DNA of 64,000 bases. Source: Actinotalea caeni. GTDB lineage: Bacteria; Actinomycetota; Actinomycetes; Actinomycetales; Beutenbergiaceae. Every line of letters starts with the position of its first letter. Position 1 is the first letter of the stretch. The stretch is from contig NZ_WNXX01000008.1 in assembly GCF_009733795.1 (NCBI RefSeq), positions 62,001 through 126,000 on the forward strand, given 5' to 3'. The position numbers were made by a program, and so were the translations under genes. Below are positions 1 to 64,000 of this stretch, piece by piece. Below the pieces are notes generated by a model. That model worked only from the letters and a program-made list of their open reading frames with translations. It did no database searches and had not been told where the DNA came from.

Positions 1-1961
1 CGGTGGCCGAGCCGGTCGTGCGCGACGACGGCGACCGCACGGGCCTGCAGGTGGTCGGGCTCGCTGCGCAGCACGTCCTCGACACGGTGCAGCGCGTCGG
101 CGTCGCGGCCGTGCCGGGCGTCGATACGGGCCATGCGGTACCCGGCGGGCGCGCGCCACAGCCGCATCCACAGCGCCCGGCCGTACCGGTCGTAGGCGCC
201 GCTGTCGTCGCCCATCGCCTCGCGGACGAGCCCGTGCAGGTAGAGGGCGCGGGTGTCGCGGGGGTTGGCGTGGCGGCGCGTCAGCCGCGCGGTCGCGCGC
301 GCGAGCAGCTCGTCGGCGGTCTCCAGGTCGCGCGCGGCGTAGGCGCGCTGCGCGAGCCCGAGCAGGCTCTCGACGTGCTCGGGGTCGCGCCGCAGCGCCT
401 CGCGCCAGTACGGCACCGGCGAGCGGGTGGCGTGGCGGTAGAGCTCGAGGTGGGTCGCCACCATCGCGAGCTCCTCGACCGCCTCGATCTCGTGCGGCAG
501 CGGCGGCTCGGTGGCCGGGTCGGGCTCCGGCCCCGGGTCGGTGGGCTGCGGCTCGGTCCAGGTGACCAGCGTGCGCCCCTCGTGCCGCACGGTCACGGTG
601 ACCGGCCCGGCACCGCTGGGCAGCGCGTGCTCGGCCCGGTAGGGGGTCGCCGGGTCGAGGTCGACGACGTGCTCGGCGACCTGCTCGCCGTCGGCCGACA
701 CCTCGACGCGGACGCCCGCGAGCGACCGGGTGACGACGACGCCCACGTGGGCGGAGCCGTCGGCGCGGCGCAACGAGACGGCCGCATCGGCCGTGGCGCG
801 GTCGATCGGCCCGAGCTCGCGGATCGGGTACCAGCGCTGCGTGAAGACCTTGGTCTCGCCCGGCGCGAGGTAGGCGAAGTCGGGCTGGTTGTCGGTGAAC
901 ACGCCGGCCATCAGCTCGATGTAGTGGGCGCCGTCGTCGGAGAGGTTGGCGTCCCACGCGTGCCCGAACGGTGCGTTGCCCCAGGTCCACTGCTTCTTGC
1001 CGACCGCGATGTGGTGGTCGGCCACGTGCACGAACCCGACCCGGGTGGCGTGGTCGTAGCCGCCGAAGAAGTCCTCCGCGGAGCCGAGCACCATGTAGGA
1101 GGTCGGCACCGGGATGTTCGAGTACCAGTCGAGCCGGTCGCCGGTGACCTCGGTGCCGTCGGACGCGTGCCGCACCTCCCCGGCCCGAGCGGCGTAGTCG
1201 ATGCCGTAGTAGGGGTTGTCGGCGTGCGGGAACGCCGTGACCGCACGCCGGGCGTGGTCGGCCACGTGCCGGACGTCGTGCGGGAAGAACGACTGGTAGT
1301 CGTCGTCGACGCGGGCGGCGACGTTGGCCCACCACAGGAACGTCTGGGTGAGCTCGGTGCGGTTGTAGAGCCGCACGTCGAGCTCGATCGCGCTGGAGTC
1401 CGGGCGCAGCCGGAACCCGTGCATGCCCTTCATGCGGGCGAACGGGTCGTGGTCGGAGCACCACACGACCGCCGAGCCGTCGTCCTCGGTCGCCAGGTGG
1501 TAGTCGGTCGGCAGGTAGGTGGCGGGCCGGTGGTGCTGCGGCCAGTTGAGCTCGATGCCGCCGGCGATCCAGGGGCCGGCGAGACCGACGAGGGCGGGCT
1601 TGATGACGGGGTTGCAGTAGAACAGGTCGACGCCGGAGGCCAGGTCGCGCGCGACGTGCAGCCGGCCGCCGAGCTCCGGGAGCACCACGACCCGGACCCA
1701 GGCGTTCTCGAGGTGGACCGCACGCCACGTGCGCGGGGTCGGCTCGGTCGCGATCCGGTGGTGGAACGGCAGCGGGTAGACCCGGCCGGAGGAGCCCTGG
1801 TAGACGCGACGGTCGAGGTAGGAGGGGTAGCGCTCGGGCGGCATCGGCTCGTAGGTCGGCAGCGTCAGCGGCTCCTCCCAGACCGCGACCGGTGCGTCGG
1901 AGAGGTGGGCGGGCCGGGGCGGCAGCGCAAGCTGTGCCGTCGAGGTCTCCACATCGAGCAT
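1..1961 (-). CDS. DUF5107 domain protein with C-terminal TPR-like repeats (3' end outside window)
   Basis: Reading leftward from ATG at 1961 gives 653 codons without a stop before the window edge. Residues about 40-340 look like the DUF5107 beta-sandwich seen in actinobacterial carbohydrate loci, with a run of aromatic residues such as GGIELNWPQHH that would suit a sugar-binding or galactose-mutarotase-like fold. After a P/E-rich linker near residue 490 the chain becomes helical with repeated A-x-x-Y/H patterns typical of TPR (YWREALRRDPEHVESLLGLA). No signal peptide is visible, so it is probably cytoplasmic. It is divergent from the AraC gene at 2071, its likely regulator. Biochemical function of DUF5107 is not established. 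A long opposite-strand open frame over the same span is a G+C artefact. Confidence 0.82.
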   Translation of the reverse strand, partial: MLDVETSTAQLALPPRPAHLSDAPVAVWEEPLTLPTYEPMPPERYPSYLDRRVYQGSSGRVYPLPFHHRIATEPTPRTWRAVHLENAWVRVVVLPELGGRLHVARDLASGVDLFYCNPVIKPALVGLAGPWIAGGIELNWPQHHRPATYLPTDYHLATEDDGSAVVWCSDHDPFARMKGMHGFRLRPDSSAIELDVRLYNRTELTQTFLWWANVAARVDDDYQSFFPHDVRHVADHARRAVTAFPHADNPYYGIDYAARAGEVRHASDGTEVTGDRLDWYSNIPVPTSYMVLGSAEDFFGGYDHATRVGFVHVADHHIAVGKKQWTWGNAPFGHAWDANLSDDGAHYIELMAGVFTDNQPDFAYLAPGETKVFTQRWYPIRELGPIDRATADAAVSLRRADGSAHVGVVVTRSLAGVRVEVSADGEQVAEHVVDLDPATPYRAEHALPSGAGPVTVTVRHEGRTLVTWTEPQPTDPGPEPDPATEPPLPHEIEAVEELAMVATHLELYRHATRSPVPYWREALRRDPEHVESLLGLAQRAYAARDLETADELLARATARLTRRHANPRDTRALYLHGLVREAMGDDSGAYDRYGRALWMRLWRAPAGYRMARIDARHGRDADALHRVEDVLRSEPDHLQARAVAVVAHDRLGH

Positions 1962-2070
1962 GGCACCACCGTAGGAAGCCGCCCCGCCGCCGGAGAATGC
2001 AGAGAACGACGGCATTGCCTGGACGATCCGATGATCCGCAGCCACTTACGGGACCGCTAGGGTCGGCGCC

Positions 2071-2940
2071 ATGCGGATCCGCGAGGGGTTCCCGGGCGAG
2101 CGGCGCCGGGTACTGCCGCCCGACGTCGTGCGCACCGCGCTCGCGTCCGGCCTGACCCGCCGGTTGCTCGTGACCGACGCCGGCTACTACCCGCACGCCC
2201 TGCACCACGGCGCCACACGGCAGCACGGCTCGCGCGGCACGATCGTCATCGTCGCCTCCTCCGGCCGCGGTGCGTGCCGGTCGGGCGACCGGTTGCTCAG
2301 GGTGGGGCCGGGCCAGGCGCTGGTGATCCCGGCGCGCACGCCGCACCGGTACTGGAGCCACGACGACGACCCATGGACGATCACATGGATGCACGTGCGC
2401 GGCGAGGACGTGGCCGACGTCGAGCGGGCGGTCGCTCCCGACGGCCTCGCCGCCGTCGTCGACACCCACGAGCCGCTGCGCGTCGTCGGCGAGCTCGAGC
2501 GGGCGCTGGCCGCGCTGGAGACCGACGAGACCGTGCCCAGCCTGCTGCGCGCCTCGGGTGCGGCATGGTCGGTGCTGGCGCAGCTGGCGGCCGACGCCGC
2601 GGCGGGCAGCCAGGAGCGCACCGAGCCCGTGCGGGCCGCGCAGGCCTACCTGCGCGACCACCTGGACACCCCGGTGCGGGTCGGCGACCTCGCGGCACGC
2701 GTCGGGCTGAGCACGTCCCACTTCGCGGCGCTGTTCCGCAAGGCGACCGGCGGCGGCGTCATCGAGTACGTCAAGCGGCTGCGGATCGCGCGGGCCTCCG
2801 AGCTGCTGATGACGACGTCGATGCCGGTCGCCGACGTCGCGCGCGCCGTCGGCTACGACGACCCGTTCTACTTCTCGCGCCAGTTCCGCGCCGTGCACGC
2901 CTGCAGCCCGACCGTGTTCAGGGAGCGGGCCGGCACGTAG
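2071..2940 (+). CDS. AraC-family transcriptional regulator
   Basis: 289 aa. An N-terminal cupin-like ligand domain (about residues 25-140, including the VGPGQALVIPARTPH segment) is followed by a double helix-turn-helix at about 190-285. The first recognition helix is in LAARVGLSTSHFAALFRKA (from about residue 207) and the AraC signature GYDDPFYFSRQFR closes the second. The cupin plus HTH_18 plan is that of sugar-responsive activators. It is divergent from the DUF5107 gene (109 bp apart) and convergent with a second AraC gene that ends 5 bp away. No Shine-Dalgarno is seen; TAGGGT at 2058-2063 could be a -10 for a near-leaderless transcript. Confidence 0.9.
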   Translation: MRIREGFPGERRRVLPPDVVRTALASGLTRRLLVTDAGYYPHALHHGATRQHGSRGTIVIVASSGRGACRSGDRLLRVGPGQALVIPARTPHRYWSHDDDPWTITWMHVRGEDVADVERAVAPDGLAAVVDTHEPLRVVGELERALAALETDETVPSLLRASGAAWSVLAQLAADAAAGSQERTEPVRAAQAYLRDHLDTPVRVGDLAARVGLSTSHFAALFRKATGGGVIEYVKRLRIARASELLMTTSMPVADVARAVGYDDPFYFSRQFRAVHACSPTVFRERAGT

Positions 2941-2945
2941 AACGG

Positions 2946-3818
2946 CTACCGCGACCGGTCGCGGAACGCCGTGGGCGAGAGCCCGTTCGCGCGGTGGAAC
3001 TGCCGCGAGAAGTACAGCGGGTCGTCGTAGCCGCACGCCTGGGCGACCGAGGCCACCGGCAGCGAGGTCGTGTCGAGCAGCTCGCGCGCCCGCGCCATCC
3101 GCAGGTCGCGCTGGTAGCGCACGGGCGGTACGCCGACCTGCTGCCGGAACAGGGTGCCGAGCTGGGAGGCGCTGAGCCCGACCATCGCGGCGAGCGACGC
3201 GACCGAGGTGCGGCGCGGCGTCGTCGCGCGCAGGTGCTCCAGCGCCTGCTCGACCGGCGTCGTGGCGCTGCCGCGCGTGCGGCGACCGGTCGCGACCACG
3301 TGCGTGAGGGCGTTCCACGCGAGCCCGCTCGCCCGCACCAGGTCGCCCGAGGTCCCGGCGTCGAGGTGGTCGATCACCTGCGAGACCAGGCTCGCGACCG
3401 CGGCCGCGTCGCGCAGGTGGACGACGGCGGAGCCCGCCGCCTCGAGCGCCGCGCGCACGACCTCGCCCGCCTGCGCACCGGCGACGTGCAACCACCACAG
3501 CGTCCACGGCGCGTGGTCCGACGCGCGGTACTCGTGCGGCTGCCCCGCGGGGATCACGACCGCGTCGCCGCGCTCGACCGTGACCGTCCCCGCCGGGGTG
3601 GTGCACTGCCCGCCGCCGTCGGTGCAGACCAGCAGGATGTGCTCCTCGCACCCCGCAGGTCGACGCCGCCCGTGGCGACTGGCGCGCGGGAAGAAGCCGG
3701 CGTCGGTGACCAGCAGCGACCCGGTCACCGGCCGGGTGAGCGCCGCCCGCACCACCGGGCGGGCGACCACGACCATCCGCTGGCCCGCGAACCCGTCGCC
3801 GACCAGCGTGTCCGGCAC
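2946..3818 (-). CDS. AraC-family transcriptional regulator
   Basis: 290 aa from a GTG at 3818. This start is chosen because GGAGGAA sits 6 nt upstream; the in-frame ATGs at 3833 and 3842 have no such site and the first lies on the Shine-Dalgarno itself. An N-terminal cupin (ERGDAVVIPAGQPHEY) is followed by an HTH pair with the GYDDPLYFSRQFH signature near the C terminus. It resembles the convergent gene at 2071 in both domains, so the two may be diverged paralogues. Its target is not evident; the HxlR gene upstream is on the same strand, 65 bp away. Confidence 0.88.
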   Translation of the reverse strand: MPDTLVGDGFAGQRMVVVARPVVRAALTRPVTGSLLVTDAGFFPRASRHGRRRPAGCEEHILLVCTDGGGQCTTPAGTVTVERGDAVVIPAGQPHEYRASDHAPWTLWWLHVAGAQAGEVVRAALEAAGSAVVHLRDAAAVASLVSQVIDHLDAGTSGDLVRASGLAWNALTHVVATGRRTRGSATTPVEQALEHLRATTPRRTSVASLAAMVGLSASQLGTLFRQQVGVPPVRYQRDLRMARARELLDTTSLPVASVAQACGYDDPLYFSRQFHRANGLSPTAFRDRSR

Positions 3819-3883
3819 CGCCGCTTCCTCCATGGGCGGCATGCAATCCGCTCGTCGCCGGCAGGTCAAACCCGGCGCTGTCG

Positions 3884-4312
3884 TCAGCGCGCCGCGTCGA
3901 ACTCCGCTCGCGCCCGCGCGATCTCGAGCTGGTGCTCCTCGGTCCACGTCACGAGCGACTCGATCGTCCCGAGCAGCGTCAGCCCGAGAGGAGACACGCG
4001 GTACTCGACCCGCGGCGGGACCTCGGGGTACACCGTGCGCGTCACGAGCCCGTCACGCTCGAGGTTCCGGAGCGTGACGGTGAGCATCCGCTGGCTGATG
4101 CCGTCGATCGCCCGGCGCAGCTCGCTGAACCGGAGCGTGTCCTCGCGCAGCAGCGCGATGACGAGCAGCGACCACTTGTCGGCGACACGGTCGAGGATCT
4201 GGCGGACCTCGCAGCCCTCCCGCGCGTCCCACTGGAGGACGTCCCACCCCGTGTCGCAGGCGTCGGTCACCTCGGTGTGACCGGGTGAGGTCGAAGTGCC
4301 TTCTTCCGTCAT
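3884..4312 (-). CDS. HxlR-family winged-helix regulator
   Basis: 142 aa. The HxlR/MarR-like fold is plain: CEVRQILDRVADKWSLLVI, then LRFSELRRAIDGISQRML and a wing ending in PPRVEYRVSPLG. A Cys precedes the DNA-binding domain, as in redox- or aldehyde-sensing members, but a single Cys does not prove sensing. It is divergent from a 14-TM exporter gene, with a perfect inverted repeat between them (4338-4358), so autoregulation and repression of the exporter are likely. Confidence 0.9.
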   Translation of the reverse strand: MTEEGTSTSPGHTEVTDACDTGWDVLQWDAREGCEVRQILDRVADKWSLLVIALLREDTLRFSELRRAIDGISQRMLTVTLRNLERDGLVTRTVYPEVPPRVEYRVSPLGLTLLGTIESLVTWTEEHQLEIARARAEFDAAR

Positions 4313-4337
4313 GACCCGAGGGTGCCGCAGACTCCAG

Positions 4338-4358
4338 CTGGTTACAAGAGGTAACCAG
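4338..4358. promoter_or_regulatory. Inverted-repeat operator between hxlR-type regulator and MFS exporter
   Basis: CTGGTTAC at 4338-4345 and GTAACCAG at 4351-4358 are perfect 8-bp inverted arms around AAGAG. The arm is A+T-rich against its surroundings and lies midway in the 90-bp divergent region, as expected for a dimeric HxlR protein. Binding is inferred from position and symmetry. Confidence 0.7.
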
Positions 4359-4402
4359 GCGCACGTTCCGTGCGTGAGCACTCTGAGCACCGGAAGCAGG
4401 CC

Positions 4403-5821
4403 ATGACCGCTGCCACCTCCACCCCCTCCCCGCGACGAGCCGAGCGGATGACCGCTCGCGCCTGGGCGCTGCTGCTCGTCGTGTGCGGCGCCCTCTTCCT
4501 CGAGGGGATCGACATCGCGATGCTCAACGTCGCCGTGCCCGTGATCAGCGACGACCTGGGGGTGGCCGACCACGACGCGCACTGGATCATCAGCGCGTAC
4601 GTGCTGGGCTACGCCGGGTTCATGCTCCTGGGAGGCAGGGTCTCCGACCTCGTCGGGAGGCGCCGCGTCTTCCTCGGCGCGCTCGTGGTCTTCATCGGAT
4701 TCTCGGTCCTCGGCGGGGTCGCCACCGCCGGCTGGATCCTCGTCGTAGCCCGGTTCGCCACGGGTGTGGCTGCCGCCTTCCTGACCCCGGCCGGGTTCAG
4801 CATCGTCACCACGAGCTTTCCCGAGGGCCCGCTGCGCACGCGCGCCCTGGCGGTGTACGGAGCGGTCGGCGCCGCGGGCTTCACGCTCGGCACGGTCGCG
4901 GGCGGCGCGCTCACCAGCGTCGGCTGGCGCTGGGTCTTCTTCGCCCCGGTGGTCATCGGGCTGGCGCTGCTCGCCGTGGCGGTCCGTCCGATCCGGGCGG
5001 ACGGGCCGCGCGCGAGCCTCGTGGGCAGCTTCGACCTGGCCGGGGCGGTCACCGCGACCGGCGGCATGGTCGCCCTCGTGCTCGCGGTCGTGAGCGCGAG
5101 CGAGGGCGGGCTGTCGCCCGGCGCGCTCGCCGGCGCCGTCCTCGCGGCCGCGCTGTTCGTGGCGTTCGTCGTCGTCGAGCGCCGGGCCGCCGCGCCGCTC
5201 GTCCGGCTCGGCCTGCTGCGGGAGGGGCTGCTCGCGCACGCCGGCGCCGTCGGCCTGCTGTTCATGGGCGCGTTCTTCGGGTTCCAGTTCGTCCTCACTC
5301 TCTACCTCCAGGAGCTGCGTGGCTGGTCGCCGCTGGAGGTGGGCCTCACGTTCGCGATCATGGGCGCGGACCTCCTGCTCGCCCCGCTGCTGGCGCCGCG
5401 GCTGGTCCAGCGGCTCGGGAGCGCCGTCGTGATGACGCTCGGCGTCGCGGCCGGTCTCGGCTCGTACCTGCTCGTCCTCCGGCTGACCGACGACTGGGCC
5501 TACCTCGACCTGCTGCCCTCGCTCCTGCTCGTCGCCGTCGCGTTCGCGCTGGTGTACGGCCCGCTCACCGACGCAGCGACCGAGGGCATCCGGGAGGACG
5601 AGCACGGCGTCGCCGGTGGCGTCGTCTACACGGCGTTCCAGTTCGGCGGGGCGCTCGGTCTCGCACTCGTGACCGCCGTGCTGGTGGCCGGCGACGGACC
5701 CCCGGCGCTCGCCGACCACACCCGCGCCCTCCTGGTCCCGGCGGTCGCCACCGGGCTCGCGCTCGTGATCGGGCTGGCGGCCTCGAGGCGGCAGCGCCGG
5801 CTCACGCGCCCCGTCGGCTGA
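4403..5821 (+). CDS. MFS drug exporter, DHA2 (EmrB/QacA) type, 14 TM
   Basis: 472 aa from ATG at 4403, which is preceded by a purine-rich GGAAGCAGG; a GTG at 4370 would add 11 residues with no better site. Predicted inner-membrane H+/drug antiporter. The DHA2 hallmarks are the D-rich TM1 (LFLEGIDIAMLNVAVP), the loop motif GGRVSDLVGRRRVF between TM2 and TM3 and the antiporter motif region GAVGAAGFTLGTVAGG in TM5. Hydrophobic segments fit 14 helices. It probably exports a toxic organic compound sensed by the divergent HxlR protein; substrate unknown. Confidence 0.9.
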   Translation: MTAATSTPSPRRAERMTARAWALLLVVCGALFLEGIDIAMLNVAVPVISDDLGVADHDAHWIISAYVLGYAGFMLLGGRVSDLVGRRRVFLGALVVFIGFSVLGGVATAGWILVVARFATGVAAAFLTPAGFSIVTTSFPEGPLRTRALAVYGAVGAAGFTLGTVAGGALTSVGWRWVFFAPVVIGLALLAVAVRPIRADGPRASLVGSFDLAGAVTATGGMVALVLAVVSASEGGLSPGALAGAVLAAALFVAFVVVERRAAAPLVRLGLLREGLLAHAGAVGLLFMGAFFGFQFVLTLYLQELRGWSPLEVGLTFAIMGADLLLAPLLAPRLVQRLGSAVVMTLGVAAGLGSYLLVLRLTDDWAYLDLLPSLLLVAVAFALVYGPLTDAATEGIREDEHGVAGGVVYTAFQFGGALGLALVTAVLVAGDGPPALADHTRALLVPAVATGLALVIGLAASRRQRRLTRPVG

Positions 5822-5881
5822 TGCCGTCGTTTCGTCCATGGACCGCGCGGGATCCGCTATCCCGCGTCGCGGTGAGCGGCC

Positions 5882-5896
5882 CTAGCGTCGTGCTAG
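5882..5896. promoter_or_regulatory. Short inverted repeat upstream of GH2 gene
   Basis: CTAGC at 5882-5886 and GCTAG at 5892-5896 flank GTCGT, 28 bp before the GH2 start codon. CTAG is rare in this sequence, so two copies as symmetric arms stand out. It could be an operator for one of the nearby AraC proteins or another repressor; no further evidence. Confidence 0.4.
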
Positions 5897-5923
5897 CTCA
5901 GCGGGTCCGAAGGAGGAAGCGCC

Positions 5924-8773
5924 ATGACCACCGCACCCCGGCTCTCCGACGCCGTCACCGATCGCCGGGAGGTCGACCTCGCCGGCACGTGGGCCTGCCG
6001 GCTCGACCCGGACGGCGTGGGCGAGCGCGAGCAGTGGTTCCTCGCACCGTTGGCCGCCGAGCACGAGGTGACGCTGCCGGGCTCGATCCAGGAGCAGGGC
6101 ATCGGCGACGAGATCGCGCTCGACACCCCGTGGACCGGGAGCATCGCCGACCGGTCGTTCTTCGACGACGAGCGCTACGAGCCCTACCGGCAGCCCGGCG
6201 ACATCTCGATCCCGTTCTGGCTGCAGCCCCGGGTGTACTACCGGGGCGCCGCCTGGTTCCAGCGCGAGATCGTGGTCCCGGCCGACTGGGCGGACCGCCC
6301 GGTCGTGCTGCGCCTGGAGCGGGTGCACTGGGAGTCGACGGTCTGGGTCGACGGGCGCCTGGTCGGGCGCGCCGACAGCCTGACGACGCCGCACGCCCAC
6401 GACCTCGGCCATCTCTCCCCCGGCACCCACCTGCTGACGCTGCGCGTCGACAACCGCATGGTCGTCGACGTCGGCCCCAACGCCCACAGCGTCACCGACC
6501 ACACGCAGGGGAACTGGAACGGCGTCGTCGGCGCACTGACCCTCACGGCCGAGCCGGCGGTGCGGATCAGCCGCGTGCGTGCCGTCCCCGATGTCGCGCG
6601 GCGGGTCGTGACCGCCAAGATCGACCTCGCGGCCGGGCCTGCCGGCGCCGGCGTCGGCACCGTCCGCGTCCTCGCACGCAGCCGCGAGGACGGCGTCGCG
6701 ACCGAGCCCGTCGTCGTCGCCTTCGACGAGGACTACGGCGAGCACCTCGACGCCCGCGGGCTGACAGCGGCGGGCGGGCACGTCGACGTCGAGGTGCCGC
6801 TCGGACCGGACGCACGGACGTGGGACGAGTTCTCGCCGCACCTGTACGACCTCGAGATCGAGATCGTCACGGTCGTCGACGGCGTCGAGCACCACGACGC
6901 CACGACGACCACCTTCGGGCTGCGCGAGATCACCACCGACGGGCCGCACCTGCTGGTCAACGGCCGCAAGACGTTCGTCCGCGGCACGCTGGAGTCCTGC
7001 GTGTTCCCGCTCACCGGCTACCCGCCCACCGACGTCGCGTCGTGGCGTCGCGTCATCGACGTCGCCCGCAGCTACGGCCTCAACCTGCTCCGGTTCCACT
7101 CCTGGTGCCCGCCGGAGGCGGCGTTCCAGGCCGCCGACGAGGCCGGGTTCTACCTCCAGGTCGAGGGCCCGGTGTGGGCCAACCAGGGCGCGGGGCTCGG
7201 CGAGTCACGCCCCGTCGACGACTACGTCCACGTCGAGACCCGCCGCATCCTCGACACCTACGGCAACCACCCGTCGTTCGTGATGATGGCGCACGGCAAC
7301 GAGCCGGGCGGCCGCGACGTCGAGTTCCTCACCGCGTGGCTGCAGCGCTGGCGCTCCTACGACCCCCGCCGGCTCTACACCGCCGGCGCCGGCTGGCCGG
7401 TGCTGCCCGAGAACGACTTCGACAACGACTTCGAGCCACGCGCCCACCGATGGGGCGAGGGGCTGGAGTCCCGGATGAACGGCGCCCCGCCGGAGACCTG
7501 CACCGACTACGCCGAGCGCGTCGCACGCTCGGACCGGCCGGTGGTCAGCCACGAGATCGGGCAGTGGTGCGCGTACCCCGACCTCGCCGAGGTCGACCGC
7601 TACACCGGCCTCATGCAGCCGCGGAACTTCGGCGTGTTCGCCGACTTCCTGCGCGAGAACGGCATGGCCGACCAGGCCGAGGACTTCCTGCGCGTCTCGG
7701 GGCGGCTGCAGCTGCTCTGCTACAAGGAGGACGTCGAGTCGGCGCTGCGCACCGTGGGCTTCGGCGGCTTCCACCTGCTCGGGCTCACCGACTTCCCCGG
7801 GCAGGGCACCGCCCTCGTCGGCGTGGTCAACCCGTTCTGGGAGCCGAAGCCCTACTGCACGCCCGAGGAGTTCGCCCGCTTCTGCGGCCCGACGGTGCCG
7901 CTGGCGCGGCTGCCGCGCCGGGTGGTGCCGGCGGGCGAGGGCCTCGAGGTCGAGTTCCAGGTCGCCCACTTCGGGGCCGCGCCCCTGCGCGCGCAGGTCA
8001 CCTGGTCGCTGCGCGACGACGCGGGCACCGAGGTGACCGGCGGGGTCGTCGCGGAGGACGCCGTCCTCGAGGTCGGCAACCACAACCGGTGGGGCGTCAC
8101 GACGCTGCCGGTACCGGCCGGAGAGGCGGCGCGCTACTCGCTCGTGCTCACGCTGCGCACGGCCGACGGCGCCCTGCTGGAGAACGACTGGGCGGTGTGG
8201 GTGATGCCCGCCGCCGAGGGGGCCGACGGTGCCGCCAACGGCACGGTGCACGTCACCCACGACCCGCAGGACGCGATCGGGCGCGCCGAGGCCGGCGCGG
8301 ACGTGCTGCTGCTCGTCCGCCCCGAGGACGTCGGCAACGACGTCGCGCTCGGCTTCACCACGGTGTTCTGGAACACCGCGTGGACGCACGACCAGGCGCC
8401 GCACACGCTGGGTCTGCTGCACGACCCGGAGCACCCGGCGTTCGCGGGATTCCCCACCGACGGGACCACCGACTGGCAGTGGTGGGAGCTCGTGCACGGC
8501 GCGAGGGCGATGCTCGTCGACGGGCTGCCGCAGCACGTGCGCCCGATCGTGCAGCCGATCGACACCTGGTTCGAGGCTCGCCGCCTCGGCGCGCTCGTCG
8601 AGGGGCGACTGGGCCGCGGCCGGCTGGTCGTCTGCTCGCTCAACCTCGAGCCCGAGCCCGACCGGCTGGTGCGGGCGGCGTTCCGGCGCTCGCTGCTGGC
8701 CTACATGGCGAGCCCGGCGTTCGCACCCGAGCACACGTTCGACGGCGCACAGGTGCTCGGCCTGCTCCGCTAG
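5924..8773 (+). CDS. Glycoside hydrolase family 2 protein (beta-galactosidase/glucuronidase-like)
   Basis: 949 aa with a strong AGGAGGA 8 nt before the ATG. The order is GH2 sugar-binding domain (about 20-190; WFQREIVVPADW and LRVDNRM are typical), immunoglobulin-like domain (about 195-345) and TIM barrel (about 350-650). The acid/base is Glu460 in HGNEPGG and the nucleophile is probably Glu544 in VVSHEIGQW. A beta-sandwich C-terminal domain follows (about 670-780), then a tail (about 790-949) that I do not recognise. No signal peptide, so it should act in the cytoplasm on imported oligosaccharides. It follows the MFS gene by 102 bp. Exact glycosidic specificity cannot be read from sequence. 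Confidence 0.88.
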   Translation: MTTAPRLSDAVTDRREVDLAGTWACRLDPDGVGEREQWFLAPLAAEHEVTLPGSIQEQGIGDEIALDTPWTGSIADRSFFDDERYEPYRQPGDISIPFWLQPRVYYRGAAWFQREIVVPADWADRPVVLRLERVHWESTVWVDGRLVGRADSLTTPHAHDLGHLSPGTHLLTLRVDNRMVVDVGPNAHSVTDHTQGNWNGVVGALTLTAEPAVRISRVRAVPDVARRVVTAKIDLAAGPAGAGVGTVRVLARSREDGVATEPVVVAFDEDYGEHLDARGLTAAGGHVDVEVPLGPDARTWDEFSPHLYDLEIEIVTVVDGVEHHDATTTTFGLREITTDGPHLLVNGRKTFVRGTLESCVFPLTGYPPTDVASWRRVIDVARSYGLNLLRFHSWCPPEAAFQAADEAGFYLQVEGPVWANQGAGLGESRPVDDYVHVETRRILDTYGNHPSFVMMAHGNEPGGRDVEFLTAWLQRWRSYDPRRLYTAGAGWPVLPENDFDNDFEPRAHRWGEGLESRMNGAPPETCTDYAERVARSDRPVVSHEIGQWCAYPDLAEVDRYTGLMQPRNFGVFADFLRENGMADQAEDFLRVSGRLQLLCYKEDVESALRTVGFGGFHLLGLTDFPGQGTALVGVVNPFWEPKPYCTPEEFARFCGPTVPLARLPRRVVPAGEGLEVEFQVAHFGAAPLRAQVTWSLRDDAGTEVTGGVVAEDAVLEVGNHNRWGVTTLPVPAGEAARYSLVLTLRTADGALLENDWAVWVMPAAEGADGAANGTVHVTHDPQDAIGRAEAGADVLLLVRPEDVGNDVALGFTTVFWNTAWTHDQAPHTLGLLHDPEHPAFAGFPTDGTTDWQWWELVHGARAMLVDGLPQHVRPIVQPIDTWFEARRLGALVEGRLGRGRLVVCSLNLEPEPDRLVRAAFRRSLLAYMASPAFAPEHTFDGAQVLGLLR

Positions 8774-8815
8774 CCCGGTGTCGGGGCGGAGCCGGCCGAG
8801 CCGGACCGGGACGGT

Positions 8816-9931
8816 CTAGACGAGGCCCGAGCGCATCGAGCTGGCGAGCGGGCAGGCCCACACGTCGATGTTGCCGCGGCCGACGCGGTTGATGTAACGG
8901 CCGACCTCGACGTACGCACGCGGCAGCGACGTCTCGTGGTAGCTGATGCCGAGCCGCTCGCAGTGCTCGCGCACCATCGGCGCGACCTTGCGCAGGTTCG
9001 GGCGCGACATCGACGGGAAGAGGTGGTGCTCGATCTGGTAGTTCAGCCCGCCGAGCAGGGTGTCGACGGCGCGGCCGCCGCTGATGTTGCGGCTCATGAG
9101 GACCTGGCGACGCAGGAAGTCGATGCGGACCTCCTTGGGCACCATCGGCATCCCGATGTGGTTCGGCGCGAACGACATGCCGAGGTAGAACCCGAACACC
9201 AGCACCTGCACCGCGAGGAACGCGATCGCGATCGGCGGCGACATCACGACGAACGCGAAGGTGATGAGCGCGGTGTGCCGCACGGCGATGAGCCCGAGCT
9301 CGGTCCAGCGGCGGTCGACCGGACCGCGGGCGAACAGCCGCTGCAGACCCCCGATGTGCAGCTGCATGCCGGCGAGCATCATGATCGGGAAGAACCACAC
9401 GCCCTGGTGGCTGGAGAACCAGCGCTGGATAGCGAACCTCCGGGAGCGGACGTCCTCGGGCGTGTAGGCGACCGTGCCGCGCCGGACGTCGGGGTCCTTG
9501 CCCGCCTGGTTGGGGGCGTTGTGGTGCTTGCCGTGCTTGAGCTGCCACCAGCCCAGCCCCATCCCGACCAGCAGGTTGATCACCAGCAGGGAGGTCCACT
9601 CGTTCGCCTTGGCCGAGCCGAAGATCTGACGGTGCGCGGCGTCGTGGCCGAGGAACGCGATCTGGGTCATCAGCAGCGCCAGCACCACCGCGATCCCCAG
9701 CTGCCACCAGCTGTCGCCGACCTGCACGGAGGCGAACGCGAGCGCGCCCAGCATCAGCGGGAACGCGACGAGCCTCGACACGTAGTAGCCGTACGAGCGC
9801 TTCATGAGGCCAGCGGCCCGCACCCGCTTCGTGAGATCGGTGAAGTCGGAGAGGTGCCGGGTGTTGCGCTCGCGCCGCGGCGCCGCGCGCGTGGGCGCGG
9901 GTGCCGGCGGGGCGTCGAGAAGCTGCGTCAT
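8816..9931 (-). CDS. Membrane fatty acid desaturase (acyl-lipid/acyl-CoA type)
   Basis: 371 aa with GAGGAG 9 nt before the ATG. All three histidine boxes of the membrane desaturases are intact: HDAAH (96-100), HGKHH (133-137) and QIEHH (299-303). Gln in the last box is the front-end/Delta-6-like variant rather than the HxxHH of Delta-9 enzymes. Four hydrophobic spans lie between the boxes. It inserts a cis double bond into membrane acyl chains using O2 and electrons from a ferredoxin-type donor. It lies directly downstream of a DesR/DesK-like pair on the same strand (76-bp gap), matching the cold-responsive des locus plan. Confidence 0.93.
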   Translation of the reverse strand: MTQLLDAPPAPAPTRAAPRRERNTRHLSDFTDLTKRVRAAGLMKRSYGYYVSRLVAFPLMLGALAFASVQVGDSWWQLGIAVVLALLMTQIAFLGHDAAHRQIFGSAKANEWTSLLVINLLVGMGLGWWQLKHGKHHNAPNQAGKDPDVRRGTVAYTPEDVRSRRFAIQRWFSSHQGVWFFPIMMLAGMQLHIGGLQRLFARGPVDRRWTELGLIAVRHTALITFAFVVMSPPIAIAFLAVQVLVFGFYLGMSFAPNHIGMPMVPKEVRIDFLRRQVLMSRNISGGRAVDTLLGGLNYQIEHHLFPSMSRPNLRKVAPMVREHCERLGISYHETSLPRAYVEVGRYINRVGRGNIDVWACPLASSMRSGLV

Positions 9932-9949
9932 GGTTCAAGACTCCTCGAG

Positions 9950-9965
9950 CGACGCCCCGGCGTCG
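9950..9965. promoter_or_regulatory. Inverted repeat upstream of desaturase gene
   Basis: CGACGCC (9950-9956) and GGCGTCG (9959-9965) are perfect 7-bp arms with a 2-nt centre, 19 nt from the desaturase start codon and 43 nt past the response regulator stop. It may be the response-regulator site for the desaturase, or a weak terminator for the two-component genes. Confidence 0.4.
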
Positions 9966-10007
9966 TCACCCGCGAGGTTCGACCTGGGTGCTACTCGAGA
10001 GTGACGG

Positions 10008-10700
10008 TCAGGACCCGACGGTCACGAGACCGCTCTCGTACGCGGCCACGACGATCTGCGTCCGGTCCCGCAGCCCGAGCTTCATGAGGACCCGGCTGAC
10101 GTGGGTCTTGACGGTCTGCTCGGCCAGGTAGAGCTCGGCCGCGATCTCGGCGTTCGACAGCCCGCGCGCGACGAGCCGGGTGACCGCGAGCTCGCGCTCG
10201 GTGAGGTCGGCGAACCGGGCGTCGTCGGGCTGCGTGCGTGTCGGCTGCGCGACGAACTCGGCGATGACCGAGCGTGTGATCGAGGGGCTGAGCAGCGCCT
10301 CGCCGGCCGCCACCACCCGGACCGCGTGCACGAGGTCGGAGGCCGGCGCGTCCTTGAGGAGGAAGCCGCTCGCACCGGCGCGCAGCGCCTCGAACACGTA
10401 CTGGTCGAGGTCGAAGGTGGTGAGGATGACGATGCGGGGGTCGACGTCGTCGAGCGCCGCGATCCGCCTGGTCGCCTCGATCCCGTCGACCTCCGGCATC
10501 CGCACGTCCATGAGGACGACGTCGGGGCGGGTGCGCCGCACGAGGTCGACGGCGGCCGCGCCGTCGGAGGCGTCGCCGACCACCTCGATGCCGTCCTGCG
10601 CGGCCAGCAGCGCGCCGAAGCCGGCGCGCACCATCGCCTGGTCGTCGACGATGGCGACGCGGATCGGTGCGTCGTCGTGCACGTCGTGCCCCTCGGTCAC
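10008..10700 (-). CDS. NarL/LuxR-family response regulator (DesR-like)
   Basis: 230 aa from a GTG that overlaps the kinase stop by 4 bp (GTGA), so translation is coupled. The receiver domain (14-130) has the acidic pair Asp19-Asp20, phospho-acceptor Asp65 in LMDVRMPE and Lys in GFLLKDA. The C-terminal LuxR-type HTH (about 165-225) contains LTERELAVTRLVARGLSN and the AEQTVKTHVSRVLMKL recognition segment. Cytoplasmic DNA-binding partner of the adjacent kinase; the desaturase gene downstream is the most obvious target. Confidence 0.93.
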   Translation of the reverse strand: MTEGHDVHDDAPIRVAIVDDQAMVRAGFGALLAAQDGIEVVGDASDGAAAVDLVRRTRPDVVLMDVRMPEVDGIEATRRIAALDDVDPRIVILTTFDLDQYVFEALRAGASGFLLKDAPASDLVHAVRVVAAGEALLSPSITRSVIAEFVAQPTRTQPDDARFADLTERELAVTRLVARGLSNAEIAAELYLAEQTVKTHVSRVLMKLGLRDRTQIVVAAYESGLVTVGS

Positions 10701-12040
10701 TGCTGGTCCCCCTCGATCCTCTCACCCGCGGCGGCCTCGCCCTGCCGGCTCGGCAGCGCCGCGCGGACGAGGAAGCCGCCCGCCGCGGTGGGCTCGGCGA
10801 CCAGGGAGCCGTGCACGAACCCCGCCCGCTCGCGCATGCCGCGCAGCCCGAACCCCTCGCCGTCGCTGGGCCGGGGCGCCCGGGTGGGGCGGGAGTTCTC
10901 CACCTCGACGACGACCCGGTCGGCGCCGATCGTGAGCCGGACGTCGATCTCGGCGCCGGGTGCGTGCCGCAGCGCGTTGCTCAGCGCCTCCTGCACGATC
11001 CGGTAGACCGTGAGCGAGGTGGCCTCGGAGACCCGCGGGTCGTCGAGGTCGCCGTCGACGTGCAGCCTGACGGTCTCGGCACCGCGCCTGCTCGACTCGA
11101 CCAGCGCCGGCACCACCGCCATCGTGGGCTGCGGCGCGAGCTCCTTCTCGGCGTCCTCCTGGCGCAGCACCGCGAGCAGCCCGCGCATCTCCACGAGCGC
11201 GCGGCGCGCGGAGTCGGTGATGTCCTCGAGCTCGGCGACGACCTCCTCGCCGACGTCGGGGATCCGGTACTGCATCGTCGAGGCCTGGATCGAGATGACC
11301 GAGAGCCCGTGGGCGACGACGTCGTGCAGCTCGCGCGCGATCCGGTTGCGCTCCTCCATGAGGAGCTGACGCTCCTGCGCGTGCGCGACGATCTCCTGCT
11401 GCTCGAGCAGCTCGGCGCGGCTGCGCAGCCACTGGTGCACGAGGATCCCGAACGTGACGACGAGCGCGAGCACCGAGATCGCCGTCACCAGGTTGGTGGC
11501 GACCGCGCCCTGCCGGCCCTCCTGCCACGGCAGCGAGGCAAGGATGGCGGCCGCGACGGGCGCCAGCGCACCGGCGACGGGCGCCGGCCAGCTCGCACGC
11601 ACCGCCAGCACGAACACCGTGAGCGCGAGCGTGACCAGCGTGACGACCGGGATCGGCCAGGGCCAGCCGCCGTCGGCCGTGGCGGTGAGCAGGGCGGTCG
11701 CGAGCGTGGCGACCGTCGCGCCCGCGACCGCGAGCCACGGGCGAGTGAGCGCCCACACCAGGCTGGCCGCCTGCACGACGGCGGTCGCGAGCGCGATCGG
11801 CACGACGGCGTCGTAGAGCGCTGGCATCGTCGCGGCGTTCACCGCGAGCCCGACCGCCATCAGCAGCCAGGTGAGAGCCCACAGCCAGTCGCGCGAGAGC
11901 AGCCGCACACCGACGCGCTGGATCAGCTGCTCGACGCGGCGCACCACGTTCTGCTGCGCGGCGTCGACGACGCGCTGCGGCGAGCGGTGCCGCTCGTCCG
12001 GCGGGCGCGCCCGGGGCGGCCGGTGCGGCTGCTCGGCCAT
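10697..12040 (-). CDS. Sensor histidine kinase, HisKA_3 (DesK-like)
   Basis: 447 aa; GGAGG lies 9 nt before the ATG. A cytoplasmic basic N terminus leads into about five or six membrane helices (residues 52-205), then a linker helix, the HisKA_3 phospho-acceptor His239 in ARELHDVVAHGLS and a C-terminal ATPase domain with the N-box Asn near 350 (VQEALSNALRHA) and GFGLRGMRERAG. The absence of a large extracytoplasmic domain points to membrane-state or intramembrane sensing, as for Bacillus DesK. Thermosensing is inference from architecture and the adjacent desaturase. Confidence 0.9.
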   Translation of the reverse strand: MAEQPHRPPRARPPDERHRSPQRVVDAAQQNVVRRVEQLIQRVGVRLLSRDWLWALTWLLMAVGLAVNAATMPALYDAVVPIALATAVVQAASLVWALTRPWLAVAGATVATLATALLTATADGGWPWPIPVVTLVTLALTVFVLAVRASWPAPVAGALAPVAAAILASLPWQEGRQGAVATNLVTAISVLALVVTFGILVHQWLRSRAELLEQQEIVAHAQERQLLMEERNRIARELHDVVAHGLSVISIQASTMQYRIPDVGEEVVAELEDITDSARRALVEMRGLLAVLRQEDAEKELAPQPTMAVVPALVESSRRGAETVRLHVDGDLDDPRVSEATSLTVYRIVQEALSNALRHAPGAEIDVRLTIGADRVVVEVENSRPTRAPRPSDGEGFGLRGMRERAGFVHGSLVAEPTAAGGFLVRAALPSRQGEAAAGERIEGDQQ

Positions 12041-12076
12041 CCGGTCACACCTCCGCGCGCTCGACGTCCTCCGACG

Positions 12077-12574
12077 TCAGGCATCCTCCCCCATCGGCGG
12101 GGCCGACGCCGCGTCCAGCACCCGGTAGACGGGCAGCCGGTCCGCGACCTTGCGCAGCCGGGCGAGCGAGGCGTCCGGGCCGAGCCCCACGTGCGGGCGG
12201 GCGCCGGGGGCGACCGCGAGGTAGCGGCGCAGCACCGGCGGCCGGTCCTCGACCGGCACCGACGCGAGCAGGACGTCGCGCTCGCGCCCGCGCCAGTGCA
12301 GGCGGGCGCGGCCGCCGGCGGCCTCGACGTTGCGCACCCAGCCCGCGCCCGGGCCGAGCATCGAGACGAGGTGCGCGACGCCGTCGACCTCCGCGACGGC
12401 GACCGGCACCTGCACGAGCCGCCCCGAGCGGCGGCCGCGCACGGTGAGCACGGCCGCCGCGGAGCGGCGCAGCAGGGGCAGCCGGTACAGCACGGTGTCG
12501 ACCCGGTTCCAGACGCGCATCAGCCGGCCCGGGCGGCCGCCGCGGTACAGCCGACGCTTGAGCGCTGCGGTCAT
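12077..12574 (-). CDS. Nitroreductase/deazaflavin-dependent oxidoreductase (DDN-like) protein
   Basis: 165 aa, ATG overlapping the upstream stop (ATGA). The split-barrel pattern VLTVRGRRSGRLVQVPVAV followed by GPGAGWVRNVEAAGGRARL is the signature of the small F420H2-dependent reductases related to Mycobacterium Ddn. Such enzymes bind F420 and reduce quinones, enones or xenobiotics, often at the membrane. An F420-dependent glucose-6-phosphate dehydrogenase at 16934 shows that the host uses F420. It forms a two-gene unit with the membrane protein upstream, facing a TetR gene. Confidence 0.82.
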   Translation of the reverse strand: MTAALKRRLYRGGRPGRLMRVWNRVDTVLYRLPLLRRSAAAVLTVRGRRSGRLVQVPVAVAEVDGVAHLVSMLGPGAGWVRNVEAAGGRARLHWRGRERDVLLASVPVEDRPPVLRRYLAVAPGARPHVGLGPDASLARLRKVADRLPVYRVLDAASAPPMGEDA

Positions 12575-13023
12575 CGGCGGCGCCACAGCGAGGCCACGGC
12601 GAGCGCGCCGACGACGCACGGCGCGAGCTGGAGCCAACCCTGCAGAGGCGCGAGCCCGACGTCGCCGGAGGTGTCCTGCAGGGTCAGGCCGGTGACGGCC
12701 ACGACGAGCGCGCCGAGCAGCAGCGCGACGGCGACCCAGGTGGTCCAGCGGGCCCGGCGCCGGGCGCCCCACAGGGTGACGAGCCAGCCGCCGACGCCGA
12801 GCAGGCCGACGACGAGCAGGATCACCTGGTACGCCGTGGTCGCGGCACCGACCTCCTCCGCCGTGAACGACGGGTAGGAGGCCTGGACGTGGTCGCTGAT
12901 GACCGACGAGGCGGCGAGGCTCCCGGCGGTGACGAGCACGGTGGTGGCGAGCCCGGCCCAGAGCCAGCGCTGCGGTGCCCGGCTGCGGCGGGTCTCGGGG
13001 GCGGTGGTGGTGGCGGTGGTCAT
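12571..13023 (-). CDS. Four-TM membrane protein, unknown function
   Basis: 150 aa with four hydrophobic segments (about 22-40, 64-82, 92-112, 125-145), a Thr-rich N terminus and an Arg-rich C terminus. I do not recognise the family. It is the first gene of a unit with the F420-type reductase and is separated by 108 bp of operator-like DNA from the TetR gene, so the pair is probably a TetR-controlled membrane detoxification or quinone-related unit. Confidence 0.75.
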   Translation of the reverse strand: MTTATTTAPETRRSRAPQRWLWAGLATTVLVTAGSLAASSVISDHVQASYPSFTAEEVGAATTAYQVILLVVGLLGVGGWLVTLWGARRRARWTTWVAVALLLGALVVAVTGLTLQDTSGDVGLAPLQGWLQLAPCVVGALAVASLWRRR

Positions 13024-13034
13024 ACGACTCCGTT

Positions 13035-13051
13035 CTGAAAGTGACTGTCAG
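13035..13051. promoter_or_regulatory. TetR operator copy 1 (17-bp palindrome)
   Basis: CTGAAAGTGACTGTCAG is an imperfect palindrome about a central G with arms of 8, one mismatched pair. It lies 12 bp upstream of the membrane-protein start and recurs at 13098-13114 with one base changed. Confidence 0.75.
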
Positions 13052-13065
13052 TTGCAGAGCAACTG
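13049..13065. promoter_or_regulatory. Inverted repeat between the two TetR operators
   Basis: CAGTTGC (13049-13055) and GCAACTG (13059-13065) flank AGA. It overlaps the last bases of operator copy 1. A second regulator or a transcript hairpin in the leader of the membrane-protein gene are both possible. Confidence 0.45.
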
Positions 13066-13097
13066 TCTCTTATACGAACGAGAGAGTCAAGACCTTT

Positions 13098-13114
13098 CTG
13101 ATAGTGACTGTCAG
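13098..13114. promoter_or_regulatory. TetR operator copy 2 (17-bp palindrome)
   Basis: CTGATAGTGACTGTCAG matches the copy at 13035 at 16 of 17 positions and starts 63 bp from it (six helical turns), 17 bp before the TetR start codon. The pair fits a TetR dimer on each divergent promoter, possibly with looping or cooperative binding. Confidence 0.75.
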
Positions 13115-13131
13115 AGCGGTACGCTCGTGCC

Positions 13132-13716
13132 ATGGCGGGACTGCGAGAGCGCTGGCGGCGCGAGGCGATGCAGACGATCCAGGAGCGCGCGCTGGACCTC
13201 TTCGACGAGCGCGGGTTCGCCAACGTGACGATCGAGCAGGTCGCGGCCGCCGCGGAGGTCTCGCCGTCGTCGGTGTACCGCTACTTCGGTACCAAGGAGG
13301 GGCTGCTGGTCGCCGACGAGTTCGACGCGATGAGCCCCGAGCAGCTGCGGGAGCGGTTCGACCCGCTCGACCCGGTGTCGTCGCTGGTCGCGGCGGTGCG
13401 GCGCTACGAGGCCGCGGCTGCCGAGCAGGGTGTCGAGACGCCCTGGCGGCGCGTGCGGTACTTCGTCTCCGAGCCCGCCGTGCGCGCCGCCGTCTGCGCG
13501 AACCTCGAGCGCATCGCGCGCGAGGTGGCGCCGATGCTGCAGACGCCGGACGGACTGACACCCGGCCAGGCGCGCGTGGCCGCGAGCGCGCTCGCCTTCG
13601 GCTACCTCGCCGCGCTCGAGCTGTGGTTCGAGGACGGCGGCGAGCACCCGATCGCCGGCTACGTCGAGGAGGGCCTGAGCCCGCTGCGCGCCATCTGGGC
13701 CGGCGCCGACGACTGA
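13132..13716 (+). CDS. TetR-family repressor
   Basis: 194 aa. The N-terminal HTH (about 15-60) has the family pattern RALDLFDERGFANVTIEQVA followed by VSPSSVYRYFGTKEGLL. The C-terminal ligand domain is helical and not assigned to a known effector. Two near-identical palindromes upstream (13035, 13098) are its probable sites, giving autorepression and control of the divergent membrane protein/F420 reductase unit. The gene ends 24 bp before a 72-bp quadruple repeat. Confidence 0.92.
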   Translation: MAGLRERWRREAMQTIQERALDLFDERGFANVTIEQVAAAAEVSPSSVYRYFGTKEGLLVADEFDAMSPEQLRERFDPLDPVSSLVAAVRRYEAAAAEQGVETPWRRVRYFVSEPAVRAAVCANLERIAREVAPMLQTPDGLTPGQARVAASALAFGYLAALELWFEDGGEHPIAGYVEEGLSPLRAIWAGADD

Positions 13717-13740
13717 CCCGCCCCGAACCGCCCGGACCCC

Positions 13741-13812
13741 GCCGAGTTCGCACCTTGGTGCCGAGTTCGCACCGTGCACGGTGCGAACTCGGCGGGACGG
13801 TGCGAACTCGGC
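13741..13812. repeat. 72-bp quadruple inverted element, copy 1
   Basis: GCCGAGTTCGCACC at 13741-13754 and 13760-13773, then its inverse at 13780-13793 and 13799-13812. Spacers are TTGGT, GTGCAC and GGGAC. All four modules are identical. It fills the 123-bp gap between the convergent TetR and NmrA-like genes, so it may serve as a bidirectional terminator. Confidence 0.93.
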
Positions 13813-13839
13813 GCGGGGATGGCGCGGGCGGGCGAGCGC

Positions 13840-14709
13840 TCAGGCCGCCGAGACCGCGGCGGTGAGGAGGTCGCGGATCGTCGCCGACGGCGGCGTCGAC
13901 CCGACGACCCGGCGGTCGCCGTGCGGCTGCAGCACGCCGGCGAGGTCGGCGTCGTAGAGCCCGGCGATCTCGGCGGCGAGCGCAGCACTCGTCCCCGCCT
14001 GCTGGAGGGTGGGCTCCCACTCGCTGCGCGGCAGCGGCACCACCTGGACATCGCGGCGCAGCTCGGCCGCGAGCATCGCGCCGATCTCGCGGTCGGTGAC
14101 CACCGGTCCCTCGACCGCGACCACCTGGTGCGTGCGCGGCGGTGCCTGCAGCAGCTCGGCCGCGAGCGCCCCGACGTCGCAGGTCGCGACCATCGGCACC
14201 GGCCGGTCGACGTCGTCGCCGAAGACGGGCAGGACGCCCGCGTCGAGCACGGCACCGAGGACCGGCTCGACCGCCTCCTGGAAGTGGCAGGCGCGCACGG
14301 CGGTGACGGTCGCGCCGGTCGCGCGCAGCGCGTGTTCGAACCGGTGCAGCCACCGGATCGGCCCGTTGCCGTCGGCGAGCTCGGCGCCCCACGACGAGAG
14401 CGCGACGACGTGCGGCACGCCGCTGACGGCGACCGCCGCCGCGATCGAGCCGACCAGGCGGTCGTGGTCGGCGTCGGTGCCCGAGGGCAGCGTGGGCAGC
14501 ATGACGAAGGCGCCCTCGGCGCCCCGCAGCGCGTCGGCGAGCGCGAGCCGGTCGCCGAGGTCGGCGACCGCGACGTCGGCGCCGCGCGCGGCCCAGGGCG
14601 CGCCCTTCTCGCCGTCGCGCACGAGCGCGCGGATCGGCAGTCCGTGCTGGAGCAAGGTTGTGGCGACGGCCCCGCCGACGTGGCCGGTGATCCCGGTGAT
14701 CGCGTACAT
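13840..14709 (-). CDS. NmrA-like NAD(P)-binding reductase or sensor (atypical SDR)
   Basis: 289 aa. The start at 14709 has AGGAGGA 4 nt upstream; a longer frame to 14748 lacks this. The Rossmann motif GITGHVGGAVATTLL (residues 5-19) and the PHVVALSSWGAEL strand are those of the quinone oxidoreductase-2/NmrA group of atypical SDRs, which lack the usual YxxxK pair. Cytoplasmic; it could reduce quinones or only sense NADPH. It is divergent from the AraC gene at 14827 (117-bp gap), its likely regulator. Confidence 0.88.
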   Translation of the reverse strand: MYAITGITGHVGGAVATTLLQHGLPIRALVRDGEKGAPWAARGADVAVADLGDRLALADALRGAEGAFVMLPTLPSGTDADHDRLVGSIAAAVAVSGVPHVVALSSWGAELADGNGPIRWLHRFEHALRATGATVTAVRACHFQEAVEPVLGAVLDAGVLPVFGDDVDRPVPMVATCDVGALAAELLQAPPRTHQVVAVEGPVVTDREIGAMLAAELRRDVQVVPLPRSEWEPTLQQAGTSAALAAEIAGLYDADLAGVLQPHGDRRVVGSTPPSATIRDLLTAAVSAA

Positions 14710-14826
14710 GTCGTCCTCCTGGTGATGGGTCGTGGTGTGGTTCGACACGGCCAGTCAAGGACAGCGGGATGAGCCTTTCCATATCTGAGAGGAGCACTTT
14801 CATGCGCGAGCGTCTACGCTGATCCG

Positions 14827-15780
14827 ATGGACCCCCTGACCGACCTGCTCGACGGCGTCCGTGCGCGGACCGCCGCGTTCTGCCAGGCGGTGCTCGAGCC
14901 GCCGTGGGGCCTGCGGATCGCCGACGGCGCCGCGCTCGCCTTCGCCACCGTGCTGCGGGGCCACGCGTGGGTGGTGCCCGACGACGGCGAGCCGCGCCGT
15001 CTCGAGGTGGGCGACGTCGCCGTCGTCAAGGGGCCCGACCACTACACGGTGGCCGACTCGCCGGGCACCGTGCCGGACATCGTCGTCCACGAGGGCAACC
15101 GACTGGCCGCGGTGGACGGCACGGACCTCACCGCTGCGCTGCGGCTGGGGCCGCGCACCAGCGGCCGCACCCCGGACGGGTCCGCGGTCCTCGCGAGCGG
15201 CACCTACCAGGTCACCAGCGACGTGACCGGCAAGCTGCTCGACGCGCTGCCACCGGTGCTGGTCGTCCCCGCCGCCGAGGTCCAGGGTCCCGTCATGCGG
15301 CTGCTGCTGGAGGAGGTCGACCGCGACGGGCCCGGTCAGCAGGTCGTGCTCGACCGGCTGCTCGACATCGCGCTCGTCGCGACGCTGCGCGCCTGGTTCG
15401 CACGCTCCGAGGCCGGTGCGCCCGGCTGGTACGGCGCCTTCAACGACCCAGTGGCGGGCCCGGCGCTGCGGGCGCTGCACGACGACCCGGCGCACCCGTG
15501 GACCGTGGCGAGCCTCGCGGCGCACGTCGGCTGCTCCCGTGCGGCACTGGCCCGGCGGTTCACGGCGGCCGTCGGTGAGACCCCGATGGCCTACCTCACC
15601 GCCTGGCGGATCGCGCTGGCGGCGGACCTGCTGCGCAGCACCGATCGCACGATCGAGTCGATCGCGCGCGAGGTGGGCTATTCCAACGCCTTCGCGCTCA
15701 GCGTCGCGTTCAAGCGCCTGCGCGGTCTGTCGCCGAAGCAGTTCCGTGACCGGCCGCGGGCGGTCGCGAGCACCGGCTGA
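14827..15780 (+). CDS. AraC-family regulator with cupin (AraC_binding_2/Cupin_6) domain
   Basis: 317 aa. The N-terminal cupin (20-190) includes LEVGDVAVVKGPDHYTVAD, and the C-terminal HTH pair (about 215-312) shows LAAHVGCSRAALARRFTAAVG and a GYSNAFALSVAFKRLRGLSP closing motif. This subfamily commonly sits opposite NmrA-like or SDR reductases and controls them. No clear Shine-Dalgarno; TACGCT 10 nt before the ATG suggests a leaderless transcript. Confidence 0.9.
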   Translation: MDPLTDLLDGVRARTAAFCQAVLEPPWGLRIADGAALAFATVLRGHAWVVPDDGEPRRLEVGDVAVVKGPDHYTVADSPGTVPDIVVHEGNRLAAVDGTDLTAALRLGPRTSGRTPDGSAVLASGTYQVTSDVTGKLLDALPPVLVVPAAEVQGPVMRLLLEEVDRDGPGQQVVLDRLLDIALVATLRAWFARSEAGAPGWYGAFNDPVAGPALRALHDDPAHPWTVASLAAHVGCSRAALARRFTAAVGETPMAYLTAWRIALAADLLRSTDRTIESIAREVGYSNAFALSVAFKRLRGLSPKQFRDRPRAVASTG

Positions 15781-15819
15781 CGACGGCCACCCCACCCGTT
15801 CACCCACAGCCACCCCGAC

Positions 15820-15891
15820 GCCGAGTTCGCACCGTCCCGCCGAGTTCGCACCGCGCCCGGTGCGAACTCGGCGGGACGGTGCGAGCTCGGT
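15820..15891. repeat. 72-bp quadruple inverted element, copy 2
   Basis: GCCGAGTTCGCACC at 15820-15833 and 15839-15852, inverse at 15859-15872 and a diverged inverse (GGTGCGAGCTCGGT) at 15878-15891. Spacers GTCCC and GGGAC are complementary here, so the two 33-nt halves pair almost completely around GCGCCC. It starts 39 bp after the AraC stop and 27 bp before the FGE start. Confidence 0.93.
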
Positions 15892-15918
15892 GGCTGCGGG
15901 CGCGGCTAGGTTGGCGGC

Positions 15919-16854
15919 GTGGTCGAGACGAGAGCGTGCTGCGCGCCGTCGCGGCCGGCGAGCGCGGCCGGGCGACCGGTCGCCGTCGCCGGGTCGGGCG
16001 GGCCGGCGGGCGACGTCGTCGAGCTGGCCGGCGGCTCGTTCCTCATGGGCGGCGACGACCCGGATGCCAACCCGCTCGACGGCGAGGGCCCGGTCCGCGA
16101 GGTCGTGCTGTCGCCGTACGCGATCGGCGCCACGCAGGTGACGACGGCGCAGCTCGCCGCGTTCGTCGAGGCCACCGGGTACGTGACGGAGGCGGAGGAG
16201 ATCGGCTGGTCCTACGTCTTCGCGGGCTTCCTGCCGGCCGCGCTGCGTGCGGTGTCGCCGCGCGTGGAGCAGGCGCCGTGGTGGTGCGCCGTCGAGGGCG
16301 CGTCGTGGCGCGCGCCCGAGGGGCCCGGCTCCGACGTCACCGACCGGGCCGACCACCCCGCGGTGCACGTGTCGTGGCGCGACGCCGAGGCCTACGCGGC
16401 CTGGGTCGGCGGCCGGCTGCCCACCGAGGCGGAGTGGGAGCACGCCGCGCGCGGCGGGCTGGTCCAGGCGCGCTACCCCTGGGGCGACGAGCTCACCCCG
16501 GGCGGGGTGCACATGTGCAACATCTGGCAGGGGCGCTTCCCCACCAGGAACACCGCGGAGGACGGCTACCGCGGCACCTGCCCGGTGCGGGCGTTCCCAC
16601 CGAACGGTTACGGCCTGTACGGCGTCGCGGGCAACGTGTGGGAGATGGTCGCCGACCGATGGGGCACCGAGCACACCACCGCCGTCCAGCACGACCCGCG
16701 CGGCCCGGCTCACGGCGAGGCCCGCGTGATGCGCGGCGGCTCCTACCTGTGCCACGACTCCTACTGCAACCGCTACCGGGTCGCCGCCCGCACCAGCAAC
16801 ACCCCGGACTCCTCCTCGGGCAACCAGGGCTTCCGGGTCGCGTTCGACCGGTGA
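15919..16854 (+). CDS. Formylglycine-generating enzyme (FGE/SUMF1 type)
   Basis: 311 aa from a GTG. It would oxidise a Cys in CxPxR of target sulfatases to formylglycine, using O2 and Cu(I). The whole family fold is present from about residue 37 ([14 protein letters not shown]), through [15 protein letters not shown] to [11 protein letters not shown]. The active-site pair is intact: Cys278 and Cys283 in [15 protein letters not shown], followed by the conserved R and the [13 protein letters not shown] tail, which separates true FGE from the many catalytically different relatives. No signal peptide. No sulfatase lies in this window, so the client is elsewhere. Confidence 0.92.
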
Positions 16855-16933
16855 CCGACTAGCGTCGGGTGTGCGTGCCGGACGGTCGTGCCGGCCCGCC
16901 GCCGTCTGCGTGCCGACTCCGGGAGGAACACCG

Positions 16934-17944
16934 ATGACACTGCCGCTGCGACTGGGGTACAAGGCGTCCGCGGAGCAGTTCGCGCCGCGGGAGCTGGTGG
17001 AGCTGGCCGTCGTGGCCGAGGGCGCGGGATTCGAGTCCGCGACCGTCTCCGACCACTTCCAGCCGTGGCGTCACGAGGGCGGGCACGCGCCGTTCTCGCT
17101 CGCGTGGCTGACGGCGGTCGGCGAGCGGACCTCGACGATCCGGCTGGGCACGAGCGTGATGACGCCGACGTTCCGGTACAACCCGGCTGTCGTCGCGCAG
17201 GCGTTCGCCACGATGGGTCTGCTCTACCCGGGCCGGGTGTTCCTCGGCGTCGGCACCGGCGAGGCGCTCAACGAGATCGCCTCGGGCTGGAAGGGCGAGT
17301 GGCCGCCGTTCAAGGAGCGTTTCGCGCGGCTCCGGGAGGCCGTCGACCTCATGCGGGCGCTCTGGACCGGTGACCGGGTGACCTTCGAGGGCGAGCACTA
17401 CTCGACCGTCGACGCCTCGATCTACGACACCCCCGACGGCGGCGTGCCGATCTACGTCGCGGCGGGCGGCCCCGTCGTCGCCCGTTACGCCGGCCGCGCC
17501 GGCGACGGCTTCATCTGCACGTCGGGCAAGGGCGCCGAGCTCTACACCGAGCAGCTGCTGCCGGCGGTCGCCGAGGGCGCGGAGAAGGCGGGCCGTGACG
17601 TCGAGTCGATCGACCGGATGATCGAGATCAAGATCTCCTACGACACCGACGCCGACGCCGCGCTGCAGAACACCCGCTTCTGGGCCCCGCTCGCGCTGAG
17701 CAAGGAGCAGAAGCACGACATCACCGACCCGCTGGAGATGGAGAAGGCCGCAGACGCGCTGCCGATCGAGCAGATCGCGTCGCGCTGGATCGTCGGCTCC
17801 GACCCCGAGGAGGTCGCGGCGCAGGTGCGCCAGTACGTCGACTGGGGCCTCAACCACCTGGTGTTCCACTTCCCCGGGCACGACCAGCGGCGGGCGATCG
17901 AGCTGTTCAGCCGCGATGTCGCGCCGCTGCTGCGGGAGGGCTGA
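16934..17944 (+). CDS. fgd: F420-dependent glucose-6-phosphate dehydrogenase
   Basis: 336 aa with GGGAGGA before the ATG. A luciferase-like TIM barrel that oxidises glucose-6-phosphate to 6-phosphogluconolactone and reduces F420 to F420H2. The Fgd pattern is clear: [19 protein letters not shown] at the N terminus, the catalytic-region [34 protein letters not shown] and [15 protein letters not shown]. Cytoplasmic. It supplies F420H2 to reductases such as the DDN-like protein at 12077. It starts 79 bp after the FGE gene, apparently as its own unit. Confidence 0.93.
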
Positions 17945-17972
17945 GCGAGGCGACCGGGCCGTCCTGGCGGTC

Positions 17973-19535
17973 TCAGCCGCCCAGGGTGCCGGCGAGCCGG
18001 GAGTGCCGGCGGGCGCTGTCGTCGTTCATCCCCACGATCGTGACCGTCTTGCCCCTGCGCTCGTAGCGCTGCGCGACGGCGTCGAGCGCCGCGACCGAGG
18101 ACGCGTCCCAGATGTGCGCCTTCGACACGTCGATGACGATCTCGCGCGGGTCGCCGGTGTAGTCGAACTGGTACACGAGGTCGTTGGAGGAGGCGAAGAA
18201 CAGCTCGCCCTCGACGGCGTAGACCCGCCGGTCGCCGTCGTCGCTGGCGTCGAGCCGGACCACCCGGGTGAGGTGGGCGACGCGGCGCGCGAACGCGACC
18301 ATCGCGGCCAGCACGCCTGCGAGCACGCCGTAGGCGAGGTTGTCGGTGGCGACGGTGACCCCGACCGTCGTCAGCATGACCAGCGTCTCGGAGCGGGGCA
18401 TCCGGCGCAGGGTGCGCCAGCGCACCGAGTGCCAGTCGAAGGTGCCGACGGCGACCATCACCATGACCGCGACCAGCGCGGCCATCGGCATGATCGCCAC
18501 CAGGTCGCCCAGCCCGACGACGAGCACGAGGAGGAACACCCCGGCGAGGAACGTCGAGATCCGGGTGCGGGCGCCCGAGACCTTCACGTTGATCATCGTC
18601 TGGCCGATCATGGCGCAGCCGCCCATGCCGCCGAAGAACCCGGTGACGACGTTGGCGACGCCCTGCCCCCACGCCTCGCGGGTCTTGTTCGAGTGGGTGT
18701 CGGTGATGTCGTCGACGAGCTTGGCGGTGAGCAGCGACTCCAGCAGCCCGACCACCGCCATCGTGAGCGCGACCGGCGCGACGATGCGCAGCGTCTCCCA
18801 GGTGAGCGGGACGTCGGGGACCAGCAGCTGCGGCAGCGACTCGGGCAGCTCGCCCTCGTCGCCGACCGTCGGCACCCGGATCGCGGCGAGCACGGTCACC
18901 GCGGTCAGCAGCACGATCGCGACCAGCGGCGCCGGCACGACGGTGGTCCAGCGCGGCAGCAGCACCATGACGACGATCCCGACGGCGAACAGCGGGTACA
19001 CCTGCCACGGCACGTCGACCAGGTGCGGCAGCTGCGCGACGAAGATGAGGATCGCGAGCGAGTTGACGAACCCGACCATCACCGAGCGCGGGATGAACCG
19101 CATGAGCCGTGCGACGCCGAGCGCGCCGAGCGCGACCTGGAGCAGCCCGCCGAGCACGACGGTGGCGAGCAGGTAGTCGACGCCGTGGTCGCGCACGACC
19201 GGGGCGACGACGAGCGCGACGGCGCCGGTCGCGGCGGAGATCATCGCGGGCCGGCCGCCGACGATCGCAATCGTCACCGCCATGGTGAAGGACGCGAACA
19301 GGCCCAGCCTGGGGTCCACGCCGGCGATGATCGAGAACGCGATGGCCTCGGGGATCAGGGCGAGCGCCACGACCAGGCCGCCCAGCACCTCGGTGCGCAG
19401 CCGGCGCGGCGAGCGCAGCGCGGACCGCACCGACCAGGACGTGTCGGCCTCAGGCGGCCCCTCGACCGGGGCGGGCGCCGCGGTGGCGTCGGTCGGCTGC
19501 GCGGGGTCGTGCTGGGGCGCAGGGGTCTCGGGCAC
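17973..19535 (-). CDS. SulP-family anion transporter with STAS domain
   Basis: 520 aa from a GTG. An acidic/proline-rich N terminus leads to a membrane core of 10-14 helices (about 45-415) with the SulP signature GLVVALALIPEAIAFSII near TM1 and the amphipathic GFFGGMGGCAMIGQTMIN loop. A C-terminal STAS domain (about 425-515) ends in HIWDASSVAALDAVAQRY, a match to its conserved helix. Likely bicarbonate or sulfate uptake by proton/sodium symport; no neighbouring carbonic anhydrase or sulfate gene decides this. Confidence 0.92.
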   Translation of the reverse strand: MPETPAPQHDPAQPTDATAAPAPVEGPPEADTSWSVRSALRSPRRLRTEVLGGLVVALALIPEAIAFSIIAGVDPRLGLFASFTMAVTIAIVGGRPAMISAATGAVALVVAPVVRDHGVDYLLATVVLGGLLQVALGALGVARLMRFIPRSVMVGFVNSLAILIFVAQLPHLVDVPWQVYPLFAVGIVVMVLLPRWTTVVPAPLVAIVLLTAVTVLAAIRVPTVGDEGELPESLPQLLVPDVPLTWETLRIVAPVALTMAVVGLLESLLTAKLVDDITDTHSNKTREAWGQGVANVVTGFFGGMGGCAMIGQTMINVKVSGARTRISTFLAGVFLLVLVVGLGDLVAIMPMAALVAVMVMVAVGTFDWHSVRWRTLRRMPRSETLVMLTTVGVTVATDNLAYGVLAGVLAAMVAFARRVAHLTRVVRLDASDDGDRRVYAVEGELFFASSNDLVYQFDYTGDPREIVIDVSKAHIWDASSVAALDAVAQRYERRGKTVTIVGMNDDSARRHSRLAGTLGG

Positions 19536-19559
19536 GCTGCGGCTCCTTCGATCTGTGAG

Positions 19560-19579
19560 CCCGGCCGTCGGCGGCCGGG
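19560..19579 (-). terminator. Hairpin after the GT2 operon
   Basis: CCCGGCCG (19560-19567) and CGGCCGGG (19572-19579) form an 8-bp stem with loop TCGG, 28 bp after the GT2 stop and 25 bp before the SulP start. There is no U-run, as is common for high-G+C terminators. Confidence 0.55.
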
Positions 19580-19607
19580 TGGAGCGCGCGACGCTGCGCT
19601 GGACGGC

Positions 19608-20612
19608 CTACACCCTAGCCCTGCGCGTGCCGGACGGCGGACCGGCCGGCGCGCGCAGGGTCCCGAGGCGACGGCGCAGCACCCGCGCCGGGGTCGCGGC
19701 GCGGCGCAGCCAGCGGCCGCGGTACGGCACACCGCCGCGCAGCCGCTGCAGCAGCGCGAGCCAGACGGTCACGGCGCGCTCGGCGCCCCACGCCGGCGCC
19801 CACAGCGCCGACGACGCCGGGAAGACGGCGCGGCCCCCGGCGCGCCGTCGGCCCACCTCGGCGAGCCCGACGAGCGCCAGCGCGAGCAGCCCGGCCGCCC
19901 GGGCCCGGTGCCGCGAGCCGAGCAGCACCGGCAGCACCGCGGCCTCCAGCAGCAACCGGCCGGGCTGCGCGAGGTCGTCGTAGGCCTGCCGCACACGCTG
20001 GTCGAGGAACTGCCGCACGTCCGGCGGGCGGCGCACGACGAGGATGTCGGGCCTGTCGAGCACGACCCCGAGGCGTGCCCGCACCGTGCGCTCCATCTCG
20101 AGGTTCTCGAACAGCACGTCGGCGTCGTAGCCGCCCGGCAGCAGCGCCGAGCGGCGCACCGCGTACGTGCCCGGGTAGTCGCAGGCGACCGCCCGGTTGA
20201 GCAGGGAGCGTGCGGTGTCCCAGCGGGCGTGCCAGGGCAGCGGGTCGAAGTGGTTCTGCGGTCGGACGAGGTCCGCGCCCGCCGCGGCTGCTACCAGCCG
20301 GGCGAGGGTCGTACGGTCGTGCCGGACGTCGTCGTCGGCGAGCACGACGATCTCGTGCCGCGCGAGCGCGAGCCCGGTGAGCACCCCGTTCACCTTGCCG
20401 TTCGCGCCGCGGTCGCACGCGACCGGGACGTGGCGCACGAGCGCGCCCCAGGCCCGCGCGTGCTCGGCGAAGGCGACCGGCTCGGAGCCGTCGACGACCG
20501 TGACGTCGAGCCAGTCCCGCAGCCGGCCCAGGTACGCGGTCATCTCGTCGCACGGCTCGCCGGGCGACCACCGCAGCGGGATCACGCACTCCGCCGGGAG
20601 CCGCGGGCCCAT
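19608..20612 (-). CDS. Family 2 glycosyltransferase
   Basis: 334 aa. ATG at 20612 overlaps the CDGSH stop (ATGA). The GT-A fold is shown by IPLRWSPGE at the N terminus, ANGKVNGVLTG, the metal-binding LADDDVR (Asp93-95) and, further on, FENLEMERTVR, which holds the likely catalytic acidic residues. Two hydrophobic helices near residues 235-265 may anchor it to the membrane. Substrate not evident. It is the last gene of a tightly overlapping triad with a di-iron oxidase-like enzyme and a CDGSH protein. Confidence 0.85.
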   Translation of the reverse strand: MGPRLPAECVIPLRWSPGEPCDEMTAYLGRLRDWLDVTVVDGSEPVAFAEHARAWGALVRHVPVACDRGANGKVNGVLTGLALARHEIVVLADDDVRHDRTTLARLVAAAAGADLVRPQNHFDPLPWHARWDTARSLLNRAVACDYPGTYAVRRSALLPGGYDADVLFENLEMERTVRARLGVVLDRPDILVVRRPPDVRQFLDQRVRQAYDDLAQPGRLLLEAAVLPVLLGSRHRARAAGLLALALVGLAEVGRRRAGGRAVFPASSALWAPAWGAERAVTVWLALLQRLRGGVPYRGRWLRRAATPARVLRRRLGTLRAPAGPPSGTRRARV

Positions 20613-20812
20613 CAGTCGTCCGTGCGGAACCCGGCGGGCTTGTGCGACCCGTCGCAGAAGGGCTTGATCGTCGACAGCCCGCACCGGCACAGCGCGACGG
20701 TGCGACGCCGGCGCTCGATCGGGGCGCCGTCGGGCCCGAGGAGGTCGACGTCGCCACGGACCAGGATCGGGCCGTCCGGGTAGGGCGTGATGGTCGCGCG
20801 CTCCTCAGCCAT
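20612..20812 (-). CDS. CDGSH iron-sulfur domain protein
   Basis: 66 aa. A single CDGSH cluster motif binds a [2Fe-2S] centre through Cys42, Cys44, Cys53 and His57 (CRCGLSTIKPFCDGSH). The preceding PDGPILVRGDVDL strand is typical of the small bacterial type. It begins 8 bp inside the upstream di-iron enzyme gene and ends inside the start codon of the GT2 gene, so the three products are translationally coupled. Probable electron donor or redox partner of the upstream enzyme (inference). Confidence 0.93.
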   Translation of the reverse strand: MAEERATITPYPDGPILVRGDVDLLGPDGAPIERRRRTVALCRCGLSTIKPFCDGSHKPAGFRTDD

Positions 20813-21851
20813 GGTCGGGTGACCTCCGCAGCGACGACCGGCCGTGCTCCCACGCCGTCAGCATGTGACCGCCGACCCAGGCGTCGGCCGCCAGGCACGC
20901 GGCGGCGCCGAACATGATGTCCGGCAGCAGCTCGGGCCGGTCCTCGGCCAGCGCACCCGCGAGGTCGCGCCCGGCGATCTGCTCGTGGACGGCGTCGGCC
21001 TCGACGTGCTCGTCGAAGTAGTCGGTGACGTCCTCGCCGTGGCCGAGCCGGCGCAGCCCGGTGGCGTAGAAGCGGTTGGGGATCGACGACGTCATCTCGA
21101 ACGCCGCCAGGTGCCCGACGATCGCACCGAGGAGCCGCCGGTTGAGACCGATCATCGACATGAGGTTGTGCGAGGCGAGCGTGACGGCGGGGACGTCGTC
21201 GACGTAGGCGCCGTAGGTGTCGTCGAGCCCGACGGCGCGCATCGCCTTCGCGAAGATCGCCGCGTGCATGCGGTCGGGCCGGCCGCCGCCGTACTCGTCG
21301 GCCTGGATCTCGACGAGTGCCGCCTTCGCGCGGCCGGACAGCCGCGGGATCGCCCACGAGTGCGGGTCGGCCTCGCGGAGCGTGTAGATCGAGCGCTGCA
21401 CGAAGAACTCGCGCACCTGCTCGGCGGTCGCGCGCTTGGCGAGGTAGCGCGACAGGCTGGGGCCGGTGTCGTCGCTGGTGAGGTGGAACAGTGCGCGGGC
21501 GACGGCGTCGCCTGTCGGCGGCGGCAGCTCCGGCACCGGGACCGCGGCCCGGACGGCGTGCTCGAGGCCTGCCTCGAGCAGCAGCCTGGTCTCGATGAGC
21601 GCCGGGTCCCACTCGAGGTCGGCCGCGAGCGCCGGGATCGAGCCGTAGGCGGAGGCGTAGAGGGTGAAGAGGGCGAGCTGGATGTCGTCGTCGCGGACGA
21701 CGTCCGCGGTGCCGGCGACGGCGGAGCGTGCGAGGGCGTCGAGCGCCCGGTCCCGCTCGGTGCCCGTGAGGCGGCGCAGCACCGCGTCGCTCAGCGGCCC
21801 GCGCGAGGTGAACGGCTGCTGGGTGGCCGTGTCGAGGGTGGTGGTGACCAC
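20805..21851 (-). CDS. Iron-containing redox enzyme, heme-oxygenase-like (HDO/TENA-THI4 fold)
   Basis: 348 aa from GTG at 21851, placed by GGAGG 5 nt upstream. An all-helical protein with candidate metal ligands spread along the chain: IQADEYGGGRPDRMHA, the DDTYGAYVDDVP region, HLAAFEMTSSIPNRFYATGL and VTDYFDEHVEADAVHE. This arrangement (E...H...E...D/H) is typical of HDO enzymes such as UndA and SznF-like N-oxygenases, which use two non-heme irons and O2. The reaction is unknown. It is the first gene of the triad with CDGSH and GT2. Confidence 0.85.
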   Translation of the reverse strand: MVTTTLDTATQQPFTSRGPLSDAVLRRLTGTERDRALDALARSAVAGTADVVRDDDIQLALFTLYASAYGSIPALAADLEWDPALIETRLLLEAGLEHAVRAAVPVPELPPPTGDAVARALFHLTSDDTGPSLSRYLAKRATAEQVREFFVQRSIYTLREADPHSWAIPRLSGRAKAALVEIQADEYGGGRPDRMHAAIFAKAMRAVGLDDTYGAYVDDVPAVTLASHNLMSMIGLNRRLLGAIVGHLAAFEMTSSIPNRFYATGLRRLGHGEDVTDYFDEHVEADAVHEQIAGRDLAGALAEDRPELLPDIMFGAAACLAADAWVGGHMLTAWEHGRSSLRRSPDHG

Positions 21852-21934
21852 GGGGTCCTCCGGAAGGGTGGTGGGAGAGGACGGCACCGACCGGCGGGCT
21901 CGAGGGCCCGTCCGGTCGGTGCCGGGGTGACGGA

Positions 21935-22138
21935 TCAGCGGGAGGCGTCCCGCATGCCGTCGGCGGCGTCGCGGAGGCCGTCCTTGAGGTACTCGCCGGC
22001 CTGCTTGGCCTTCGCGCCCGCCTGGTCGGCGGCACCCTCGGCCTGCAGCTCGCGGTCGTCGGTAGCGTCGCCGACGCCCTCCTTGGCCTTGCCGAGGGCT
22101 TCCTGAGCCTTGTTCCCGATCTTGTCGTCGAGACCCAT
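21935..22138 (-). CDS. CsbD-family stress protein
   Basis: 67 aa with GGAG 8 nt before the ATG. The sequence is almost all charged and Ala/Gly residues with KIGNKAQEALGKAKEGVGDA, the CsbD core, repeated once in degenerate form (AADQAGAKAKQAGEYLKDG). Small soluble four-helix stress proteins, often under general stress sigma control. It is 83 bp upstream of the HDO gene and could be co-transcribed. Confidence 0.9.
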   Translation of the reverse strand: MGLDDKIGNKAQEALGKAKEGVGDATDDRELQAEGAADQAGAKAKQAGEYLKDGLRDAADGMRDASR

Positions 22139-22261
22139 GTGCTTCTCCTTCCACACCTGGCCGCCAGGGATGTCAGCGGCTGCCTCGCCGGTACCCGTTG
22201 AGCAACGGTGCATGCACGCGACGGGATATGCACGCATCCCCGCGTGCTCGGTCCACGGCGT

Positions 22262-22329
22262 CGAGATCGAGCTTCTGGGTCGAGATCGAGGGTGCAGATC
22301 CTCGATCTCGACTCAGAAGCTCGATCTCG
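22262..22329. repeat. 68-bp quadruple inverted element of a different sequence family
   Basis: CGAGATCGAG at 22262-22271 and 22281-22290, its inverse CTCGATCTCG at 22301-22310 and 22320-22329. Spacers are 9, 10 and 9 nt, and the two 9-nt spacers also pair apart from one G.U, giving a 29-bp stem with a 10-nt loop. It lies 84 bp after the nicotinamidase-like gene stop, so it may terminate that operon. Confidence 0.93.
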
Positions 22330-22412
22330 GCGGCTGGGGGCGGCGGGGTGGTGCCGGCCGGGGGTGGGGGCGGCCCGGTGTCGTGGTGGCGGGTGTGGTC
22401 GGAGTGCCCGGC

Positions 22413-23003
22413 TCAGGCGTCGGCCGGGCCGTCGCGCAGCAGCGCGAGGCTCGCGGCCTGGTCGAGGACGGGCTGGCGCATCTCGTCGGTGAGGAACTCC
22501 AGCATCGCCTCCGACAGGCCCGTGTTCTCCGAGGCGATCGCGTCGCCCGCGATCGCGACGTGGTAGTCGTGCGCGAACGCCGAGGTGGCGGTCGCGGCGA
22601 CGCAGCTGTGGGTCGACACCCCGCCCAGCAGCAGGTGGGTGACACCGAGCTCGGTGAGGACCTCGTCGAGGCAGGTGCCGTGTAAGGCGTCGTCGCGGGT
22701 CTTGGTGATGTCGACGGCGTCGGTCGTGTCGAGCTCGTCGACGTAGGCGGCCTGCGCGGTGCCGGGGAACGCGAAGCCCTCGTCGTCGGCGTGCATGTTG
22801 ATCGTCCACGTCGAGCGGTCCCGCTCGTGCTCGGTGCGCACGAGCACGACCGGGCGGCCGGCCTCGCGCGCGGCGGCGACCAGCTCGTTGGCGCGGGCGA
22901 CGAGCTCGTCCTTGACGGCGGCGAGCTCGGGCGCCTCGAAGTAGGCGTTCTGCAGGTCGATGAGCAGCAGCGCGAGCGCCGAGCGCGACGCGGTGGCGGT
23001 CAC
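22413..23003 (-). CDS. Isochorismatase-family cysteine hydrolase (nicotinamidase-like)
   Basis: 196 aa from a GTG that overlaps the NadE stop (GTGA). The catalytic triad is complete: Asp16 ([10 protein letters not shown]), Lys101 ([10 protein letters not shown]) and Cys134 ([13 protein letters not shown]). The family hydrolyses nicotinamide to nicotinate, or isochorismate and other amides. Coupling to NAD synthetase makes a salvage role attractive, but the typical nicotinamidase metal motif (D-x-H-x-x-H) is not evident, so another amide substrate is possible. Confidence 0.9.
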
Positions 23004-23824
23004 GCCGTCCACCAGGTGTCGCTCGGGGTGACCGGTGTGGTGCGCTTGTGGCGCGTCCGGCGCCACGCGGCCTCGATGCGCTCGGCGACGCCGTCGGCCA
23101 CCTCGCGGCCCTCGACGTAGGCGTCGATGTCGTCGTAGGTGAGCCCGAGCTCGACCTCGTCGGGCTGGCCGGGCACGCCGTCGAGCAGGTCGGCGGTGGG
23201 CACCTTGGCCCACAGCCGCTCGGGTGCGCCGAGCTCGCGCAGCACCTCCCGGTTCTGCCGCTTGTCCAGACCGAACAGCGGCAGCACGTCGGCGGCGCCG
23301 TCGCCGAACTTCGTGAAGAACCCGGTGACCGACTCCGAGCCGTGGTCGGTGCCGATCACCACGAGGCCGCGGTCGCCCGCGAGCGCGTACTGCGCGACCA
23401 TCCGCAGCCGGGCCTTGGTGTTGCCCTTGGTGAAGTCGGTGACCGGCCGACCGGTCGCGCGCAGGTACTCGGCCTCGAACGCGTCGACCGCCTCGCCGAC
23501 GTCGAACGTCACCACCTCGTCGGCGGCCACGAACTCCAGGGCCGCCTGGGCGTCGTCCTCGTCGTGCTGCACCCGGTAGGGCAGCCGCACGGCGACGAAG
23601 ACCGCGTCACCGCCGGCCGCGCGTTGCCGCTCCACCGCGAGCTGGGCGAGCCGCCCGGCGAGCGTGGAGTCCAGGCCGCCCGAGATGCCGAGCACGTAGC
23701 CGCGTGCGCCGGTCTTCTCGAGGTAGTCGGCGAGGAACCGCGCCCTCCGCTCGATCTCGGTGGCGGGGTCGATGTCGGGCTGGACGCCCATCTCCTCGAC
23801 GATCCTCCGTTGCAGCTCGCGCAT
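23000..23824 (-). CDS. nadE: NH3-dependent NAD+ synthetase
   Basis: 274 aa starting at ATG 23824, which aligns with the E. coli NadE N terminus; a GTG 9 nt upstream is less likely. It amidates nicotinate adenine dinucleotide to NAD+ with ATP. The P-loop-like SGGLDST (48-54) and the [18 protein letters not shown] and [18 protein letters not shown] stretches are conserved substrate-binding segments. No glutaminase domain, so ammonia is the nitrogen source. The next gene, a cysteine hydrolase, overlaps its stop and could supply nicotinate and ammonia. Confidence 0.95.
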
Positions 23825-23911
23825 GCCGACCACGCTACGCGGTCCGGTGCCCTCGACCCCCTCCGGCTGCGGGGGTCGAGGGCCACGGACCGGTCGGGAC
23901 GGCGCCGTCGC

Positions 23912-24793
23912 TCACTCCTTGTTCAGCGCGTCCTGCGCGCGCCCGGCGAGCTTCTCGACGACGTTGGGCAGCTCGGTCGTGCCGTAGAACCGCGAGTCCG
24001 GGTGGGTGGGCGGCGGCATCGGGGCGGTCGTCGTCGGGCCGTCGTGGTAGCTGAACTCGCCGTGCCCGTCCGGGGTCGGCCCGGACGCCCACGAGCCCTC
24101 CTTGGCGTGCACGCCGTCGGAGAAGTTCAGGTACTGGGTGGCGACCTCGCGGTGCTCCTTCTCGAGCGGGAAGTTGCTCGGCACAGGCAGCTTCTCGGCG
24201 CCCTCCTCCTGCAGCTCCGCGACCGCGGCCAGCCACTGGTTCTGGTGCATCGTGTCCCGCGCCAGCAGGAAGGCGAGCAGGTCCCGCACGCCGTGGTCGT
24301 CGGTCATGTGGTAGAGCCGCGCCACCTGCACGCGGCCCTGCATCTCGGCGTTCGCGTTGGCCTGGAAGTCGGCGAGCAGGTTGCCGCTCGCGGTGATGTA
24401 GCTGCCCTGCCAGGGGTTGCCGTTGCTGTCGACCGGTCGCGCGCCGGCACCGGCGACGATCGCGTGCTGCACGTCGGTGCCGCCGACGATCGCCGCGACC
24501 GTCGGGTCGTCCTGCACCGCCTCCTCGGTGATCCCCAGGGGCGCCTTCTCGAGCAGCTGCGCGATCATGATCGCGAGCATCTCGACGTGGCCCAGCTCCT
24601 CGGCCCCGATGCCGAAGACGAGGTCGCGGTACTTGCCCGGGATGTGCATGTTCCAGGCCTGGAACTGGTACTGCATGGCGACCGTGATCTCGCCGTACTG
24701 GCCGCCCAGCACCTCCTGCAGCTTGCGGGCGTAGACGGCGTCCGGGCGCTCCGGTGTGGCGTTGAACTGGAGCTCCTGCTTGTGGAAGAACAT
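23912..24793 (-). CDS. Manganese catalase
   Basis: 293 aa. The start at 24793 has GGAGG 5 nt upstream and gives the family N terminus (MFFHKQELQF); a frame to 24838 adds residues not usual in the family. Decomposes H2O2 with a di-Mn centre. Ligands correspond to Glu35, Glu66 and His69 (GAEELGHVEM), Glu150 (ANAEMQGR) and His183 (RDTMHQNQW), matching Lactobacillus-type spacing. The C-terminal Pro-rich tail (about 240-293) is variable in the family. Cytoplasmic. Confidence 0.94.
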   Translation of the reverse strand: MFFHKQELQFNATPERPDAVYARKLQEVLGGQYGEITVAMQYQFQAWNMHIPGKYRDLVFGIGAEELGHVEMLAIMIAQLLEKAPLGITEEAVQDDPTVAAIVGGTDVQHAIVAGAGARPVDSNGNPWQGSYITASGNLLADFQANANAEMQGRVQVARLYHMTDDHGVRDLLAFLLARDTMHQNQWLAAVAELQEEGAEKLPVPSNFPLEKEHREVATQYLNFSDGVHAKEGSWASGPTPDGHGEFSYHDGPTTTAPMPPPTHPDSRFYGTTELPNVVEKLAGRAQDALNKE

Positions 24794-24952
24794 CGTGCCT
24801 CCGTCCGGCGCCGCGACGGGGATCGGTCGGGCGACCATGGGCGGCGCCTCCGTCAGGGCACCACGCGCGGGTGGCGCGTTCCACCGGGTTGACACCGCAG
24901 CCTGCGCGGGAGTATCTGCGCGGCCCCGGGCGGCGGTCCGGCGTCGGGAGCC

Positions 24953-25034
24953 GCGGCGGAGACCGGGCGCTCGACGGCGTCGCAACCGCGCGTGCAGCGG
25001 CCCGAGCGCCCGTCGAGCGCCCGGTCTCCGCCGC
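24953..25034 (-). terminator. Long perfect hairpin after the YihY operon
   Basis: Arms 24953-24977 and 25010-25034 are perfectly complementary over 25 bp around a 32-nt loop, starting 6 bp after the YihY stop. The arm core is GAGCGCCCGGTCTCC on the + strand right side. Part of the right arm (GAGCGCCCG) is repeated at 25004 and 25015. No U-run follows; likely a strong terminator or mRNA-protecting hairpin. Confidence 0.7.
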
Positions 25035-25039
25035 CGTGC

Positions 25040-26173
25040 TCAGCGCTCGCCGCGCGCGGGGCGCTCCTCCGGTGCAGCGTCCGCGCGCCTGGGCGACTCA
25101 TCCTCACCCGCTGCGCTCACGCGTCCGTCCGCGGCCTCGGACGGCTCCTCGCTCGCGCCCGCGCTGCGGCGCAGCCGGCGGCCACGCGCGACGTCCTCGG
25201 CGCGGGTGCGCTCCTTCTTGACGATCGCGGCGTCGTCCTTGAGCGGCAGCTGCACCCTCCGCTCGGCGGCGACGCCGGCCTGCAGCTCGCGACCGCGTTC
25301 CAGCTCGGCGTCGAGCTCGGCGCCGAACAGCAGCGCGAGGTTGGTGATCCACAGCCACAGCAGGAACACGATGACGCCGGCGAGCGACCCGTAGATGGCG
25401 TTGTAGCTGGAGAAGCTCGCCACGTACAGCCCGAACAGCGCCGAGGCGACGACCCACGTGAGGATCGCGACGACGGCGCCGACGCTGATCCAGCGGAACC
25501 GCGGCTGCCGCACGTTGGGGGTCACGAAGTACAGCAGCGCGACGATCACGACGACGACGGCGAGCATCACCGGCCACTTGGCGACGTTCCAGACCGTCAC
25601 CGCGACCGCCCCCAGCCCGACGACGTCGCCGATCGCTCGCGCGACCGGCCCGGTGATCACCAGACCGAGGGCCACGAGGGCCGCGAGCACGACGATCAGC
25701 GCCGTCAGCACCAGCATGACGGGGCGCAGCTTCCAGATCGGGCGGCCCTCGTCGATCTCGTAGATGCGGTTCATCGCACGGCCGAAGGAGTTGACGTAGT
25801 TCGACGCCGACCACAGCGCGACGGCGAGCCCGCCGATCAGGACGAGGCCGGCGCGCGGCGTCTGGCTGAGCTCGGTGAGCACGGGCTCGAGGGTGTCGGC
25901 GGCCGAGGCCGCGCCGGCCTGCCGCAGGGTGTCGAGCACGGTGGCGACGGTGTCCTCCTGCTGGCCGGTGAGCGCCAGCAGCGACAGCATCGCGATGAGC
26001 GCCGGGAACAGCGACAGCACCGAGTAGTACGTGAGCGCGGCCGCGAGGTCGGTGCACTGGTCGCGCAGCATCTCCCGGACCGTGCGCCGCAGCACGTAGG
26101 TCCAGGAGGGCTTGGTGAGGTCGGTGGGGCCCTCGGGCGCCCGGGCCTCGCCCGCCCCGGCGTGACGACTCAT
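25040..26173 (-). CDS. YihY/BrkB-family inner membrane protein
   Basis: 377 aa. Six TM helices between about 45 and 300 with the family motifs CTDLAAALTYYSVLSLFPAL and SSYNAIYGSLAGVIVFLLWL. The Glu/Asp/Arg-rich cytoplasmic C-terminal tail (about 300-377) is long and low-complexity. ATG overlaps the DUF3618 stop (ATGA). The family was once called ribonuclease BN by mistake; function is uncertain, probably envelope transport. Last gene of the YtxH/holin-like/DUF3618 operon. Confidence 0.93.
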   Translation of the reverse strand: MSRHAGAGEARAPEGPTDLTKPSWTYVLRRTVREMLRDQCTDLAAALTYYSVLSLFPALIAMLSLLALTGQQEDTVATVLDTLRQAGAASAADTLEPVLTELSQTPRAGLVLIGGLAVALWSASNYVNSFGRAMNRIYEIDEGRPIWKLRPVMLVLTALIVVLAALVALGLVITGPVARAIGDVVGLGAVAVTVWNVAKWPVMLAVVVVIVALLYFVTPNVRQPRFRWISVGAVVAILTWVVASALFGLYVASFSSYNAIYGSLAGVIVFLLWLWITNLALLFGAELDAELERGRELQAGVAAERRVQLPLKDDAAIVKKERTRAEDVARGRRLRRSAGASEEPSEAADGRVSAAGEDESPRRADAAPEERPARGER

Positions 26174-26436
26174 CGGCGGGAGCGGGCCAGGAGCAGCACC
26201 ACCACACCGGCGGCGGCGACCGCGGCGAGCGCGAGCGTCTCGGGCCGGGGCCGCCCCTCCGGGGTGAGGACGGCGGCGCGCGCCCGCGCGAGGTACGGCC
26301 GGGCGCGTGCTCCGACGTCGAGCTTGTCGGAGAGCGCGTCGACGGTGTCGCGCAGCTCGGCGCGCGTGCGGCGGATGTCGTCCTCGATGGCGGCGACGCC
26401 CTCCGGCGGGTCGTCGGGGTGCGCGGCGGTGGTCAT
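26170..26436 (-). CDS. DUF3618 membrane-anchored protein
   Basis: 88 aa with GGGGAGG before the ATG. The N-terminal coiled segment IEDDIRRTRAELRDTVDALSD is the DUF3618 signature, followed by one C-terminal TM helix (about 65-83). Overlaps both neighbours by 4 bp. In actinobacteria this family regularly accompanies the phage-holin-like DUF1469 protein, as here; the role is thought to lie in envelope stress. Confidence 0.92.
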   Translation of the reverse strand: MTTAAHPDDPPEGVAAIEDDIRRTRAELRDTVDALSDKLDVGARARPYLARARAAVLTPEGRPRPETLALAAVAAAGVVVLLLARSRR

Positions 26437-26846
26437 CGGTCCTCCCCGGTGACGGCGGCGATGTCCTTCTTGACGCTCGCGATCGTGTGCTCGGGCGTCG
26501 GCGGCAGCGCCTCGTCGACCTTGCGCTTGCCGACGAGGGCCGCGACGCCGGACGCGGCGAGCAGCACGAGCGTGACCACGAGGGCGGCAAGCCACACCTC
26601 GAGGACGAGCGACAGCGCGGCGATCGCGGTGATCACCAGGGCGCCGACGCCGTACAGCGCCAGCAGCCCGGCGGCGCCGAACATGCCGGCGCCGGTCCCG
26701 ACGCCGCGCGCCTTGGCGCGCATCTCCTGCTGGGCGAGCTGCAGCTCCTGCCGCACGAGCGTGCTGATCTGCTCGGTGAGGTCGGCGACGAGCTCGCCCG
26801 TGGAGCGGTCGGAGGTGCCGGTGGGCTCCTGCGACGGCGTCACCAT
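26433..26846 (-). CDS. Phage-holin superfamily III-like membrane protein (DUF1469)
   Basis: 137 aa. STGELVADLTEQISTLVRQELQLAQQEM is a DUF1469 amphipathic N terminus, then two TM helices (about 55-78 and 83-106) and a charged tail. Despite the family name this is a chromosomal envelope protein here, with no lysis genes nearby. Its ATG shares one base with the YtxH stop. Confidence 0.9.
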   Translation of the reverse strand: MVTPSQEPTGTSDRSTGELVADLTEQISTLVRQELQLAQQEMRAKARGVGTGAGMFGAAGLLALYGVGALVITAIAALSLVLEVWLAALVVTLVLLAASGVAALVGKRKVDEALPPTPEHTIASVKKDIAAVTGEDR

Positions 26847-27082
26847 CAGTGCCCCTGCGGGTAGCCGGTGCTCGATCCGCCGGAGTCCTGACCGTTGCCG
26901 CCGCCGAGCCCGGTGACCGAGGCGACCTTGTCCTGGACGTCGGCCACCTTGCTGCGGACCTCGTCGCTGTGCCAGAGCTCGTCGGCCTTGGCCTTGATCT
27001 TCTCGTAGCGCTGACGGCCGTCGCGCGTGCCGAGCACGTACCCGACGCCGATCCCGACCAGCAGTGCGATCTTGCCCTTCAT
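26846..27082 (-). CDS. YtxH-like protein
   Basis: 78 aa. An N-terminal glycine-zipper TM segment ([20 protein letters not shown]) runs into a [10 protein letters not shown] coiled stretch and a Gly/Ser-rich tail. First gene of the four-gene envelope-stress operon; AGGGG precedes the ATG. Divergent from a TetR gene, but the TetR operator lies at the TetR start, so joint control is not obvious. Confidence 0.88.
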
Positions 27083-27196
27083 GGTGCCCCTCTCGGGTGG
27101 GGGAGACGCGACCGGTCGGCCACGCCCTTCGGTGCGTGACACCCCGGTACCCGTCGACGCCCGAGGCATGCAGCGCGGCGGGTATCGGTCGGGCCC

Positions 27197-27225
27197 TTTA
27201 CACGGCTGCGCCGCTCACCTAGCCT
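27197..27225 (+). promoter_or_regulatory. Candidate leaderless promoter of TetR/ABC exporter unit
   Basis: TTTACA (27197-27202), 17 nt, TAGCCT (27220-27225). Transcription would begin about 27232, the A of the ATG, giving a leaderless mRNA; no Shine-Dalgarno is present. Confidence 0.6.
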
Positions 27226-27241
27226 CTAAACATGCGTTTAG
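27226..27241. promoter_or_regulatory. Operator overlapping the TetR start codon
   Basis: CTAAAC (27226-27231) and GTTTAG (27236-27241) are perfect arms around ATGC, which contains the start codon. It would cover the predicted start of transcription, as expected for autorepression. Confidence 0.7.
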
Positions 27242-27885
27242 CAGCGCCGTCGACGACGGCGGAGACGATCCGCGAGGCCGCGGTCCGGGTGTTCGGGCGC
27301 GAGGGCCTCGGCGCCCCGCTGCGCTCGGTCGCCGCCGAGGCCGGCGTGAGCGCCGGCAGGATCGTGCAGCTCTTCGGCTCCAAGGACGCCCTGCACCGCG
27401 CCTGCGACGAGCACGTCCTCGCCGTGGTGCGCGACCTCAAGCGCGAGGGGATGACCGACGCCGGGGCCTCCTTGCTCACCCGTCTCGCCATGGTCGACGG
27501 GCTGGTGCCGTACGTCGCCTACATCGCTCGCAGCGTGCAGGCGGGCGGCGAGCACGCGCGCACGTTCGTCCAGCACATGGTCGACGACGCGATGGGCTAC
27601 GTCGCCGACGCCGTCGCCGCAGGGGTGGTGCGGCCGAGCCACGACGAGGGGGCGAGGGTGCGCTACCTGACCGAGAGCGCGCTCGGCCACCTCGCGCTCC
27701 GGCTGTCCCTGGACGCGCCTCGCGACGGCGACGAGCTGGTGGCGTGCCTGCGCCGGCACCTCGACTCCACGACCCTGCCGCTCCTCGAGCTGTTCACGCA
27801 GGGCTTCCTCGCCGACCGCCGGATGCTCGACGAGTACCTGATGTACGTGGGCGACCCGCCGGCGCGCGAGCAGGCCCAGGCCTGA
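27232..27885 (+). CDS. TetR-family regulator of the adjacent ABC exporter
   Basis: 217 aa. HTH at about 10-55: [20 protein letters not shown] and [20 protein letters not shown]. The C-terminal domain resembles TetR_C regulators of ABC exporters; the effector is unknown. Followed after 35 bp by the ATPase and permease genes on the same strand, so one transcript probably covers all three. The palindrome on its start codon implies autoregulation. Confidence 0.93.
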
Positions 27886-27920
27886 CCGCGCCAGCAGACC
27901 CACCGACCAGAAGGAACCTC

Positions 27921-28859
27921 ATGACCGCACCCGTGCGGGATCTCGACGCGCCCGTCGTCGAGGTCCGCGACCTCCGCAAGTCCTACGGCGACGTCGTCGC
28001 CCTCGACGGTCTCGACCTCGAGATCGGTCGGGGCGAGGTGCACGGCTTCCTCGGCCCCAACGGCGCCGGCAAGTCGACGACCATCCGTATCCTGCTCGGC
28101 CTGCTGCGCCACGACGGCGGCACCGCCCGGGTGCTCGGCGGCGACCCGTGGACCGACGCCGTCGCGCTGCACCGCCGCCTGGCCTACGTGCCGGGCGACG
28201 TCGAGCTCTGGCCCAACCTCACCGGCGGCGAGGCGATGGACCTCCTCGCACGGCTGCGCGGCGGCACCGACGCCGCACGCCGCGACGAGCTCTGCGAGCG
28301 GTTCGACCTCGACCCCAGGAAGAAGGGACGCACCTACTCCAAGGGCAACCGGCAGAAGGTCGCGCTGGTCGCCGCGCTGGCCTCCGACGTCGAGCTGCTG
28401 CTGCTCGACGAGCCGACCGCCGGGCTCGATCCCCTCATGGAGGCGGTCTTCCAGGAGTGCATCCGCGAGGCACGGGCGGCGGGGCGGACGGTGCTGCTGT
28501 CCAGCCACGTGCTCGCGCAGGTGGAGGCGCTGGCCGACCGGATCTCGATCATCCGCGACGGGCGCATCGTCGAGAGCGGGTCGCTGCAGGAGCTGCGGCA
28601 CCTCACCCGCACGACGGTCACCGTCCTCACGGGCCGACCGACGGACGGGCTCGCCGCGCTGCCGGGGATCCACGACGTCCGGACCGAGGGCGGTCAGGTC
28701 ACGTTCGAGGTCGACGGCGCGCACGTGGCCGGGCTGATGAGGGAGCTCGCCGGTCTCGAGGTGCAGGCGATCACCGCCCATCCGCCGACCCTGGAGCAGC
28801 TGCTGCTGCGGCACTACGGCGACGGTCTCCCGGCAGCGGCTGAGGCCTCGGTCCGATGA
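27921..28859 (+). CDS. ABC exporter ATP-binding protein (DrrA-like)
   Basis: 312 aa, AAGGAA before the ATG. Walker [10 protein letters not shown] (45-53), Walker [11 protein letters not shown] (about 160-170) and switch His in [13 protein letters not shown] are intact. The signature motif is the variant YSKGNRQK rather than LSGGQ, as is usual for this exporter branch. A C-terminal domain of about 90 residues follows, as in DrrA. It powers the permease encoded by the overlapping next gene; likely antibiotic or lipid export. Confidence 0.94.
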
Positions 28860-30499
28860 GCAGCACCACCGCGAGCCGGGGCGCGAGGCGCTCCGGAACC
28901 GCCGCGATCAGCGGCACGGGAGTGCTGCTGCGGTTCATGGTGCGGCGCGACAGGGTGCGGCTGCCCGCCTGGGTGCTGGGGCTGACCGCGCTCATGGGGT
29001 ACTTCGTGACGGCGCTCGAGCAGATCTACGCGACCCCGGAGGACATCCGGGCCGTGGCACCGCTGCTCCAGGGCCCGATGGGGGCGCTGTTCGGCGGCCC
29101 CGGCTACGGCATGGAGGACCCCCGGCTGGAGCACCTGCTCGCCGGTCTGTACGGCACCTACGTGCTCGTCGGGGCGGGGTTGATGAGCCTGCTCACCGTC
29201 GTGCGGCACACCCGGGCCGAGGAGCACTCGGGGCGTGCCGAGCTGGTCCGCGCCGGCGTCGTCGGACGCCACGCACAGCTCACGGCTGCGCTGCTGCTGA
29301 CAGCAGCGATGAACGTGGCGGTGGCCCTGCTGGTCGGGCTGCTGATGACCGGCCAGGGGTTCCCGGGGCCGGGCTCGTGGCTGTTCGCCGCCGCGGTCGG
29401 CGCGGTCGGTCTCACGTTCGCAGGGGTCGCGGCCACGACGGTGCAGCTGTCGGAGTACCCGCGCGCCGCTGCGGGCGCCGCCGGCGCGGTGCTGGGCGGG
29501 TCGTTCGCGCTGCGGGCGCTCGGCGACATGACGTCGGAGCACGGCAACGTGCTGTCGTGGCTGTCGCCGATCGGCTGGGGGCAGCAGACGGCGCCGTACG
29601 TGCTCGACCGGTGGTGGCCGCTGGCGATCTCGGTCGTGGCGGCGGTCCTGACGGCGGCGCTCGGGTACGCGCTGTCGGTCCGGCGTGACGTCGGCGCCGG
29701 CCTGGTGCCGCCCCGGCTCGGCTCGGCCCGGGCCGCGTCGTGGCTGCGCAGCCCCCTCGCCCTCGCGTGGCGGCTGCAGCGCACCCAGGTGGTGGGCTGG
29801 TCGCTGGCGCTCGCCGTCGCCGGCGGCGCCTACGGCGCGTTCACCGGCCCGGCACTGGAGGCGTTCGAGGGCGCACCGGAGGAGCTGCTGGTCGTGCTCG
29901 GCGGCACGGAGGACATCGGCGCCGGCTTCCTCGCGGTGCTGGCGCTCACGTTCGGGCTGACCGTCGCCGTCTACGCCGTGCTCGCGGCGCAGACCGTCCG
30001 CACCGAGGAGACCAGCGGCCGCAGCGAGCCGGTGCTCGCGGCGAGCGTGTCGCGACCCGCGTGGCTGGGCAGCCACCTGGGCGTCGTCGCGGGCGCCGCG
30101 CTGTGGCTGCTCGTGGTCGCCGGGCTGGCGACCGGGGTCGGTGCCGCGGTGAGCGTGGGTGAGCCGCGGATGCTCGGCGAGATGCTGCTCGCCACGGTGG
30201 CGTACGCGCCCGCCGTGTGGGTGGTGCTGGCGCTGGCGGCGCTGCTCTACGGGGGCGTGCCGCGCTGGCTGCCGCTGGTGTGGGCGGTCGTGGTGCTCGC
30301 GCTGGTCGTCGGGTTCTTCGGCCCCATGCTCGACATGCCCGACGTCGCCGGCTGGCTGTCGCCGTTCGAGCACGTCGGCGACCACCCGCTGGAGCCGGTC
30401 TCCGCCGCTGGTGTCGCGACGCTGACGGCGGTGGCCGCCGCCGTGGCCGTCGCGGGGGTGGCGGCCTACCGGCGCCGCGACGTGCTCGGCACCGGGTGA
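28856..30499 (+). CDS. ABC exporter permease (polyketide-antibiotic exporter type)
   Basis: 547 aa, ATG overlapping the ATPase stop (ATGA). About 12 TM helices in two halves; each half carries the conserved [18 protein letters not shown] motif (about residues 115-125 and 380-390), the mark of the TipC-like or multidrug ABC-2 permeases of actinobacteria. A single chain with both halves would work with an ATPase dimer. With the TetR gene it makes a ligand-inducible resistance module. Confidence 0.92.
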
Positions 30500-30630
30500 C
30501 GGTCGCGGTCCGGCGGCCTCGCGGGCCGGGGCCGAGCGGCACGTAGGATGTCCGGCGGTGTGCCGGGAAGCCTGGTCGGCGAGCCGCGTCGGCGACCCTG
30601 CCGCGCGGGAGGTCCGACCCTGGGAGCCCT

Positions 30631-31899
30631 GTGCCCGTCGACACCCGCCCCGCCCTCCGCACGCGCCTGCACCGCTGGGGCTCGACCGAGACGACAGCCG
30701 GCGCCCTGCTGCTGATCGCGGCGGCCGCCGCGCTCGTCTGGGCGAACTCGCCGTGGCGCGGGGCCTATGCCGCGCTGTCGGACGCCGTCGTGGGCCCGGC
30801 CGCCCTGCACCTCGACCTCACCGTGGCCCACTGGGCCGCCGACGGGCTGCTGGCGATCTTCTTCTTCGTGGTGGGTGTCGAGCTCAAGCACGAGCTGGTG
30901 GCGGGCAGCCTGCGGCGGCCGCAGCAGGCGGCGGTGCCTGTGCTCGCCGCGGTGGGTGGCATGGCGCTGCCCGCTGTCGTGTTCGCGGTGACGGTCACGC
31001 TGCTGGGTGACCCGGCCGCCCAGGGCGGGTGGGCGATCCCGACGGCGACGGACATCGCGTTCGCGCTCGGTGTGCTGGCGATCTTCGGGCGCGGGCTCCC
31101 GGTGGCGCTGCGCGTTTTCCTGCTGACGCTGGCGGTCGTCGACGACCTCCTCGCGATCGGCGTGATCGCGGTCTTCTACACCGACACGATCTCCTGGCCC
31201 GCGCTGGCGGCCTCGCTCGGCGCCGTCGCCGTGTTCGGGCTGGTGGCCCGGACCCGCTACGCGCGCTGGTGGCTGCTGCTCCCGATCGCCGCGGTGGCGT
31301 GGGGCTTCATGCACGCCTCGGGCGTGCACGCGACGATCGCCGGCGTGCTGCTGGGCCTGACCGTCGCGGCCCGCCCGATCCACGGCGAGACGGAGTCGCG
31401 GGTGCACCGGTACGAGCACCTGGTACGACCGATCTCGGCGCTCGTGGCGCTGCCGGTGTTCGCGCTGTTCGCTGCGGGGGTCAACCTGGTCGACGGCGAC
31501 GGCGTCGCCGCCATCTTCACCGAGCCGGTGCTGCCCGCCGTCGTGGGCGGGCTCCTGATCGGCAAGATCGCCGGCGTGCTGGGGGTCACGGCCCTGGTGA
31601 CGCGGGTGACCCCGTTGCGACTGCCGGACGCGATCGGGCTGCGAGACCTGCTCCCGGTCGGTTTCCTCACCGGCATCGGGTTCACGGTCTCGCTCCTCAT
31701 CGCGGAGCTCTCCTACACCGACGCCACGCACGGTGACGCCGCGACGCTCGGCGTCCTCCTCGGCACGGTGCTGGCCGCCGTGCTCGCGGCCGCCACCCTG
31801 CAGTGGGACGCACACCAGGCGCGCCAGGCGGACATGAACGACGACGGCGAGCCCGACCACGACCACCGCGAGATCGGCGGCGTCGACGACCCGGGCTGA
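30631..31899 (+). CDS. nhaA: Na+/H+ antiporter NhaA
   Basis: 422 aa from GTG at 30631 with GGGAG upstream. Twelve TM helices. The ion site is intact: the double Asp in TLAVVDDLLAIGVI (TM5), the discontinuous TM4 IPTATDIAFALGVL and the FFVVGVELKHELV loop. Exchanges Na+ for H+ for pH and salt homeostasis. The C-terminal His/Asp-rich tail (about 400-422) is an extra. 131 bp separate it from the exporter; no obvious promoter was identified there. Confidence 0.95.
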   Translation: MPVDTRPALRTRLHRWGSTETTAGALLLIAAAAALVWANSPWRGAYAALSDAVVGPAALHLDLTVAHWAADGLLAIFFFVVGVELKHELVAGSLRRPQQAAVPVLAAVGGMALPAVVFAVTVTLLGDPAAQGGWAIPTATDIAFALGVLAIFGRGLPVALRVFLLTLAVVDDLLAIGVIAVFYTDTISWPALAASLGAVAVFGLVARTRYARWWLLLPIAAVAWGFMHASGVHATIAGVLLGLTVAARPIHGETESRVHRYEHLVRPISALVALPVFALFAAGVNLVDGDGVAAIFTEPVLPAVVGGLLIGKIAGVLGVTALVTRVTPLRLPDAIGLRDLLPVGFLTGIGFTVSLLIAELSYTDATHGDAATLGVLLGTVLAAVLAAATLQWDAHQARQADMNDDGEPDHDHREIGGVDDPG

Positions 31900-31947
31900 G
31901 CCGCCAGCAGCCGCGCCGGCGCGACGCTCAGGTGCGCGTGGGCGAGG

Positions 31948-32397
31948 TCACCCGACGGGGTCGAGCTCCTGGTGCTCGACGATCCACTTCGTCAGTCGCG
32001 GGTAGACCCAGAACGAGTAGATGCCCAGCGTGACGACCATGAGCAGCAGCCACTTGATCCAGTGCCCGAAGAGGCCGAACGCGGTGCCGGTGAAGCGCAG
32101 CCGGCGTCCCTGCAGGTAGGTGTGCTTCGTCTTCCAGCGGTAGGTCATCACCACGGCCCACGGGTAGCAGATGCCGGCGGTCAGAAGCGTGATCAGGAAG
32201 CCGCCGAGCTGGACACCGAACCACGTGGCTGCCCCGCCGTCGAACCCGAACAGCGGCGCGTGCGGGGCAGGCTGGATCGGCATCGGTGCGCCGCTCGGGC
32301 CGGAGACGGCGGGGACGTAGGAACCGGGCGCCACGCTCTGGTGCGGTCCCGGGTAGGACATCGCACGGTCCTGCGGCTGGCTCGGGTTGACACTCAT
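31948..32397 (-). CDS. DUF898/YjgN-like small membrane protein
   Basis: 149 aa with GAGGAG before the ATG. A Pro/Ser/Gly-rich cytoplasmic N terminus (1-50) precedes two to three TM helices. LTAGICYPWAVVMTYRWKTKHTY and IYSFWVYPRLTKW resemble the repeated P-W/F-x-x-x-x-x-R-x-x-x motif of DUF898. Function unknown. Convergent with nhaA, 48 bp between stops. Confidence 0.82.
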   Translation of the reverse strand: MSVNPSQPQDRAMSYPGPHQSVAPGSYVPAVSGPSGAPMPIQPAPHAPLFGFDGGAATWFGVQLGGFLITLLTAGICYPWAVVMTYRWKTKHTYLQGRRLRFTGTAFGLFGHWIKWLLLMVVTLGIYSFWVYPRLTKWIVEHQELDPVG

Positions 32398-32548
32398 GCT
32401 CTCTCCTCGTGCGTGGCTGCACACCGTCGTGCTCAGCCCCGGATCCTGCCGGGTGGCACCGGCTTCTCGCCTGGCGTCACAGGCAACACGCCGAGCAGGC
32501 ATGGCAGCTCCGCCGATGGTCCGAGCGACGAGAGCGCCACCGTCCCGC

Positions 32549-33342
32549 TCACGTCCGCGTCGGCGAGGTGGCGCGGCGCAGGTCGAGGTCGATGACGCCG
32601 TCGCGGTCGCAGACCAGCCGGCCGTCGACGACCGTGAGGGTCGCGACCTGCACGTCGGTGGCGTGGCGGATCGGGACGTCCGGCTGGGGTGAGAGCGCCT
32701 GGTCGGGGCCGGTCGCGGCGCCCGGCTCGTGACGGTGGGTGAAGTAGAAGACCCAGGCGAGCTCGGCACCGGCGGCGTCGGTCCCGACGACGACGTCGGC
32801 GTGGCGGCCGACCGTGGCGTCCCACGGACGCGAGCCGGGCTGGTCGAGCACGAGACCCTGCCGCTGCCGGTAGCCGCCGCCGGGCAGCGGGTGGACGGAC
32901 GCGTCGATGACGCGGTCCGACGACAGCGGCACCTCGCCCACGCACTCCCACCGCTCGAGATCGGGCGAGACGTGGTGCAGGATGCGGCGCTCGTGGCCCT
33001 CCCAGCGGTCGGGCACACCGCGGATGTGGCTGACGAACATGTGATAGCTGCCCTCGCCCAGAGCACCTCCGGCGCCCACAAGGTGTTCCGCCCCTCCTCC
33101 GGGTCGACGCCGTCGAGCACGCCGAGGTAGCGCCACGTCAGGCCGCCGTCGTCGGAGGCCGCGACGCCGATGTCGGTGCCGTGCACCCACTGCACGCCCG
33201 GCCCGCGGTCGGCCGCGCGCCGCTGGGTGCAGAGCATCCGCCACGTCCCGTCCGGGGCGCGCACGAGCGTCGGGTCGGTGGGTGCGTGGTGCACCGGGTC
33301 GGCGTAGAGCGGGGCGGCGGGACGGGGGGCCGGCGGGCGCAC
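32549..33342 (-). pseudogene. Frameshifted five-bladed propeller glycoside hydrolase (GH43/GH32-like)
   Basis: Two reading frames encode one protein. From GTG 33342 the first frame gives PLYADPVHHAPTDPTLVR (catalytic-region Asp) to NTLWAPEVLWA, then loses homology. From about 33055 another frame continues GEGSYHMFVSHIRGVPDRW to the stop at 32549. A single missing base near 33056 (GCGAG where GCGGAG would restore the frame) explains it. The repaired product would be about 264 aa. It is divergent from the sugar ABC operon. A sequencing error in a G-rich run is equally possible. Confidence 0.8.
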
Positions 33343-33423
33343 CGCCGTCGGCGCGTCGGGCGGGGTCGGCCTCGGTCACGACCGCCACCGTAGGCCCTCG
33401 ACGGCGTCGGTCACGGCAGCCGC

Positions 33424-33453
33424 TTGACAGCCCGCCGACACCGAGACCATCAT
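33424..33453 (+). promoter_or_regulatory. Promoter of sugar ABC operon
   Basis: TTGACA (33424-33429), 18 nt, CATCAT (33448-33453). The -35 is perfect; the -10 is weak. The LacI-type operator begins 2 bp downstream, so repression would block initiation. Confidence 0.55.
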
Positions 33454-33454
33454 T

Positions 33455-33480
33455 GCCAAATCGATTCGCCAAATCGATTC
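33455..33480. promoter_or_regulatory. LacI-family operator, tandem 13-bp repeat
   Basis: GCCAAATCGATTC occurs twice in direct tandem (33455-33467, 33468-33480). Each contains the palindrome AATCGATT, and the two together form a longer symmetric site TCGATT-5-AATCGA. A+T-rich, next to a -35/-10 pair and in the cluster that ends with a lacI-type gene. Confidence 0.75.
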
Positions 33481-33520
33481 GGCGGATCGCTCGATCAGAC
33501 ACAGACGTCGGGAGCGGCAC

Positions 33521-34834
33521 ATGAGCAATCGGACAAGGATCGGGATCGCCGTCGCGGCGGCGCTGGCGCTGACGGCGTGCAGCAGCGGCAGCGGTGACGG
33601 CGGCTCGGAGGGCGGCGGCAGCGGTGAGGTCACCGTCTGGGCGCACCAGGGCCAGGAGTCGGAGGTGAACGCGCTGCAGGCCGCGGTCGACGCCTTCAAC
33701 GAGTCCCAGGAGGACTACACCGCGACCCTCCAGCTGGTCCCGGAGGCCGACTACACCAGCACGGTCACCACCACCTCGCCGGACGCGCTGCCCGACGTGC
33801 TCGAGTACGACGGCCCGATGATGGCCTCGCTCGTGTACGCCGGCAAGCTCGCGCCGCTCGGCGACCTCGTGGCACCCGAGACGGTCGAGAACCAGACCGA
33901 CTCGGTGCTCGCGCAGAACACCTACCCCGGCGACGGCGAGCTCTACGGCGTCTCGCAGTTCGACGCCTCGCTCGGCATCTACGGCAACGCCGCGCTGCTC
34001 GAGGCCGCCGGCGTCGAGTACCCGACCGGGCTCGACGACGCCTGGACCGTCGACGAGTTCGAGGCCGCCCTCGAGGCGCTCGCCGCGGTCGACGACGACG
34101 GCCAGGTGCTCGACATCAAGGAGAACTACGGCGCCGAGTGGCCGACCTACGGGTTCCTGCCCGTCGTGTGGTCGACCGGTCACGACATCCTCGTCGACAA
34201 CACCGCGGAAGGGAACATCAACCACCCGGACGTCGTGGCCGCCGTCGAGCGGTTCGCCGGCTGGCGCTCCTACATCGATCCCAACACCGACGACGCCGCG
34301 TTCGTCGACGGCCGGGTCGCGCTGAGCTGGGTCGGCCACTGGACCTACAACCCCTACGCCGAGGCGCTCGGTGACGACCTCGTCGTGCTGCCGCTGCCCG
34401 ACTTCGGCGCCGGCCCGAAGAGCGGTCAGGGCTCGTGGGCGTGGGGCGTCAACCCCGCCAGCGACAACGCCGAGGGCGCCGCAGCGTTCCTCGACTTCCT
34501 CGTCACCGACGAGCAGGTCGCGGCGATGACCGACGCCAACGCCGCTCCCCCGGCCACCACCACAGTGCTGGAGTCCAGCGAGCTCTACGGCGCCGACGGC
34601 CCGCTCGCGCTGTTCGCCGCCTCCCTGCAGGCCACCTGCGGCGAGGACGTCCCGAGCACGGGCTGCGTCGCGGTGCCGCGGCCGATCACCCCGGCCTACC
34701 CGTTGATCAGCCAGCAGTTCTCCGAGGCGTTCTTCGGCGCCTACGAGGGCGGCAACGCCCAGGAGCTGCTCGACTCCGCGGCGCGCACCATCGACCTGGA
34801 CTTCCAGGACAACGACGGCTACGGCCAGAACTGA
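33521..34834 (+). CDS. ABC sugar importer substrate-binding lipoprotein
   Basis: 437 aa. Lipoprotein signal with lipobox LTAC (Cys20) and a Ser/Gly linker, then a family-1 extracellular solute-binding fold: EVTVWAHQGQESEVNALQAA at the start, VLEYDGPMMASLVYAGKLAPL and SGQGSWAWGVNPAS at the hinge-side face. GGGAG precedes the ATG. It captures an oligosaccharide outside the membrane and hands it to the two permeases downstream. No ATPase gene is in the cluster; a shared MsiK-type ATPase elsewhere is likely. Confidence 0.93.
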   Translation: MSNRTRIGIAVAAALALTACSSGSGDGGSEGGGSGEVTVWAHQGQESEVNALQAAVDAFNESQEDYTATLQLVPEADYTSTVTTTSPDALPDVLEYDGPMMASLVYAGKLAPLGDLVAPETVENQTDSVLAQNTYPGDGELYGVSQFDASLGIYGNAALLEAAGVEYPTGLDDAWTVDEFEAALEALAAVDDDGQVLDIKENYGAEWPTYGFLPVVWSTGHDILVDNTAEGNINHPDVVAAVERFAGWRSYIDPNTDDAAFVDGRVALSWVGHWTYNPYAEALGDDLVVLPLPDFGAGPKSGQGSWAWGVNPASDNAEGAAAFLDFLVTDEQVAAMTDANAAPPATTTVLESSELYGADGPLALFAASLQATCGEDVPSTGCVAVPRPITPAYPLISQQFSEAFFGAYEGGNAQELLDSAARTIDLDFQDNDGYGQN

Positions 34835-34891
34835 TCACGGCGGCGGGCGGGGGCACCGCTCCCGCCCGCCGCACCCCGTGAGGAGGCACGC

Positions 34892-35821
34892 ATGAGCGCA
34901 GTGGCGACCCGCCGGTCCGGTGCCCGGCGACGCGAGACCCTGGCCGGCTGGACGATGATGGCGCCGGCCGCCGTCGGGCTGGTCCTGTTCGTGCTGGTGC
35001 CGTTCCTGCTGGCGGGCTGGCTGTCGACGCAGAACGTCCGCCTCGACACCCCGCAGCCGCCGTCGTGGTTCGGCTTCGAGCACTACCGGCGCATCCTGCT
35101 CGACCCCGACTTTCGCACCGACTTCTGGACCGGGCTGCGCAACAACCTGATCTTCGCGGCGGTCGTCGTGCCGCTGCAGACCTCGCTCGCGCTGGCGCTG
35201 GCGCTGCTCCTCAACAAGCCGCTGCGCGGCATGCCGGTGTTCCGGACCTTCTTCTTCATGCCGGTCGTGTTCCCGATGGCGCTCGTCGCCGTCGTGTGGA
35301 AGGTGATCTACACCCGCGGCGAGCTCGGGCTGCTGAACTCGGTGCTCGACACGATCTCGTTCGGGCTGATCCCGGCGCAGGACTGGCTGGGCAACCCCAG
35401 CACCGCGCTGCTCGCGATCATCGTCATGTCGATCTGGCAGGGCGCCGGGCTGCAGATGGTCATCATCCTCGCCGGGCTGCAGTCGATCCCGGCCGAGCTG
35501 TACGAGGCCGCCGCCCTGGACCGGGCGAACGCCTGGCAGCGGCTGCGCAACGTCACGCTGCCCGGCCTGCGCAACACCCTGATCTTCGTCGCGATGGTGA
35601 CGACGATCCTGTCGTTCCGGCTGTTCGACCAGGTCTACATCATGACCGGCGGCGGCCCCCAGGACGCGACCACCACCGTGATGTTCCAGGCCGTGACGAC
35701 GGCGTTCCAGACCAACAACGTCGGCCGCGCCTCGGCCATCACCGTCCTCTTCTTCCTCATCGTGCTGACGATCACCCTGATCCAGCGCCGCGTGCTGCGC
35801 GAGGAGCGTGAGATCGCATGA
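34892..35821 (+). CDS. ABC sugar importer permease (MalF/UgpA-like)
   Basis: 309 aa, GAGGAGG before the ATG. Six TM helices; the EAA loop that contacts the ATPase is ELYEAAALDRANAWQRLRNV (about 207-226). Forms a heterodimer with the next gene product, whose start overlaps its stop (ATGA). Confidence 0.93.
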   Translation: MSAVATRRSGARRRETLAGWTMMAPAAVGLVLFVLVPFLLAGWLSTQNVRLDTPQPPSWFGFEHYRRILLDPDFRTDFWTGLRNNLIFAAVVVPLQTSLALALALLLNKPLRGMPVFRTFFFMPVVFPMALVAVVWKVIYTRGELGLLNSVLDTISFGLIPAQDWLGNPSTALLAIIVMSIWQGAGLQMVIILAGLQSIPAELYEAAALDRANAWQRLRNVTLPGLRNTLIFVAMVTTILSFRLFDQVYIMTGGGPQDATTTVMFQAVTTAFQTNNVGRASAITVLFFLIVLTITLIQRRVLREEREIA

Positions 35822-36663
35822 CCACCCGTCGTTCCCGCCCGGCGCGCACCGCCGGCAGCTATCTCGTCCTCACCGTGCTGGCGCTGGTGTTCGTGGCGCC
35901 GATCGCGTACCTGGTCATCGGGTCGTTCAAGCCGTCGTCGGAGGTGATCGACGGCGTCGGCGGGTTCGTGCCGCGCGACCTCTCCCTCGACAACTACACC
36001 GGCATGCTCGGGCGCTTCGCCAGCCCCGCCACCGGCTACTTCGCCGACTTCTTCTTCACGTCGCTGCTGGTCACCGTGTGCGTCGTGGCGTTCGGCCTGC
36101 TCGTCAACTCGATGGCCGCCTACGCGCTGGCGCGGCTGCAGTGGGTGGGCCGCAACGCCGTCATGCTCGGCGTCGTCGCGCTGACGATCCTGCCGTTCGA
36201 GGCGATCGCGGTGCCGCTGTTCTACGCGCTCAACGACCACCGGAACACCTACTACATCCAGATCCTGCCGTTCGTCGCGAGCGCGTTCTCGATCTACCTC
36301 TTCTACTCGTTCTTCATCGGGCTGCCGAAGGAGACCGAGGAGGCGGCCCGGCTCGACGGCGCGGGCGTGTGGCGCACGTACCTGCAGATCATCGTGCCGA
36401 TGTCGAAGCCGGTGTTCGCGACGGTCGCGATCCTGTCCTTCCTCACCACCTGGGGCTCGTTCCTGTGGCCGGTGATGATGATCGACCAGCCGCAGAAGCG
36501 GCCGCTGCCGCTCGCTATCGCGGTGTTCCAGGGCCAGCCGCCCTACGACTGGGGGCAGATCTTCGCCTTCGGCGTGCTGATGGTGCTGCCGGTGCTGGTC
36601 GTGTTCCTGCTGTTCCAGCGCTGGTTCGTCCAGAGCCTGGCCTCCTCGGGCCTCAAGGGCTGA
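35818..36663 (+). CDS. ABC sugar importer permease (MalG/UgpE-like)
   Basis: 281 aa. Six TM helices with the EAA loop ETEEAARLDGAGVWRTYLQI (about 175-194). Starts inside the stop of the MalF-like gene, so the two are made in equal amounts. Followed after 47 bp by the intracellular glycosidase. Confidence 0.93.
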   Translation: MTTRRSRPARTAGSYLVLTVLALVFVAPIAYLVIGSFKPSSEVIDGVGGFVPRDLSLDNYTGMLGRFASPATGYFADFFFTSLLVTVCVVAFGLLVNSMAAYALARLQWVGRNAVMLGVVALTILPFEAIAVPLFYALNDHRNTYYIQILPFVASAFSIYLFYSFFIGLPKETEEAARLDGAGVWRTYLQIIVPMSKPVFATVAILSFLTTWGSFLWPVMMIDQPQKRPLPLAIAVFQGQPPYDWGQIFAFGVLMVLPVLVVFLLFQRWFVQSLASSGLKG

Positions 36664-36710
36664 CGCCCGCCCCTGCCCGAGCCCGTCCGACGAGAGAGAT
36701 CGACTGCTGC

Positions 36711-37670
36711 ATGCCTCTTGCGCTGCCCGACCGCTGGGTCTGGGACTTCTGGTTCGCCCACGACGGCGACGACGTGCACGTGTTCTACCTGCAGGCGCCG
36801 CGCGCGCTCGGCGACCCCGACCGGCGGCACCACAACGCCACGATCGGGCACGCCGTCAGCCGGGACCTGCGGAGCTGGGAGGTGCTGCCGGACGCGCTCG
36901 GACCCGGTGACGGCGAGGAGTTCGACTCGCTGGCCACGTGGACGGGCAGCGTCATGCGTCACGACGGCGTGTGGCACATGTTCTACACGGGCGTCTCGAC
37001 GGCGGAGGGCGGCGCGGTGCAGCGCGTCGGGCTGGCCACCTCCCCCGACCTGCTGACCTGGACGAAGCAAGGGTTGCTGCTGGAGGCCGACGACCGCTGG
37101 TACGAGCGGCTGCACCCGGGGGTGCGCGAGGAGGCGTGGCGCGACCCGTGGGTCTGGCACGAGCCGACCGACGGCCGCTTCCACATGCTGCTGACGGCGC
37201 GCGCGAACCACGGCCCGCTCGACGGCCGCGGTGTCATCGGGCACGCCGTCTCCGACGACCTGCGCACCTGGGAGGCGACGCCGCCGGTGTCGGAGCCGCG
37301 CGAGTTCTTCCACCTCGAGGTGCCGCAGCTGGTGCACCTGGGCGGCGCGTGGCGGGTGGCGTTCTGCCTGACGGCGGCCGAGCACAGCGCGGTCCGGCGC
37401 GCGCGGCCGGGGTTCGTGGCCGAGGGCGGCACGCACGTGCTCACCGGGGACGGGCCGCTGGGTCCGTTCCGGCTGGAGAGCGACCGGTTCCTGCTGGGCG
37501 ACCCCGACGCGAGCCTGTACGCGGGGCGGTTCGTAGAGCACCGCGGGTGCTGGTACCTGATGGCGTGGGAGCACGTGGACGCCGACGGCGGCTTCGGCGG
37601 TCGGATCCTCGACCCGATGCCGGTGGGCGTCGCCGAGGACGGCAGCATCACGGTGACCCGGCCGTCCTAG
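36711..37670 (+). CDS. Glycoside hydrolase, clan GH-J/GH43-like five-bladed propeller
   Basis: 319 aa with no signal peptide. The three acidic residues of the fold are placed as in GH32/68: Asp12 in WVWDFWFA, Asp145 in EAWRDPWVW (the RDP motif) and Glu203 in FHLEVPQ. Blades carry repeated W-x-M-F-Y-T-G and ATS-x-D-L-x-T-W strands. It probably hydrolyses the imported oligosaccharide (fructan, arabinan or related) in the cytoplasm. The broken gene at 32549 belongs to the same fold, so the locus once had two such enzymes. Confidence 0.85.
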   Translation: MPLALPDRWVWDFWFAHDGDDVHVFYLQAPRALGDPDRRHHNATIGHAVSRDLRSWEVLPDALGPGDGEEFDSLATWTGSVMRHDGVWHMFYTGVSTAEGGAVQRVGLATSPDLLTWTKQGLLLEADDRWYERLHPGVREEAWRDPWVWHEPTDGRFHMLLTARANHGPLDGRGVIGHAVSDDLRTWEATPPVSEPREFFHLEVPQLVHLGGAWRVAFCLTAAEHSAVRRARPGFVAEGGTHVLTGDGPLGPFRLESDRFLLGDPDASLYAGRFVEHRGCWYLMAWEHVDADGGFGGRILDPMPVGVAEDGSITVTRPS

Positions 37671-37703
37671 AGTGTGGCCGGGATCAGCCGAGGAGGGCCG
37701 TCA

Positions 37704-38723
37704 GTGACGAGGAGACCCCGGATCCGCGACGTCGCCGAGCTCGCGGGTGTGGCGCCGTCGACCGTGTCGGTGGTCCTCAACGACACCGCGGGTGCGCGGG
37801 TGGCCGACGACACGCGCGAACGGGTGCGGGCGGCCGCCGAGCAGCTCGGGTACGCGCCGAACTCGCTCGCGCGGGGGCTGCGCACGCAGCGGTCGAGCAC
37901 GCTCGCGTTCATCAGCGACGTCATCGCGACCACGCCGTACGCGGGGCAGCTGATCCAGGGCGCGCAGGAGGCGGCCTGGGGGGCCGGCTACCTGCTGATG
38001 CTCGTCAACACCGGCGGTGACACCGCGCTCGAGGAGCACGCGGTGCGGGCGCTGCGCCAGCAGCAGGTCGCCGGTGCGCTGTACGCGACGATGTACCACC
38101 GCGTGGTGTCGCTGCCGCCGGTGCTCGACGGGCTGCCGACGGTGCTGCTGGACTCCCGGCCCGCGGACGGCGAGACGACCTTCGTGGTGCCCGACGAGCA
38201 GCAGGGTGCGGAGACCGCCGTCGAGGAGCTGGTGGCGCAGGGGCACCGGCGGATCGGGTTCGTGCGCGACCGCAACGACGGCCCCGCCGTCGACCGCCGG
38301 CTGCGCGGCTACCAGGAGGTGCTCGCGCGGCACGGGCTGGCGGCCGACCCGGCGCTGGTCGTGCGTGAGGAGTCCGGCTCGGCCGGCGGCGAGCGCGCGG
38401 CGGGCGTGCTGCTCGACTCCGCGGAGCCGCCGACGGCGATCTTCGCGTTCAACGACCAGATGGCGATCGGCGTCTACCGCGCCGCCGCGGCACGCGGCGT
38501 GCGGATCCCCGACGACCTCTCGGTCATCGGCTTCGACGACCTCTATGTGGTGTCGGCCGAGCTGACACCGGGGCTGACGACCATGGCGCTCCCCCACCGT
38601 GAGATGGGCCGCGTCGCCGCACGCGCCCTCCTCGCCGAGCTCGACGGCGCCGACCCGGTCGGTGAGCAGCTCGTCGCGTGCCCGGTGGTGCGGCGGGGGT
38701 CGGTGGGGCCGGCGCCGCGGTAG
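37704..38723 (+). CDS. LacI-family regulator of the sugar ABC cluster
   Basis: 339 aa from GTG at 37704, chosen for AGGAGG 8 nt upstream; a start at 37674 would overlap the hydrolase end. HTH RDVAELAGVAPSTVSVVLND with hinge helix QLGYAPNSLARGLR, then a periplasmic-binding-like effector domain to FDDLYVVSAELTPGLTTM. Last gene of the operon; its site is most likely the tandem AATCGATT at 33455. Confidence 0.94.
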   Translation: MTRRPRIRDVAELAGVAPSTVSVVLNDTAGARVADDTRERVRAAAEQLGYAPNSLARGLRTQRSSTLAFISDVIATTPYAGQLIQGAQEAAWGAGYLLMLVNTGGDTALEEHAVRALRQQQVAGALYATMYHRVVSLPPVLDGLPTVLLDSRPADGETTFVVPDEQQGAETAVEELVAQGHRRIGFVRDRNDGPAVDRRLRGYQEVLARHGLAADPALVVREESGSAGGERAAGVLLDSAEPPTAIFAFNDQMAIGVYRAAAARGVRIPDDLSVIGFDDLYVVSAELTPGLTTMALPHREMGRVAARALLAELDGADPVGEQLVACPVVRRGSVGPAPR

Positions 38724-38812
38724 CGCGGCCGCACGGCTCGCGGGCTCGACGGCTGTGCCGTGCCGACCCATGGCAGGAACGCGATCCGTGAGAAGAGGAT
38801 CCGAAAGGAAGA

Positions 38813-38847
38813 GAAAGAGAAAAGAACGCCGTCGTTCTTGCTCTTTC
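38813..38847. repeat. A+T-rich hairpin between lacI-type gene and rox
   Basis: AAGAACG (38822-38828) and CGTTCTT (38833-38839) pair around CCGT; GAAAGAG (38813-38819) and CTCTTTC (38841-38847) extend the stem past a small bulge. The 70 nt at 38791-38860 are about 41% G+C, far below the surroundings. It may end the lacI-type transcript or insulate the rox promoter. Confidence 0.6.
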
Positions 38848-38867
38848 AGAATATATATCGACCCCCC

Positions 38868-38880
38868 TCTTGCCGCAAGA
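38868..38880. promoter_or_regulatory. Probable rifamycin-associated element (RAE) upstream of rox
   Basis: TCTTGCCGCAAGA is a 13-bp palindrome with an odd centre, 54 bp before the rox ATG. Its inverse carries CTTGCGGCAAG, the core I recall for the RAE inverted repeat found upstream of rifamycin-inactivating genes in actinobacteria. TTGCCG within it could be a -35, with CAGAAT at 38895-38900 as -10. Confidence 0.75.
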
Positions 38881-38931
38881 CCCATTTCCCGGTCCAGAAT
38901 GTCCGGAACTTATACGTGGAAATGGGAGTGA

Positions 38932-40359
<1,428 letters not shown>

Positions 40360-40452
40360 CCGGGGCCCGCGGCGTCGCGGCATCCGAGGCATCCGAGGCC
40401 TGGTCGGTGAGGGCGGGTCCGTGGTGGCGGCAGGCTGGCTAGGGTGGCGCGC

Positions 40453-41463
40453 ATGGCAGCGTTGCGGATCCTGTTCATCGGCGGCAACGGCACGATCAGC
40501 GCGGCGTCGAGCCGCCTGGCGATCGAGCGGGGTCACGACCTGACGCTGCTGAACCGGGGCGTCTCGGCGTCGTCGGACGCCCCGGACGCCCGGCCCCCGA
40601 TCGTGGGGGCGCGGAGCCTGGTCGGCGACGCGGGCGACCCCGACTCGATCCGGGCGGCGGTGGCGGGCCAGGAGTGGGACGTCGTCGTGAACTTCCGGTC
40701 GTTCTCGCCCGAGCAGGCGGCGGCCGACGTCGAGATCTTCGACGGCGCGGTGGGCCAGTACGTGTACATCTCCTCGGCGTCGGCATACGCGAAGCCGGTG
40801 GAGCGGCTGCCGATCACGGAGTCGACGCCACTGAAGAACCCGCACTGGGAGTACTCGCGGAACAAGATCGCGAGCGAGGAGCTGCTGGTGCGGGCGTGGC
40901 GGGAACGGGACTTCCCGGTGACGATCGTGCGGCCGAGCCACACCTACGACGAGCGCAGCATCCCGATCCCGGGCGGCTGGACGGCGGTGGACCGGATGCG
41001 CCGCGGACTCCCGGTGCCGGTGCTCGGCGACGGCACGTCGCTGTGGACGCTGACCCACACCCGCGACTTCGCGGTGGCGTTCGTGGGCCTGCTCGGCGAC
41101 CGCCGTGCGGTGGGCGACACCTTCCACATCACCTCCGACGAGGTGCTCACCTGGGCGCAGATCACCCGCATCCTCGCCCGGGCCGCCGGCGCCCCGGAGC
41201 CGACGCTCGTCCCGCTCCCTGGGTGGGTCATCGGCACCGAGCTGCCCCACGAGCGCGACGGCCTCGTGGGCGACAAGGTCCACTCGGTCGTCTTCGACAA
41301 CAGCAAGATCAAGGCGCTGGTGCCGGAGTACACCGCGACCACCCGCTACTGGCAGGGCGCCGCCGAGGTGATCGCCTGGTACGACGCCGACGAGCGGCGG
41401 AAGGTCGTGGACCCCGATGTCGACGCCGCGCTCGGGCGGCTGGTGGCTCGGTTCGGGTCGTAG
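40453..41463 (+). CDS. NAD-dependent epimerase/reductase-like SDR
   Basis: 336 aa. Rossmann start LRILFIGGNGTISAASSRLA with GxxGxxS rather than GxxGxxG, and YVYISSASAYAK plus the EYSRNKIASEELL segment with the catalytic Tyr-x-x-x-Lys (YSRNK). Extended SDR of the NDP-sugar epimerase group; substrate unknown. AGGGTGG lies 8 nt before the ATG. It follows rox by 93 bp but has no known link to rifamycin. Confidence 0.88.
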   Translation: MAALRILFIGGNGTISAASSRLAIERGHDLTLLNRGVSASSDAPDARPPIVGARSLVGDAGDPDSIRAAVAGQEWDVVVNFRSFSPEQAAADVEIFDGAVGQYVYISSASAYAKPVERLPITESTPLKNPHWEYSRNKIASEELLVRAWRERDFPVTIVRPSHTYDERSIPIPGGWTAVDRMRRGLPVPVLGDGTSLWTLTHTRDFAVAFVGLLGDRRAVGDTFHITSDEVLTWAQITRILARAAGAPEPTLVPLPGWVIGTELPHERDGLVGDKVHSVVFDNSKIKALVPEYTATTRYWQGAAEVIAWYDADERRKVVDPDVDAALGRLVARFGS

Positions 41464-41497
41464 CAGCTGCCGGCAGCGCCGTCGCCGGCAGGACCGG

Positions 41498-42301
41498 TCA
41501 GGAGCGGAGCTCCGCCACGACCCGATCGGGGCGCAGGGGCGGCGCGAACGGGAGCGCCAGCGCCGCCGCAGCCGCGGCGGAGTGCACTCCCAGCCGCTCT
41601 CGGACGTGCTCCATGTGCTTGCGGACCGTCGCGGGCGAGATGAACAGGACGTCGGCGACCTCGGCGTGGGTCAGGCCGCCGCCGACGAGCACCAGGACCT
41701 CCCACTCCCGTGAGGAGAGCCGCGGCGCAGCGCCTCGTCGTCGTTCGGCGTCGAGCCACAGCTCGTGCACGTAGGGGCGCATCAGCGAGACGACCTGCCG
41801 GTCGCGCTCGGCGAACGGCGCGTCGTCGGTGCGGACGAAGATGATCCGGCGCGCGTGCCGGGGTTCCGCGGGCAGGGAGAGCATCAGCTCGTGCCGGACG
41901 TCGGTATGCACCTCGCGCAGCGTCGGGTCGGCGAGCTGCTCGCGCCTCGTGGGCAGGAAGTCCGTCAGCATGATCACGGTGCGGAGATCGCCGCTGCGCT
42001 GCGGCCACGAGCACGGCGCCTGCCAGAAGAGGTCCCAGAACGGCTCCGACTCCTCCTCGGTGGGAAGCGTGTCGCGGTCTGGCCCGGAGCGGGTCAGTGC
42101 GTCGTCGACCCCCTGGATCGCGAGCGTGGACCGGCCGGCGACGTCGTGGTGCTGGTAGCTGATCGAGTCGGAGGGGATCAGCTGCGCGAGTCCCTCGAGG
42201 AGTGCCCACGGCATCCCCGCGCCGGGGTCGTCGTGATGGGCGTCGGCGATCACCCGCATCATCTGGTCCGCGTCGCCCTCGCGGAGCTGGCTGCCGTTCA
42301 C
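41498..42301 (-). CDS. LuxR-family transcriptional regulator (single HTH)
   Basis: 267 aa from GTG at 42301 (GGGAG 5 nt upstream); longer frames to 42472 lack a site. The N-terminal about 190 residues are an unassigned GAF-like sensor; the C-terminal LuxR HTH (about 205-260) reads LSSREWEVLVLVGGGLTHAE and ISPATVRKHMEHVRERLGV. No receiver domain, so it senses a small molecule or works alone. Convergent with the SDR gene (34 bp). Confidence 0.88.
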   Translation of the reverse strand: MNGSQLREGDADQMMRVIADAHHDDPGAGMPWALLEGLAQLIPSDSISYQHHDVAGRSTLAIQGVDDALTRSGPDRDTLPTEEESEPFWDLFWQAPCSWPQRSGDLRTVIMLTDFLPTRREQLADPTLREVHTDVRHELMLSLPAEPRHARRIIFVRTDDAPFAERDRQVVSLMRPYVHELWLDAERRRGAAPRLSSREWEVLVLVGGGLTHAEVADVLFISPATVRKHMEHVRERLGVHSAAAAAALALPFAPPLRPDRVVAELRS

Positions 42302-42335
42302 GATCGCTCCCGTCGCCTGCGATCCCTTGACGGTA

Positions 42336-42347
42336 GACCCGCGGGTC
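42336..42347. promoter_or_regulatory. Perfect 12-bp palindrome upstream of LuxR gene
   Basis: GACCCGCGGGTC, 35 bp upstream of the LuxR start codon and 119 bp before the small lipoprotein gene, in the divergent region. Could be an autoregulatory site; G+C-only symmetry lowers its weight. Confidence 0.4.
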
Positions 42348-42465
42348 CCCGAGCGGAATACGCACCGATGCGAATGGTCGACGTCGTGGGTGCCGCCGCA
42401 CAGTCGTGAGCACGGCTCGCCGATCCGCGCGAGACCGAAGATCGCTATCCAGGAGGGGAGCTCCG

Positions 42466-42672
42466 ATGGCACTCACCCCCACGCCCGCAGCACGCACCGG
42501 CGGCATGCGCGTCGGCTTCGTCGCCGAGCTCGTCCTCGCCCTCGCGCTCGCGCTCTCTGGGTGCTCAGCGCCGCCGTCCTTCGGAGGTGGCACCGAGGGC
42601 GAGACGCGCACGGTGGTGTGCGACGGGCCGCTCCACGTCGCCTCGACCGGGTCCGGTATCACGCGCGTGTAG
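42466..42672 (+). CDS. Small lipoprotein, probably a truncated remnant
   Basis: 68 aa with AGGAGGGGAG before the ATG. A lipoprotein signal with LSGC (Cys33) is followed by only 35 residues, FGGGTEGETRTVVCDGPLHV at the core, then a stop in the middle of a run that looks like the start of a folded domain. I do not recognise it. A good Shine-Dalgarno and signal peptide with almost no mature protein suggests a truncated gene, or a genuine tiny lipoprotein. Confidence 0.55.
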   Translation: MALTPTPAARTGGMRVGFVAELVLALALALSGCSAPPSFGGGTEGETRTVVCDGPLHVASTGSGITRV

Positions 42673-42802
42673 GTGCCGGCGACCTCGCCGGCAGGTACGG
42701 GATGCGCAGCCGCGCACCACGCTCCACGCCTCCCGCCACCCTGAGGTCACTCGCCACGCGGGCGCGGGAAACGAAGGGGGTCAGGATCGACTCATGCGCC
42801 GA

Positions 42803-43639
42803 CTACTCCACGTGAGTCCTGGGGTCCGGGCCGAGCCAGATCCCCACGTCGAGGACCTCGAACGAGGTCATCTCCGAATCAGTGAGCTCGAAGTCGGTGA
42901 TCGCGGCATTCTCAGCGATCCGGCTGGGCGTGGCTGACTTCGGTACGGGCAGGACACCGCGCTGGACGTGCCACCGCAGCACCACCTGGCCCGGGGTACG
43001 CCCGGTCCGGCGAGCGGCGGCGAGCACTGCCTCGTGCTCGAGCACGTCCCCGCCCTTGGCCAGCGGGCTCCACGCCTGGGTACGGATGCCGGTCGAGGCG
43101 TGGAAGGCGACCTCCTCGCGCCGCCAGTTCTGCAGGTGGCACTCGATCTGGTTGAGCGCAGGCCACTCGCCGGTCTCCTCGTACAGGCGCTGCAGGTGCT
43201 CCGGAAGGAAGTTCGACACACCGATCGTGCTCACGAGGCCTTCGTCACGAAGGGTTTGCAGCGCACGCCAGGTGTCGACGTATCTGTCGACCGTTGGTAG
43301 CGGCCAGTGGATCAGCAGCACATCGAGATGCTGGCGCTGCAGCCGTTCCATGCTCTCGTGCGCGGCACGGATCGTGGAGTCATAGCCATGCGCCGGGCCG
43401 CGGATCTTGGTCGAGACCATCACCTCGTCCGCCTCGGGCAGCGCTTGAATCGCCTCGCCCACGCTGATCTCGTTGCGGTAGCTGGCCGCGGTGTCCACCA
43501 GCCGGTACCCGGCGGCAACGGCGGCCGCGATCGCCGGGCGCACCTCGTCCGGGCGCAGCTGCGACGTCCCGAACGAGGTCATGGGCACCTGCGTGCCGGA
43601 GGACAGGGTCACCATCGGGTGTCGGACCATACTGCTCAT
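42803..43639 (-). CDS. Aldo/keto reductase
   Basis: 278 aa from ATG 43639, which overlaps the permease stop (ATGA). NADPH-dependent carbonyl reductase of the 2,5-diketo-gluconate reductase group. The tetrad is intact: Asp49, Tyr54 (DTAASYRNE), Lys78 (STKIRG) and His111 (LLIHWPLP). The C-terminal VPKSATPSRIAENAAI binds the cofactor phosphate. Last gene of the GntR-led operon, so the substrate is probably a uronate-derived keto sugar. Confidence 0.93.
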   Translation of the reverse strand: MSSMVRHPMVTLSSGTQVPMTSFGTSQLRPDEVRPAIAAAVAAGYRLVDTAASYRNEISVGEAIQALPEADEVMVSTKIRGPAHGYDSTIRAAHESMERLQRQHLDVLLIHWPLPTVDRYVDTWRALQTLRDEGLVSTIGVSNFLPEHLQRLYEETGEWPALNQIECHLQNWRREEVAFHASTGIRTQAWSPLAKGGDVLEHEAVLAAARRTGRTPGQVVLRWHVQRGVLPVPKSATPSRIAENAAITDFELTDSEMTSFEVLDVGIWLGPDPRTHVE

Positions 43640-44490
43640 CCCTTGACCGCTCCCGCGGTCAGTCCGGAGATCAAGGTCTTCTGGACCAGCGCGAACACGA
43701 TGACCACGGGCACGATCGCGAGCACCCCTGAGGCCATGATCCCGCCCCAGTTCGTCGCGCCGAGGCTCTCCATGACCTGGGCGATGCCCACCTGCACCGT
43801 CTTGGTGGTCCGGCTCGAGGTCAGCGTCAGTGCGTACTGGTAATCGTTCCACGCCAGGATGAAGGCGTACATCGTCACTGCGGCGACCCCAGGCATCGCG
43901 ATCGGCAGCACCACCTGAGCCAGGGTGCGCAGCCGGCCTGCGCCGTCGATCGCTGCCGCCTCCTCCAGCTCTTGCGGGATGCGCCGGAAGAAGCTCGACA
44001 TGAGCCAGACCGCAGCCGGCAGGGTGATCGTCTGGTAGATCAGGATCAGCACGGTCCGGGTGTTGAGCAAACCCAGCTGCGCGGTGACGGAGTACCACGG
44101 GATCAAGATCATCGGGCCCTGGATCATCTGCGCCAGCAGCAGGATGACCACCGCGGCGCGGGCCCCGACCCCTTGGTAGCGCGCGAGGCCGTACCCTGCG
44201 AGCATGGCGAACACGGCCGTCAGGACGGCCGTTGCCGCACACACGAACAAGGTGGTGGCCAACAGCTGCACCATGCCCATGCCGCGTTCCGACAGCGCCC
44301 ACTCGTAGTTGTCGAGCGTGAGCCCCAGGAAAGACCACGACGGCATGGAGGTGAAGATCTCGCGGTTCGGCCGCAGCGAGGACAGCACCAGCCAGATCGC
44401 CGGTAGCAGCAGGAACAGCATCAGGGCGAGGACCGCGCTGTAGCGGCCCGCGACCGAGGCGACCGCGCGCCGCACGCGGACGTCGCTCAC
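43636..44490 (-). CDS. ABC sugar importer permease (MalG-like)
   Basis: 284 aa from a GTG overlapping the upstream stop (GTGA). Six TM helices; EAA loop ELEEAAAIDGAGRLRTLAQV (about 173-192). Part of the GntR-led uptake operon. Confidence 0.93.
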   Translation of the reverse strand: MSDVRVRRAVASVAGRYSAVLALMLFLLLPAIWLVLSSLRPNREIFTSMPSWSFLGLTLDNYEWALSERGMGMVQLLATTLFVCAATAVLTAVFAMLAGYGLARYQGVGARAAVVILLLAQMIQGPMILIPWYSVTAQLGLLNTRTVLILIYQTITLPAAVWLMSSFFRRIPQELEEAAAIDGAGRLRTLAQVVLPIAMPGVAAVTMYAFILAWNDYQYALTLTSSRTTKTVQVGIAQVMESLGATNWGGIMASGVLAIVPVVIVFALVQKTLISGLTAGAVKG

Positions 44491-45449
44491 GAGGAGCCCT
44501 CCTTACGAAGCCGGGTGAGAAGCCCGAGCACACCGACGACCGTCAGCAGCGTGAGCATCGCGATCGTGGCCACCGCGCCGGCCATCCCGAAGTTGAAGTC
44601 GCGGAACGCCTGTGTGAACACGTAGATCGGCAAGATCGTCGTCGCGAACGCCGGCCCTCCGGTCGTGAGCGCCCAGATCAGCTCGAACTTGAACCACACC
44701 GTCACGAGTGCGATGAGCGTGGTCACCGCGAGCGTGGGACGCAGGTGCGGGAGCACCACGTACCGGAACCGCTTGAACGCCCCGGCACCGTCTACGCGAG
44801 CAGACTCGATCAGCTCACCGGGAAGCGACTGCAGCCCAGCGAGAACCAGCAGGATGACGAACGGCGTGCCCTTCCAGGTGGAGGCGAGCAGCACGACCGG
44901 CCAGACCCATACGTCGGAGCTCAGCCACACGAGCGGGTCGGAGAGCAGTCCAGCCTGACCGAGGTAATAGTTGACGAGGCCGTTCTCGCCGCCGTCGAAC
45001 ATCCACCGCCAGATGATCGCGACGACCACGACCGGGGTCACCCACGGCACCATCATCAGACCGCGCCAAAGCCCACGGAGCCGCAGGTTCATGTTCAGCA
45101 CCAGCGCCCCCGCAGTGCCCACGACGACCTGGACCGCGGTCGAGCCGAGCATCCACAGAAAGCTGTTCCGGGTGATGATCCAGAACCTGCGGTCGTTGAC
45201 GAACAGGTCGACGTAGTTCTGGACCCCGACGAAGGTGCTGTCGGGCGAGCGGGTCGGCTGGTAGTCGAACACGCTGATCCGACTCGTGTCGACGAGCGGC
45301 CAGAACTGGGTGACGATCAGGAACAGCAGCACCGGCGACATCAGCGCGAGCCAGAAACCCTGTCCGCGCATCCACGCGCCCGTCCTGCCGCGTACCCGGC
45401 CGGCACCGCGACCTCCGGTGCCGATCGCTGCGCTGACGGCCTCGGTCAT
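44487..45449 (-). CDS. ABC sugar importer permease (MalF-like)
   Basis: 320 aa. Six TM helices; EAA loop ELIESARVDGAGAFKRFRYV (about 213-232) with Ser for the second Ala. The stop lies inside the start of the MalG-like gene. A charged N-terminal extension of about 30 residues is Gly/Arg-rich. Confidence 0.93.
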   Translation of the reverse strand: MTEAVSAAIGTGGRGAGRVRGRTGAWMRGQGFWLALMSPVLLFLIVTQFWPLVDTSRISVFDYQPTRSPDSTFVGVQNYVDLFVNDRRFWIITRNSFLWMLGSTAVQVVVGTAGALVLNMNLRLRGLWRGLMMVPWVTPVVVVAIIWRWMFDGGENGLVNYYLGQAGLLSDPLVWLSSDVWVWPVVLLASTWKGTPFVILLVLAGLQSLPGELIESARVDGAGAFKRFRYVVLPHLRPTLAVTTLIALVTVWFKFELIWALTTGGPAFATTILPIYVFTQAFRDFNFGMAGAVATIAMLTLLTVVGVLGLLTRLRKEGSS

Positions 45450-45465
45450 GACGTGTGTCTCCCGG

Positions 45466-46794
45466 TCAGCCGTCGGCGATCGCGCCGAGCCGCTCGATCA
45501 GCAGGCCGTAGGCCTCGTCTCGTTCGATCGATCCGTCGAGGAGGTCGAGCAGGACCTCCTGCACCTCGGCCTCCATCTCGGGCTGCCCCACGATCTGCTT
45601 CAGCGGAGTCCCGCTCGTCTGGATCACCGCCATGTCGTTCTCGAGCTGGGTGAGACGGCCCTCGACGGCGTCGGGATACACCTCGGCGACCGCATCGGCC
45701 ATGTCGTCGATGGTCACGTCGGCTCGCGCCGGCGTGTTGACCACGGCGGCCAGTCGCGCGGTCCACTCCGGGCTCGCCAGCTCCTGGAGCACCGTCCAGG
45801 CGAGCTCCTTGTTGGAGGAGCCGGAGAAGATCGCATAACCGGCATTGGAGACCGGTGCCAGCGCCTCGCCCGACGGGCCTGCCGGGTAGGGCATGCTGAC
45901 GGCTGTCTCGAGCGCCTCGGGGTTGAGCGGCTGGACGTTCGCCGAGAAGTACGTCCCCGCGACGATCATGCCCACCTGCCCGTTCGCGAACGCCTGCCAC
46001 ATCTCCGGGTAGTCCCAGGCGACATCCGCCGCCGGGCGGTAGGGCTGGAGTGCCACGAGGTGGTCGAGCAGCTCCAACCACCGCTGCTCGGCGGCCGGGT
46101 CAGGGTCGCCGAGGTTGAGGTTGTTCGAGTACCCCATGGTCAGAGGCACGCGGAAGGCGAACCGAGGGTTGCCGAGCGGGCAGGCGAAGCCGTACCGGTC
46201 GCCGTCGGTCATCGCGGCCGCAGCCGCGACGACGTCGTCCCATGTCCGGAGTTCCTCCGGCGCGAAGCCCGCCTCGGCGAGCATCGGCTCGTTCACGATC
46301 AGGGTGAACGCCTGCGCCAGGTAGGGCAGGGAGTACAGCTTGCCGTCGATCGTGGAGTACTCCAGGGAACCAGGGCTGAACAAGGTCGTGTCGACCGCCG
46401 AGTCCTCGAGGTAGCCCTCGAGCGGCTCCAGCGCTCCGAGCCCGACCAGGTCGGTGACGTCCTGCGTCATCGTGATGTCCGGGACATCATTGGCCTGGAT
46501 CCGGACGGCCAGCTGCTGCTGCATGTCGGCCCAGGACAGGAAGTTGAACTCGATCTCGATGCCCTGCTCGGCCATCGCGGCACCGAACTCCTCGGCGACG
46601 GCGATCTCCGGATCGGACGTACCGGGCCAGACGATCTCGAGCGAGCCGCCCGAGCCGTCCCCACCTTCATCGTCGCTCTGCGAGCTGCCGTCACCCAGCC
46701 CGCCTCCGGTGCAGGCGGTCAGGGTCGCGGCGCCTCCCGCGACGCCGATCATCAGTGCTTGACGGCGTGAAAAACGTCGGGTGTGGGACATCAT
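45466..46794 (-). CDS. ABC sugar importer substrate-binding lipoprotein (Tat signal)
   Basis: 442 aa; GGGAGG lies just upstream and either of two adjacent ATGs (46794, 46791) may be used. The signal has twin arginine (FSRRQALM) and a lipobox TLTAC (Cys28), so it is probably exported folded by Tat. Family-1 solute-binding fold: LEIVWPGTSDPEIAVAEEF and NVQPLNPEALETAVSMPYPA. Acidic Ser/Gly linker after the Cys. Binds an oligosaccharide, likely an unsaturated uronic disaccharide given GH88 next door. Confidence 0.92.
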   Translation of the reverse strand: MMSHTRRFSRRQALMIGVAGGAATLTACTGGGLGDGSSQSDDEGGDGSGGSLEIVWPGTSDPEIAVAEEFGAAMAEQGIEIEFNFLSWADMQQQLAVRIQANDVPDITMTQDVTDLVGLGALEPLEGYLEDSAVDTTLFSPGSLEYSTIDGKLYSLPYLAQAFTLIVNEPMLAEAGFAPEELRTWDDVVAAAAAMTDGDRYGFACPLGNPRFAFRVPLTMGYSNNLNLGDPDPAAEQRWLELLDHLVALQPYRPAADVAWDYPEMWQAFANGQVGMIVAGTYFSANVQPLNPEALETAVSMPYPAGPSGEALAPVSNAGYAIFSGSSNKELAWTVLQELASPEWTARLAAVVNTPARADVTIDDMADAVAEVYPDAVEGRLTQLENDMAVIQTSGTPLKQIVGQPEMEAEVQEVLLDLLDGSIERDEAYGLLIERLGAIADG

Positions 46795-46817
46795 CGTTCC
46801 TCCCTGATGGTCTGTGG

Positions 46818-47732
46818 TCAGGTCGTGGTTGTGGCTGGCGATCGCGGGCCGGCGGCTAGGAGGTCGGCGTGGCGCTGCGCCCACTCGCGCACCTCGGCGG
46901 CCTCGTCCTCGTCGAGAGCGAGCAGCGGTGCGCGGCTGGGGCCGAGGTCGACGCCGTCGCGTTCGATGAGTGCGCGCAGGAATGCGAGGAAGTTGTGGCG
47001 CTGCAGCTGTTCGACCAGCGTGTTCGCCTGAACCTGGTGCGCGCGCGCTGCGGTCAGGTCTCCGGCCGCCGCGGCTGCATAGATGGCCGCGTAGGTCTCC
47101 GGAAGCACGGTGTAGGTGGATCCGATCCCGCCGATCGCACCTAGTGCTAGCCCACCGGTCAGGACCTCGTCGGAGCCGTTGTAGACGGCGAAGCCTTCGG
47201 GAGCACGGCGGATCACCTCGACCATCGGGTACAGGTCGGTCGAGGAGTACTTGAGGCCCGCGAGAACGCCCTCCGCGGCGAGGTCGGCGAAGAAGTCCGG
47301 ACCGAGCTGCACGCCCGAGCGCGCCGGGATGTGGTAGGCGATCAACGGCTTGCTCGTCTCGCGCCCGACGGCGCGGAAGTGCTCTGCGTGCTCGCGGGCC
47401 GAGAGCGCGAAGTAGACGGGCGTGATCACCGCGATCGCCGCCGCGCCCGTCTGGTCAGCCAGACGGGTGAGCTCGATCGTCGCAGTGGTGTCCATCGACC
47501 CCACGTGCGCGATCCAGGGGAAGTCGCCCAGTGTGGCGTCGGCGTGCTCGATGATCGCGGCTCGTTCGTCACGATCGAGCAGGAACGACTCACCTGTCGT
47601 CCCGCCGACGAACAGGCCGTCGATACCCCGCTCACGGAGCCGGGCGTAATGCGCCCCGGTCCGATCGAGGTCGAGAGCGCCGTCGTCGGCATATCCGACG
47701 AGCGTGGCGGCGAAGACGCCGGCCGGGATCAT
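46818..47732 (-). CDS. DapA/N-acetylneuraminate lyase-family aldolase
   Basis: 304 aa, ATG overlapping the GntR stop. Class I aldolase TIM barrel with Schiff-base Lys161 (LAGLKYSSTD), Tyr133 (AYHIPARSG) and carboxylate-binding GTTGES (44-49). The KYSSTD context is nearer to sialate or 2-keto-3-deoxy-sugar aldolases than to lysine-pathway DapA. In an operon with uptake genes and next to GH88, cleavage of a keto-deoxy uronate is likely; sialate lyase remains possible. Confidence 0.88.
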   Translation of the reverse strand: MIPAGVFAATLVGYADDGALDLDRTGAHYARLRERGIDGLFVGGTTGESFLLDRDERAAIIEHADATLGDFPWIAHVGSMDTTATIELTRLADQTGAAAIAVITPVYFALSAREHAEHFRAVGRETSKPLIAYHIPARSGVQLGPDFFADLAAEGVLAGLKYSSTDLYPMVEVIRRAPEGFAVYNGSDEVLTGGLALGAIGGIGSTYTVLPETYAAIYAAAAAGDLTAARAHQVQANTLVEQLQRHNFLAFLRALIERDGVDLGPSRAPLLALDEDEAAEVREWAQRHADLLAAGPRSPATTTT

Positions 47733-48424
47733 GAGGCCGCCTCCTGCTGCGACTGGAGCTGAGCCGGGGTGCCGACCGCCATCTCGATATCGGCGAAGTG
47801 CTCGCGGACCGCGCGTGCTGCGGCGACCGGGTCTTGCGCGCGAACAGCGTCGACGATCGCGGCGTGATCGTCGGCCGTGTGGCGTGCGGTGCGCGGTTGG
47901 CTCTCCGAAGCGCGAGTGAAGGCCTGCCAGAACACGTCGATCAGCTGCAGCACGAGGCGGTTGCCGAGCGGCTCGAACAACGCGAGATGGAACTGCTGGT
48001 CGACGGCGGGGTCGACGCCTGCCTCGGTGGCGGTCTCGTGCATCCGCTCCACGAGACCGTCCAGCCGGTCGAGCCAGGCCGGGGTGCTGAGCGGGATCAC
48101 GTCGGCGATGAGTCCGGACTCCAGCGACTGGCGGACCTGAAGCAGCTCGGCGAGGGGGACGTTGTCGGCCGCGAGGGTGTAGGGAAGGTGCTTGACGATC
48201 GGGTCCAGCGAGAGGGTCCCGACGAACAAACCGAGGCCGTGGCGCACCTCGACGACACCGAGAGTCTCGAGGCGGCGGACACCCTCACGAACCGAGGGCT
48301 TGCTCATCTGGAGCAACCGAGCGATCTCACCCTCCGAGGGCAGCGGGTCCCCCGGCCGCAGCGAACGCTCCAGAATCAGCTCTCGGATGCGGCTCTCGGC
48401 CTGCTGTGACAGCGGCTGCCTCAC
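47729..48424 (-). CDS. GntR-family regulator (FadR/FCD type)
   Basis: 231 aa from a GTG with GGGAGG upstream. Winged HTH IRELILERSLRPGDPLPSEG and MSKPSVREGVRRLETLGVVE, then an all-helical FCD domain with the metal/effector residues near HLALFEPLGN and ARHTADDHAAIV. First gene of the six-gene uptake operon; divergent from GH88, with an inverted repeat on the GH88 promoter as its likely site. Confidence 0.93.
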   Translation of the reverse strand: MRQPLSQQAESRIRELILERSLRPGDPLPSEGEIARLLQMSKPSVREGVRRLETLGVVEVRHGLGLFVGTLSLDPIVKHLPYTLAADNVPLAELLQVRQSLESGLIADVIPLSTPAWLDRLDGLVERMHETATEAGVDPAVDQQFHLALFEPLGNRLVLQLIDVFWQAFTRASESQPRTARHTADDHAAIVDAVRAQDPVAAARAVREHFADIEMAVGTPAQLQSQQEAAS

Positions 48425-48434
48425 ATGTCCTCCC

Positions 48435-48462
48435 TTGACGTGTCGGGGCTATTGGATATGAG
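48435..48462 (+). promoter_or_regulatory. GH88 promoter
   Basis: TTGACG (48435-48440), 16 nt, TATGAG (48457-48462). Transcription would start about 48469, three bases before the ATG, so the mRNA is nearly leaderless; no Shine-Dalgarno is present. Confidence 0.6.
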
Positions 48463-48467
48463 ATATC
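48455..48467. promoter_or_regulatory. GntR operator candidate over the GH88 -10
   Basis: GATAT (48455-48459) and ATATC (48463-48467) flank GAG, covering the -10 and start of transcription. Repression of GH88 by the divergent GntR protein is inferred. Confidence 0.6.
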
Positions 48468-48471
48468 AGTT

Positions 48472-49653
48472 ATGTGTCAAGTATCCGTCGCAGTCGACGA
48501 CGCCATCGACCGTGCCCTCGAGCACATCCACCTGGGCCTGGCGGATTTTCGAGCATGCTTCCCGTACGTGAGCGAGAACCTCGTCTACGCCACGTCGCCG
48601 CAGGAGGAGCTGCCATGGTCGGCGGGGTTCTGGCCGGGCCAGCTCCACCTGGCGGACAGCGTGCGTCCGGAGGCGGCACTGATGGAGGGCGCAGCGCATG
48701 CGCAGCAGCGCTTGGCGGCGTACCTCGACGAGCGCGCCGGCCGTCTCGATCACGATGCCGGGTTCCAGTACTTCCTCGGCGCGGCGGTGGCGGCACGGCG
48801 GACCGACGACGACGCTGCACGGGCGGTTGCGCTACGTGCTGCCGACATCCTTGCCGGTCGGTTCAACGAGGTAGGCGGGTTCATCCGCGCGCACGGCTGG
48901 TCGGACTCATCCGGCATCGCGACGCCGTGGGCCGCAGGAAACGACGGCCCGCCCGGGCGATTCATCGCCGACACCCTGATGACGGTCCCGTTGCTCTACT
49001 GGGCGTACGGAGCGAGCGGCGAGGCACGGTATCTCGAGGTCGCTCGGGCACATGTGCACACCTCGGTCCGCCATCTCGCGCGAGCCGATGGCTGGCTCTA
49101 CCACGCGTTCGAGCTCGAGCCAGACACTGGAGAGCCGATCGGCGGCACGACGCTCCAGGGCGCGCACGACGATTCCGCGTGGGCGCGGGCGCAGGCATGG
49201 GCGATCTACGGGCTCGCTCTCGCTTCGCATCACCTCGACGAGCCCGACTACGCCACTCGAGCGGCCGAGCTCGCCCTGCGCTTCTTCGACAACAGCCTGC
49301 CGTCAGGCCTCGCGCCGTGGGACTTCGTGATGCCGCAGGGAGCGGACACGATCCCCGACGCCTCAGCTACCGCGATCGCGGTCTCCGGCGCGCTGTACCT
49401 GACGCGTGACAGCACGGTGGCCGAGACGACGCGGAACGAGGTGCGGGGCAAGGCGCTGAAGTCGCTCACCTCTCTCGTCACCGAAGCAGCTGTTACCGAC
49501 GCTCGCAAGGGTCAGCAGGGTCTCATCGAGTACAGCTGTTACCACTACCCGGCCGGTCGCGGCCTCCGTGAGTCCACGGCGTGGGGCGACTACTTCTACC
49601 TCGAAGCGCTGGTGCAGGCCAGCGGCGGGGAGGGGTTGTACGCCCTCGCGTGA
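48472..49653 (+). CDS. GH88 unsaturated glucuronyl hydrolase
   Basis: 393 aa. An (alpha/alpha)6 barrel that hydrates the 4,5-double bond of unsaturated glucuronyl residues released by polysaccharide lyases. Catalytic Asp95 (LDHDAGFQYFLG) and Asp167 (RFIADTLMTVPLLYW) match Asp88 and Asp149 of Bacillus UGL; HDDSAWARAQAWAIYGLA and WDFVMPQ-like segments are conserved. No signal peptide, so it acts on imported disaccharides. With the divergent importer and aldolase it makes a pathway for glycosaminoglycan, rhamnogalacturonan or similar lyase products. Confidence 0.92.
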   Translation: MCQVSVAVDDAIDRALEHIHLGLADFRACFPYVSENLVYATSPQEELPWSAGFWPGQLHLADSVRPEAALMEGAAHAQQRLAAYLDERAGRLDHDAGFQYFLGAAVAARRTDDDAARAVALRAADILAGRFNEVGGFIRAHGWSDSSGIATPWAAGNDGPPGRFIADTLMTVPLLYWAYGASGEARYLEVARAHVHTSVRHLARADGWLYHAFELEPDTGEPIGGTTLQGAHDDSAWARAQAWAIYGLALASHHLDEPDYATRAAELALRFFDNSLPSGLAPWDFVMPQGADTIPDASATAIAVSGALYLTRDSTVAETTRNEVRGKALKSLTSLVTEAAVTDARKGQQGLIEYSCYHYPAGRGLRESTAWGDYFYLEALVQASGGEGLYALA

Positions 49654-49752
49654 CGTGCTGCGTCCGCCCACCCCGGACGCCGAGCCGCCACGTGGGGACC
49701 CGCGTCCTGCAACGAAGAGCCTCGATTTCCATCAGGGAACCGGGGCTTCGCT

Positions 49753-49767
49753 GCGGAGACGGTGGGA
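49753..49767. other. Partial copy of tRNA-Ser(GCU) 3' end (att-like scar)
   Basis: GCGGAGACGGTGGGA is identical to 49894-49908, the last 13 bases of tRNA-Ser plus two flanking bases. It lies 126 bp beyond the tRNA in its direction of transcription, between the tRNA and GH88. Duplication of a tRNA 3' end is the mark of site-specific integration, but no integrase is present. Confidence 0.6.
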
Positions 49768-49850
49768 CGCCGTCGCACAGCGGCCGGCTCGTCCGTCGCA
49801 GGCCGCTTGGCTCCTCCCACATCCCGCCCGTTGTCAGGTGCCCAACGACA

Positions 49851-49885
49851 TCGAGCCCGCCCCGACAATCGCGGGGCGGGCTCGA
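49851..49885 (-). terminator. Terminator of tRNA-Ser(GCU)
   Basis: 14-bp perfect stem (49851-49864 with 49872-49885) and 7-nt loop, 10 bp after the tRNA 3' end. The following bases on the minus strand (TGTCGTTGG) are only weakly U-rich. Confidence 0.75.
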
Positions 49886-49895
49886 CCTCTTCGGC

Positions 49896-49983
49896 GGAGA
49901 CGGTGGGATTTGAACCCACGGAGCCCTTGCGGGCTCACATCCTTAGCAGGGATGCGCACTAGACCTGACTATGCGACGTCTCC
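49896..49983 (-). tRNA. tRNA-Ser (anticodon GCU)
   Basis: 88 nt. Acceptor arms GGAGACG/CGTCTCC pair; anticodon loop CTGCTAA gives GCU, read as Ser (AGC/AGU). A long variable arm (GAGCCC/GGGCTC) and T-loop GTTCAAAT are present. The 3' CCA is not encoded. Length and long arm agree with class II tRNA-Ser. Confidence 0.97.
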
Positions 49984-49994
49984 TAGCGGTACCT

Positions 49995-50024
49995 AGGGTA
50001 CCCAACGTCTGGCGCGACGGGCAA
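49995..50024 (-). promoter_or_regulatory. Promoter of tRNA-Ser(GCU)
   Basis: On the minus strand TTGCCC (50024-50019), 18 nt, TACCCT (50000-49995), ending 12 bp before the tRNA 5' end. The -10 overlaps the palindrome GGGTACCC (49996-50003). Confidence 0.5.
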
Positions 50025-50068
50025 AGCGCCTCTGGGCGGCGAGCCGACCGGCTCCTATCGTGGCGGGC

Positions 50069-51313
50069 ATGCGGGTGACGGTGGTGGCCGGGGGTTCGCG
50101 CGGCGACGTGCAGCCGCTGGTGCCGCTGGCGCAGGGGCTGGCGGCGGCGGGGCACGAGGTGACGGTGGCTGCGTCGGTCGACGCCCGATCCCTCGTCACC
50201 GACCACGGGCTCGGCTTCACGGCCTTCGAGGTCTCGATCGCCGACCAGATGCGCACCGAGGCGGGGCGGGCGTGGATCGTCGACTCCGCCGGCCGGCCCT
50301 TCCGCGAGCTGCGCCACATGCGCCGCGTCTACACCGAGCTCGCACAATCCCTCGCCCACGGGCTCCTCGCCCTGCGCGGGACGGCGGACCTCTTCATCAG
50401 CGGCATCCTCACCGTCGACGCCATCGCCTCGATCGCTGCCCACGACGGCGCCGCCCATGCCACCGCGCTGCTGTGCCCGTTCCACCCCACCGCCGACGGC
50501 CGCGCCGGCCTCACCGCCCAGAACCCCCGCACCAGCGTCTTCAACCGTTCCCGCACCCGCATCGGCCACTGGCTGCTCTCCCGGTCCATCACCCAGGCGG
50601 GCCAGATCGTGCGCCGCGAGCTCGGCATGCCGGAGACCGGCCCCCGCGGCTTCCTGCGCACCCTCGGCACCGTCCCCGCCGTCCTCGGGGCCAGCCCCGT
50701 GCTCGTGCCCACCCCGGCCGACTGGCCGAGCACTGTCACCGTCACCGGCCCCTGGAGCATCGAGGAGCCCGACGGCTACTCGCCGCCCGCCGACCTCGCG
50801 ACCTTCCTCGACGGCGGCGACCCGCCGCTCTACCTCGGCTTCGGCAGCCTGTCGATCGTGCAGCCGGAGCGCATCCGGGAGGTCGCCGTCGCCGCCGCCC
50901 GCGCCGCCGGTGTCCGGCTCCTGCTCTCCGGCACCGACCTGCTCGGCCCCGACGGCGACGCCTTCGGCATCGGCGACGCACCGCACTCATGGCTGTTCCG
51001 CCGGGTCGCCGGCGTCATCCACCACGGCGGCGCCGGCACCACCCACACCGCCCTCCTCGCCGGTGTCCCGCAGACCGCCGTGCCACACATCGCCGACCAG
51101 CCCTACTGGGGTCGCCGCGTCCACGAGGAGGGCCTCGGCCCCGCGCCGCTGCCGCTCAACCGTCTCACCGTCGCCGCCCTCGCCACCCGGATGCGCGAGC
51201 TCGCGGCCGCCACCGCCGCCCGGGCGCGCGCCACCGAGCTCGCCGCCCGAGCCCGGAAGGAGGACGGCGTCGCGCGCGCCCTCGAGGTGCTCGGCACGAC
51301 CGTCCTGCGCTGA
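50069..51313 (+). CDS. Family 1 (UGT-type) glycosyltransferase
   Basis: 414 aa from ATG 50069. GT-B fold: N-terminal MRVTVVAGGSRGDVQPLVP is the classic acceptor-domain start of sterol/macrolide glucosyltransferases. The C-terminal donor domain has LYLGFGSLSIVQPERI, then SWLFRRVAGVIHHGGAGTT, the nucleotide-sugar motif with the catalytic-site HGGAGT. Probably glucosylates a small hydrophobic acceptor, possibly an antibiotic. TATCGT at 50056-50061 suggests a leaderless start. A 72-bp quadruple repeat follows its stop by 60 bp. Confidence 0.9.
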   Translation: MRVTVVAGGSRGDVQPLVPLAQGLAAAGHEVTVAASVDARSLVTDHGLGFTAFEVSIADQMRTEAGRAWIVDSAGRPFRELRHMRRVYTELAQSLAHGLLALRGTADLFISGILTVDAIASIAAHDGAAHATALLCPFHPTADGRAGLTAQNPRTSVFNRSRTRIGHWLLSRSITQAGQIVRRELGMPETGPRGFLRTLGTVPAVLGASPVLVPTPADWPSTVTVTGPWSIEEPDGYSPPADLATFLDGGDPPLYLGFGSLSIVQPERIREVAVAAARAAGVRLLLSGTDLLGPDGDAFGIGDAPHSWLFRRVAGVIHHGGAGTTHTALLAGVPQTAVPHIADQPYWGRRVHEEGLGPAPLPLNRLTVAALATRMRELAAATAARARATELAARARKEDGVARALEVLGTTVLR

Positions 51314-51652
51314 CACCCCTCCCCTCACCCGACACACCCCCGCCCGCCGCGGAGCCGAGGTCCGGCCCCCGTCGTCGAGCTCGTGCGGTTCTCCCGAGTT
51401 CGGACCGTGCCCGGCCCGAACTCGGCACGACGGCACGAACTCGGCGACCCATCGGCCTTCCCCCCGACCCCGACGGCGCCCGCCACCCGGATCGAACCGT
51501 TTCGTCCCCGACCCCCGGCACTCGGATGGACAGTCCTTGACCTGATCGATACCGTGCTGTGGCCGTCGGACGCGCGAGTCGCGCACGGCGACATCGCCGA
51601 GACGCGACCGAACGAGACCGACAGATACGCAACCGATGGGGTCAGTACACGC
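51314..51652. other. Intergenic region before osmoprotectant operon
   Basis: 339 bp. It holds the 72-bp element at 51374-51445 and a TTGACC at 51536 that could be a -35, with no convincing -10. Nothing else is recognisable; the frame of the permease is open upstream to 51383 but without family similarity. Confidence 0.6.
51374..51445. repeat. 72-bp quadruple inverted element, copy 3
   Basis: Modules GTCGAGCTCGTGCG (51374), CCCGAGTTCGGACC (51393), GGCCCGAACTCGGC (51413) and GGCACGAACTCGGC (51432), with 5-, 6- and 5-nt spacers. Inner and outer pairs now differ from each other but each still pairs with its own partner. Confidence 0.92.
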
Positions 51653-52294
51653 ATGTGGGAGTTCGTAGGCGATCGCTTCGACGAGATCGCGTTCGCCTCG
51701 GTCCAGCACCTGAGCCTGGTCGCGCAGTCGCTGGTCATCGCGACCGTCCTGGGGGTCGGCATCGCCGCCCTCGTCTACCGCAACGGCACCGCCAGCTCGC
51801 TCGCCAACGGCGTCACCGCGATCGGCCTCACGATCCCCTCGTTCGCGCTGATCGGCCTCATGGTGGCGCCGCTGGGGTTCGGCGTGGCACCGGCGGTCGT
51901 GGTCGTCGTCTTCTACGCGATGCTCCCGGTGCTGCGAAACGCCGTCGTGGGGCTCGCGGGGGTCGACCGTGCCCTCGTGGAGTCCGCGCGCGGCATCGGC
52001 ATGAGCAGGTTCCGCACGTTCTGGCAGGTCGAGCTGCCGATCGCCTGGCCGGTGATCCTCTCCGGCGTGCGCATCTCCGGCCAGATGGTCATGGGCGTCG
52101 CCGCGGTCGCCGCCTACGTGCTCGGCCCCGGCCTCGGTGGCTTCATCTTCCAGGGCCTGTCCCGCATGGGCGGCGCCGGCGCCACGGAGTCGATCGTCAC
52201 CGCCGTCGTCGGCGTGATCCTGCTCGCCCTCGTCCTCGACCTCGCCCTCGTCGCCCTCGGGCGGCTGACCACCCCGAAAGGTATCCGTGCCTGA
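51653..52294 (+). CDS. Osmoprotectant (glycine betaine/choline) ABC importer permease
   Basis: 213 aa; start ATG 51653 matches the usual OpuCB length. Five to six TM helices with the coupling loop VDRALVESARGIGMSRFRTF and GLGGFIFQGLSRMG near the C terminus, typical of OpuCB/OpuCD. First of four overlapping genes (permease, ATPase, permease, binding protein). No good Shine-Dalgarno. Confidence 0.9.
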   Translation: MWEFVGDRFDEIAFASVQHLSLVAQSLVIATVLGVGIAALVYRNGTASSLANGVTAIGLTIPSFALIGLMVAPLGFGVAPAVVVVVFYAMLPVLRNAVVGLAGVDRALVESARGIGMSRFRTFWQVELPIAWPVILSGVRISGQMVMGVAAVAAYVLGPGLGGFIFQGLSRMGGAGATESIVTAVVGVILLALVLDLALVALGRLTTPKGIRA

Positions 52295-53537
52295 GACCAC
52301 CGCCGTCGCGGAGGACCGCGACGAGAGCCAGATCACCGGCAAGTCGATCCGCCTCGAGGGCGTCACCAAGCGCTACCCCGGGCAGTCGACCCCCGCGGTC
52401 GACGGCGTCACGCTCGAGATCCCGGCCGGTCAGGTCGTCATGCTGGTCGGGCCGTCCGGCTGCGGCAAGACCACGACCCTGAAGATGATCAACCGGCTCA
52501 TCGAGCCGACCGAGGGCCGGATCGTCCTCGGCGACGAGGACGTCACGGCGATCGACGGCGACCAGCTGCGCCGGCGGATCGGGTACGTCATCCAGGCCGG
52601 TGGCCTGTTCCCGCACATGACGGTGGCGCAGAACATCGCGATCGTGCCGAAGATGCTCGGCTGGGACGCCCAGCGCATCGCCGACCGCACCACCGAGCTG
52701 CTCGACCTCGTCTCGCTCGACCCCGACACCTACCGCGACCGCTACCCCAAGGAGCTCTCGGGCGGGCAGCAGCAGCGCGTCGGGGTGGCGCGTGCGCTCG
52801 CCGCGGACCCGCCGGTGCTGCTCATGGACGAGCCGTTCGGCGCCGTCGACCCGATCACGCGGCAGCGGCTGCAGGACGAGCTCATCCGCATCCAGCAGGA
52901 GCTGCGCAAGACGATCGTCATCGTCACCCACGACTTCGACGAGGCGGTCAAGCTCGGCGACTGGATCGTCGTCTTCCGCGAGGGCGCCCAGATCGTCCAG
53001 TACGACACCCCCGAGCGGATCCTCGCCGAGCCCGCCGACGAGTTCGTCGAGTCGTTCATCGGCTCCGGCGCCGGCATCAAGCAGCTCGCGCTGCAGCGGG
53101 TGCGCGACGTCGACCTCAAGGAGGCGATCACCGCCCGCCCGGGCGACGACGCCGCCGAGGTGCTCGCGAAGGTCGAGAAGGCCGGGCACGGGCACGTCGT
53201 CGTCCTCGACGAGCGCGACCGCCCGCTGTCGTGGCCGTCGCGCCGCGCGCTGTCGCGGATGGCGACGATCCCCGCCGAGGCCGACGAGCGCACCCCCGTC
53301 ATCGGCTCCGGCGCGACGCTCAACGACGCTCTCGACGAGATGCTCGTCTCCAACGCCGGCGCGGCCCTGGTCACCGGCCGTCGCGGCGCCTTCGCCGGCG
53401 TCATCACGATCGAGGAGGTCATGGACGCGATCCGCGCGGTGCGCGCCAGCGCGAGCGACGACCTCGCCGACGCCCCGGTCGGCACCAACGCGGGCAGCGA
53501 CGACGGCACCGGCGACGAGGTGGCGCAGGATGGCTGA
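52287..53537 (+). CDS. Osmoprotectant ABC importer ATP-binding protein with CBS domains (OpuCA-like)
   Basis: 416 aa from a GTG 8 bp inside the permease gene. Walker A GPSGCGKTT, signature LSGGQQQR and Walker B VLLMDEPFGAVDP are intact. Two C-terminal CBS domains (about 275-390; VLAKVEKAGHGHVVVLDER, SNAGAALVTGRRGAFAGVIT) sense ionic strength or nucleotides in this family. It energises both Opu permeases, placed on either side. Confidence 0.94.
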   Translation: MPETTAVAEDRDESQITGKSIRLEGVTKRYPGQSTPAVDGVTLEIPAGQVVMLVGPSGCGKTTTLKMINRLIEPTEGRIVLGDEDVTAIDGDQLRRRIGYVIQAGGLFPHMTVAQNIAIVPKMLGWDAQRIADRTTELLDLVSLDPDTYRDRYPKELSGGQQQRVGVARALAADPPVLLMDEPFGAVDPITRQRLQDELIRIQQELRKTIVIVTHDFDEAVKLGDWIVVFREGAQIVQYDTPERILAEPADEFVESFIGSGAGIKQLALQRVRDVDLKEAITARPGDDAAEVLAKVEKAGHGHVVVLDERDRPLSWPSRRALSRMATIPAEADERTPVIGSGATLNDALDEMLVSNAGAALVTGRRGAFAGVITIEEVMDAIRAVRASASDDLADAPVGTNAGSDDGTGDEVAQDG

Positions 53538-54300
53538 GGCGCTCGCCGAACCCACCGCCGCCGACTCCGCGCTCCGCCCCTGGCGGCCGCTGCTGGTTCA
53601 GGTCGCCGCCCTGCTCGCGGCGGGCGCGGCGCTCGTGATCTGGCTGGTCACCGCCGACCTCACCGCCGTCGAGCGGGAGACGCTCAACCCGGACTCGCTG
53701 CTGCAGCTGCTCGGGCAGCACCTGTGGCTCACCGCCGTCAGCACCGTCATCGTGCTCGCGATCGCGGTGCCGCTGGGGGTGCTGCTCACCCGCGGCCCGA
53801 TGCGCCGCGCCGCCGGCCCGGTGCTCGCGGTCGCGAACTTCGGGCAGGCTGCCCCCGCCGTCGGCCTCATCGTGCTCATCGCCGCGGCGCCGTTCCTGCC
53901 GAACGGCTTCTGGGCCGCGATCATCGCGCTCGTGCTCTACGCCGCGCTGCCGGTGCTCGGGAACACGATGATCGGTATCCGCGGCGTCGACCAGCGGCTC
54001 GTCGAGGCCGGCCGCGGCATGGGCATGACCGCCCGCGCGGTGCTGTTCCGCATCGAGCTGCCGCTGGCGGTGCCGGTCATGCTCGCGGGCGTGCGCACCG
54101 CGCTGGTGCTGCTCGTCGGCACCGCGGCGCTCGCCAGCTTCATCAACGGCGGCGGGCTGGGGCTGCTGATCACGACCGGCGTGAACCTGTACGAGCTGCG
54201 GGTGCTGGTCACCGGTGCCGTGATGACCGCCCTGCTCGCCCTCCTGATCGACTGGGTCGGCCGCGTCGTCGAGCACGTCGCCCGCCCGAAGGGGATGTGA
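53530..54300 (+). CDS. Osmoprotectant ABC importer permease, second (OpuCD-like)
   Basis: 256 aa, ATG 8 bp inside the ATPase gene. Six TM helices; coupling loop VDQRLVEAGRGMGMTARAVL and INGGGLGLLITTGVNL follow the OpuCD pattern. It pairs with the 213-aa permease. Confidence 0.93.
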   Translation: MAEALAEPTAADSALRPWRPLLVQVAALLAAGAALVIWLVTADLTAVERETLNPDSLLQLLGQHLWLTAVSTVIVLAIAVPLGVLLTRGPMRRAAGPVLAVANFGQAAPAVGLIVLIAAAPFLPNGFWAAIIALVLYAALPVLGNTMIGIRGVDQRLVEAGRGMGMTARAVLFRIELPLAVPVMLAGVRTALVLLVGTAALASFINGGGLGLLITTGVNLYELRVLVTGAVMTALLALLIDWVGRVVEHVARPKGM

Positions 54301-55319
54301 TGACGACGACGACACCGCCCACCCGGACCGGCACCCGCCGGCGCCGCTGGGGCGCGAGCCTGGCGCTCCTCGGCGTCGGCCTGGTCGCGGCCTGCGGCCT
54401 GCAGCCCGCGACGGCGTACACGCCCGAGAGCGCACCCGGCCTCATCGAGGAGATCCCCGACCTGCCCGAGGGCGCGTCGATCACGGTCACCGGCAAGAAC
54501 TTCACCGAGCAGCTCATCCTCGGGAAGATGGTCGTCATCGCGCTGCAGGCCGCCGGCTTCACCGTGACCGACCTGACGAACGTGCCCGGCAGCGTGCCGG
54601 TGCGGGAGCTGATGCTCTCCGGCGAGGCCGACGTGACGATCGAGTACACGGGCACCGCGTGGCTCACCTACCTCGGCCAGGAGGAGGGCATCCCCGACCA
54701 GCAGGAGCAGTGGGAGGCGGTCCGCGACGCCGACGCCGAGAACGGCCTCACCTGGCTGCCGCCGGCGCCGCTCAACAACACCTACGCCTTCGCGGTGCGC
54801 GCCGAGGCCGTCGAGGAGCTCGGCGGCATCTCGACGCTCAGCGACATCACCGAGCTGCCCGTCGAGGACCGCACCTTCTGCGTCGAGGCCGAGTTCAACT
54901 CCCGCGCCGACGGTCTCGGGCCGATGCTCGAGACCTACGGGATCCCGCGCGGCGCCTCCGACGGCGTGCCGGACGACAACATCCGGATCTTCGACACCGG
55001 CGCCGTCTACACCGCGACCGACCGCGGCACCTGCAACTTCGGCGAGGTGTTCACGACCGACGGCCGCATCGACAGCCTCGACCTCGTCGTCCTCGAGGAC
55101 GACCTCGGCTACTTCCCCGCCTACAACGGGGCCGCCGTCGTCAGCACCGAGACGCTCGAGACCTACCCCCAGCTCGAGGAGATCCTCACGATGCTGAGCG
55201 ACGAGCTGACCGACGAGCGGATGCGCGAGCTCAACCTGCGGGTCGACGAGGGCGGCGAGATGCCGGCCGACGTCGCGTTCGACTTCATGCTCGAGCTGGG
55301 GCTGGTCACCGAACCCTGA
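54300..55319 (+). CDS. Osmoprotectant-binding lipoprotein (OpuCC/OpuAC-like)
   Basis: 339 aa; ATG shares one base with the permease stop. Lipobox VAAC (Cys32) after an Arg-rich n-region. The ITVTGKNFTEQLILGKM segment and YTGTAWLTYLG are hallmarks of OpuAC binding proteins that trap quaternary amines with aromatic residues. Ends 4 bp before the convergent metI stop, so there is no room for a classical terminator. Confidence 0.93.
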   Translation: MTTTTPPTRTGTRRRRWGASLALLGVGLVAACGLQPATAYTPESAPGLIEEIPDLPEGASITVTGKNFTEQLILGKMVVIALQAAGFTVTDLTNVPGSVPVRELMLSGEADVTIEYTGTAWLTYLGQEEGIPDQQEQWEAVRDADAENGLTWLPPAPLNNTYAFAVRAEAVEELGGISTLSDITELPVEDRTFCVEAEFNSRADGLGPMLETYGIPRGASDGVPDDNIRIFDTGAVYTATDRGTCNFGEVFTTDGRIDSLDLVVLEDDLGYFPAYNGAAVVSTETLETYPQLEEILTMLSDELTDERMRELNLRVDEGGEMPADVAFDFMLELGLVTEP

Positions 55320-55323
55320 GGTG

Positions 55324-55983
55324 CTAGCGGCGCAGCACCTTGCGCGCCAGCGTGTTCCCGAGCACCTGGATCAGCTGCACGATGACGACGATCACCGCGA
55401 GCGCCGACCACGTCACCACAGGGTTGTACTGCCGGTAGCCGTAGGTGATCGCCCAGTTGCCCAGGCCCTCGCCACCGACGAGGCCGGCGACGGCGGACAT
55501 GTCGACGACCGCGATGACCGCGAACGTGAAGCCGAGGATCAGCGGCCCGAGCGCCTCCGGCAGCACGACCGTGCGGATGATCCGCCACGGCCCCGCGCCC
55601 ATCGCGCGGGCCGCCTCGATGACGCCGGGGTCGAGCGCGACGAGGTTCTGCTCGACGATGCGCGCGATGCCGAACGTCGCCGCGAGCGCGATCGCGAAGA
55701 TCGCCGCGTCGGTGCCGATGCCCTTGCCGACGACGACCCTCGCCAGCGGCTGCAGCGCCGCGATGAAGATGATGAACGGGATCGGCCGGAACACGTTGAC
55801 GAGGGTGTTCAGCAGCCACCACACGACCGGCTGCGCGAGGATGCCGCCGCGCCGGGTCACGTAGAGGGCAGTGCCGACGACGAGCCCGCCGGCGCCGCCG
55901 AAGAGCATGCCGAGCCCGACGATCTGCAGCATGATCCCGGTCTGCTCGAGCAGGTCCGGGAGGATCTCGACGACCTCATCCAT
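55324..55983 (-). CDS. metI: Methionine ABC importer permease
   Basis: 219 aa; ATG 55983 has GGAGG 8 nt upstream and lies 8 bp inside metN. Five TM helices with the MetI loop LDPGVIEAARAMGAGPWRII and AVAGLVGGEGLGNWAITYGY. Forms the membrane channel of the MetNIQ importer. Confidence 0.95.
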   Translation of the reverse strand: MDEVVEILPDLLEQTGIMLQIVGLGMLFGGAGGLVVGTALYVTRRGGILAQPVVWWLLNTLVNVFRPIPFIIFIAALQPLARVVVGKGIGTDAAIFAIALAATFGIARIVEQNLVALDPGVIEAARAMGAGPWRIIRTVVLPEALGPLILGFTFAVIAVVDMSAVAGLVGGEGLGNWAITYGYRQYNPVVTWSALAVIVVIVQLIQVLGNTLARKVLRR

Positions 55984-57055
55984 CGCGCTCACCTCCCTCG
56001 GCGGGGCCGGCGGGCTCGGCGGGCTCGGCGGTCGCCTCGGTGACCGTGACGCCGGGGCCGACCTGGGCGAGCGCGTCTCGGATGGCCGCGTCGTCGCCGT
56101 CGACGGCGATCGTCAGCAGCCCGTAGACGCGACCCTGGATGTCGTCGACGCCGCCGTGCACGAGGTGGAAGTCCACCCCGGCACGGGCGAGCGCGCCGAA
56201 CACGCGCGCCTGCGACGCGGCCTCGTCGGTGAAGGAGATCGTGAGCAGGCGGCCCTCGTGGCGGGCGCGCAGCGCGGCGAGCTCCTCGCCCTCCGGCAGC
56301 GCCCGCACCACGGTCCGCACGAACCGCTTCGCGGTCTCGGTGCGGGGCGCGGTGAACACGTCGTAGGTGGGGCCCTCCTCGACGACGCGGCCGGCCTCCA
56401 TGACCGCGACCCGGTGCGCGATCCGGGTGACGACCTCCATCTCGTGGGTGATGACGACGATCGTCACGCCGAGCTCGGAGTTCACCCGGCCCAGCAGCGA
56501 GAGCACCTCCTCGGTGGTCTCGGGGTCGAGCGCGGAGGTGGCCTCGTCGGCGAGCAGGATGCTCGGGTCGGCGGCGAGCGCCCGCGCGATGCCGACCCGC
56601 TGCTGCTGCCCGCCCGAGAGCTGCTCGGGGTAGGCGTCGGCGTGCTCGGTGAGCCCGACGAACTCCAGCAGCTCGGCGACCTTCGCCTGCCGCTGCGCGC
56701 GCGGGACCCGGGCGACCTCCAGCGGGTAGGCGACGTTGCGCGCCACCGTGCGCGAGCGCAGCAGGTTGAAGCGCTGGAACACCATGCCGATGCCCTGCCG
56801 CACCCGGCGCAGCTCGCGCGGGCGCAGCGTGGTGATGTCGACGCCGTCGACGAGCACCGAGCCCGACGTCACCGGCTCGAGGCCGTTGACGAGCCGCACG
56901 AGGGTGGACTTGCCCGCGCCGGAGTAGCCGATGATCCCGTAGACCTGACCCCGCTCGACGTCGAGGGTGACGCCGTCGACGGCCGTCACCGGACGTTCCC
57001 CGCGCCGCCGCGCGGGGAACGTCTTGGTGACGTCGACCAGGCTGATGTGGGGCAC
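55976..57055 (-). CDS. metN: Methionine ABC importer ATP-binding protein
   Basis: 359 aa from a GTG that shares one base with the metQ stop. Walker A GYSGAGKST, LSGGQQQRVGIA and LLADEATSALDP are intact; the LLADEATSALDP form is MetN-specific. A C-terminal NIL domain (about 255-340) binds methionine and inhibits transport. Confidence 0.96.
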   Translation of the reverse strand: MPHISLVDVTKTFPARRRGERPVTAVDGVTLDVERGQVYGIIGYSGAGKSTLVRLVNGLEPVTSGSVLVDGVDITTLRPRELRRVRQGIGMVFQRFNLLRSRTVARNVAYPLEVARVPRAQRQAKVAELLEFVGLTEHADAYPEQLSGGQQQRVGIARALAADPSILLADEATSALDPETTEEVLSLLGRVNSELGVTIVVITHEMEVVTRIAHRVAVMEAGRVVEEGPTYDVFTAPRTETAKRFVRTVVRALPEGEELAALRARHEGRLLTISFTDEAASQARVFGALARAGVDFHLVHGGVDDIQGRVYGLLTIAVDGDDAAIRDALAQVGPGVTVTEATAEPAEPAGPAEGGERDG

Positions 57056-57951
57056 TAGCGCGACTCGATCTCCGCCTGCACCTCGTCGAGGCTGGCCTGC
57101 AGGTCCTCGACGGGCGTCTGGGTGAGCACCGCGGCGCCGCCGGCGGCCTCCAGCACGCCCTCCTGCACCTCGGGGGTGTTCTGGTAGATCTCGACCAGCT
57201 GGGCGAGCACCTCGTCGTCGGCGTTGTCGGCCGTCGTCGCGAAGATGTTGATGTACGGGAACGCCGAGGGGTCGGTCGGGTCGTCCTGCGCGATGGCGTC
57301 CTCGGGCGTGAGGTCGGCGTCGGCGATGAAGTCGTTGTTGATGATCGCGGCCGCGACGTCGGGCAGCGACGACGCCGTGATGGCGGCGTCGAGCGCCGTC
57401 ACCGTGACGCGGGAGGCGGCCTCGTCGACGTCGGCGACCGTCGAGAACGGGCTGCCGCCGTCGGCGAGCGTGATGAGCCCGGCCTGCTGCAGGATGAGCA
57501 GCCCGCGCGCCTGGTTGGTGTCGTCGTTGGGGACGGCGACCTCGGCGCCGTCGGGGATGTCCTCGACGCTGTCGTACTGGGTCGAGTACAGCCCCAGCGG
57601 GTAGATCGCCGTCGAGCCGATCGGCACGAGGTCGTCACCGGCCTGCACGTTGTAGTTGGCGAGGAAGATGATGTGCTGGAACTGGTTGACGTCCAGCTCG
57701 CCCTCGCTCAGCGCCGGGTTGGGCTGGTTGTAGTCGGTGAAGTCGATGATGTCGATCGCGATGCCCTCGGCCTCGACCGCCTCCTCGTAGACGGCCCAGT
57801 ACGGCTCGCTCGCGCCGACGACGCCCAGCTGGACCGGGTTCTCCTCGGTGCCGAGCTCGGCGTCGCTGCCGCCACCACCGCCGCACGCCGACATCAGCAG
57901 CATCGCCCCGACGGCGGTCGCGGTGACGATCGTGCTGCGGCGTGCGTTCAT
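57055..57951 (-). CDS. metQ: Methionine-binding lipoprotein
   Basis: 298 aa, AGGAG before the ATG. Lipobox MSAC (Cys23), then the NlpA/MetQ fold: QLGVVGASEPYWAVYEEAVE, IIDFTDYNQPNPALSEGELD and VPNDDTNQARGLLILQQAGL. First gene of metQNI. I found no recognisable SAM riboswitch in its leader. Confidence 0.95.
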   Translation of the reverse strand: MNARRSTIVTATAVGAMLLMSACGGGGGSDAELGTEENPVQLGVVGASEPYWAVYEEAVEAEGIAIDIIDFTDYNQPNPALSEGELDVNQFQHIIFLANYNVQAGDDLVPIGSTAIYPLGLYSTQYDSVEDIPDGAEVAVPNDDTNQARGLLILQQAGLITLADGGSPFSTVADVDEAASRVTVTALDAAITASSLPDVAAAIINNDFIADADLTPEDAIAQDDPTDPSAFPYINIFATTADNADDEVLAQLVEIYQNTPEVQEGVLEAAGGAAVLTQTPVEDLQASLDEVQAEIESR

Positions 57952-58018
57952 GGTGGTTCTCCTGGATCGATGGGACGGCGCCCAGGCGGGGTCGCCGTCA
58001 CGGGGCCTGACATGCCGA

Positions 58019-58060
58019 CGCCGGGGCCGGTGCGCACCAGAGCGCGTCACCGCCCCGGCG
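58019..58060 (-). promoter_or_regulatory. Stable leader hairpin upstream of metQ
   Basis: CGCCGGGGC (58019-58027) pairs with GCCCCGGCG (58052-58060), and a further GGTG/CACC pairing across a bulge extends the stem. It lies 68 bp upstream of metQ and could be a leader structure or, in the other direction, nothing. No SAM-binding consensus is visible. Confidence 0.35.
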
Positions 58061-58182
58061 ACGGCCCTACTCTCGCCCGGGTCCGAGGCCTGAGCCGTCG
58101 GACGGCGGGGGTGTCTCAGATCCTGGAACCAGCACCCAGGACGGCCTGGCGGACCGGCTGACCGCACCGGCCCTCCGTCGTG

Positions 58183-58254
58183 GCCGAGTTCGTGCGGTTG
58201 CGCCGAGTTCGGGCCGGGCCCGGCACGAGCTCGGGACGGACGCACGAACTCGCC
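58183..58254. repeat. 72-bp quadruple inverted element, copy 4
   Basis: Modules GCCGAGTTCGTGCG (58183), GCCGAGTTCGGGCC (58202), GGCACGAGCTCGGG (58222) and CGCACGAACTCGCC (58241), spacers GTTGC, GGGCCC, ACGGA. Outer modules pair with each other better than with the inner ones. Confidence 0.92.
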
Positions 58255-58354
58255 GGGTGGAAGCCCGGGTGGGCCCCGTCCGGTGCGGCGCGCACGCCCA
58301 CCCCGCGCCCCACCGACCGCTCCGCCGCGGTGCGCGCACCGGTCCCCTGTCCTC

Positions 58355-58426
58355 GCCGAGTTCGTGCGGTCGTGCCGAGTTCGGGCCGGGCCCGGCTCGA
58401 GCTCGGCACGGACGCACGAACTCGGC
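58355..58426. repeat. 72-bp quadruple inverted element, copy 5
   Basis: Modules GCCGAGTTCGTGCG (58355), GCCGAGTTCGGGCC (58374), GGCTCGAGCTCGGC (58394) and CGCACGAACTCGGC (58413), spacers GTCGT, GGGCCC, ACGGA. Nearest relative of copy 4, 172 bp away, though the sequence between the two copies does not look duplicated. Confidence 0.93.
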
Positions 58427-58493
58427 ACCGGGACCGCATGGGCTGGTCCCCTGGCCCCCACCTGCCCTCGGCCCTGCCCCTGTGGTCCGGGTG

Positions 58494-58565
58494 GGCGAGC
58501 TCGTACGCCAGCGCCCAGCTCGTAGCGTGCACCGTACGAGTTGGGCACCCCGGTACGAGCTCGGC
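58494..58565. repeat. 72-bp quadruple inverted element, copy 6 (diverged)
   Basis: Modules GGCGAGCTCGTACG (58494), GCCCAGCTCGTAGC (58513), CGTACGAGTTGGGC (58533) and GGTACGAGCTCGGC (58552), spacers CCAGC, GTGCAC, ACCCC. The sequence is well diverged, yet module length and spacing are exact. The second module has CCCA where others have CCGA, and its partner has TGGG where others have TCGG: a compensatory change. Confidence 0.88.
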
Positions 58566-58651
58566 GCCTGGTGGCTGGCGGTGGGGCCGCTGTACCGCAC
58601 CTGGGCCGGTGCGCGCCCGGCCGCGTCCTGTGACCAGCGCGCCTCCTCGGC

Positions 58652-58733
58652 GGAGGGTGGGGGATTCGAACCCCCGGAGGTTTCCCTCAGCGGTTTTCAA
58701 GACCGCCACATTCGGCCGCTCTGTCAACCCTCC
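58652..58733 (-). tRNA. tRNA-Ser (anticodon UGA)
   Basis: 82 nt. Acceptor arms GGAGGGT/ACCCTCC pair; anticodon loop CTTGAAA gives UGA, reading UCA/UCG/UCU. The variable arm (GAGG/CCTC) is rather short for tRNA-Ser. T-loop GTTCGAAT is standard. CCA not encoded. Confidence 0.96.
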
Positions 58734-58957
58734 GTACCCGGCCGAGGCCGGGCGGCACCCATTGTGGCGCACCCGCGTCGGGCTGCGGACCGCGGGAAAC
58801 CCCGTGGCTCCCGCGCGCACCCGGTGGGTAGCGTCGCCGACCACCGGACCCAGCACGCGGACCCGGCTCCCGATCCCGCACCCGATCCCGACTGGAGGCA
58901 CAGCGATGCGAGCGACGCACGCCCTCGTCCCGCTCCGCCACCTCGAAGGGATCACGC

Positions 58958-60921
58958 GTGCCCGCACGTTCGCTCAATCTGGGCATCCTCGCCCACGTCG
59001 ACGCCGGTAAGACCACCCTGACCGAGCGGCTCCTGCACCTCGCAGGGGTCATCGACCAGCCCGGCTCGGTCGACTCCGGCACCACCCGCACCGACAGCCT
59101 CGCCGTCGAGCGACGGCGCGGCATCACGGTCAAGGCCGCCGTCGTCGCGCTGCAGGTCGACGACATCACCGTCAACGTCGTCGACACCCCCGGCCACCCG
59201 GACTTCATCGCCGAGGTCGAGCGCGCGCTCGGGGTGCTCGACGGCGCGGTCCTGGTCCTCTCGGCCGTCGAGGGGGTGCAGCCCCAGACCCGGATCCTCA
59301 TGCGCGCGCTCCAGCGCCAGCGGATCCCCACCCTGCTGTTCGTCAACAAGATCGACCGCGCGGGCGCCGACGTCGCCCGCGTCCTCGAGCAGGTCCGCAG
59401 CCGCCTCACGCCCGACGTGCTCGTCACCGGCACACCGGTCGGGCTGGGCTCGGCCGCAGCGTCCTTCGCCGGCTTCGCGCGCGAGGACCCCGCCTTCCAG
59501 GAGCGCGAGACGCTCGCGCTCGCCGAGCACGACGACGGCGTGCTCGCGGCCTACGCGAGGGCCGCGAGCGCAGCGCAGCCGACCTCCAGCGGGTCGCGAT
59601 CGCGCAGACCCGCGCCGGCGTGCTGCACCCGGTGTACGCGGGCTCGGCCGCGACCGGCGCCGGCGTCGCGGAGCTGATGACCGGGATCGTGACCTACCTC
59701 CCGGCGATCTCACCCGCGACGGAGGGGCCGCCGTCGGGCACGGTCTTCAAGATCGAGCGGGGCGGCGCGGGTGAGAAGATCGCCTACGTCCGGATGTTCG
59801 GCGGCGCCGTGCGGCCGCGGGACCGCATCGTCCTAGGCGAGGGGCGTCACGCCACGATCGCAGCCACCGAGACCTTCGACGGCGGCGCCTGGGTGCGAAC
59901 CCCCGCGGTCACCGCGGGCCAGGTCGGGCGGCTGCACGGCCTCGCCGCCGTGCGGGTCGGCGACACCTTCGGCCCCCACCGGCGCACGACCACCGCGGTG
60001 TTCGCCCCGCCCACCCTGGAGGCGTCGGTCGAGGCCGTGCGGCCGGCCCAGCGGCCCGCGCTGCGCGCCGCCCTGCTCCAGCTCGCCGACTCCGACCCGC
60101 TGATCGCCGCGCGGGTCGACGACGACGGTCGGCCGACCGTCTCCCTCTACGGCCGCGTCCAGCAGGAGGTGCTCGCGACGACCCTGGCCGAGGAGCACGG
60201 CATCGACGTCGCGTTCTCCGAGGCGGGCGTGCTCCACGTCGAGCGGCCGCGCCGGGCGGGCGAGGCGGTGCTGCGCCTCAACACCGAGGAGAACCCGTAC
60301 CAGGCGACGATCGGGCCGCGTCTGGAGCCCGCCCCGCCGGGCTCGGGGCTGCGGCTCGTCTCACAGGTGCCGGCGCGCGACATGCCGCTGTACCTGTACA
60401 AGAGCGCCGAGACGTTCGTCGCGACGATCGAGCGCCACGTGCGGCAGGAGCTCGCGCACGGGCGGTACGGGTGGACGGTCACCGACTGCGTCGTCACGCT
60501 GGTCGAGGCCGCCTACAGCGTGGCCGACGGGCCGCCGTCGCGCCGCGGGCCCACGAGCACCGCCTCCGACTACCGCAACGTCACGCCGCTGGTCGCCCGC
60601 GAGGCGCTGGACCGAGCCGGCACCCGGGTGTGCGAGCCGGTGCTGCGGATCCGGCTCGAGGTCCCGCTCGCCGACGCCCCCACGCTCAACCGGCTGCTGG
60701 CCCGCTGGGGCGCGGGCATCACCCGCCAGACGAGCGCGGGCGGGCTCGCCCGGCTGGAGGCTCGGCTGGTCGCCGCCCGGCTGCACGCGCTCCAGCACCA
60801 GCTGCCCGACCTCACCGGCGGCGAGGGCACCCTGGAGTGGGACCTCGACGGCTACCAACCGGTCGTCGGGGAGCCCCCGGTCCGGGCAGGGTGGCGGGCC
60901 CGCACGGCCGGGCGGACCTGA
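58958..60921 (+). pseudogene. Frameshifted ribosomal protection protein (TetM/OtrA-like tetracycline resistance)
   Basis: From GTG 58958 (GAAGGG upstream) the first frame gives an intact G domain: AHVDAGKTTLTERLL (G1), VVDTPGHPDF (G3), FVNKIDRAG (G4), to LAEHDDGVLAAYA. From about 59570 another frame continues QRVAIAQTRAGVLHPVYAGS to the stop at 60921, with EF-G-like domains II-V, including VTDCVVTLVEAAYS and SDYRNVTPLVAREAL. One missing base (or two extra) between about 59550 and 59590 accounts for it. The repaired protein of about 654 aa would be normal for the family. Whether the lesion is real or a sequencing error is open. Confidence 0.82.
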
Positions 60922-60945
60922 CCCGGCCCGCCTACGCTGGTCACC

Positions 60946-61923
60946 ATGCGCGCGATGGTCATCACTCCCGACGGCGGCCTCGCGCCGGCCGACCTGCCCA
61001 CGCCCGAGCCCGGGCCGGGAGAGGTGCTGGTCGAGGTCGCGGCGGCCGGCGTCAACCGCGCCGACCTGCTCCAGCTCCAGGGGCTGCACCCGCCGCCGCC
61101 CGGTGCGGCCGAGCACCCCGGTCTCGAGGTCTCCGGCCGCATCGCGGCCCTCGGTGAGGGCGTCGACGGCTGGGGAGTCGGCGACGAGGTGTGCGCGCTG
61201 CTCGACGGCGGCGGCTACGCCAGCCACGCGATCGCGCGCGCCGACACCCTGCTCCGCGTGCCCGACGGCGTCTCGCTCGTCGACGCCGCCGCGCTTCCCG
61301 AGGCGATGGCGACCGTGTGGTCGAACCTCGTGCACGTCGCCGGCCTGTCCGCCACCGACAACACCGGCCGCACCGTCCTCGTGCACGGCGGCTCCGGCGG
61401 CATCGGCACGACCGCGATCCAGCTGCTGCGCGCCACCGGCGCGGTCGTGCTCACCACCGCGGGCGGCCCCGCGCGCGTCGCCCGCTGCGAGGCGCTCGGC
61501 GCCTACGGCATCGACCACCGCAGCGAGGACTTCGTCGAGCGGGCGCGCGAGGCCACCGGCGAGCGCGGCGTCGACGTGGTGCTCGACGTCGTCGGCGCCA
61601 AGTACCTCGACCGCAACCTGCGCGCGCTCGCCCCGCACGGCCGCCTCGTCGTCATCGGCATGCAGAAGGGCACCACCGGCGAGCTCGACCTGTCCCGCGT
61701 GCTCTCCCGCTGGTTGAGCATCCACGGCACCGTGCTGCGCCGCCGCCCGCCGGAGGAGAAGGCGGCGATCGTCGCCGACCTCTGCGAGCGCGCCTGGCGC
61801 TACCTCGACCGCGGCGAGGTGCGCCCCGTCGTCCAGGACCGGCTGCCGCTGGTCGAGGCCGCCGAGGCGCACCGCATGATGGCCGACGGCGAGGTGTTCG
61901 GGAAGGTCCTGCTCCTCCCCTGA
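60946..61923 (+). CDS. Zinc-free quinone oxidoreductase (MDR/QOR, PIG3-like)
   Basis: 325 aa. N-terminal GroES-like domain (LVEVAAAGVNRADLLQLQGL) and C-terminal Rossmann domain with TVLVHGGSGGIGTTAIQLLR. No zinc ligands, so an NADPH:quinone reductase of the PIG3 type. TACGCT 9 nt before the ATG and no Shine-Dalgarno suggest a leaderless mRNA. It starts 24 bp after the ribosomal protection gene. Confidence 0.93.
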   Translation: MRAMVITPDGGLAPADLPTPEPGPGEVLVEVAAAGVNRADLLQLQGLHPPPPGAAEHPGLEVSGRIAALGEGVDGWGVGDEVCALLDGGGYASHAIARADTLLRVPDGVSLVDAAALPEAMATVWSNLVHVAGLSATDNTGRTVLVHGGSGGIGTTAIQLLRATGAVVLTTAGGPARVARCEALGAYGIDHRSEDFVERAREATGERGVDVVLDVVGAKYLDRNLRALAPHGRLVVIGMQKGTTGELDLSRVLSRWLSIHGTVLRRRPPEEKAAIVADLCERAWRYLDRGEVRPVVQDRLPLVEAAEAHRMMADGEVFGKVLLLP

Positions 61924-61951
61924 ACGCTCTGCTCGCCCGGTCCCGACGGCG

Positions 61952-63406
61952 TCAGGCGCCGGCGCCCTCGGCCTCGACGTCGAGCACGGGCTCGTCTGAC
62001 GGCCCGGCCTCCTCGCCCGCCTCCTCGTCGCGGAGCGGGTGCGCGATCTCGTCGGCGGGCAGCTTCGCGGCGACGATCGCGACGACCGCCAGCACCACGG
62101 GGACCAGGCCGGCCACCAGGAAGGTGGTGCGCAGACCGATCGCGTTGGCGACCGGCGCGGCCAGCGCCATCGACACCGGCATCAGCGAGGCCGAGACGAA
62201 GAAGTCGAGCGACGCGACCCGCCCGAGCAGCGCGGGCGGCACCCGCCGCTGCAGCAGCGTGCCCCAGATGACCATCGGGGCGCTGAACACGCCGCCGAGC
62301 ACGAAGCCCGCGACCACGAGCACCCACATCTGGGACGCGAACGCGTACGCCACGAACGGCAGGCACGCCACACCCCACAGCAGGTTCATCACCGTGAGGT
62401 AGCGGCGCGGCATCCGCAGCGACCCCATGACGAACGACGCCACCGCGCCGCCGATCCCGAACGCGGCGAGCACGTTCGCGTGGTTCGAGGCGTCGCCGCC
62501 GAGCTCGTCCTTGATGAGGAACGGAGTCAGCACCTCGAGCGGGCCCATGACCACGAGCATCATCCCGGAGGCGAACAGCAGCGTCGCGAGCAGCCAGGGC
62601 GTGCGGACCATGTAGGAGAAGCCCTCACGGACGTCGGCCCACGCCCGCGCGACGGCGCGCGTCCCCGCCTCGTCGGCCGCCAGGTCCCGACGGACCGGGG
62701 TGAGCGGCACCGTCAGCAACGCCAGCAGCGCGAGCGCGGCCGAGCCCGCCGCGATCGCGGCCGCTCCGCCGGGCGACATCGCGGCGATCGCGGCACCTGC
62801 GACCGCCGGGCCGAACGCCTGACCGATCGCGGGCCGCACCATGCCCTCGAAGCCGTTGACCGCCATGAGGTCCTGCTCGGGCACCAGCGCCGGCAGCCAG
62901 GCCGAGTAGGCCGGGTAGTAGAACGCCATCCCGACACCGGTCGCGAACGAGACCGCCATCAGGTGCCAGACCTGCGTGAGGCCGTTGAGCGCGAGCGTGG
63001 CCACGAGGGCCATGCCGAGCAGCTCGACGGTGGCGACGCCCAGCAGGATCAGCTTCTGCGGCACCCGGTCCGCCACGACACCGGCCAGCAGTGCGGGGAT
63101 CAGCAGACCGCCGGCGGACGCCGTCGCGACCATCGAGACGTCGGCCTCGCTGCCGCCGATGCCGATGACCTCCCAGACCAGCGCCACGATCCACACGCCG
63201 CTCGCGAACGAGGACAGCACCAGCGCGACCGCGAGCCGGCGGTACGCCCGCGTCCGGAAGGGCTGCAGGAACCGAGGCAGCCGGCGGCCGACGCGCTGGT
63301 CACCGATCGTGTCGGCGACGTTCGCGGTGAACGGGTCGGCCATGGCGCCCTCCGCATGCGTGCCGTCGTCGTCGCGCTCCTCCACGAGCGCCAGGTCATT
63401 CGCCAT
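61952..63406 (-). CDS. MFS exporter, DHA3 (MefA/enterobactin-exporter) type, 12 TM
   Basis: 484 aa with acidic tails at both ends. Twelve TM helices; DHA3 features include VLSSFASGVWIVALVWEVI in TM1, ALLAGVVADRVPQKLILLGV and VGMAFYYPAYSAWLPALVPE. Probably exports a macrolide-like or siderophore-like compound. Divergent from an HxlR gene with an inverted repeat at its promoter, the same logic as the 4338 locus. Convergent with the quinone oxidoreductase (28 bp). Confidence 0.92.
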   Translation of the reverse strand: MANDLALVEERDDDGTHAEGAMADPFTANVADTIGDQRVGRRLPRFLQPFRTRAYRRLAVALVLSSFASGVWIVALVWEVIGIGGSEADVSMVATASAGGLLIPALLAGVVADRVPQKLILLGVATVELLGMALVATLALNGLTQVWHLMAVSFATGVGMAFYYPAYSAWLPALVPEQDLMAVNGFEGMVRPAIGQAFGPAVAGAAIAAMSPGGAAAIAAGSAALALLALLTVPLTPVRRDLAADEAGTRAVARAWADVREGFSYMVRTPWLLATLLFASGMMLVVMGPLEVLTPFLIKDELGGDASNHANVLAAFGIGGAVASFVMGSLRMPRRYLTVMNLLWGVACLPFVAYAFASQMWVLVVAGFVLGGVFSAPMVIWGTLLQRRVPPALLGRVASLDFFVSASLMPVSMALAAPVANAIGLRTTFLVAGLVPVVLAVVAIVAAKLPADEIAHPLRDEEAGEEAGPSDEPVLDVEAEGAGA

Positions 63407-63409
63407 GCA

Positions 63410-63424
63410 CTATGCTAAACATAG
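63410..63424. promoter_or_regulatory. Operator between MFS exporter and HxlR gene
   Basis: CTATG (63410-63414) and CATAG (63420-63424) flank CTAAA, 4 bp upstream of the exporter ATG. The divergent region is A+T-rich, and TTGACC on the minus strand is a candidate exporter -35. Confidence 0.6.
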
Positions 63425-63466
63425 CGATCAGTTGTCGGTCAATAGTAAGTGTGAGACCATCCGGGC

Positions 63467-64000
63467 ATGCCGATCAAGCGGACCTACGCCGAGTGCGGCG
63501 ACGCGTGCATGACCGCCCGCGCCGTCGAGCTGATCGGCGACCGCTGGACCTACCCGGTGCTGCGCGAGCTGATGCTGGCGCCCAAGCGGTTCAAGGAGCT
63601 GTCGGCCGCCATCTGCGGCGTCACGCCCGCGGTGCTCACCACGCGGCTGCGCGAGATGGAGGCCGCGGGCCTCGTCGAGCGCGTGGTGCTCGCACCGCCC
63701 GCCTCGGTCGCCGTGTACCGGCTCACGCCGTGGGCGCGCGAGCTCGAGCCCACGCTGCACGAGCTCGGCCGCTGGGCGCACCGGCAGCCGGACCGGCCAC
63801 CCACGTGCGGCGGTCTCACGCCCGACGGCGTCGTGCAGTCGATGCTGACGATGGCACCGCCCGAGCCGCCCGAGCCGCCGGTGAGGCTCCAGCTCGACCT
63901 GCACGACGAGCGCAGCCCCTCCGACACCCGCTACGGCTACCGGCTCGACTGGGACGACGACGGCCTGCGCATCGCCCGCGGCACGCACCCCGCCGCCGAC
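63467..64000 (+). CDS. HxlR-family regulator with C-terminal domain (runs off window)
   Basis: At least 178 codons, open to the last base. The HxlR winged helix (10-105) is CMTARAVELIGDRWTYPVLR, AICGVTPAVLTTRLREMEAA and a wing. A further domain begins near residue 115 (PPEPPEPPVRLQLDLHDERS), probably the SCP2-like or effector domain found in longer HxlR proteins. Likely represses the divergent MFS exporter. Confidence 0.85.
   Translation, partial: MPIKRTYAECGDACMTARAVELIGDRWTYPVLRELMLAPKRFKELSAAICGVTPAVLTTRLREMEAAGLVERVVLAPPASVAVYRLTPWARELEPTLHELGRWAHRQPDRPPTCGGLTPDGVVQSMLTMAPPEPPEPPVRLQLDLHDERSPSDTRYGYRLDWDDDGLRIARGTHPAAD

Follow-up and report, generated by a model that had tools for sequence, protein, structure and literature searches.

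A possible stress-linked N-oxygenase module of Actinomycetota around a heme-oxygenase-like diiron enzyme and a CDGSH protein

Introduction

In the 64,000-nucleotide stretch of Actinotalea caeni DNA analysed here (the window), a heme-oxygenase-like diiron enzyme (HDO), a CDGSH-type [2Fe-2S] protein and a glycosyltransferase (GT2) are encoded by overlapping genes, which raises the question of what these proteins do together. Characterised HDOs make small molecules (PMC13232832), and RohS was assayed with the artificial reducing system PMS/NADH (PMC10724926). Our tentative answer is that the trio represents, in this stretch of DNA, a stress-linked module of actinobacteria that centres on an HDO N-oxygenase with a CDGSH electron donor.

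Layout and coupling of the three genes

The three genes and two upstream neighbours are arranged as follows:

20805..21851, minus strand: HDO, heme-oxygenase-like diiron enzyme, 348 aa, PF14518; probable N-oxygenase
20612..20812, minus strand: CDGSH [2Fe-2S] protein, 66 aa, PF09360; proposed electron donor to the HDO
19608..20612, minus strand: GT2, membrane-type GT-A glycosyltransferase, 334 aa, PF13506; accessory
21935..22138, minus strand: CsbD-like protein, PF05532 (54.4 bits), 83 bp upstream of the HDO gene
23912..24838, minus strand: manganese catalase, about 2 kb upstream; context, outside the coupled unit

The three genes named in an earlier sequence-only reading are all real, with matches to PF14518 (204.7 bits, cut-off 28.9), PF09360 (72.2 bits, cut-off 29.5) and PF13506 (28 bits, cut-off 21.7), and they are coupled. 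The HDO gene starts at a GTG at 21851, preceded by a GGAGG ribosome site, and stops at 20805; the 8 bp (20805-20812) that it was said to share with the CDGSH gene stand, and the 4-bp overlap given for CDGSH and GT2 becomes 1 bp, common to the CDGSH stop TGA (20614-20612) and the GT2 ATG (20612-20610). Only CTG as start codon would produce a 4-bp overlap, and alignment with the homologues begins close to the ATG. The CsbD-like gene, on the same strand as the HDO gene, is possibly the first gene of the transcript; searches of 17500-25000 found no sigma-70 promoters or terminators.

Two sets of loci served for comparison, a close-relative set comprising the best 80 of 512 confirmed relatives and a set of 64 phylum-wide loci. 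In 61 of the best 80 of 512 relatives, the HDO gene shares 1-14 bp with the one that follows it (CDGSH or GT2), gene starts being set heuristically. The GT2 was found in 20 of 396 genomes, 14 of which also have the HDO (hypergeometric p 2.5e-8, ancestry ignored). The overlaps and this co-occurrence indicate that the genes are associated more than chance would produce.

The HDO and its probable chemistry

All seven candidate metal ligands (E160, E186, H196, E252, H282, D286 and H289) are present in the window HDO, and each is kept in 142-144 of 145 alignment rows; they were assigned as probable ligands through the alignment with SznF and its ligand list. One exception, L171, deviates at six of the seven positions and is degenerate or misaligned, and the rows L175 and L176 have incomplete ligands because they are cut by contig ends. 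The AF2 model (pLDDT 92.9) has the heme-oxygenase-like helical fold with HDOs as its best matches, and the seven kept ligand positions are in keeping with the diiron site expected earlier. From sequence and model, dimetal O2-dependent oxidation is predicted for this enzyme.

The type of oxidation was considered from the structural ranking. Ranks 1-9 of the model's structure matches are HrmI, RohS and SznF entries, with VIA Z of 34.4, 29.1 and 28.3 over 314, 282 and 307 residues (model residues 18-336, 49-348 and 10-348), and a profile search of PDB sequences with the HDO gave SznF, RohS and HrmI, and no others, at E of 0.01 or below. After these N-oxygenases come 3bjd (Z 26.2), FlcD (25.5), and then CADD (19.5) and lower; BesC (17.8) and UndA (16.5) match the core domain only, and chemistry of the UndA/BesC type was ranked low on account of these weaker matches. 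The window HDO also has the E-x9-H and HxxxDxxH ligand spacing of HrmI, RohS and SznF; however, it is only 16-20% identical to them, lacks the cupin domain of SznF, is coupled to a CDGSH protein, and in several relatives stands near stress genes, not in an antibiotic cluster. N-oxygenation, which the sequence-only reading had not proposed, is the likeliest reaction suggested by the model, kinship of fold at 17-20% identity being no proof of reaction type.

The GT2 and a second N-oxygenase family beside it

The window GT2 falls slightly below the cut-off of PF00535 (22.3 bits, cut-off 23.3). Its AF2 model (pLDDT 87.8) has a GT-A fold with C-terminal helices of the membrane type, and the core matches hyaluronan synthase (Z 20.2) and cellulose synthase (Z 17.4). 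The DxD-type motif ADDD is invariant in 19 of 19 rows and QR-[VI]-RQAY is conserved. Processive GT2 synthases carry a QxxRW motif; at this position the present clade reads QR-x-RQ, with Gln for the final Trp in all 19 rows.

This GT2 clade adjoins the HDO in 13 of the 20 GT2-bearing genomes, and in 18 of the 20 it stands beside either an HDO or a YqcI/YcgG gene. The six genomes of one genus (g112) gave no HDO match at E 1e-20; in five of them the GT2 gene is flanked by those for a methyltransferase and a YqcI/YcgG protein, and the sixth contig is cut. Of the five, one was scanned with NCBIfam and is GntA (293.6 bits, cut-off 145), and four were scanned with Pfam and match PF08892. In the GT2 tree, which was built without L056 and without L194 (whose GT2 reads as two pieces), the g112 proteins group as a single clade (SH-aLRT 99) within a supported set of 17 rows (97), which includes 11 rows linked to an HDO and a lone one besides; L196 was counted in the GntA group although its contig stops short of the GntA side.

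YqcI/YcgG enzymes are described as hydroxylating guanidines (PMC12866846), and ChmN, of this family, is proposed to be an arginine N-oxygenase that stands in for an HDO domain (PMC10849742), which would be a precedent for such a replacement. GntA differs from the HDO in being a heme enzyme of another family, and it is absent from the window. The appearance of a GntA-type enzyme beside the same GT2 clade indirectly supports N-oxidation by the HDO.

Stress genes around the HDO

The earlier reading had linked the HDO fold to natural-product reactions; in many relatives the genes around the unit suggest a general-stress setting and not an isolated natural-product cluster. At L164, genes for STAS, STAS, HATPase, SpoIIE and RsbU-type proteins immediately precede the HDO gene, and L161 is arranged alike; on a Streptomyces plasmid, a methyltransferase-CDGSH-HDO unit is surrounded by SigB/SigF/SigG genes, and in Kitasatospora, CsbD, STAS and YbdK genes adjoin the HDO unit. 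From their Pfam matches we take CsbD to be a general-stress family and some neighbours to be RsbR, RsbS and RsbT. Manganese catalase occurs in the fetched region at 10 of the best 80 of 512 relatives and at 4 of the 64 phylum-wide loci. The window catalase (open frame 23912-24985; NF052557, 394.8 bits) is the only one found in its own genome, which has a single PF05067 match. Genes without a stress link recur near the HDO as well, namely a two-component system (14 and 12 loci) and ABC transporters (15 and 7 loci).

In the window, no promoter of the SigF/SigB type (GTTT-N14-17-GGGTA) was found in the 300 bp upstream of the starts of HDO, GT2 and CsbD; a GGGTA lies 58 bp upstream of the CsbD-like gene, with the matching -35 absent. 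No enrichment of SigF-type promoters was found in the close relatives (3 of the best 80 of 512). Over all loci such promoters precede 16 of 145 HDO genes versus 66 of 1435 other genes, and in family-f7 they precede 6 of 14, a subset chosen after the matches were seen. PMC4694148 reports MSMEG_1771-1774 of Mycobacterium smegmatis as strongly SigF-dependent, in a table that calls the genes conserved hypothetical. By order and spacing, these genes would fit a methyltransferase, a CDGSH protein and an HDO: a putative methylase is followed 667 nt onward by a second gene from the same promoter and the next gene is separately promoted, fitting the convergent methyltransferase-CDGSH and HDO genes of family-f7, their identity with HDO and CDGSH being putative. 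Searches with the published promoter located the M. smegmatis locus in 0 of 396 genomes, and a fuzzy comparison of five published promoter strings with the 14 family-f7 loci gave at best 24 of 32 letters, an uninformative match. These neighbourhoods suggest that the HDO unit probably helps soil actinobacteria withstand stress, and the window copy may likewise be stress-regulated.

A stress role would also suit an HDO that acts directly, its diiron site consuming O2 or peroxide or sequestering iron and yielding no metabolite, with the CDGSH protein supplying electrons and the GT2 and methyltransferase serving other tasks. DtpC, an Acinetobacter baumannii HDO co-transcribed with a catalase, limits H2O2 in dried cells, its protection requires the metal ligands, and scavenging and iron sequestration are among its authors' options (PMC13232832). 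By this description DtpC shares with the HDO here an adjoining catalase gene and a stress setting, and its E143-H153 spacing of 10 is that of E186-H196; it belongs to another phylum, and the main text of PMC13232832 does not mention a CDGSH protein or a glycosyltransferase. The recurrence of manganese catalase also favours such a device, but the HDO fold is closest to substrate N-oxygenases, and the GT2 clade's place beside HDO or YqcI/YcgG (18 of 20 genomes) is easier to reconcile with a common substrate than with separate tasks; we consider the direct device unlikely, while giving it serious weight beside the preferred N-oxygenase reading.

The CDGSH protein as partner of the HDO

The CDGSH motif CRCGLSTIKPFCDGSH is complete against the consensus C-x-C-x2-(S/T)-x3-P-x-C-D-G-x-H, as the sequence-only reading had claimed for this protein, and the cluster ligands, three Cys and one His (C-x-C-x8-C-x3-H), do not vary in any of the 33 rows of the alignment, that of the window included. 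It has the full C-C-C-H ligand set and small single domain of CDGSH (NEET) proteins of the PDB 3tbm type, from which it differs in its coupling to an HDO, its partner role being putative. The dedicated electron supply proposed earlier gains support insofar as the [2Fe-2S] partner is plausibly dedicated, and it may act as electron donor. At L174 a Rieske [2Fe-2S] protein stands in the place of the CDGSH protein, beside an HDO with all seven ligands, and in Azospirillum (L201) a Rieske protein gene overlaps an HDO-cupin gene by 4 bp; a motif scan for small ferredoxin-type genes within 2.5 kb of the HDO gave only L174. The plasmid regions of distant homologues (L202-L205) hold no CDGSH or Rieske gene. 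Sixteen annotated plasmid regions were inspected, and five PLSDB records (L206, L207, L208, L210 and L212) are almost featureless and gave no neighbour names. Among the papers listed in searches of open-licence PMC, none is on an HDO-CDGSH pair, an absence that is weak evidence. PMC11854999 names a CDGSH gene near those of AlkB alkane monooxygenases, which are also diiron enzymes.

Handling clusters or iron is another task that CDGSH proteins can have. The protein could be a maturation factor that delivers iron to, or repairs, a labile HDO diiron site and supplies no electrons; the very tight CDGSH-HDO coupling would suit this, as would the instability of HDO cofactors and the ability of NEET-type proteins to transfer clusters. 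We hold it to be improbable, since the Rieske proteins that replace CDGSH or follow the HDO-cupin gene are typically electron carriers, and prefer the electron-donor role.

Conservation and variable partners

A CDGSH gene is found no more than 3 kb from the HDO gene in 76 of the best 80 of 512 relatives and at 41 of the 64 phylum-wide loci, and is not within this distance in 4 and 23, respectively, some of them contig-cut. Gene order and strand vary while the HDO-CDGSH pairing stays, and no fusion of the two in one open frame was found among the 64 phylum-wide loci. The GT2 lies within 3 kb in 22 of the best 80 of 512 relatives and at 11 of the 64 loci, and is absent at most (58 and 53); all three occur together in 18 and 7, beyond this strain. 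Neither of the two observations that the sequence-only reading had named as refuting it, confinement to this strain and an HDO short of metal ligands, was therefore made. On the HDO tree (143 of 145 rows kept, at least 250 aa), GT2 presence takes at least 23 changes, and well-supported branches make 7 of these unavoidable. Of the earlier proposal that the three genes form one pathway, the conserved unit gained support and a fixed glycosylation step did not, the GT2 being an optional accessory. A HemK2-like methyltransferase is near the HDO at 26 of the 64 phylum-wide loci, and a YbdK-type ligase in 10 of the best 80 of 512 relatives and at 8 of the 64. HDO-CDGSH, with GT2 in some lineages, appears to be a conserved unit, whose tailoring enzymes (GT2, methyltransferase) are best read as lineage-specific. 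Dimethylargininase was rejected as a regular partner, occurring only at L199, with a weak relative at L058.

Such variation could also mean bystander clustering, the genes having separate functions and at most a common regulon. The neighbours do differ much across lineages, as the GT2 changes on the HDO tree illustrate; nevertheless, the overlap of the next unit gene with HDO in 61 of the best 80 of 512 relatives, the persistence of the HDO-CDGSH pairing through changes in order and strand, and the GT2 subfamily's adjacency to genes of the N-oxygenase type (18 of 20 genomes) make this quite improbable and favour a functional module.

Proposed mechanism

In the module proposed here, the diferrous HDO would bind O2 and either an amine or a guanidine (we favour something arginine-like), and would oxygenate a nitrogen atom of it, after which the co-translated CDGSH protein would give electrons back to the diferric site. 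In GT2-bearing lineages the membrane GT2 would move a sugar onto the oxidised product, and in others a HemK2-like methyltransferase or YbdK ligase may stand in for it; the product, or the reaction itself, would protect stressed, stationary or drying cells. The conserved pair is a concrete candidate for the natural electron donor of N-oxygenase HDOs, and the genes around it link HDOs, in part of the phylum, to general stress, in line with the one stress-protective HDO reported, DtpC (PMC13232832). A more specific version, a stress-linked guanidine N-oxygenase system widespread in Actinomycetota, in which a CDGSH-fed HDO yields a compound of the N-hydroxyguanidine type to be capped by GT2 or a methyltransferase, is a speculative and rather unlikely proposal; if true, it would add a new class of metabolites that protect dry or stationary cells and would give small CDGSH proteins a natural role as oxygenase partners.

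A conventional exported natural product made by C-C or C-H chemistry of the UndA, BesC or FlcD type, for example on a lipid that the GT2 then glycosylates, could draw on the membrane-type GT2 with its C-terminal helices and hyaluronan-synthase-like core, on the FlcD match and on recurring ABC transporters (15 and 7 loci) and two-component systems (HK 14 loci, RR 12 loci), but is very unlikely given that UndA and BesC match the core only and worse than the N-oxygenases. In loci of the Microbacterium type, the two-component genes are mostly located 0.3-2.7 kb downstream.

Organization of the HDO-CDGSH-GT2 genes

The genes for a heme-oxygenase-like diiron enzyme (HDO), a small [2Fe-2S] protein (CDGSH) and a glycosyltransferase (GT2) lie on one strand of the window:

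21851-20805, minus strand: HDO (PF14518, 204.7 bits), with its start 3' of a GGAGG ribosome site
20812-20612, minus strand: CDGSH (PF09360, 72.2 bits)
20612-19608, minus strand: GT2 (PF13506, 28 bits; PF00535 slightly below the cut-off)

Overlaps of 8 and 4 bp had been reported by the sequence-only reading; the HDO/CDGSH overlap is indeed 8 bp, but the stop codon of CDGSH overlaps the ATG of GT2 by 1 bp (TGATG). No NCBIfam model matched HDO, CDGSH or GT2 at E 0.001. On the same strand upstream of the unit are a CsbD-like gene (83 bp off), an isochorismatase-type gene, NadE and a Mn catalase, and a SulP transporter gene follows downstream after a gap of 72 bp. PF14518, PF09360 and PF05067 each have one match in the A. 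caeni genome, all three inside the window. Just past the SulP gene is an F420-dependent glucose-6-phosphate dehydrogenase (16871-17944; TIGR03554, 644.7 bits), and a formylglycine-generating-enzyme-like (FGE-sulfatase) gene at 15919-16854 adjoins a gene reading like an AraC-type regulator.

Conservation of the unit

Gene content was examined around the best 80 of 512 confirmed relatives in the genome collection, a set biased to close kin (by record titles Microbacterium, Leucobacter, Arthrobacter and similar actinobacteria). Among these best 80 of 512, the 3 kb downstream of HDO carry CDGSH on the HDO strand in 76 (locus L065 ends at a contig edge), GT2 likewise in 22, and both in 18, ordered HDO-CDGSH-GT2 in 7 and HDO-GT2-CDGSH in 11; the next unit gene overlaps HDO by 1-14 bp in 61/80, as judged from heuristic starts. 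The HDO subfamily (E up to 1e-20) was present in 62/396 sampled Actinomycetota genomes, and the resulting phylum-wide set comprised 64 regions from 61 genomes besides A. caeni's own. Within 3 kb of HDO, these regions held CDGSH in 41/64, GT2 in 11/64 and both in 7/64, so that the triad occurs well beyond A. caeni; CDGSH was downstream-opposite in 20, downstream-same in 13, upstream-same in 6 and upstream-opposite in 2. On the HDO tree (143 rows), the minimum number of changes was 23 for GT2 presence (7 forced by starred branches), 7 for CDGSH presence, 9 for CDGSH orientation and 1 for gene order. The three genes are a real, conserved and coupled unit, and the presence and change counts together indicate that HDO and CDGSH make up the core, with GT2 as a recurring accessory.

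The HDO-CDGSH pair is also found on the 62-kb Curtobacterium plasmid pW21 (L198, 4953-6262), and therefore the core can be plasmid-borne. In one locus (L137, genome G236), a pair of HDO genes separated by about 1 kb is divergently oriented, GT2 accompanying one of them; two HDO matches were likewise found in each of the genomes G078, G107 and G298.

Predicted functions of HDO, GT2 and CDGSH

The predicted HDO metal ligands are present: E160, E186, H196, E252, H282, D286 and H289 are kept throughout the 145-row alignment except in three rows, of which L171 departs at 6/7 positions and L175 and L176 end at contig edges. A profile search of PDB sequences with HDO (E up to 0.01) retrieved SznF, RohS and HrmI only, and a single-sequence search added BesC (E 0.016). 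The AF2 model (pLDDT 92.9) matched HrmI best (Z 34.4, 2.4 A, 314 residues), followed by RohS (Z 29.1, 2.6 A, 282 residues), SznF (Z 28.3, 3.0 A, 307 residues), P. aeruginosa 3bjd (Z 26.2), FlcD (25.5), CADD (19.5), BesC (17.8) and UndA (16.5). Identities in these matches are low (12-20%), and the ranking therefore speaks for fold kinship and is no proof of an N-oxygenation reaction.

The GT2 subfamily was found in 20/396 sampled genomes and adjoins HDO in 13/20, the matched stretches being less than 50 bp apart in 12; in the window, CDGSH lies between them (214 bp). GT2 and HDO are on separate contigs in G183, and six GT2-bearing genomes, all from a single genus (g112, family f19), gave no HDO match at E 1e-20. 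Five of the six show the gene order methyltransferase, GT2, YqcI/YcgG protein, DUF1989 protein; the sixth contig begins within GT2. The YqcI/YcgG protein scanned against NCBIfam at one of the five loci matches GntA (293.6 bits, cut-off 145), and those of four loci match PF08892 in Pfam. On the midpoint-rooted GT2 tree, the g112 proteins form a single clade (99) nested in a 17-row set (97), the remainder of which is 11 HDO-linked rows and one lone row. Guanidines are described as substrates hydroxylated by YqcI/YcgG enzymes in PMC12866846, and passages of PMC10849742 propose ChmN as an arginine N-oxygenase replacing an HDO domain. N-oxygenation by HDO is proposed mainly because the same GT2 clade partners GntA-type guanidine N-hydroxylases in place of HDO. 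The g112 loci (L190-L194) constitute a four-gene set of their own: methyltransferase, GT2, GntA-type heme N-hydroxylase and DUF1989. The GT2 model (pLDDT 87.8) shows the core of hyaluronan synthase (Z 20.2) and cellulose synthase (Z 17.4), with QR-x-RQ where QxxRW would stand.

The sequence-only reading proposed oxidation, electron supply and glycosylation, with complete CDGSH ligands; all 33/33 aligned rows keep the four cluster ligands unchanged. Two loci carry a different [2Fe-2S] protein at the CDGSH position: L174 reads HDO (all ligands kept), Rieske protein, HemK2-like methyltransferase, and Azospirillum L201 has an HDO-cupin protein overlapped 4 bp by a Rieske protein. The L201 HDO-cupin protein shares the SznF layout and falls outside the window-HDO subfamily. 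Scanning the genes within 2.5 kb for motifs turned up a small Rieske neighbour in L174 alone, two other matches lying in large proteins, and neither a CDGSH nor a Rieske gene was found in the four distant plasmid homologue regions examined. The replacement of CDGSH by a Rieske protein in L174 and L201 favours, without proving, CDGSH as the electron-transfer partner of HDO. L201, on a plasmid, is itself a candidate N-oxygenase or N-nitroso locus (4548-6295: HDO-cupin, Rieske, amino acid permease).

Association with stress genes

A HemK2-like methyltransferase was in the region at 26/64 phylum-wide loci and 0/80 close loci (best 80 of 512), a YbdK-type ligase at 8/64 and 10/80, and a Mn catalase at 4/64 and 10/80. 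Directly before HDO, L164 has a pair of STAS genes together with genes for a HATPase, a SpoIIE phosphatase and an RsbU-type protein, a set which we take to be stressosome-like; L161 has the identical layout, and L166 also has an RsbR relative. Two SigB/SigF/SigG genes flank MT-CDGSH-HDO (MT, methyltransferase) on a Streptomyces plasmid, and a Kitasatospora plasmid carries CsbD, YbdK, dimethylargininase, HDO, CDGSH and methyltransferase. There (L199, 1914-5972), the YbdK ligase and dimethylargininase are immediately upstream of HDO, and CDGSH and the HemK2-like methyltransferase are convergent.

SigF-type promoters were found upstream of 16/145 HDO genes vs 66/1435 other genes, and at family-f7 loci of 6/14 vs 58/868 (Fisher p 2e-4), a subset picked post hoc whose members are related. 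Among close relatives (best 80 of 512) the count was 3/80, and none was found upstream of the window genes. In M. smegmatis lacking sigF, passages of PMC4694148 report that MSMEG_1771 (putative methylase), 1772, 1773 and 1774 fall 4.1-6.4 log2 units, with Mn catalase MSMEG_6213 and carboxylate-amine ligase MSMEG_5590 also among those sigF-dependent genes. From the order and spacing alone of the genes reported there, we infer that MSMEG_1771 is the methyltransferase, 1772 CDGSH and 1773 HDO.

PMC13232832 describes A. baumannii DtpC as an HDO that shares a transcript with katE; each of the two genes limits H2O2 in dried cells, and three DtpC ligand mutants were non-functional. According to its authors, oxidative stress or desiccation had not been connected with any other HDO; as options they offer iron sequestration, scavenging or protective small-molecule synthesis. 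Because of its GT2 and methyltransferase partners, the HDO module would fit small-molecule synthesis best, with iron sequestration and scavenging as possible alternatives. On the best-supported reading, the unit centres on a putatively stress-linked HDO that would act as an N-oxygenase, with a [2Fe-2S] protein as its own electron donor and tailoring enzymes that differ between lineages; we infer every catalytic step. The protein families are known; in the open-licence literature searched, their combination and setting look new, and no paper on the HDO-CDGSH pair was found.

Recurrent non-stress neighbours were a histidine kinase (14 loci) and a response regulator (12), mostly downstream in loci of Microbacterium type, as well as ABC transporters (15 and 7 loci), an SDR (16) and an F420-type oxidoreductase (14). 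The two-component system near HDO-CDGSH, for example at L006 (6437-7114), is mostly downstream on the same strand.
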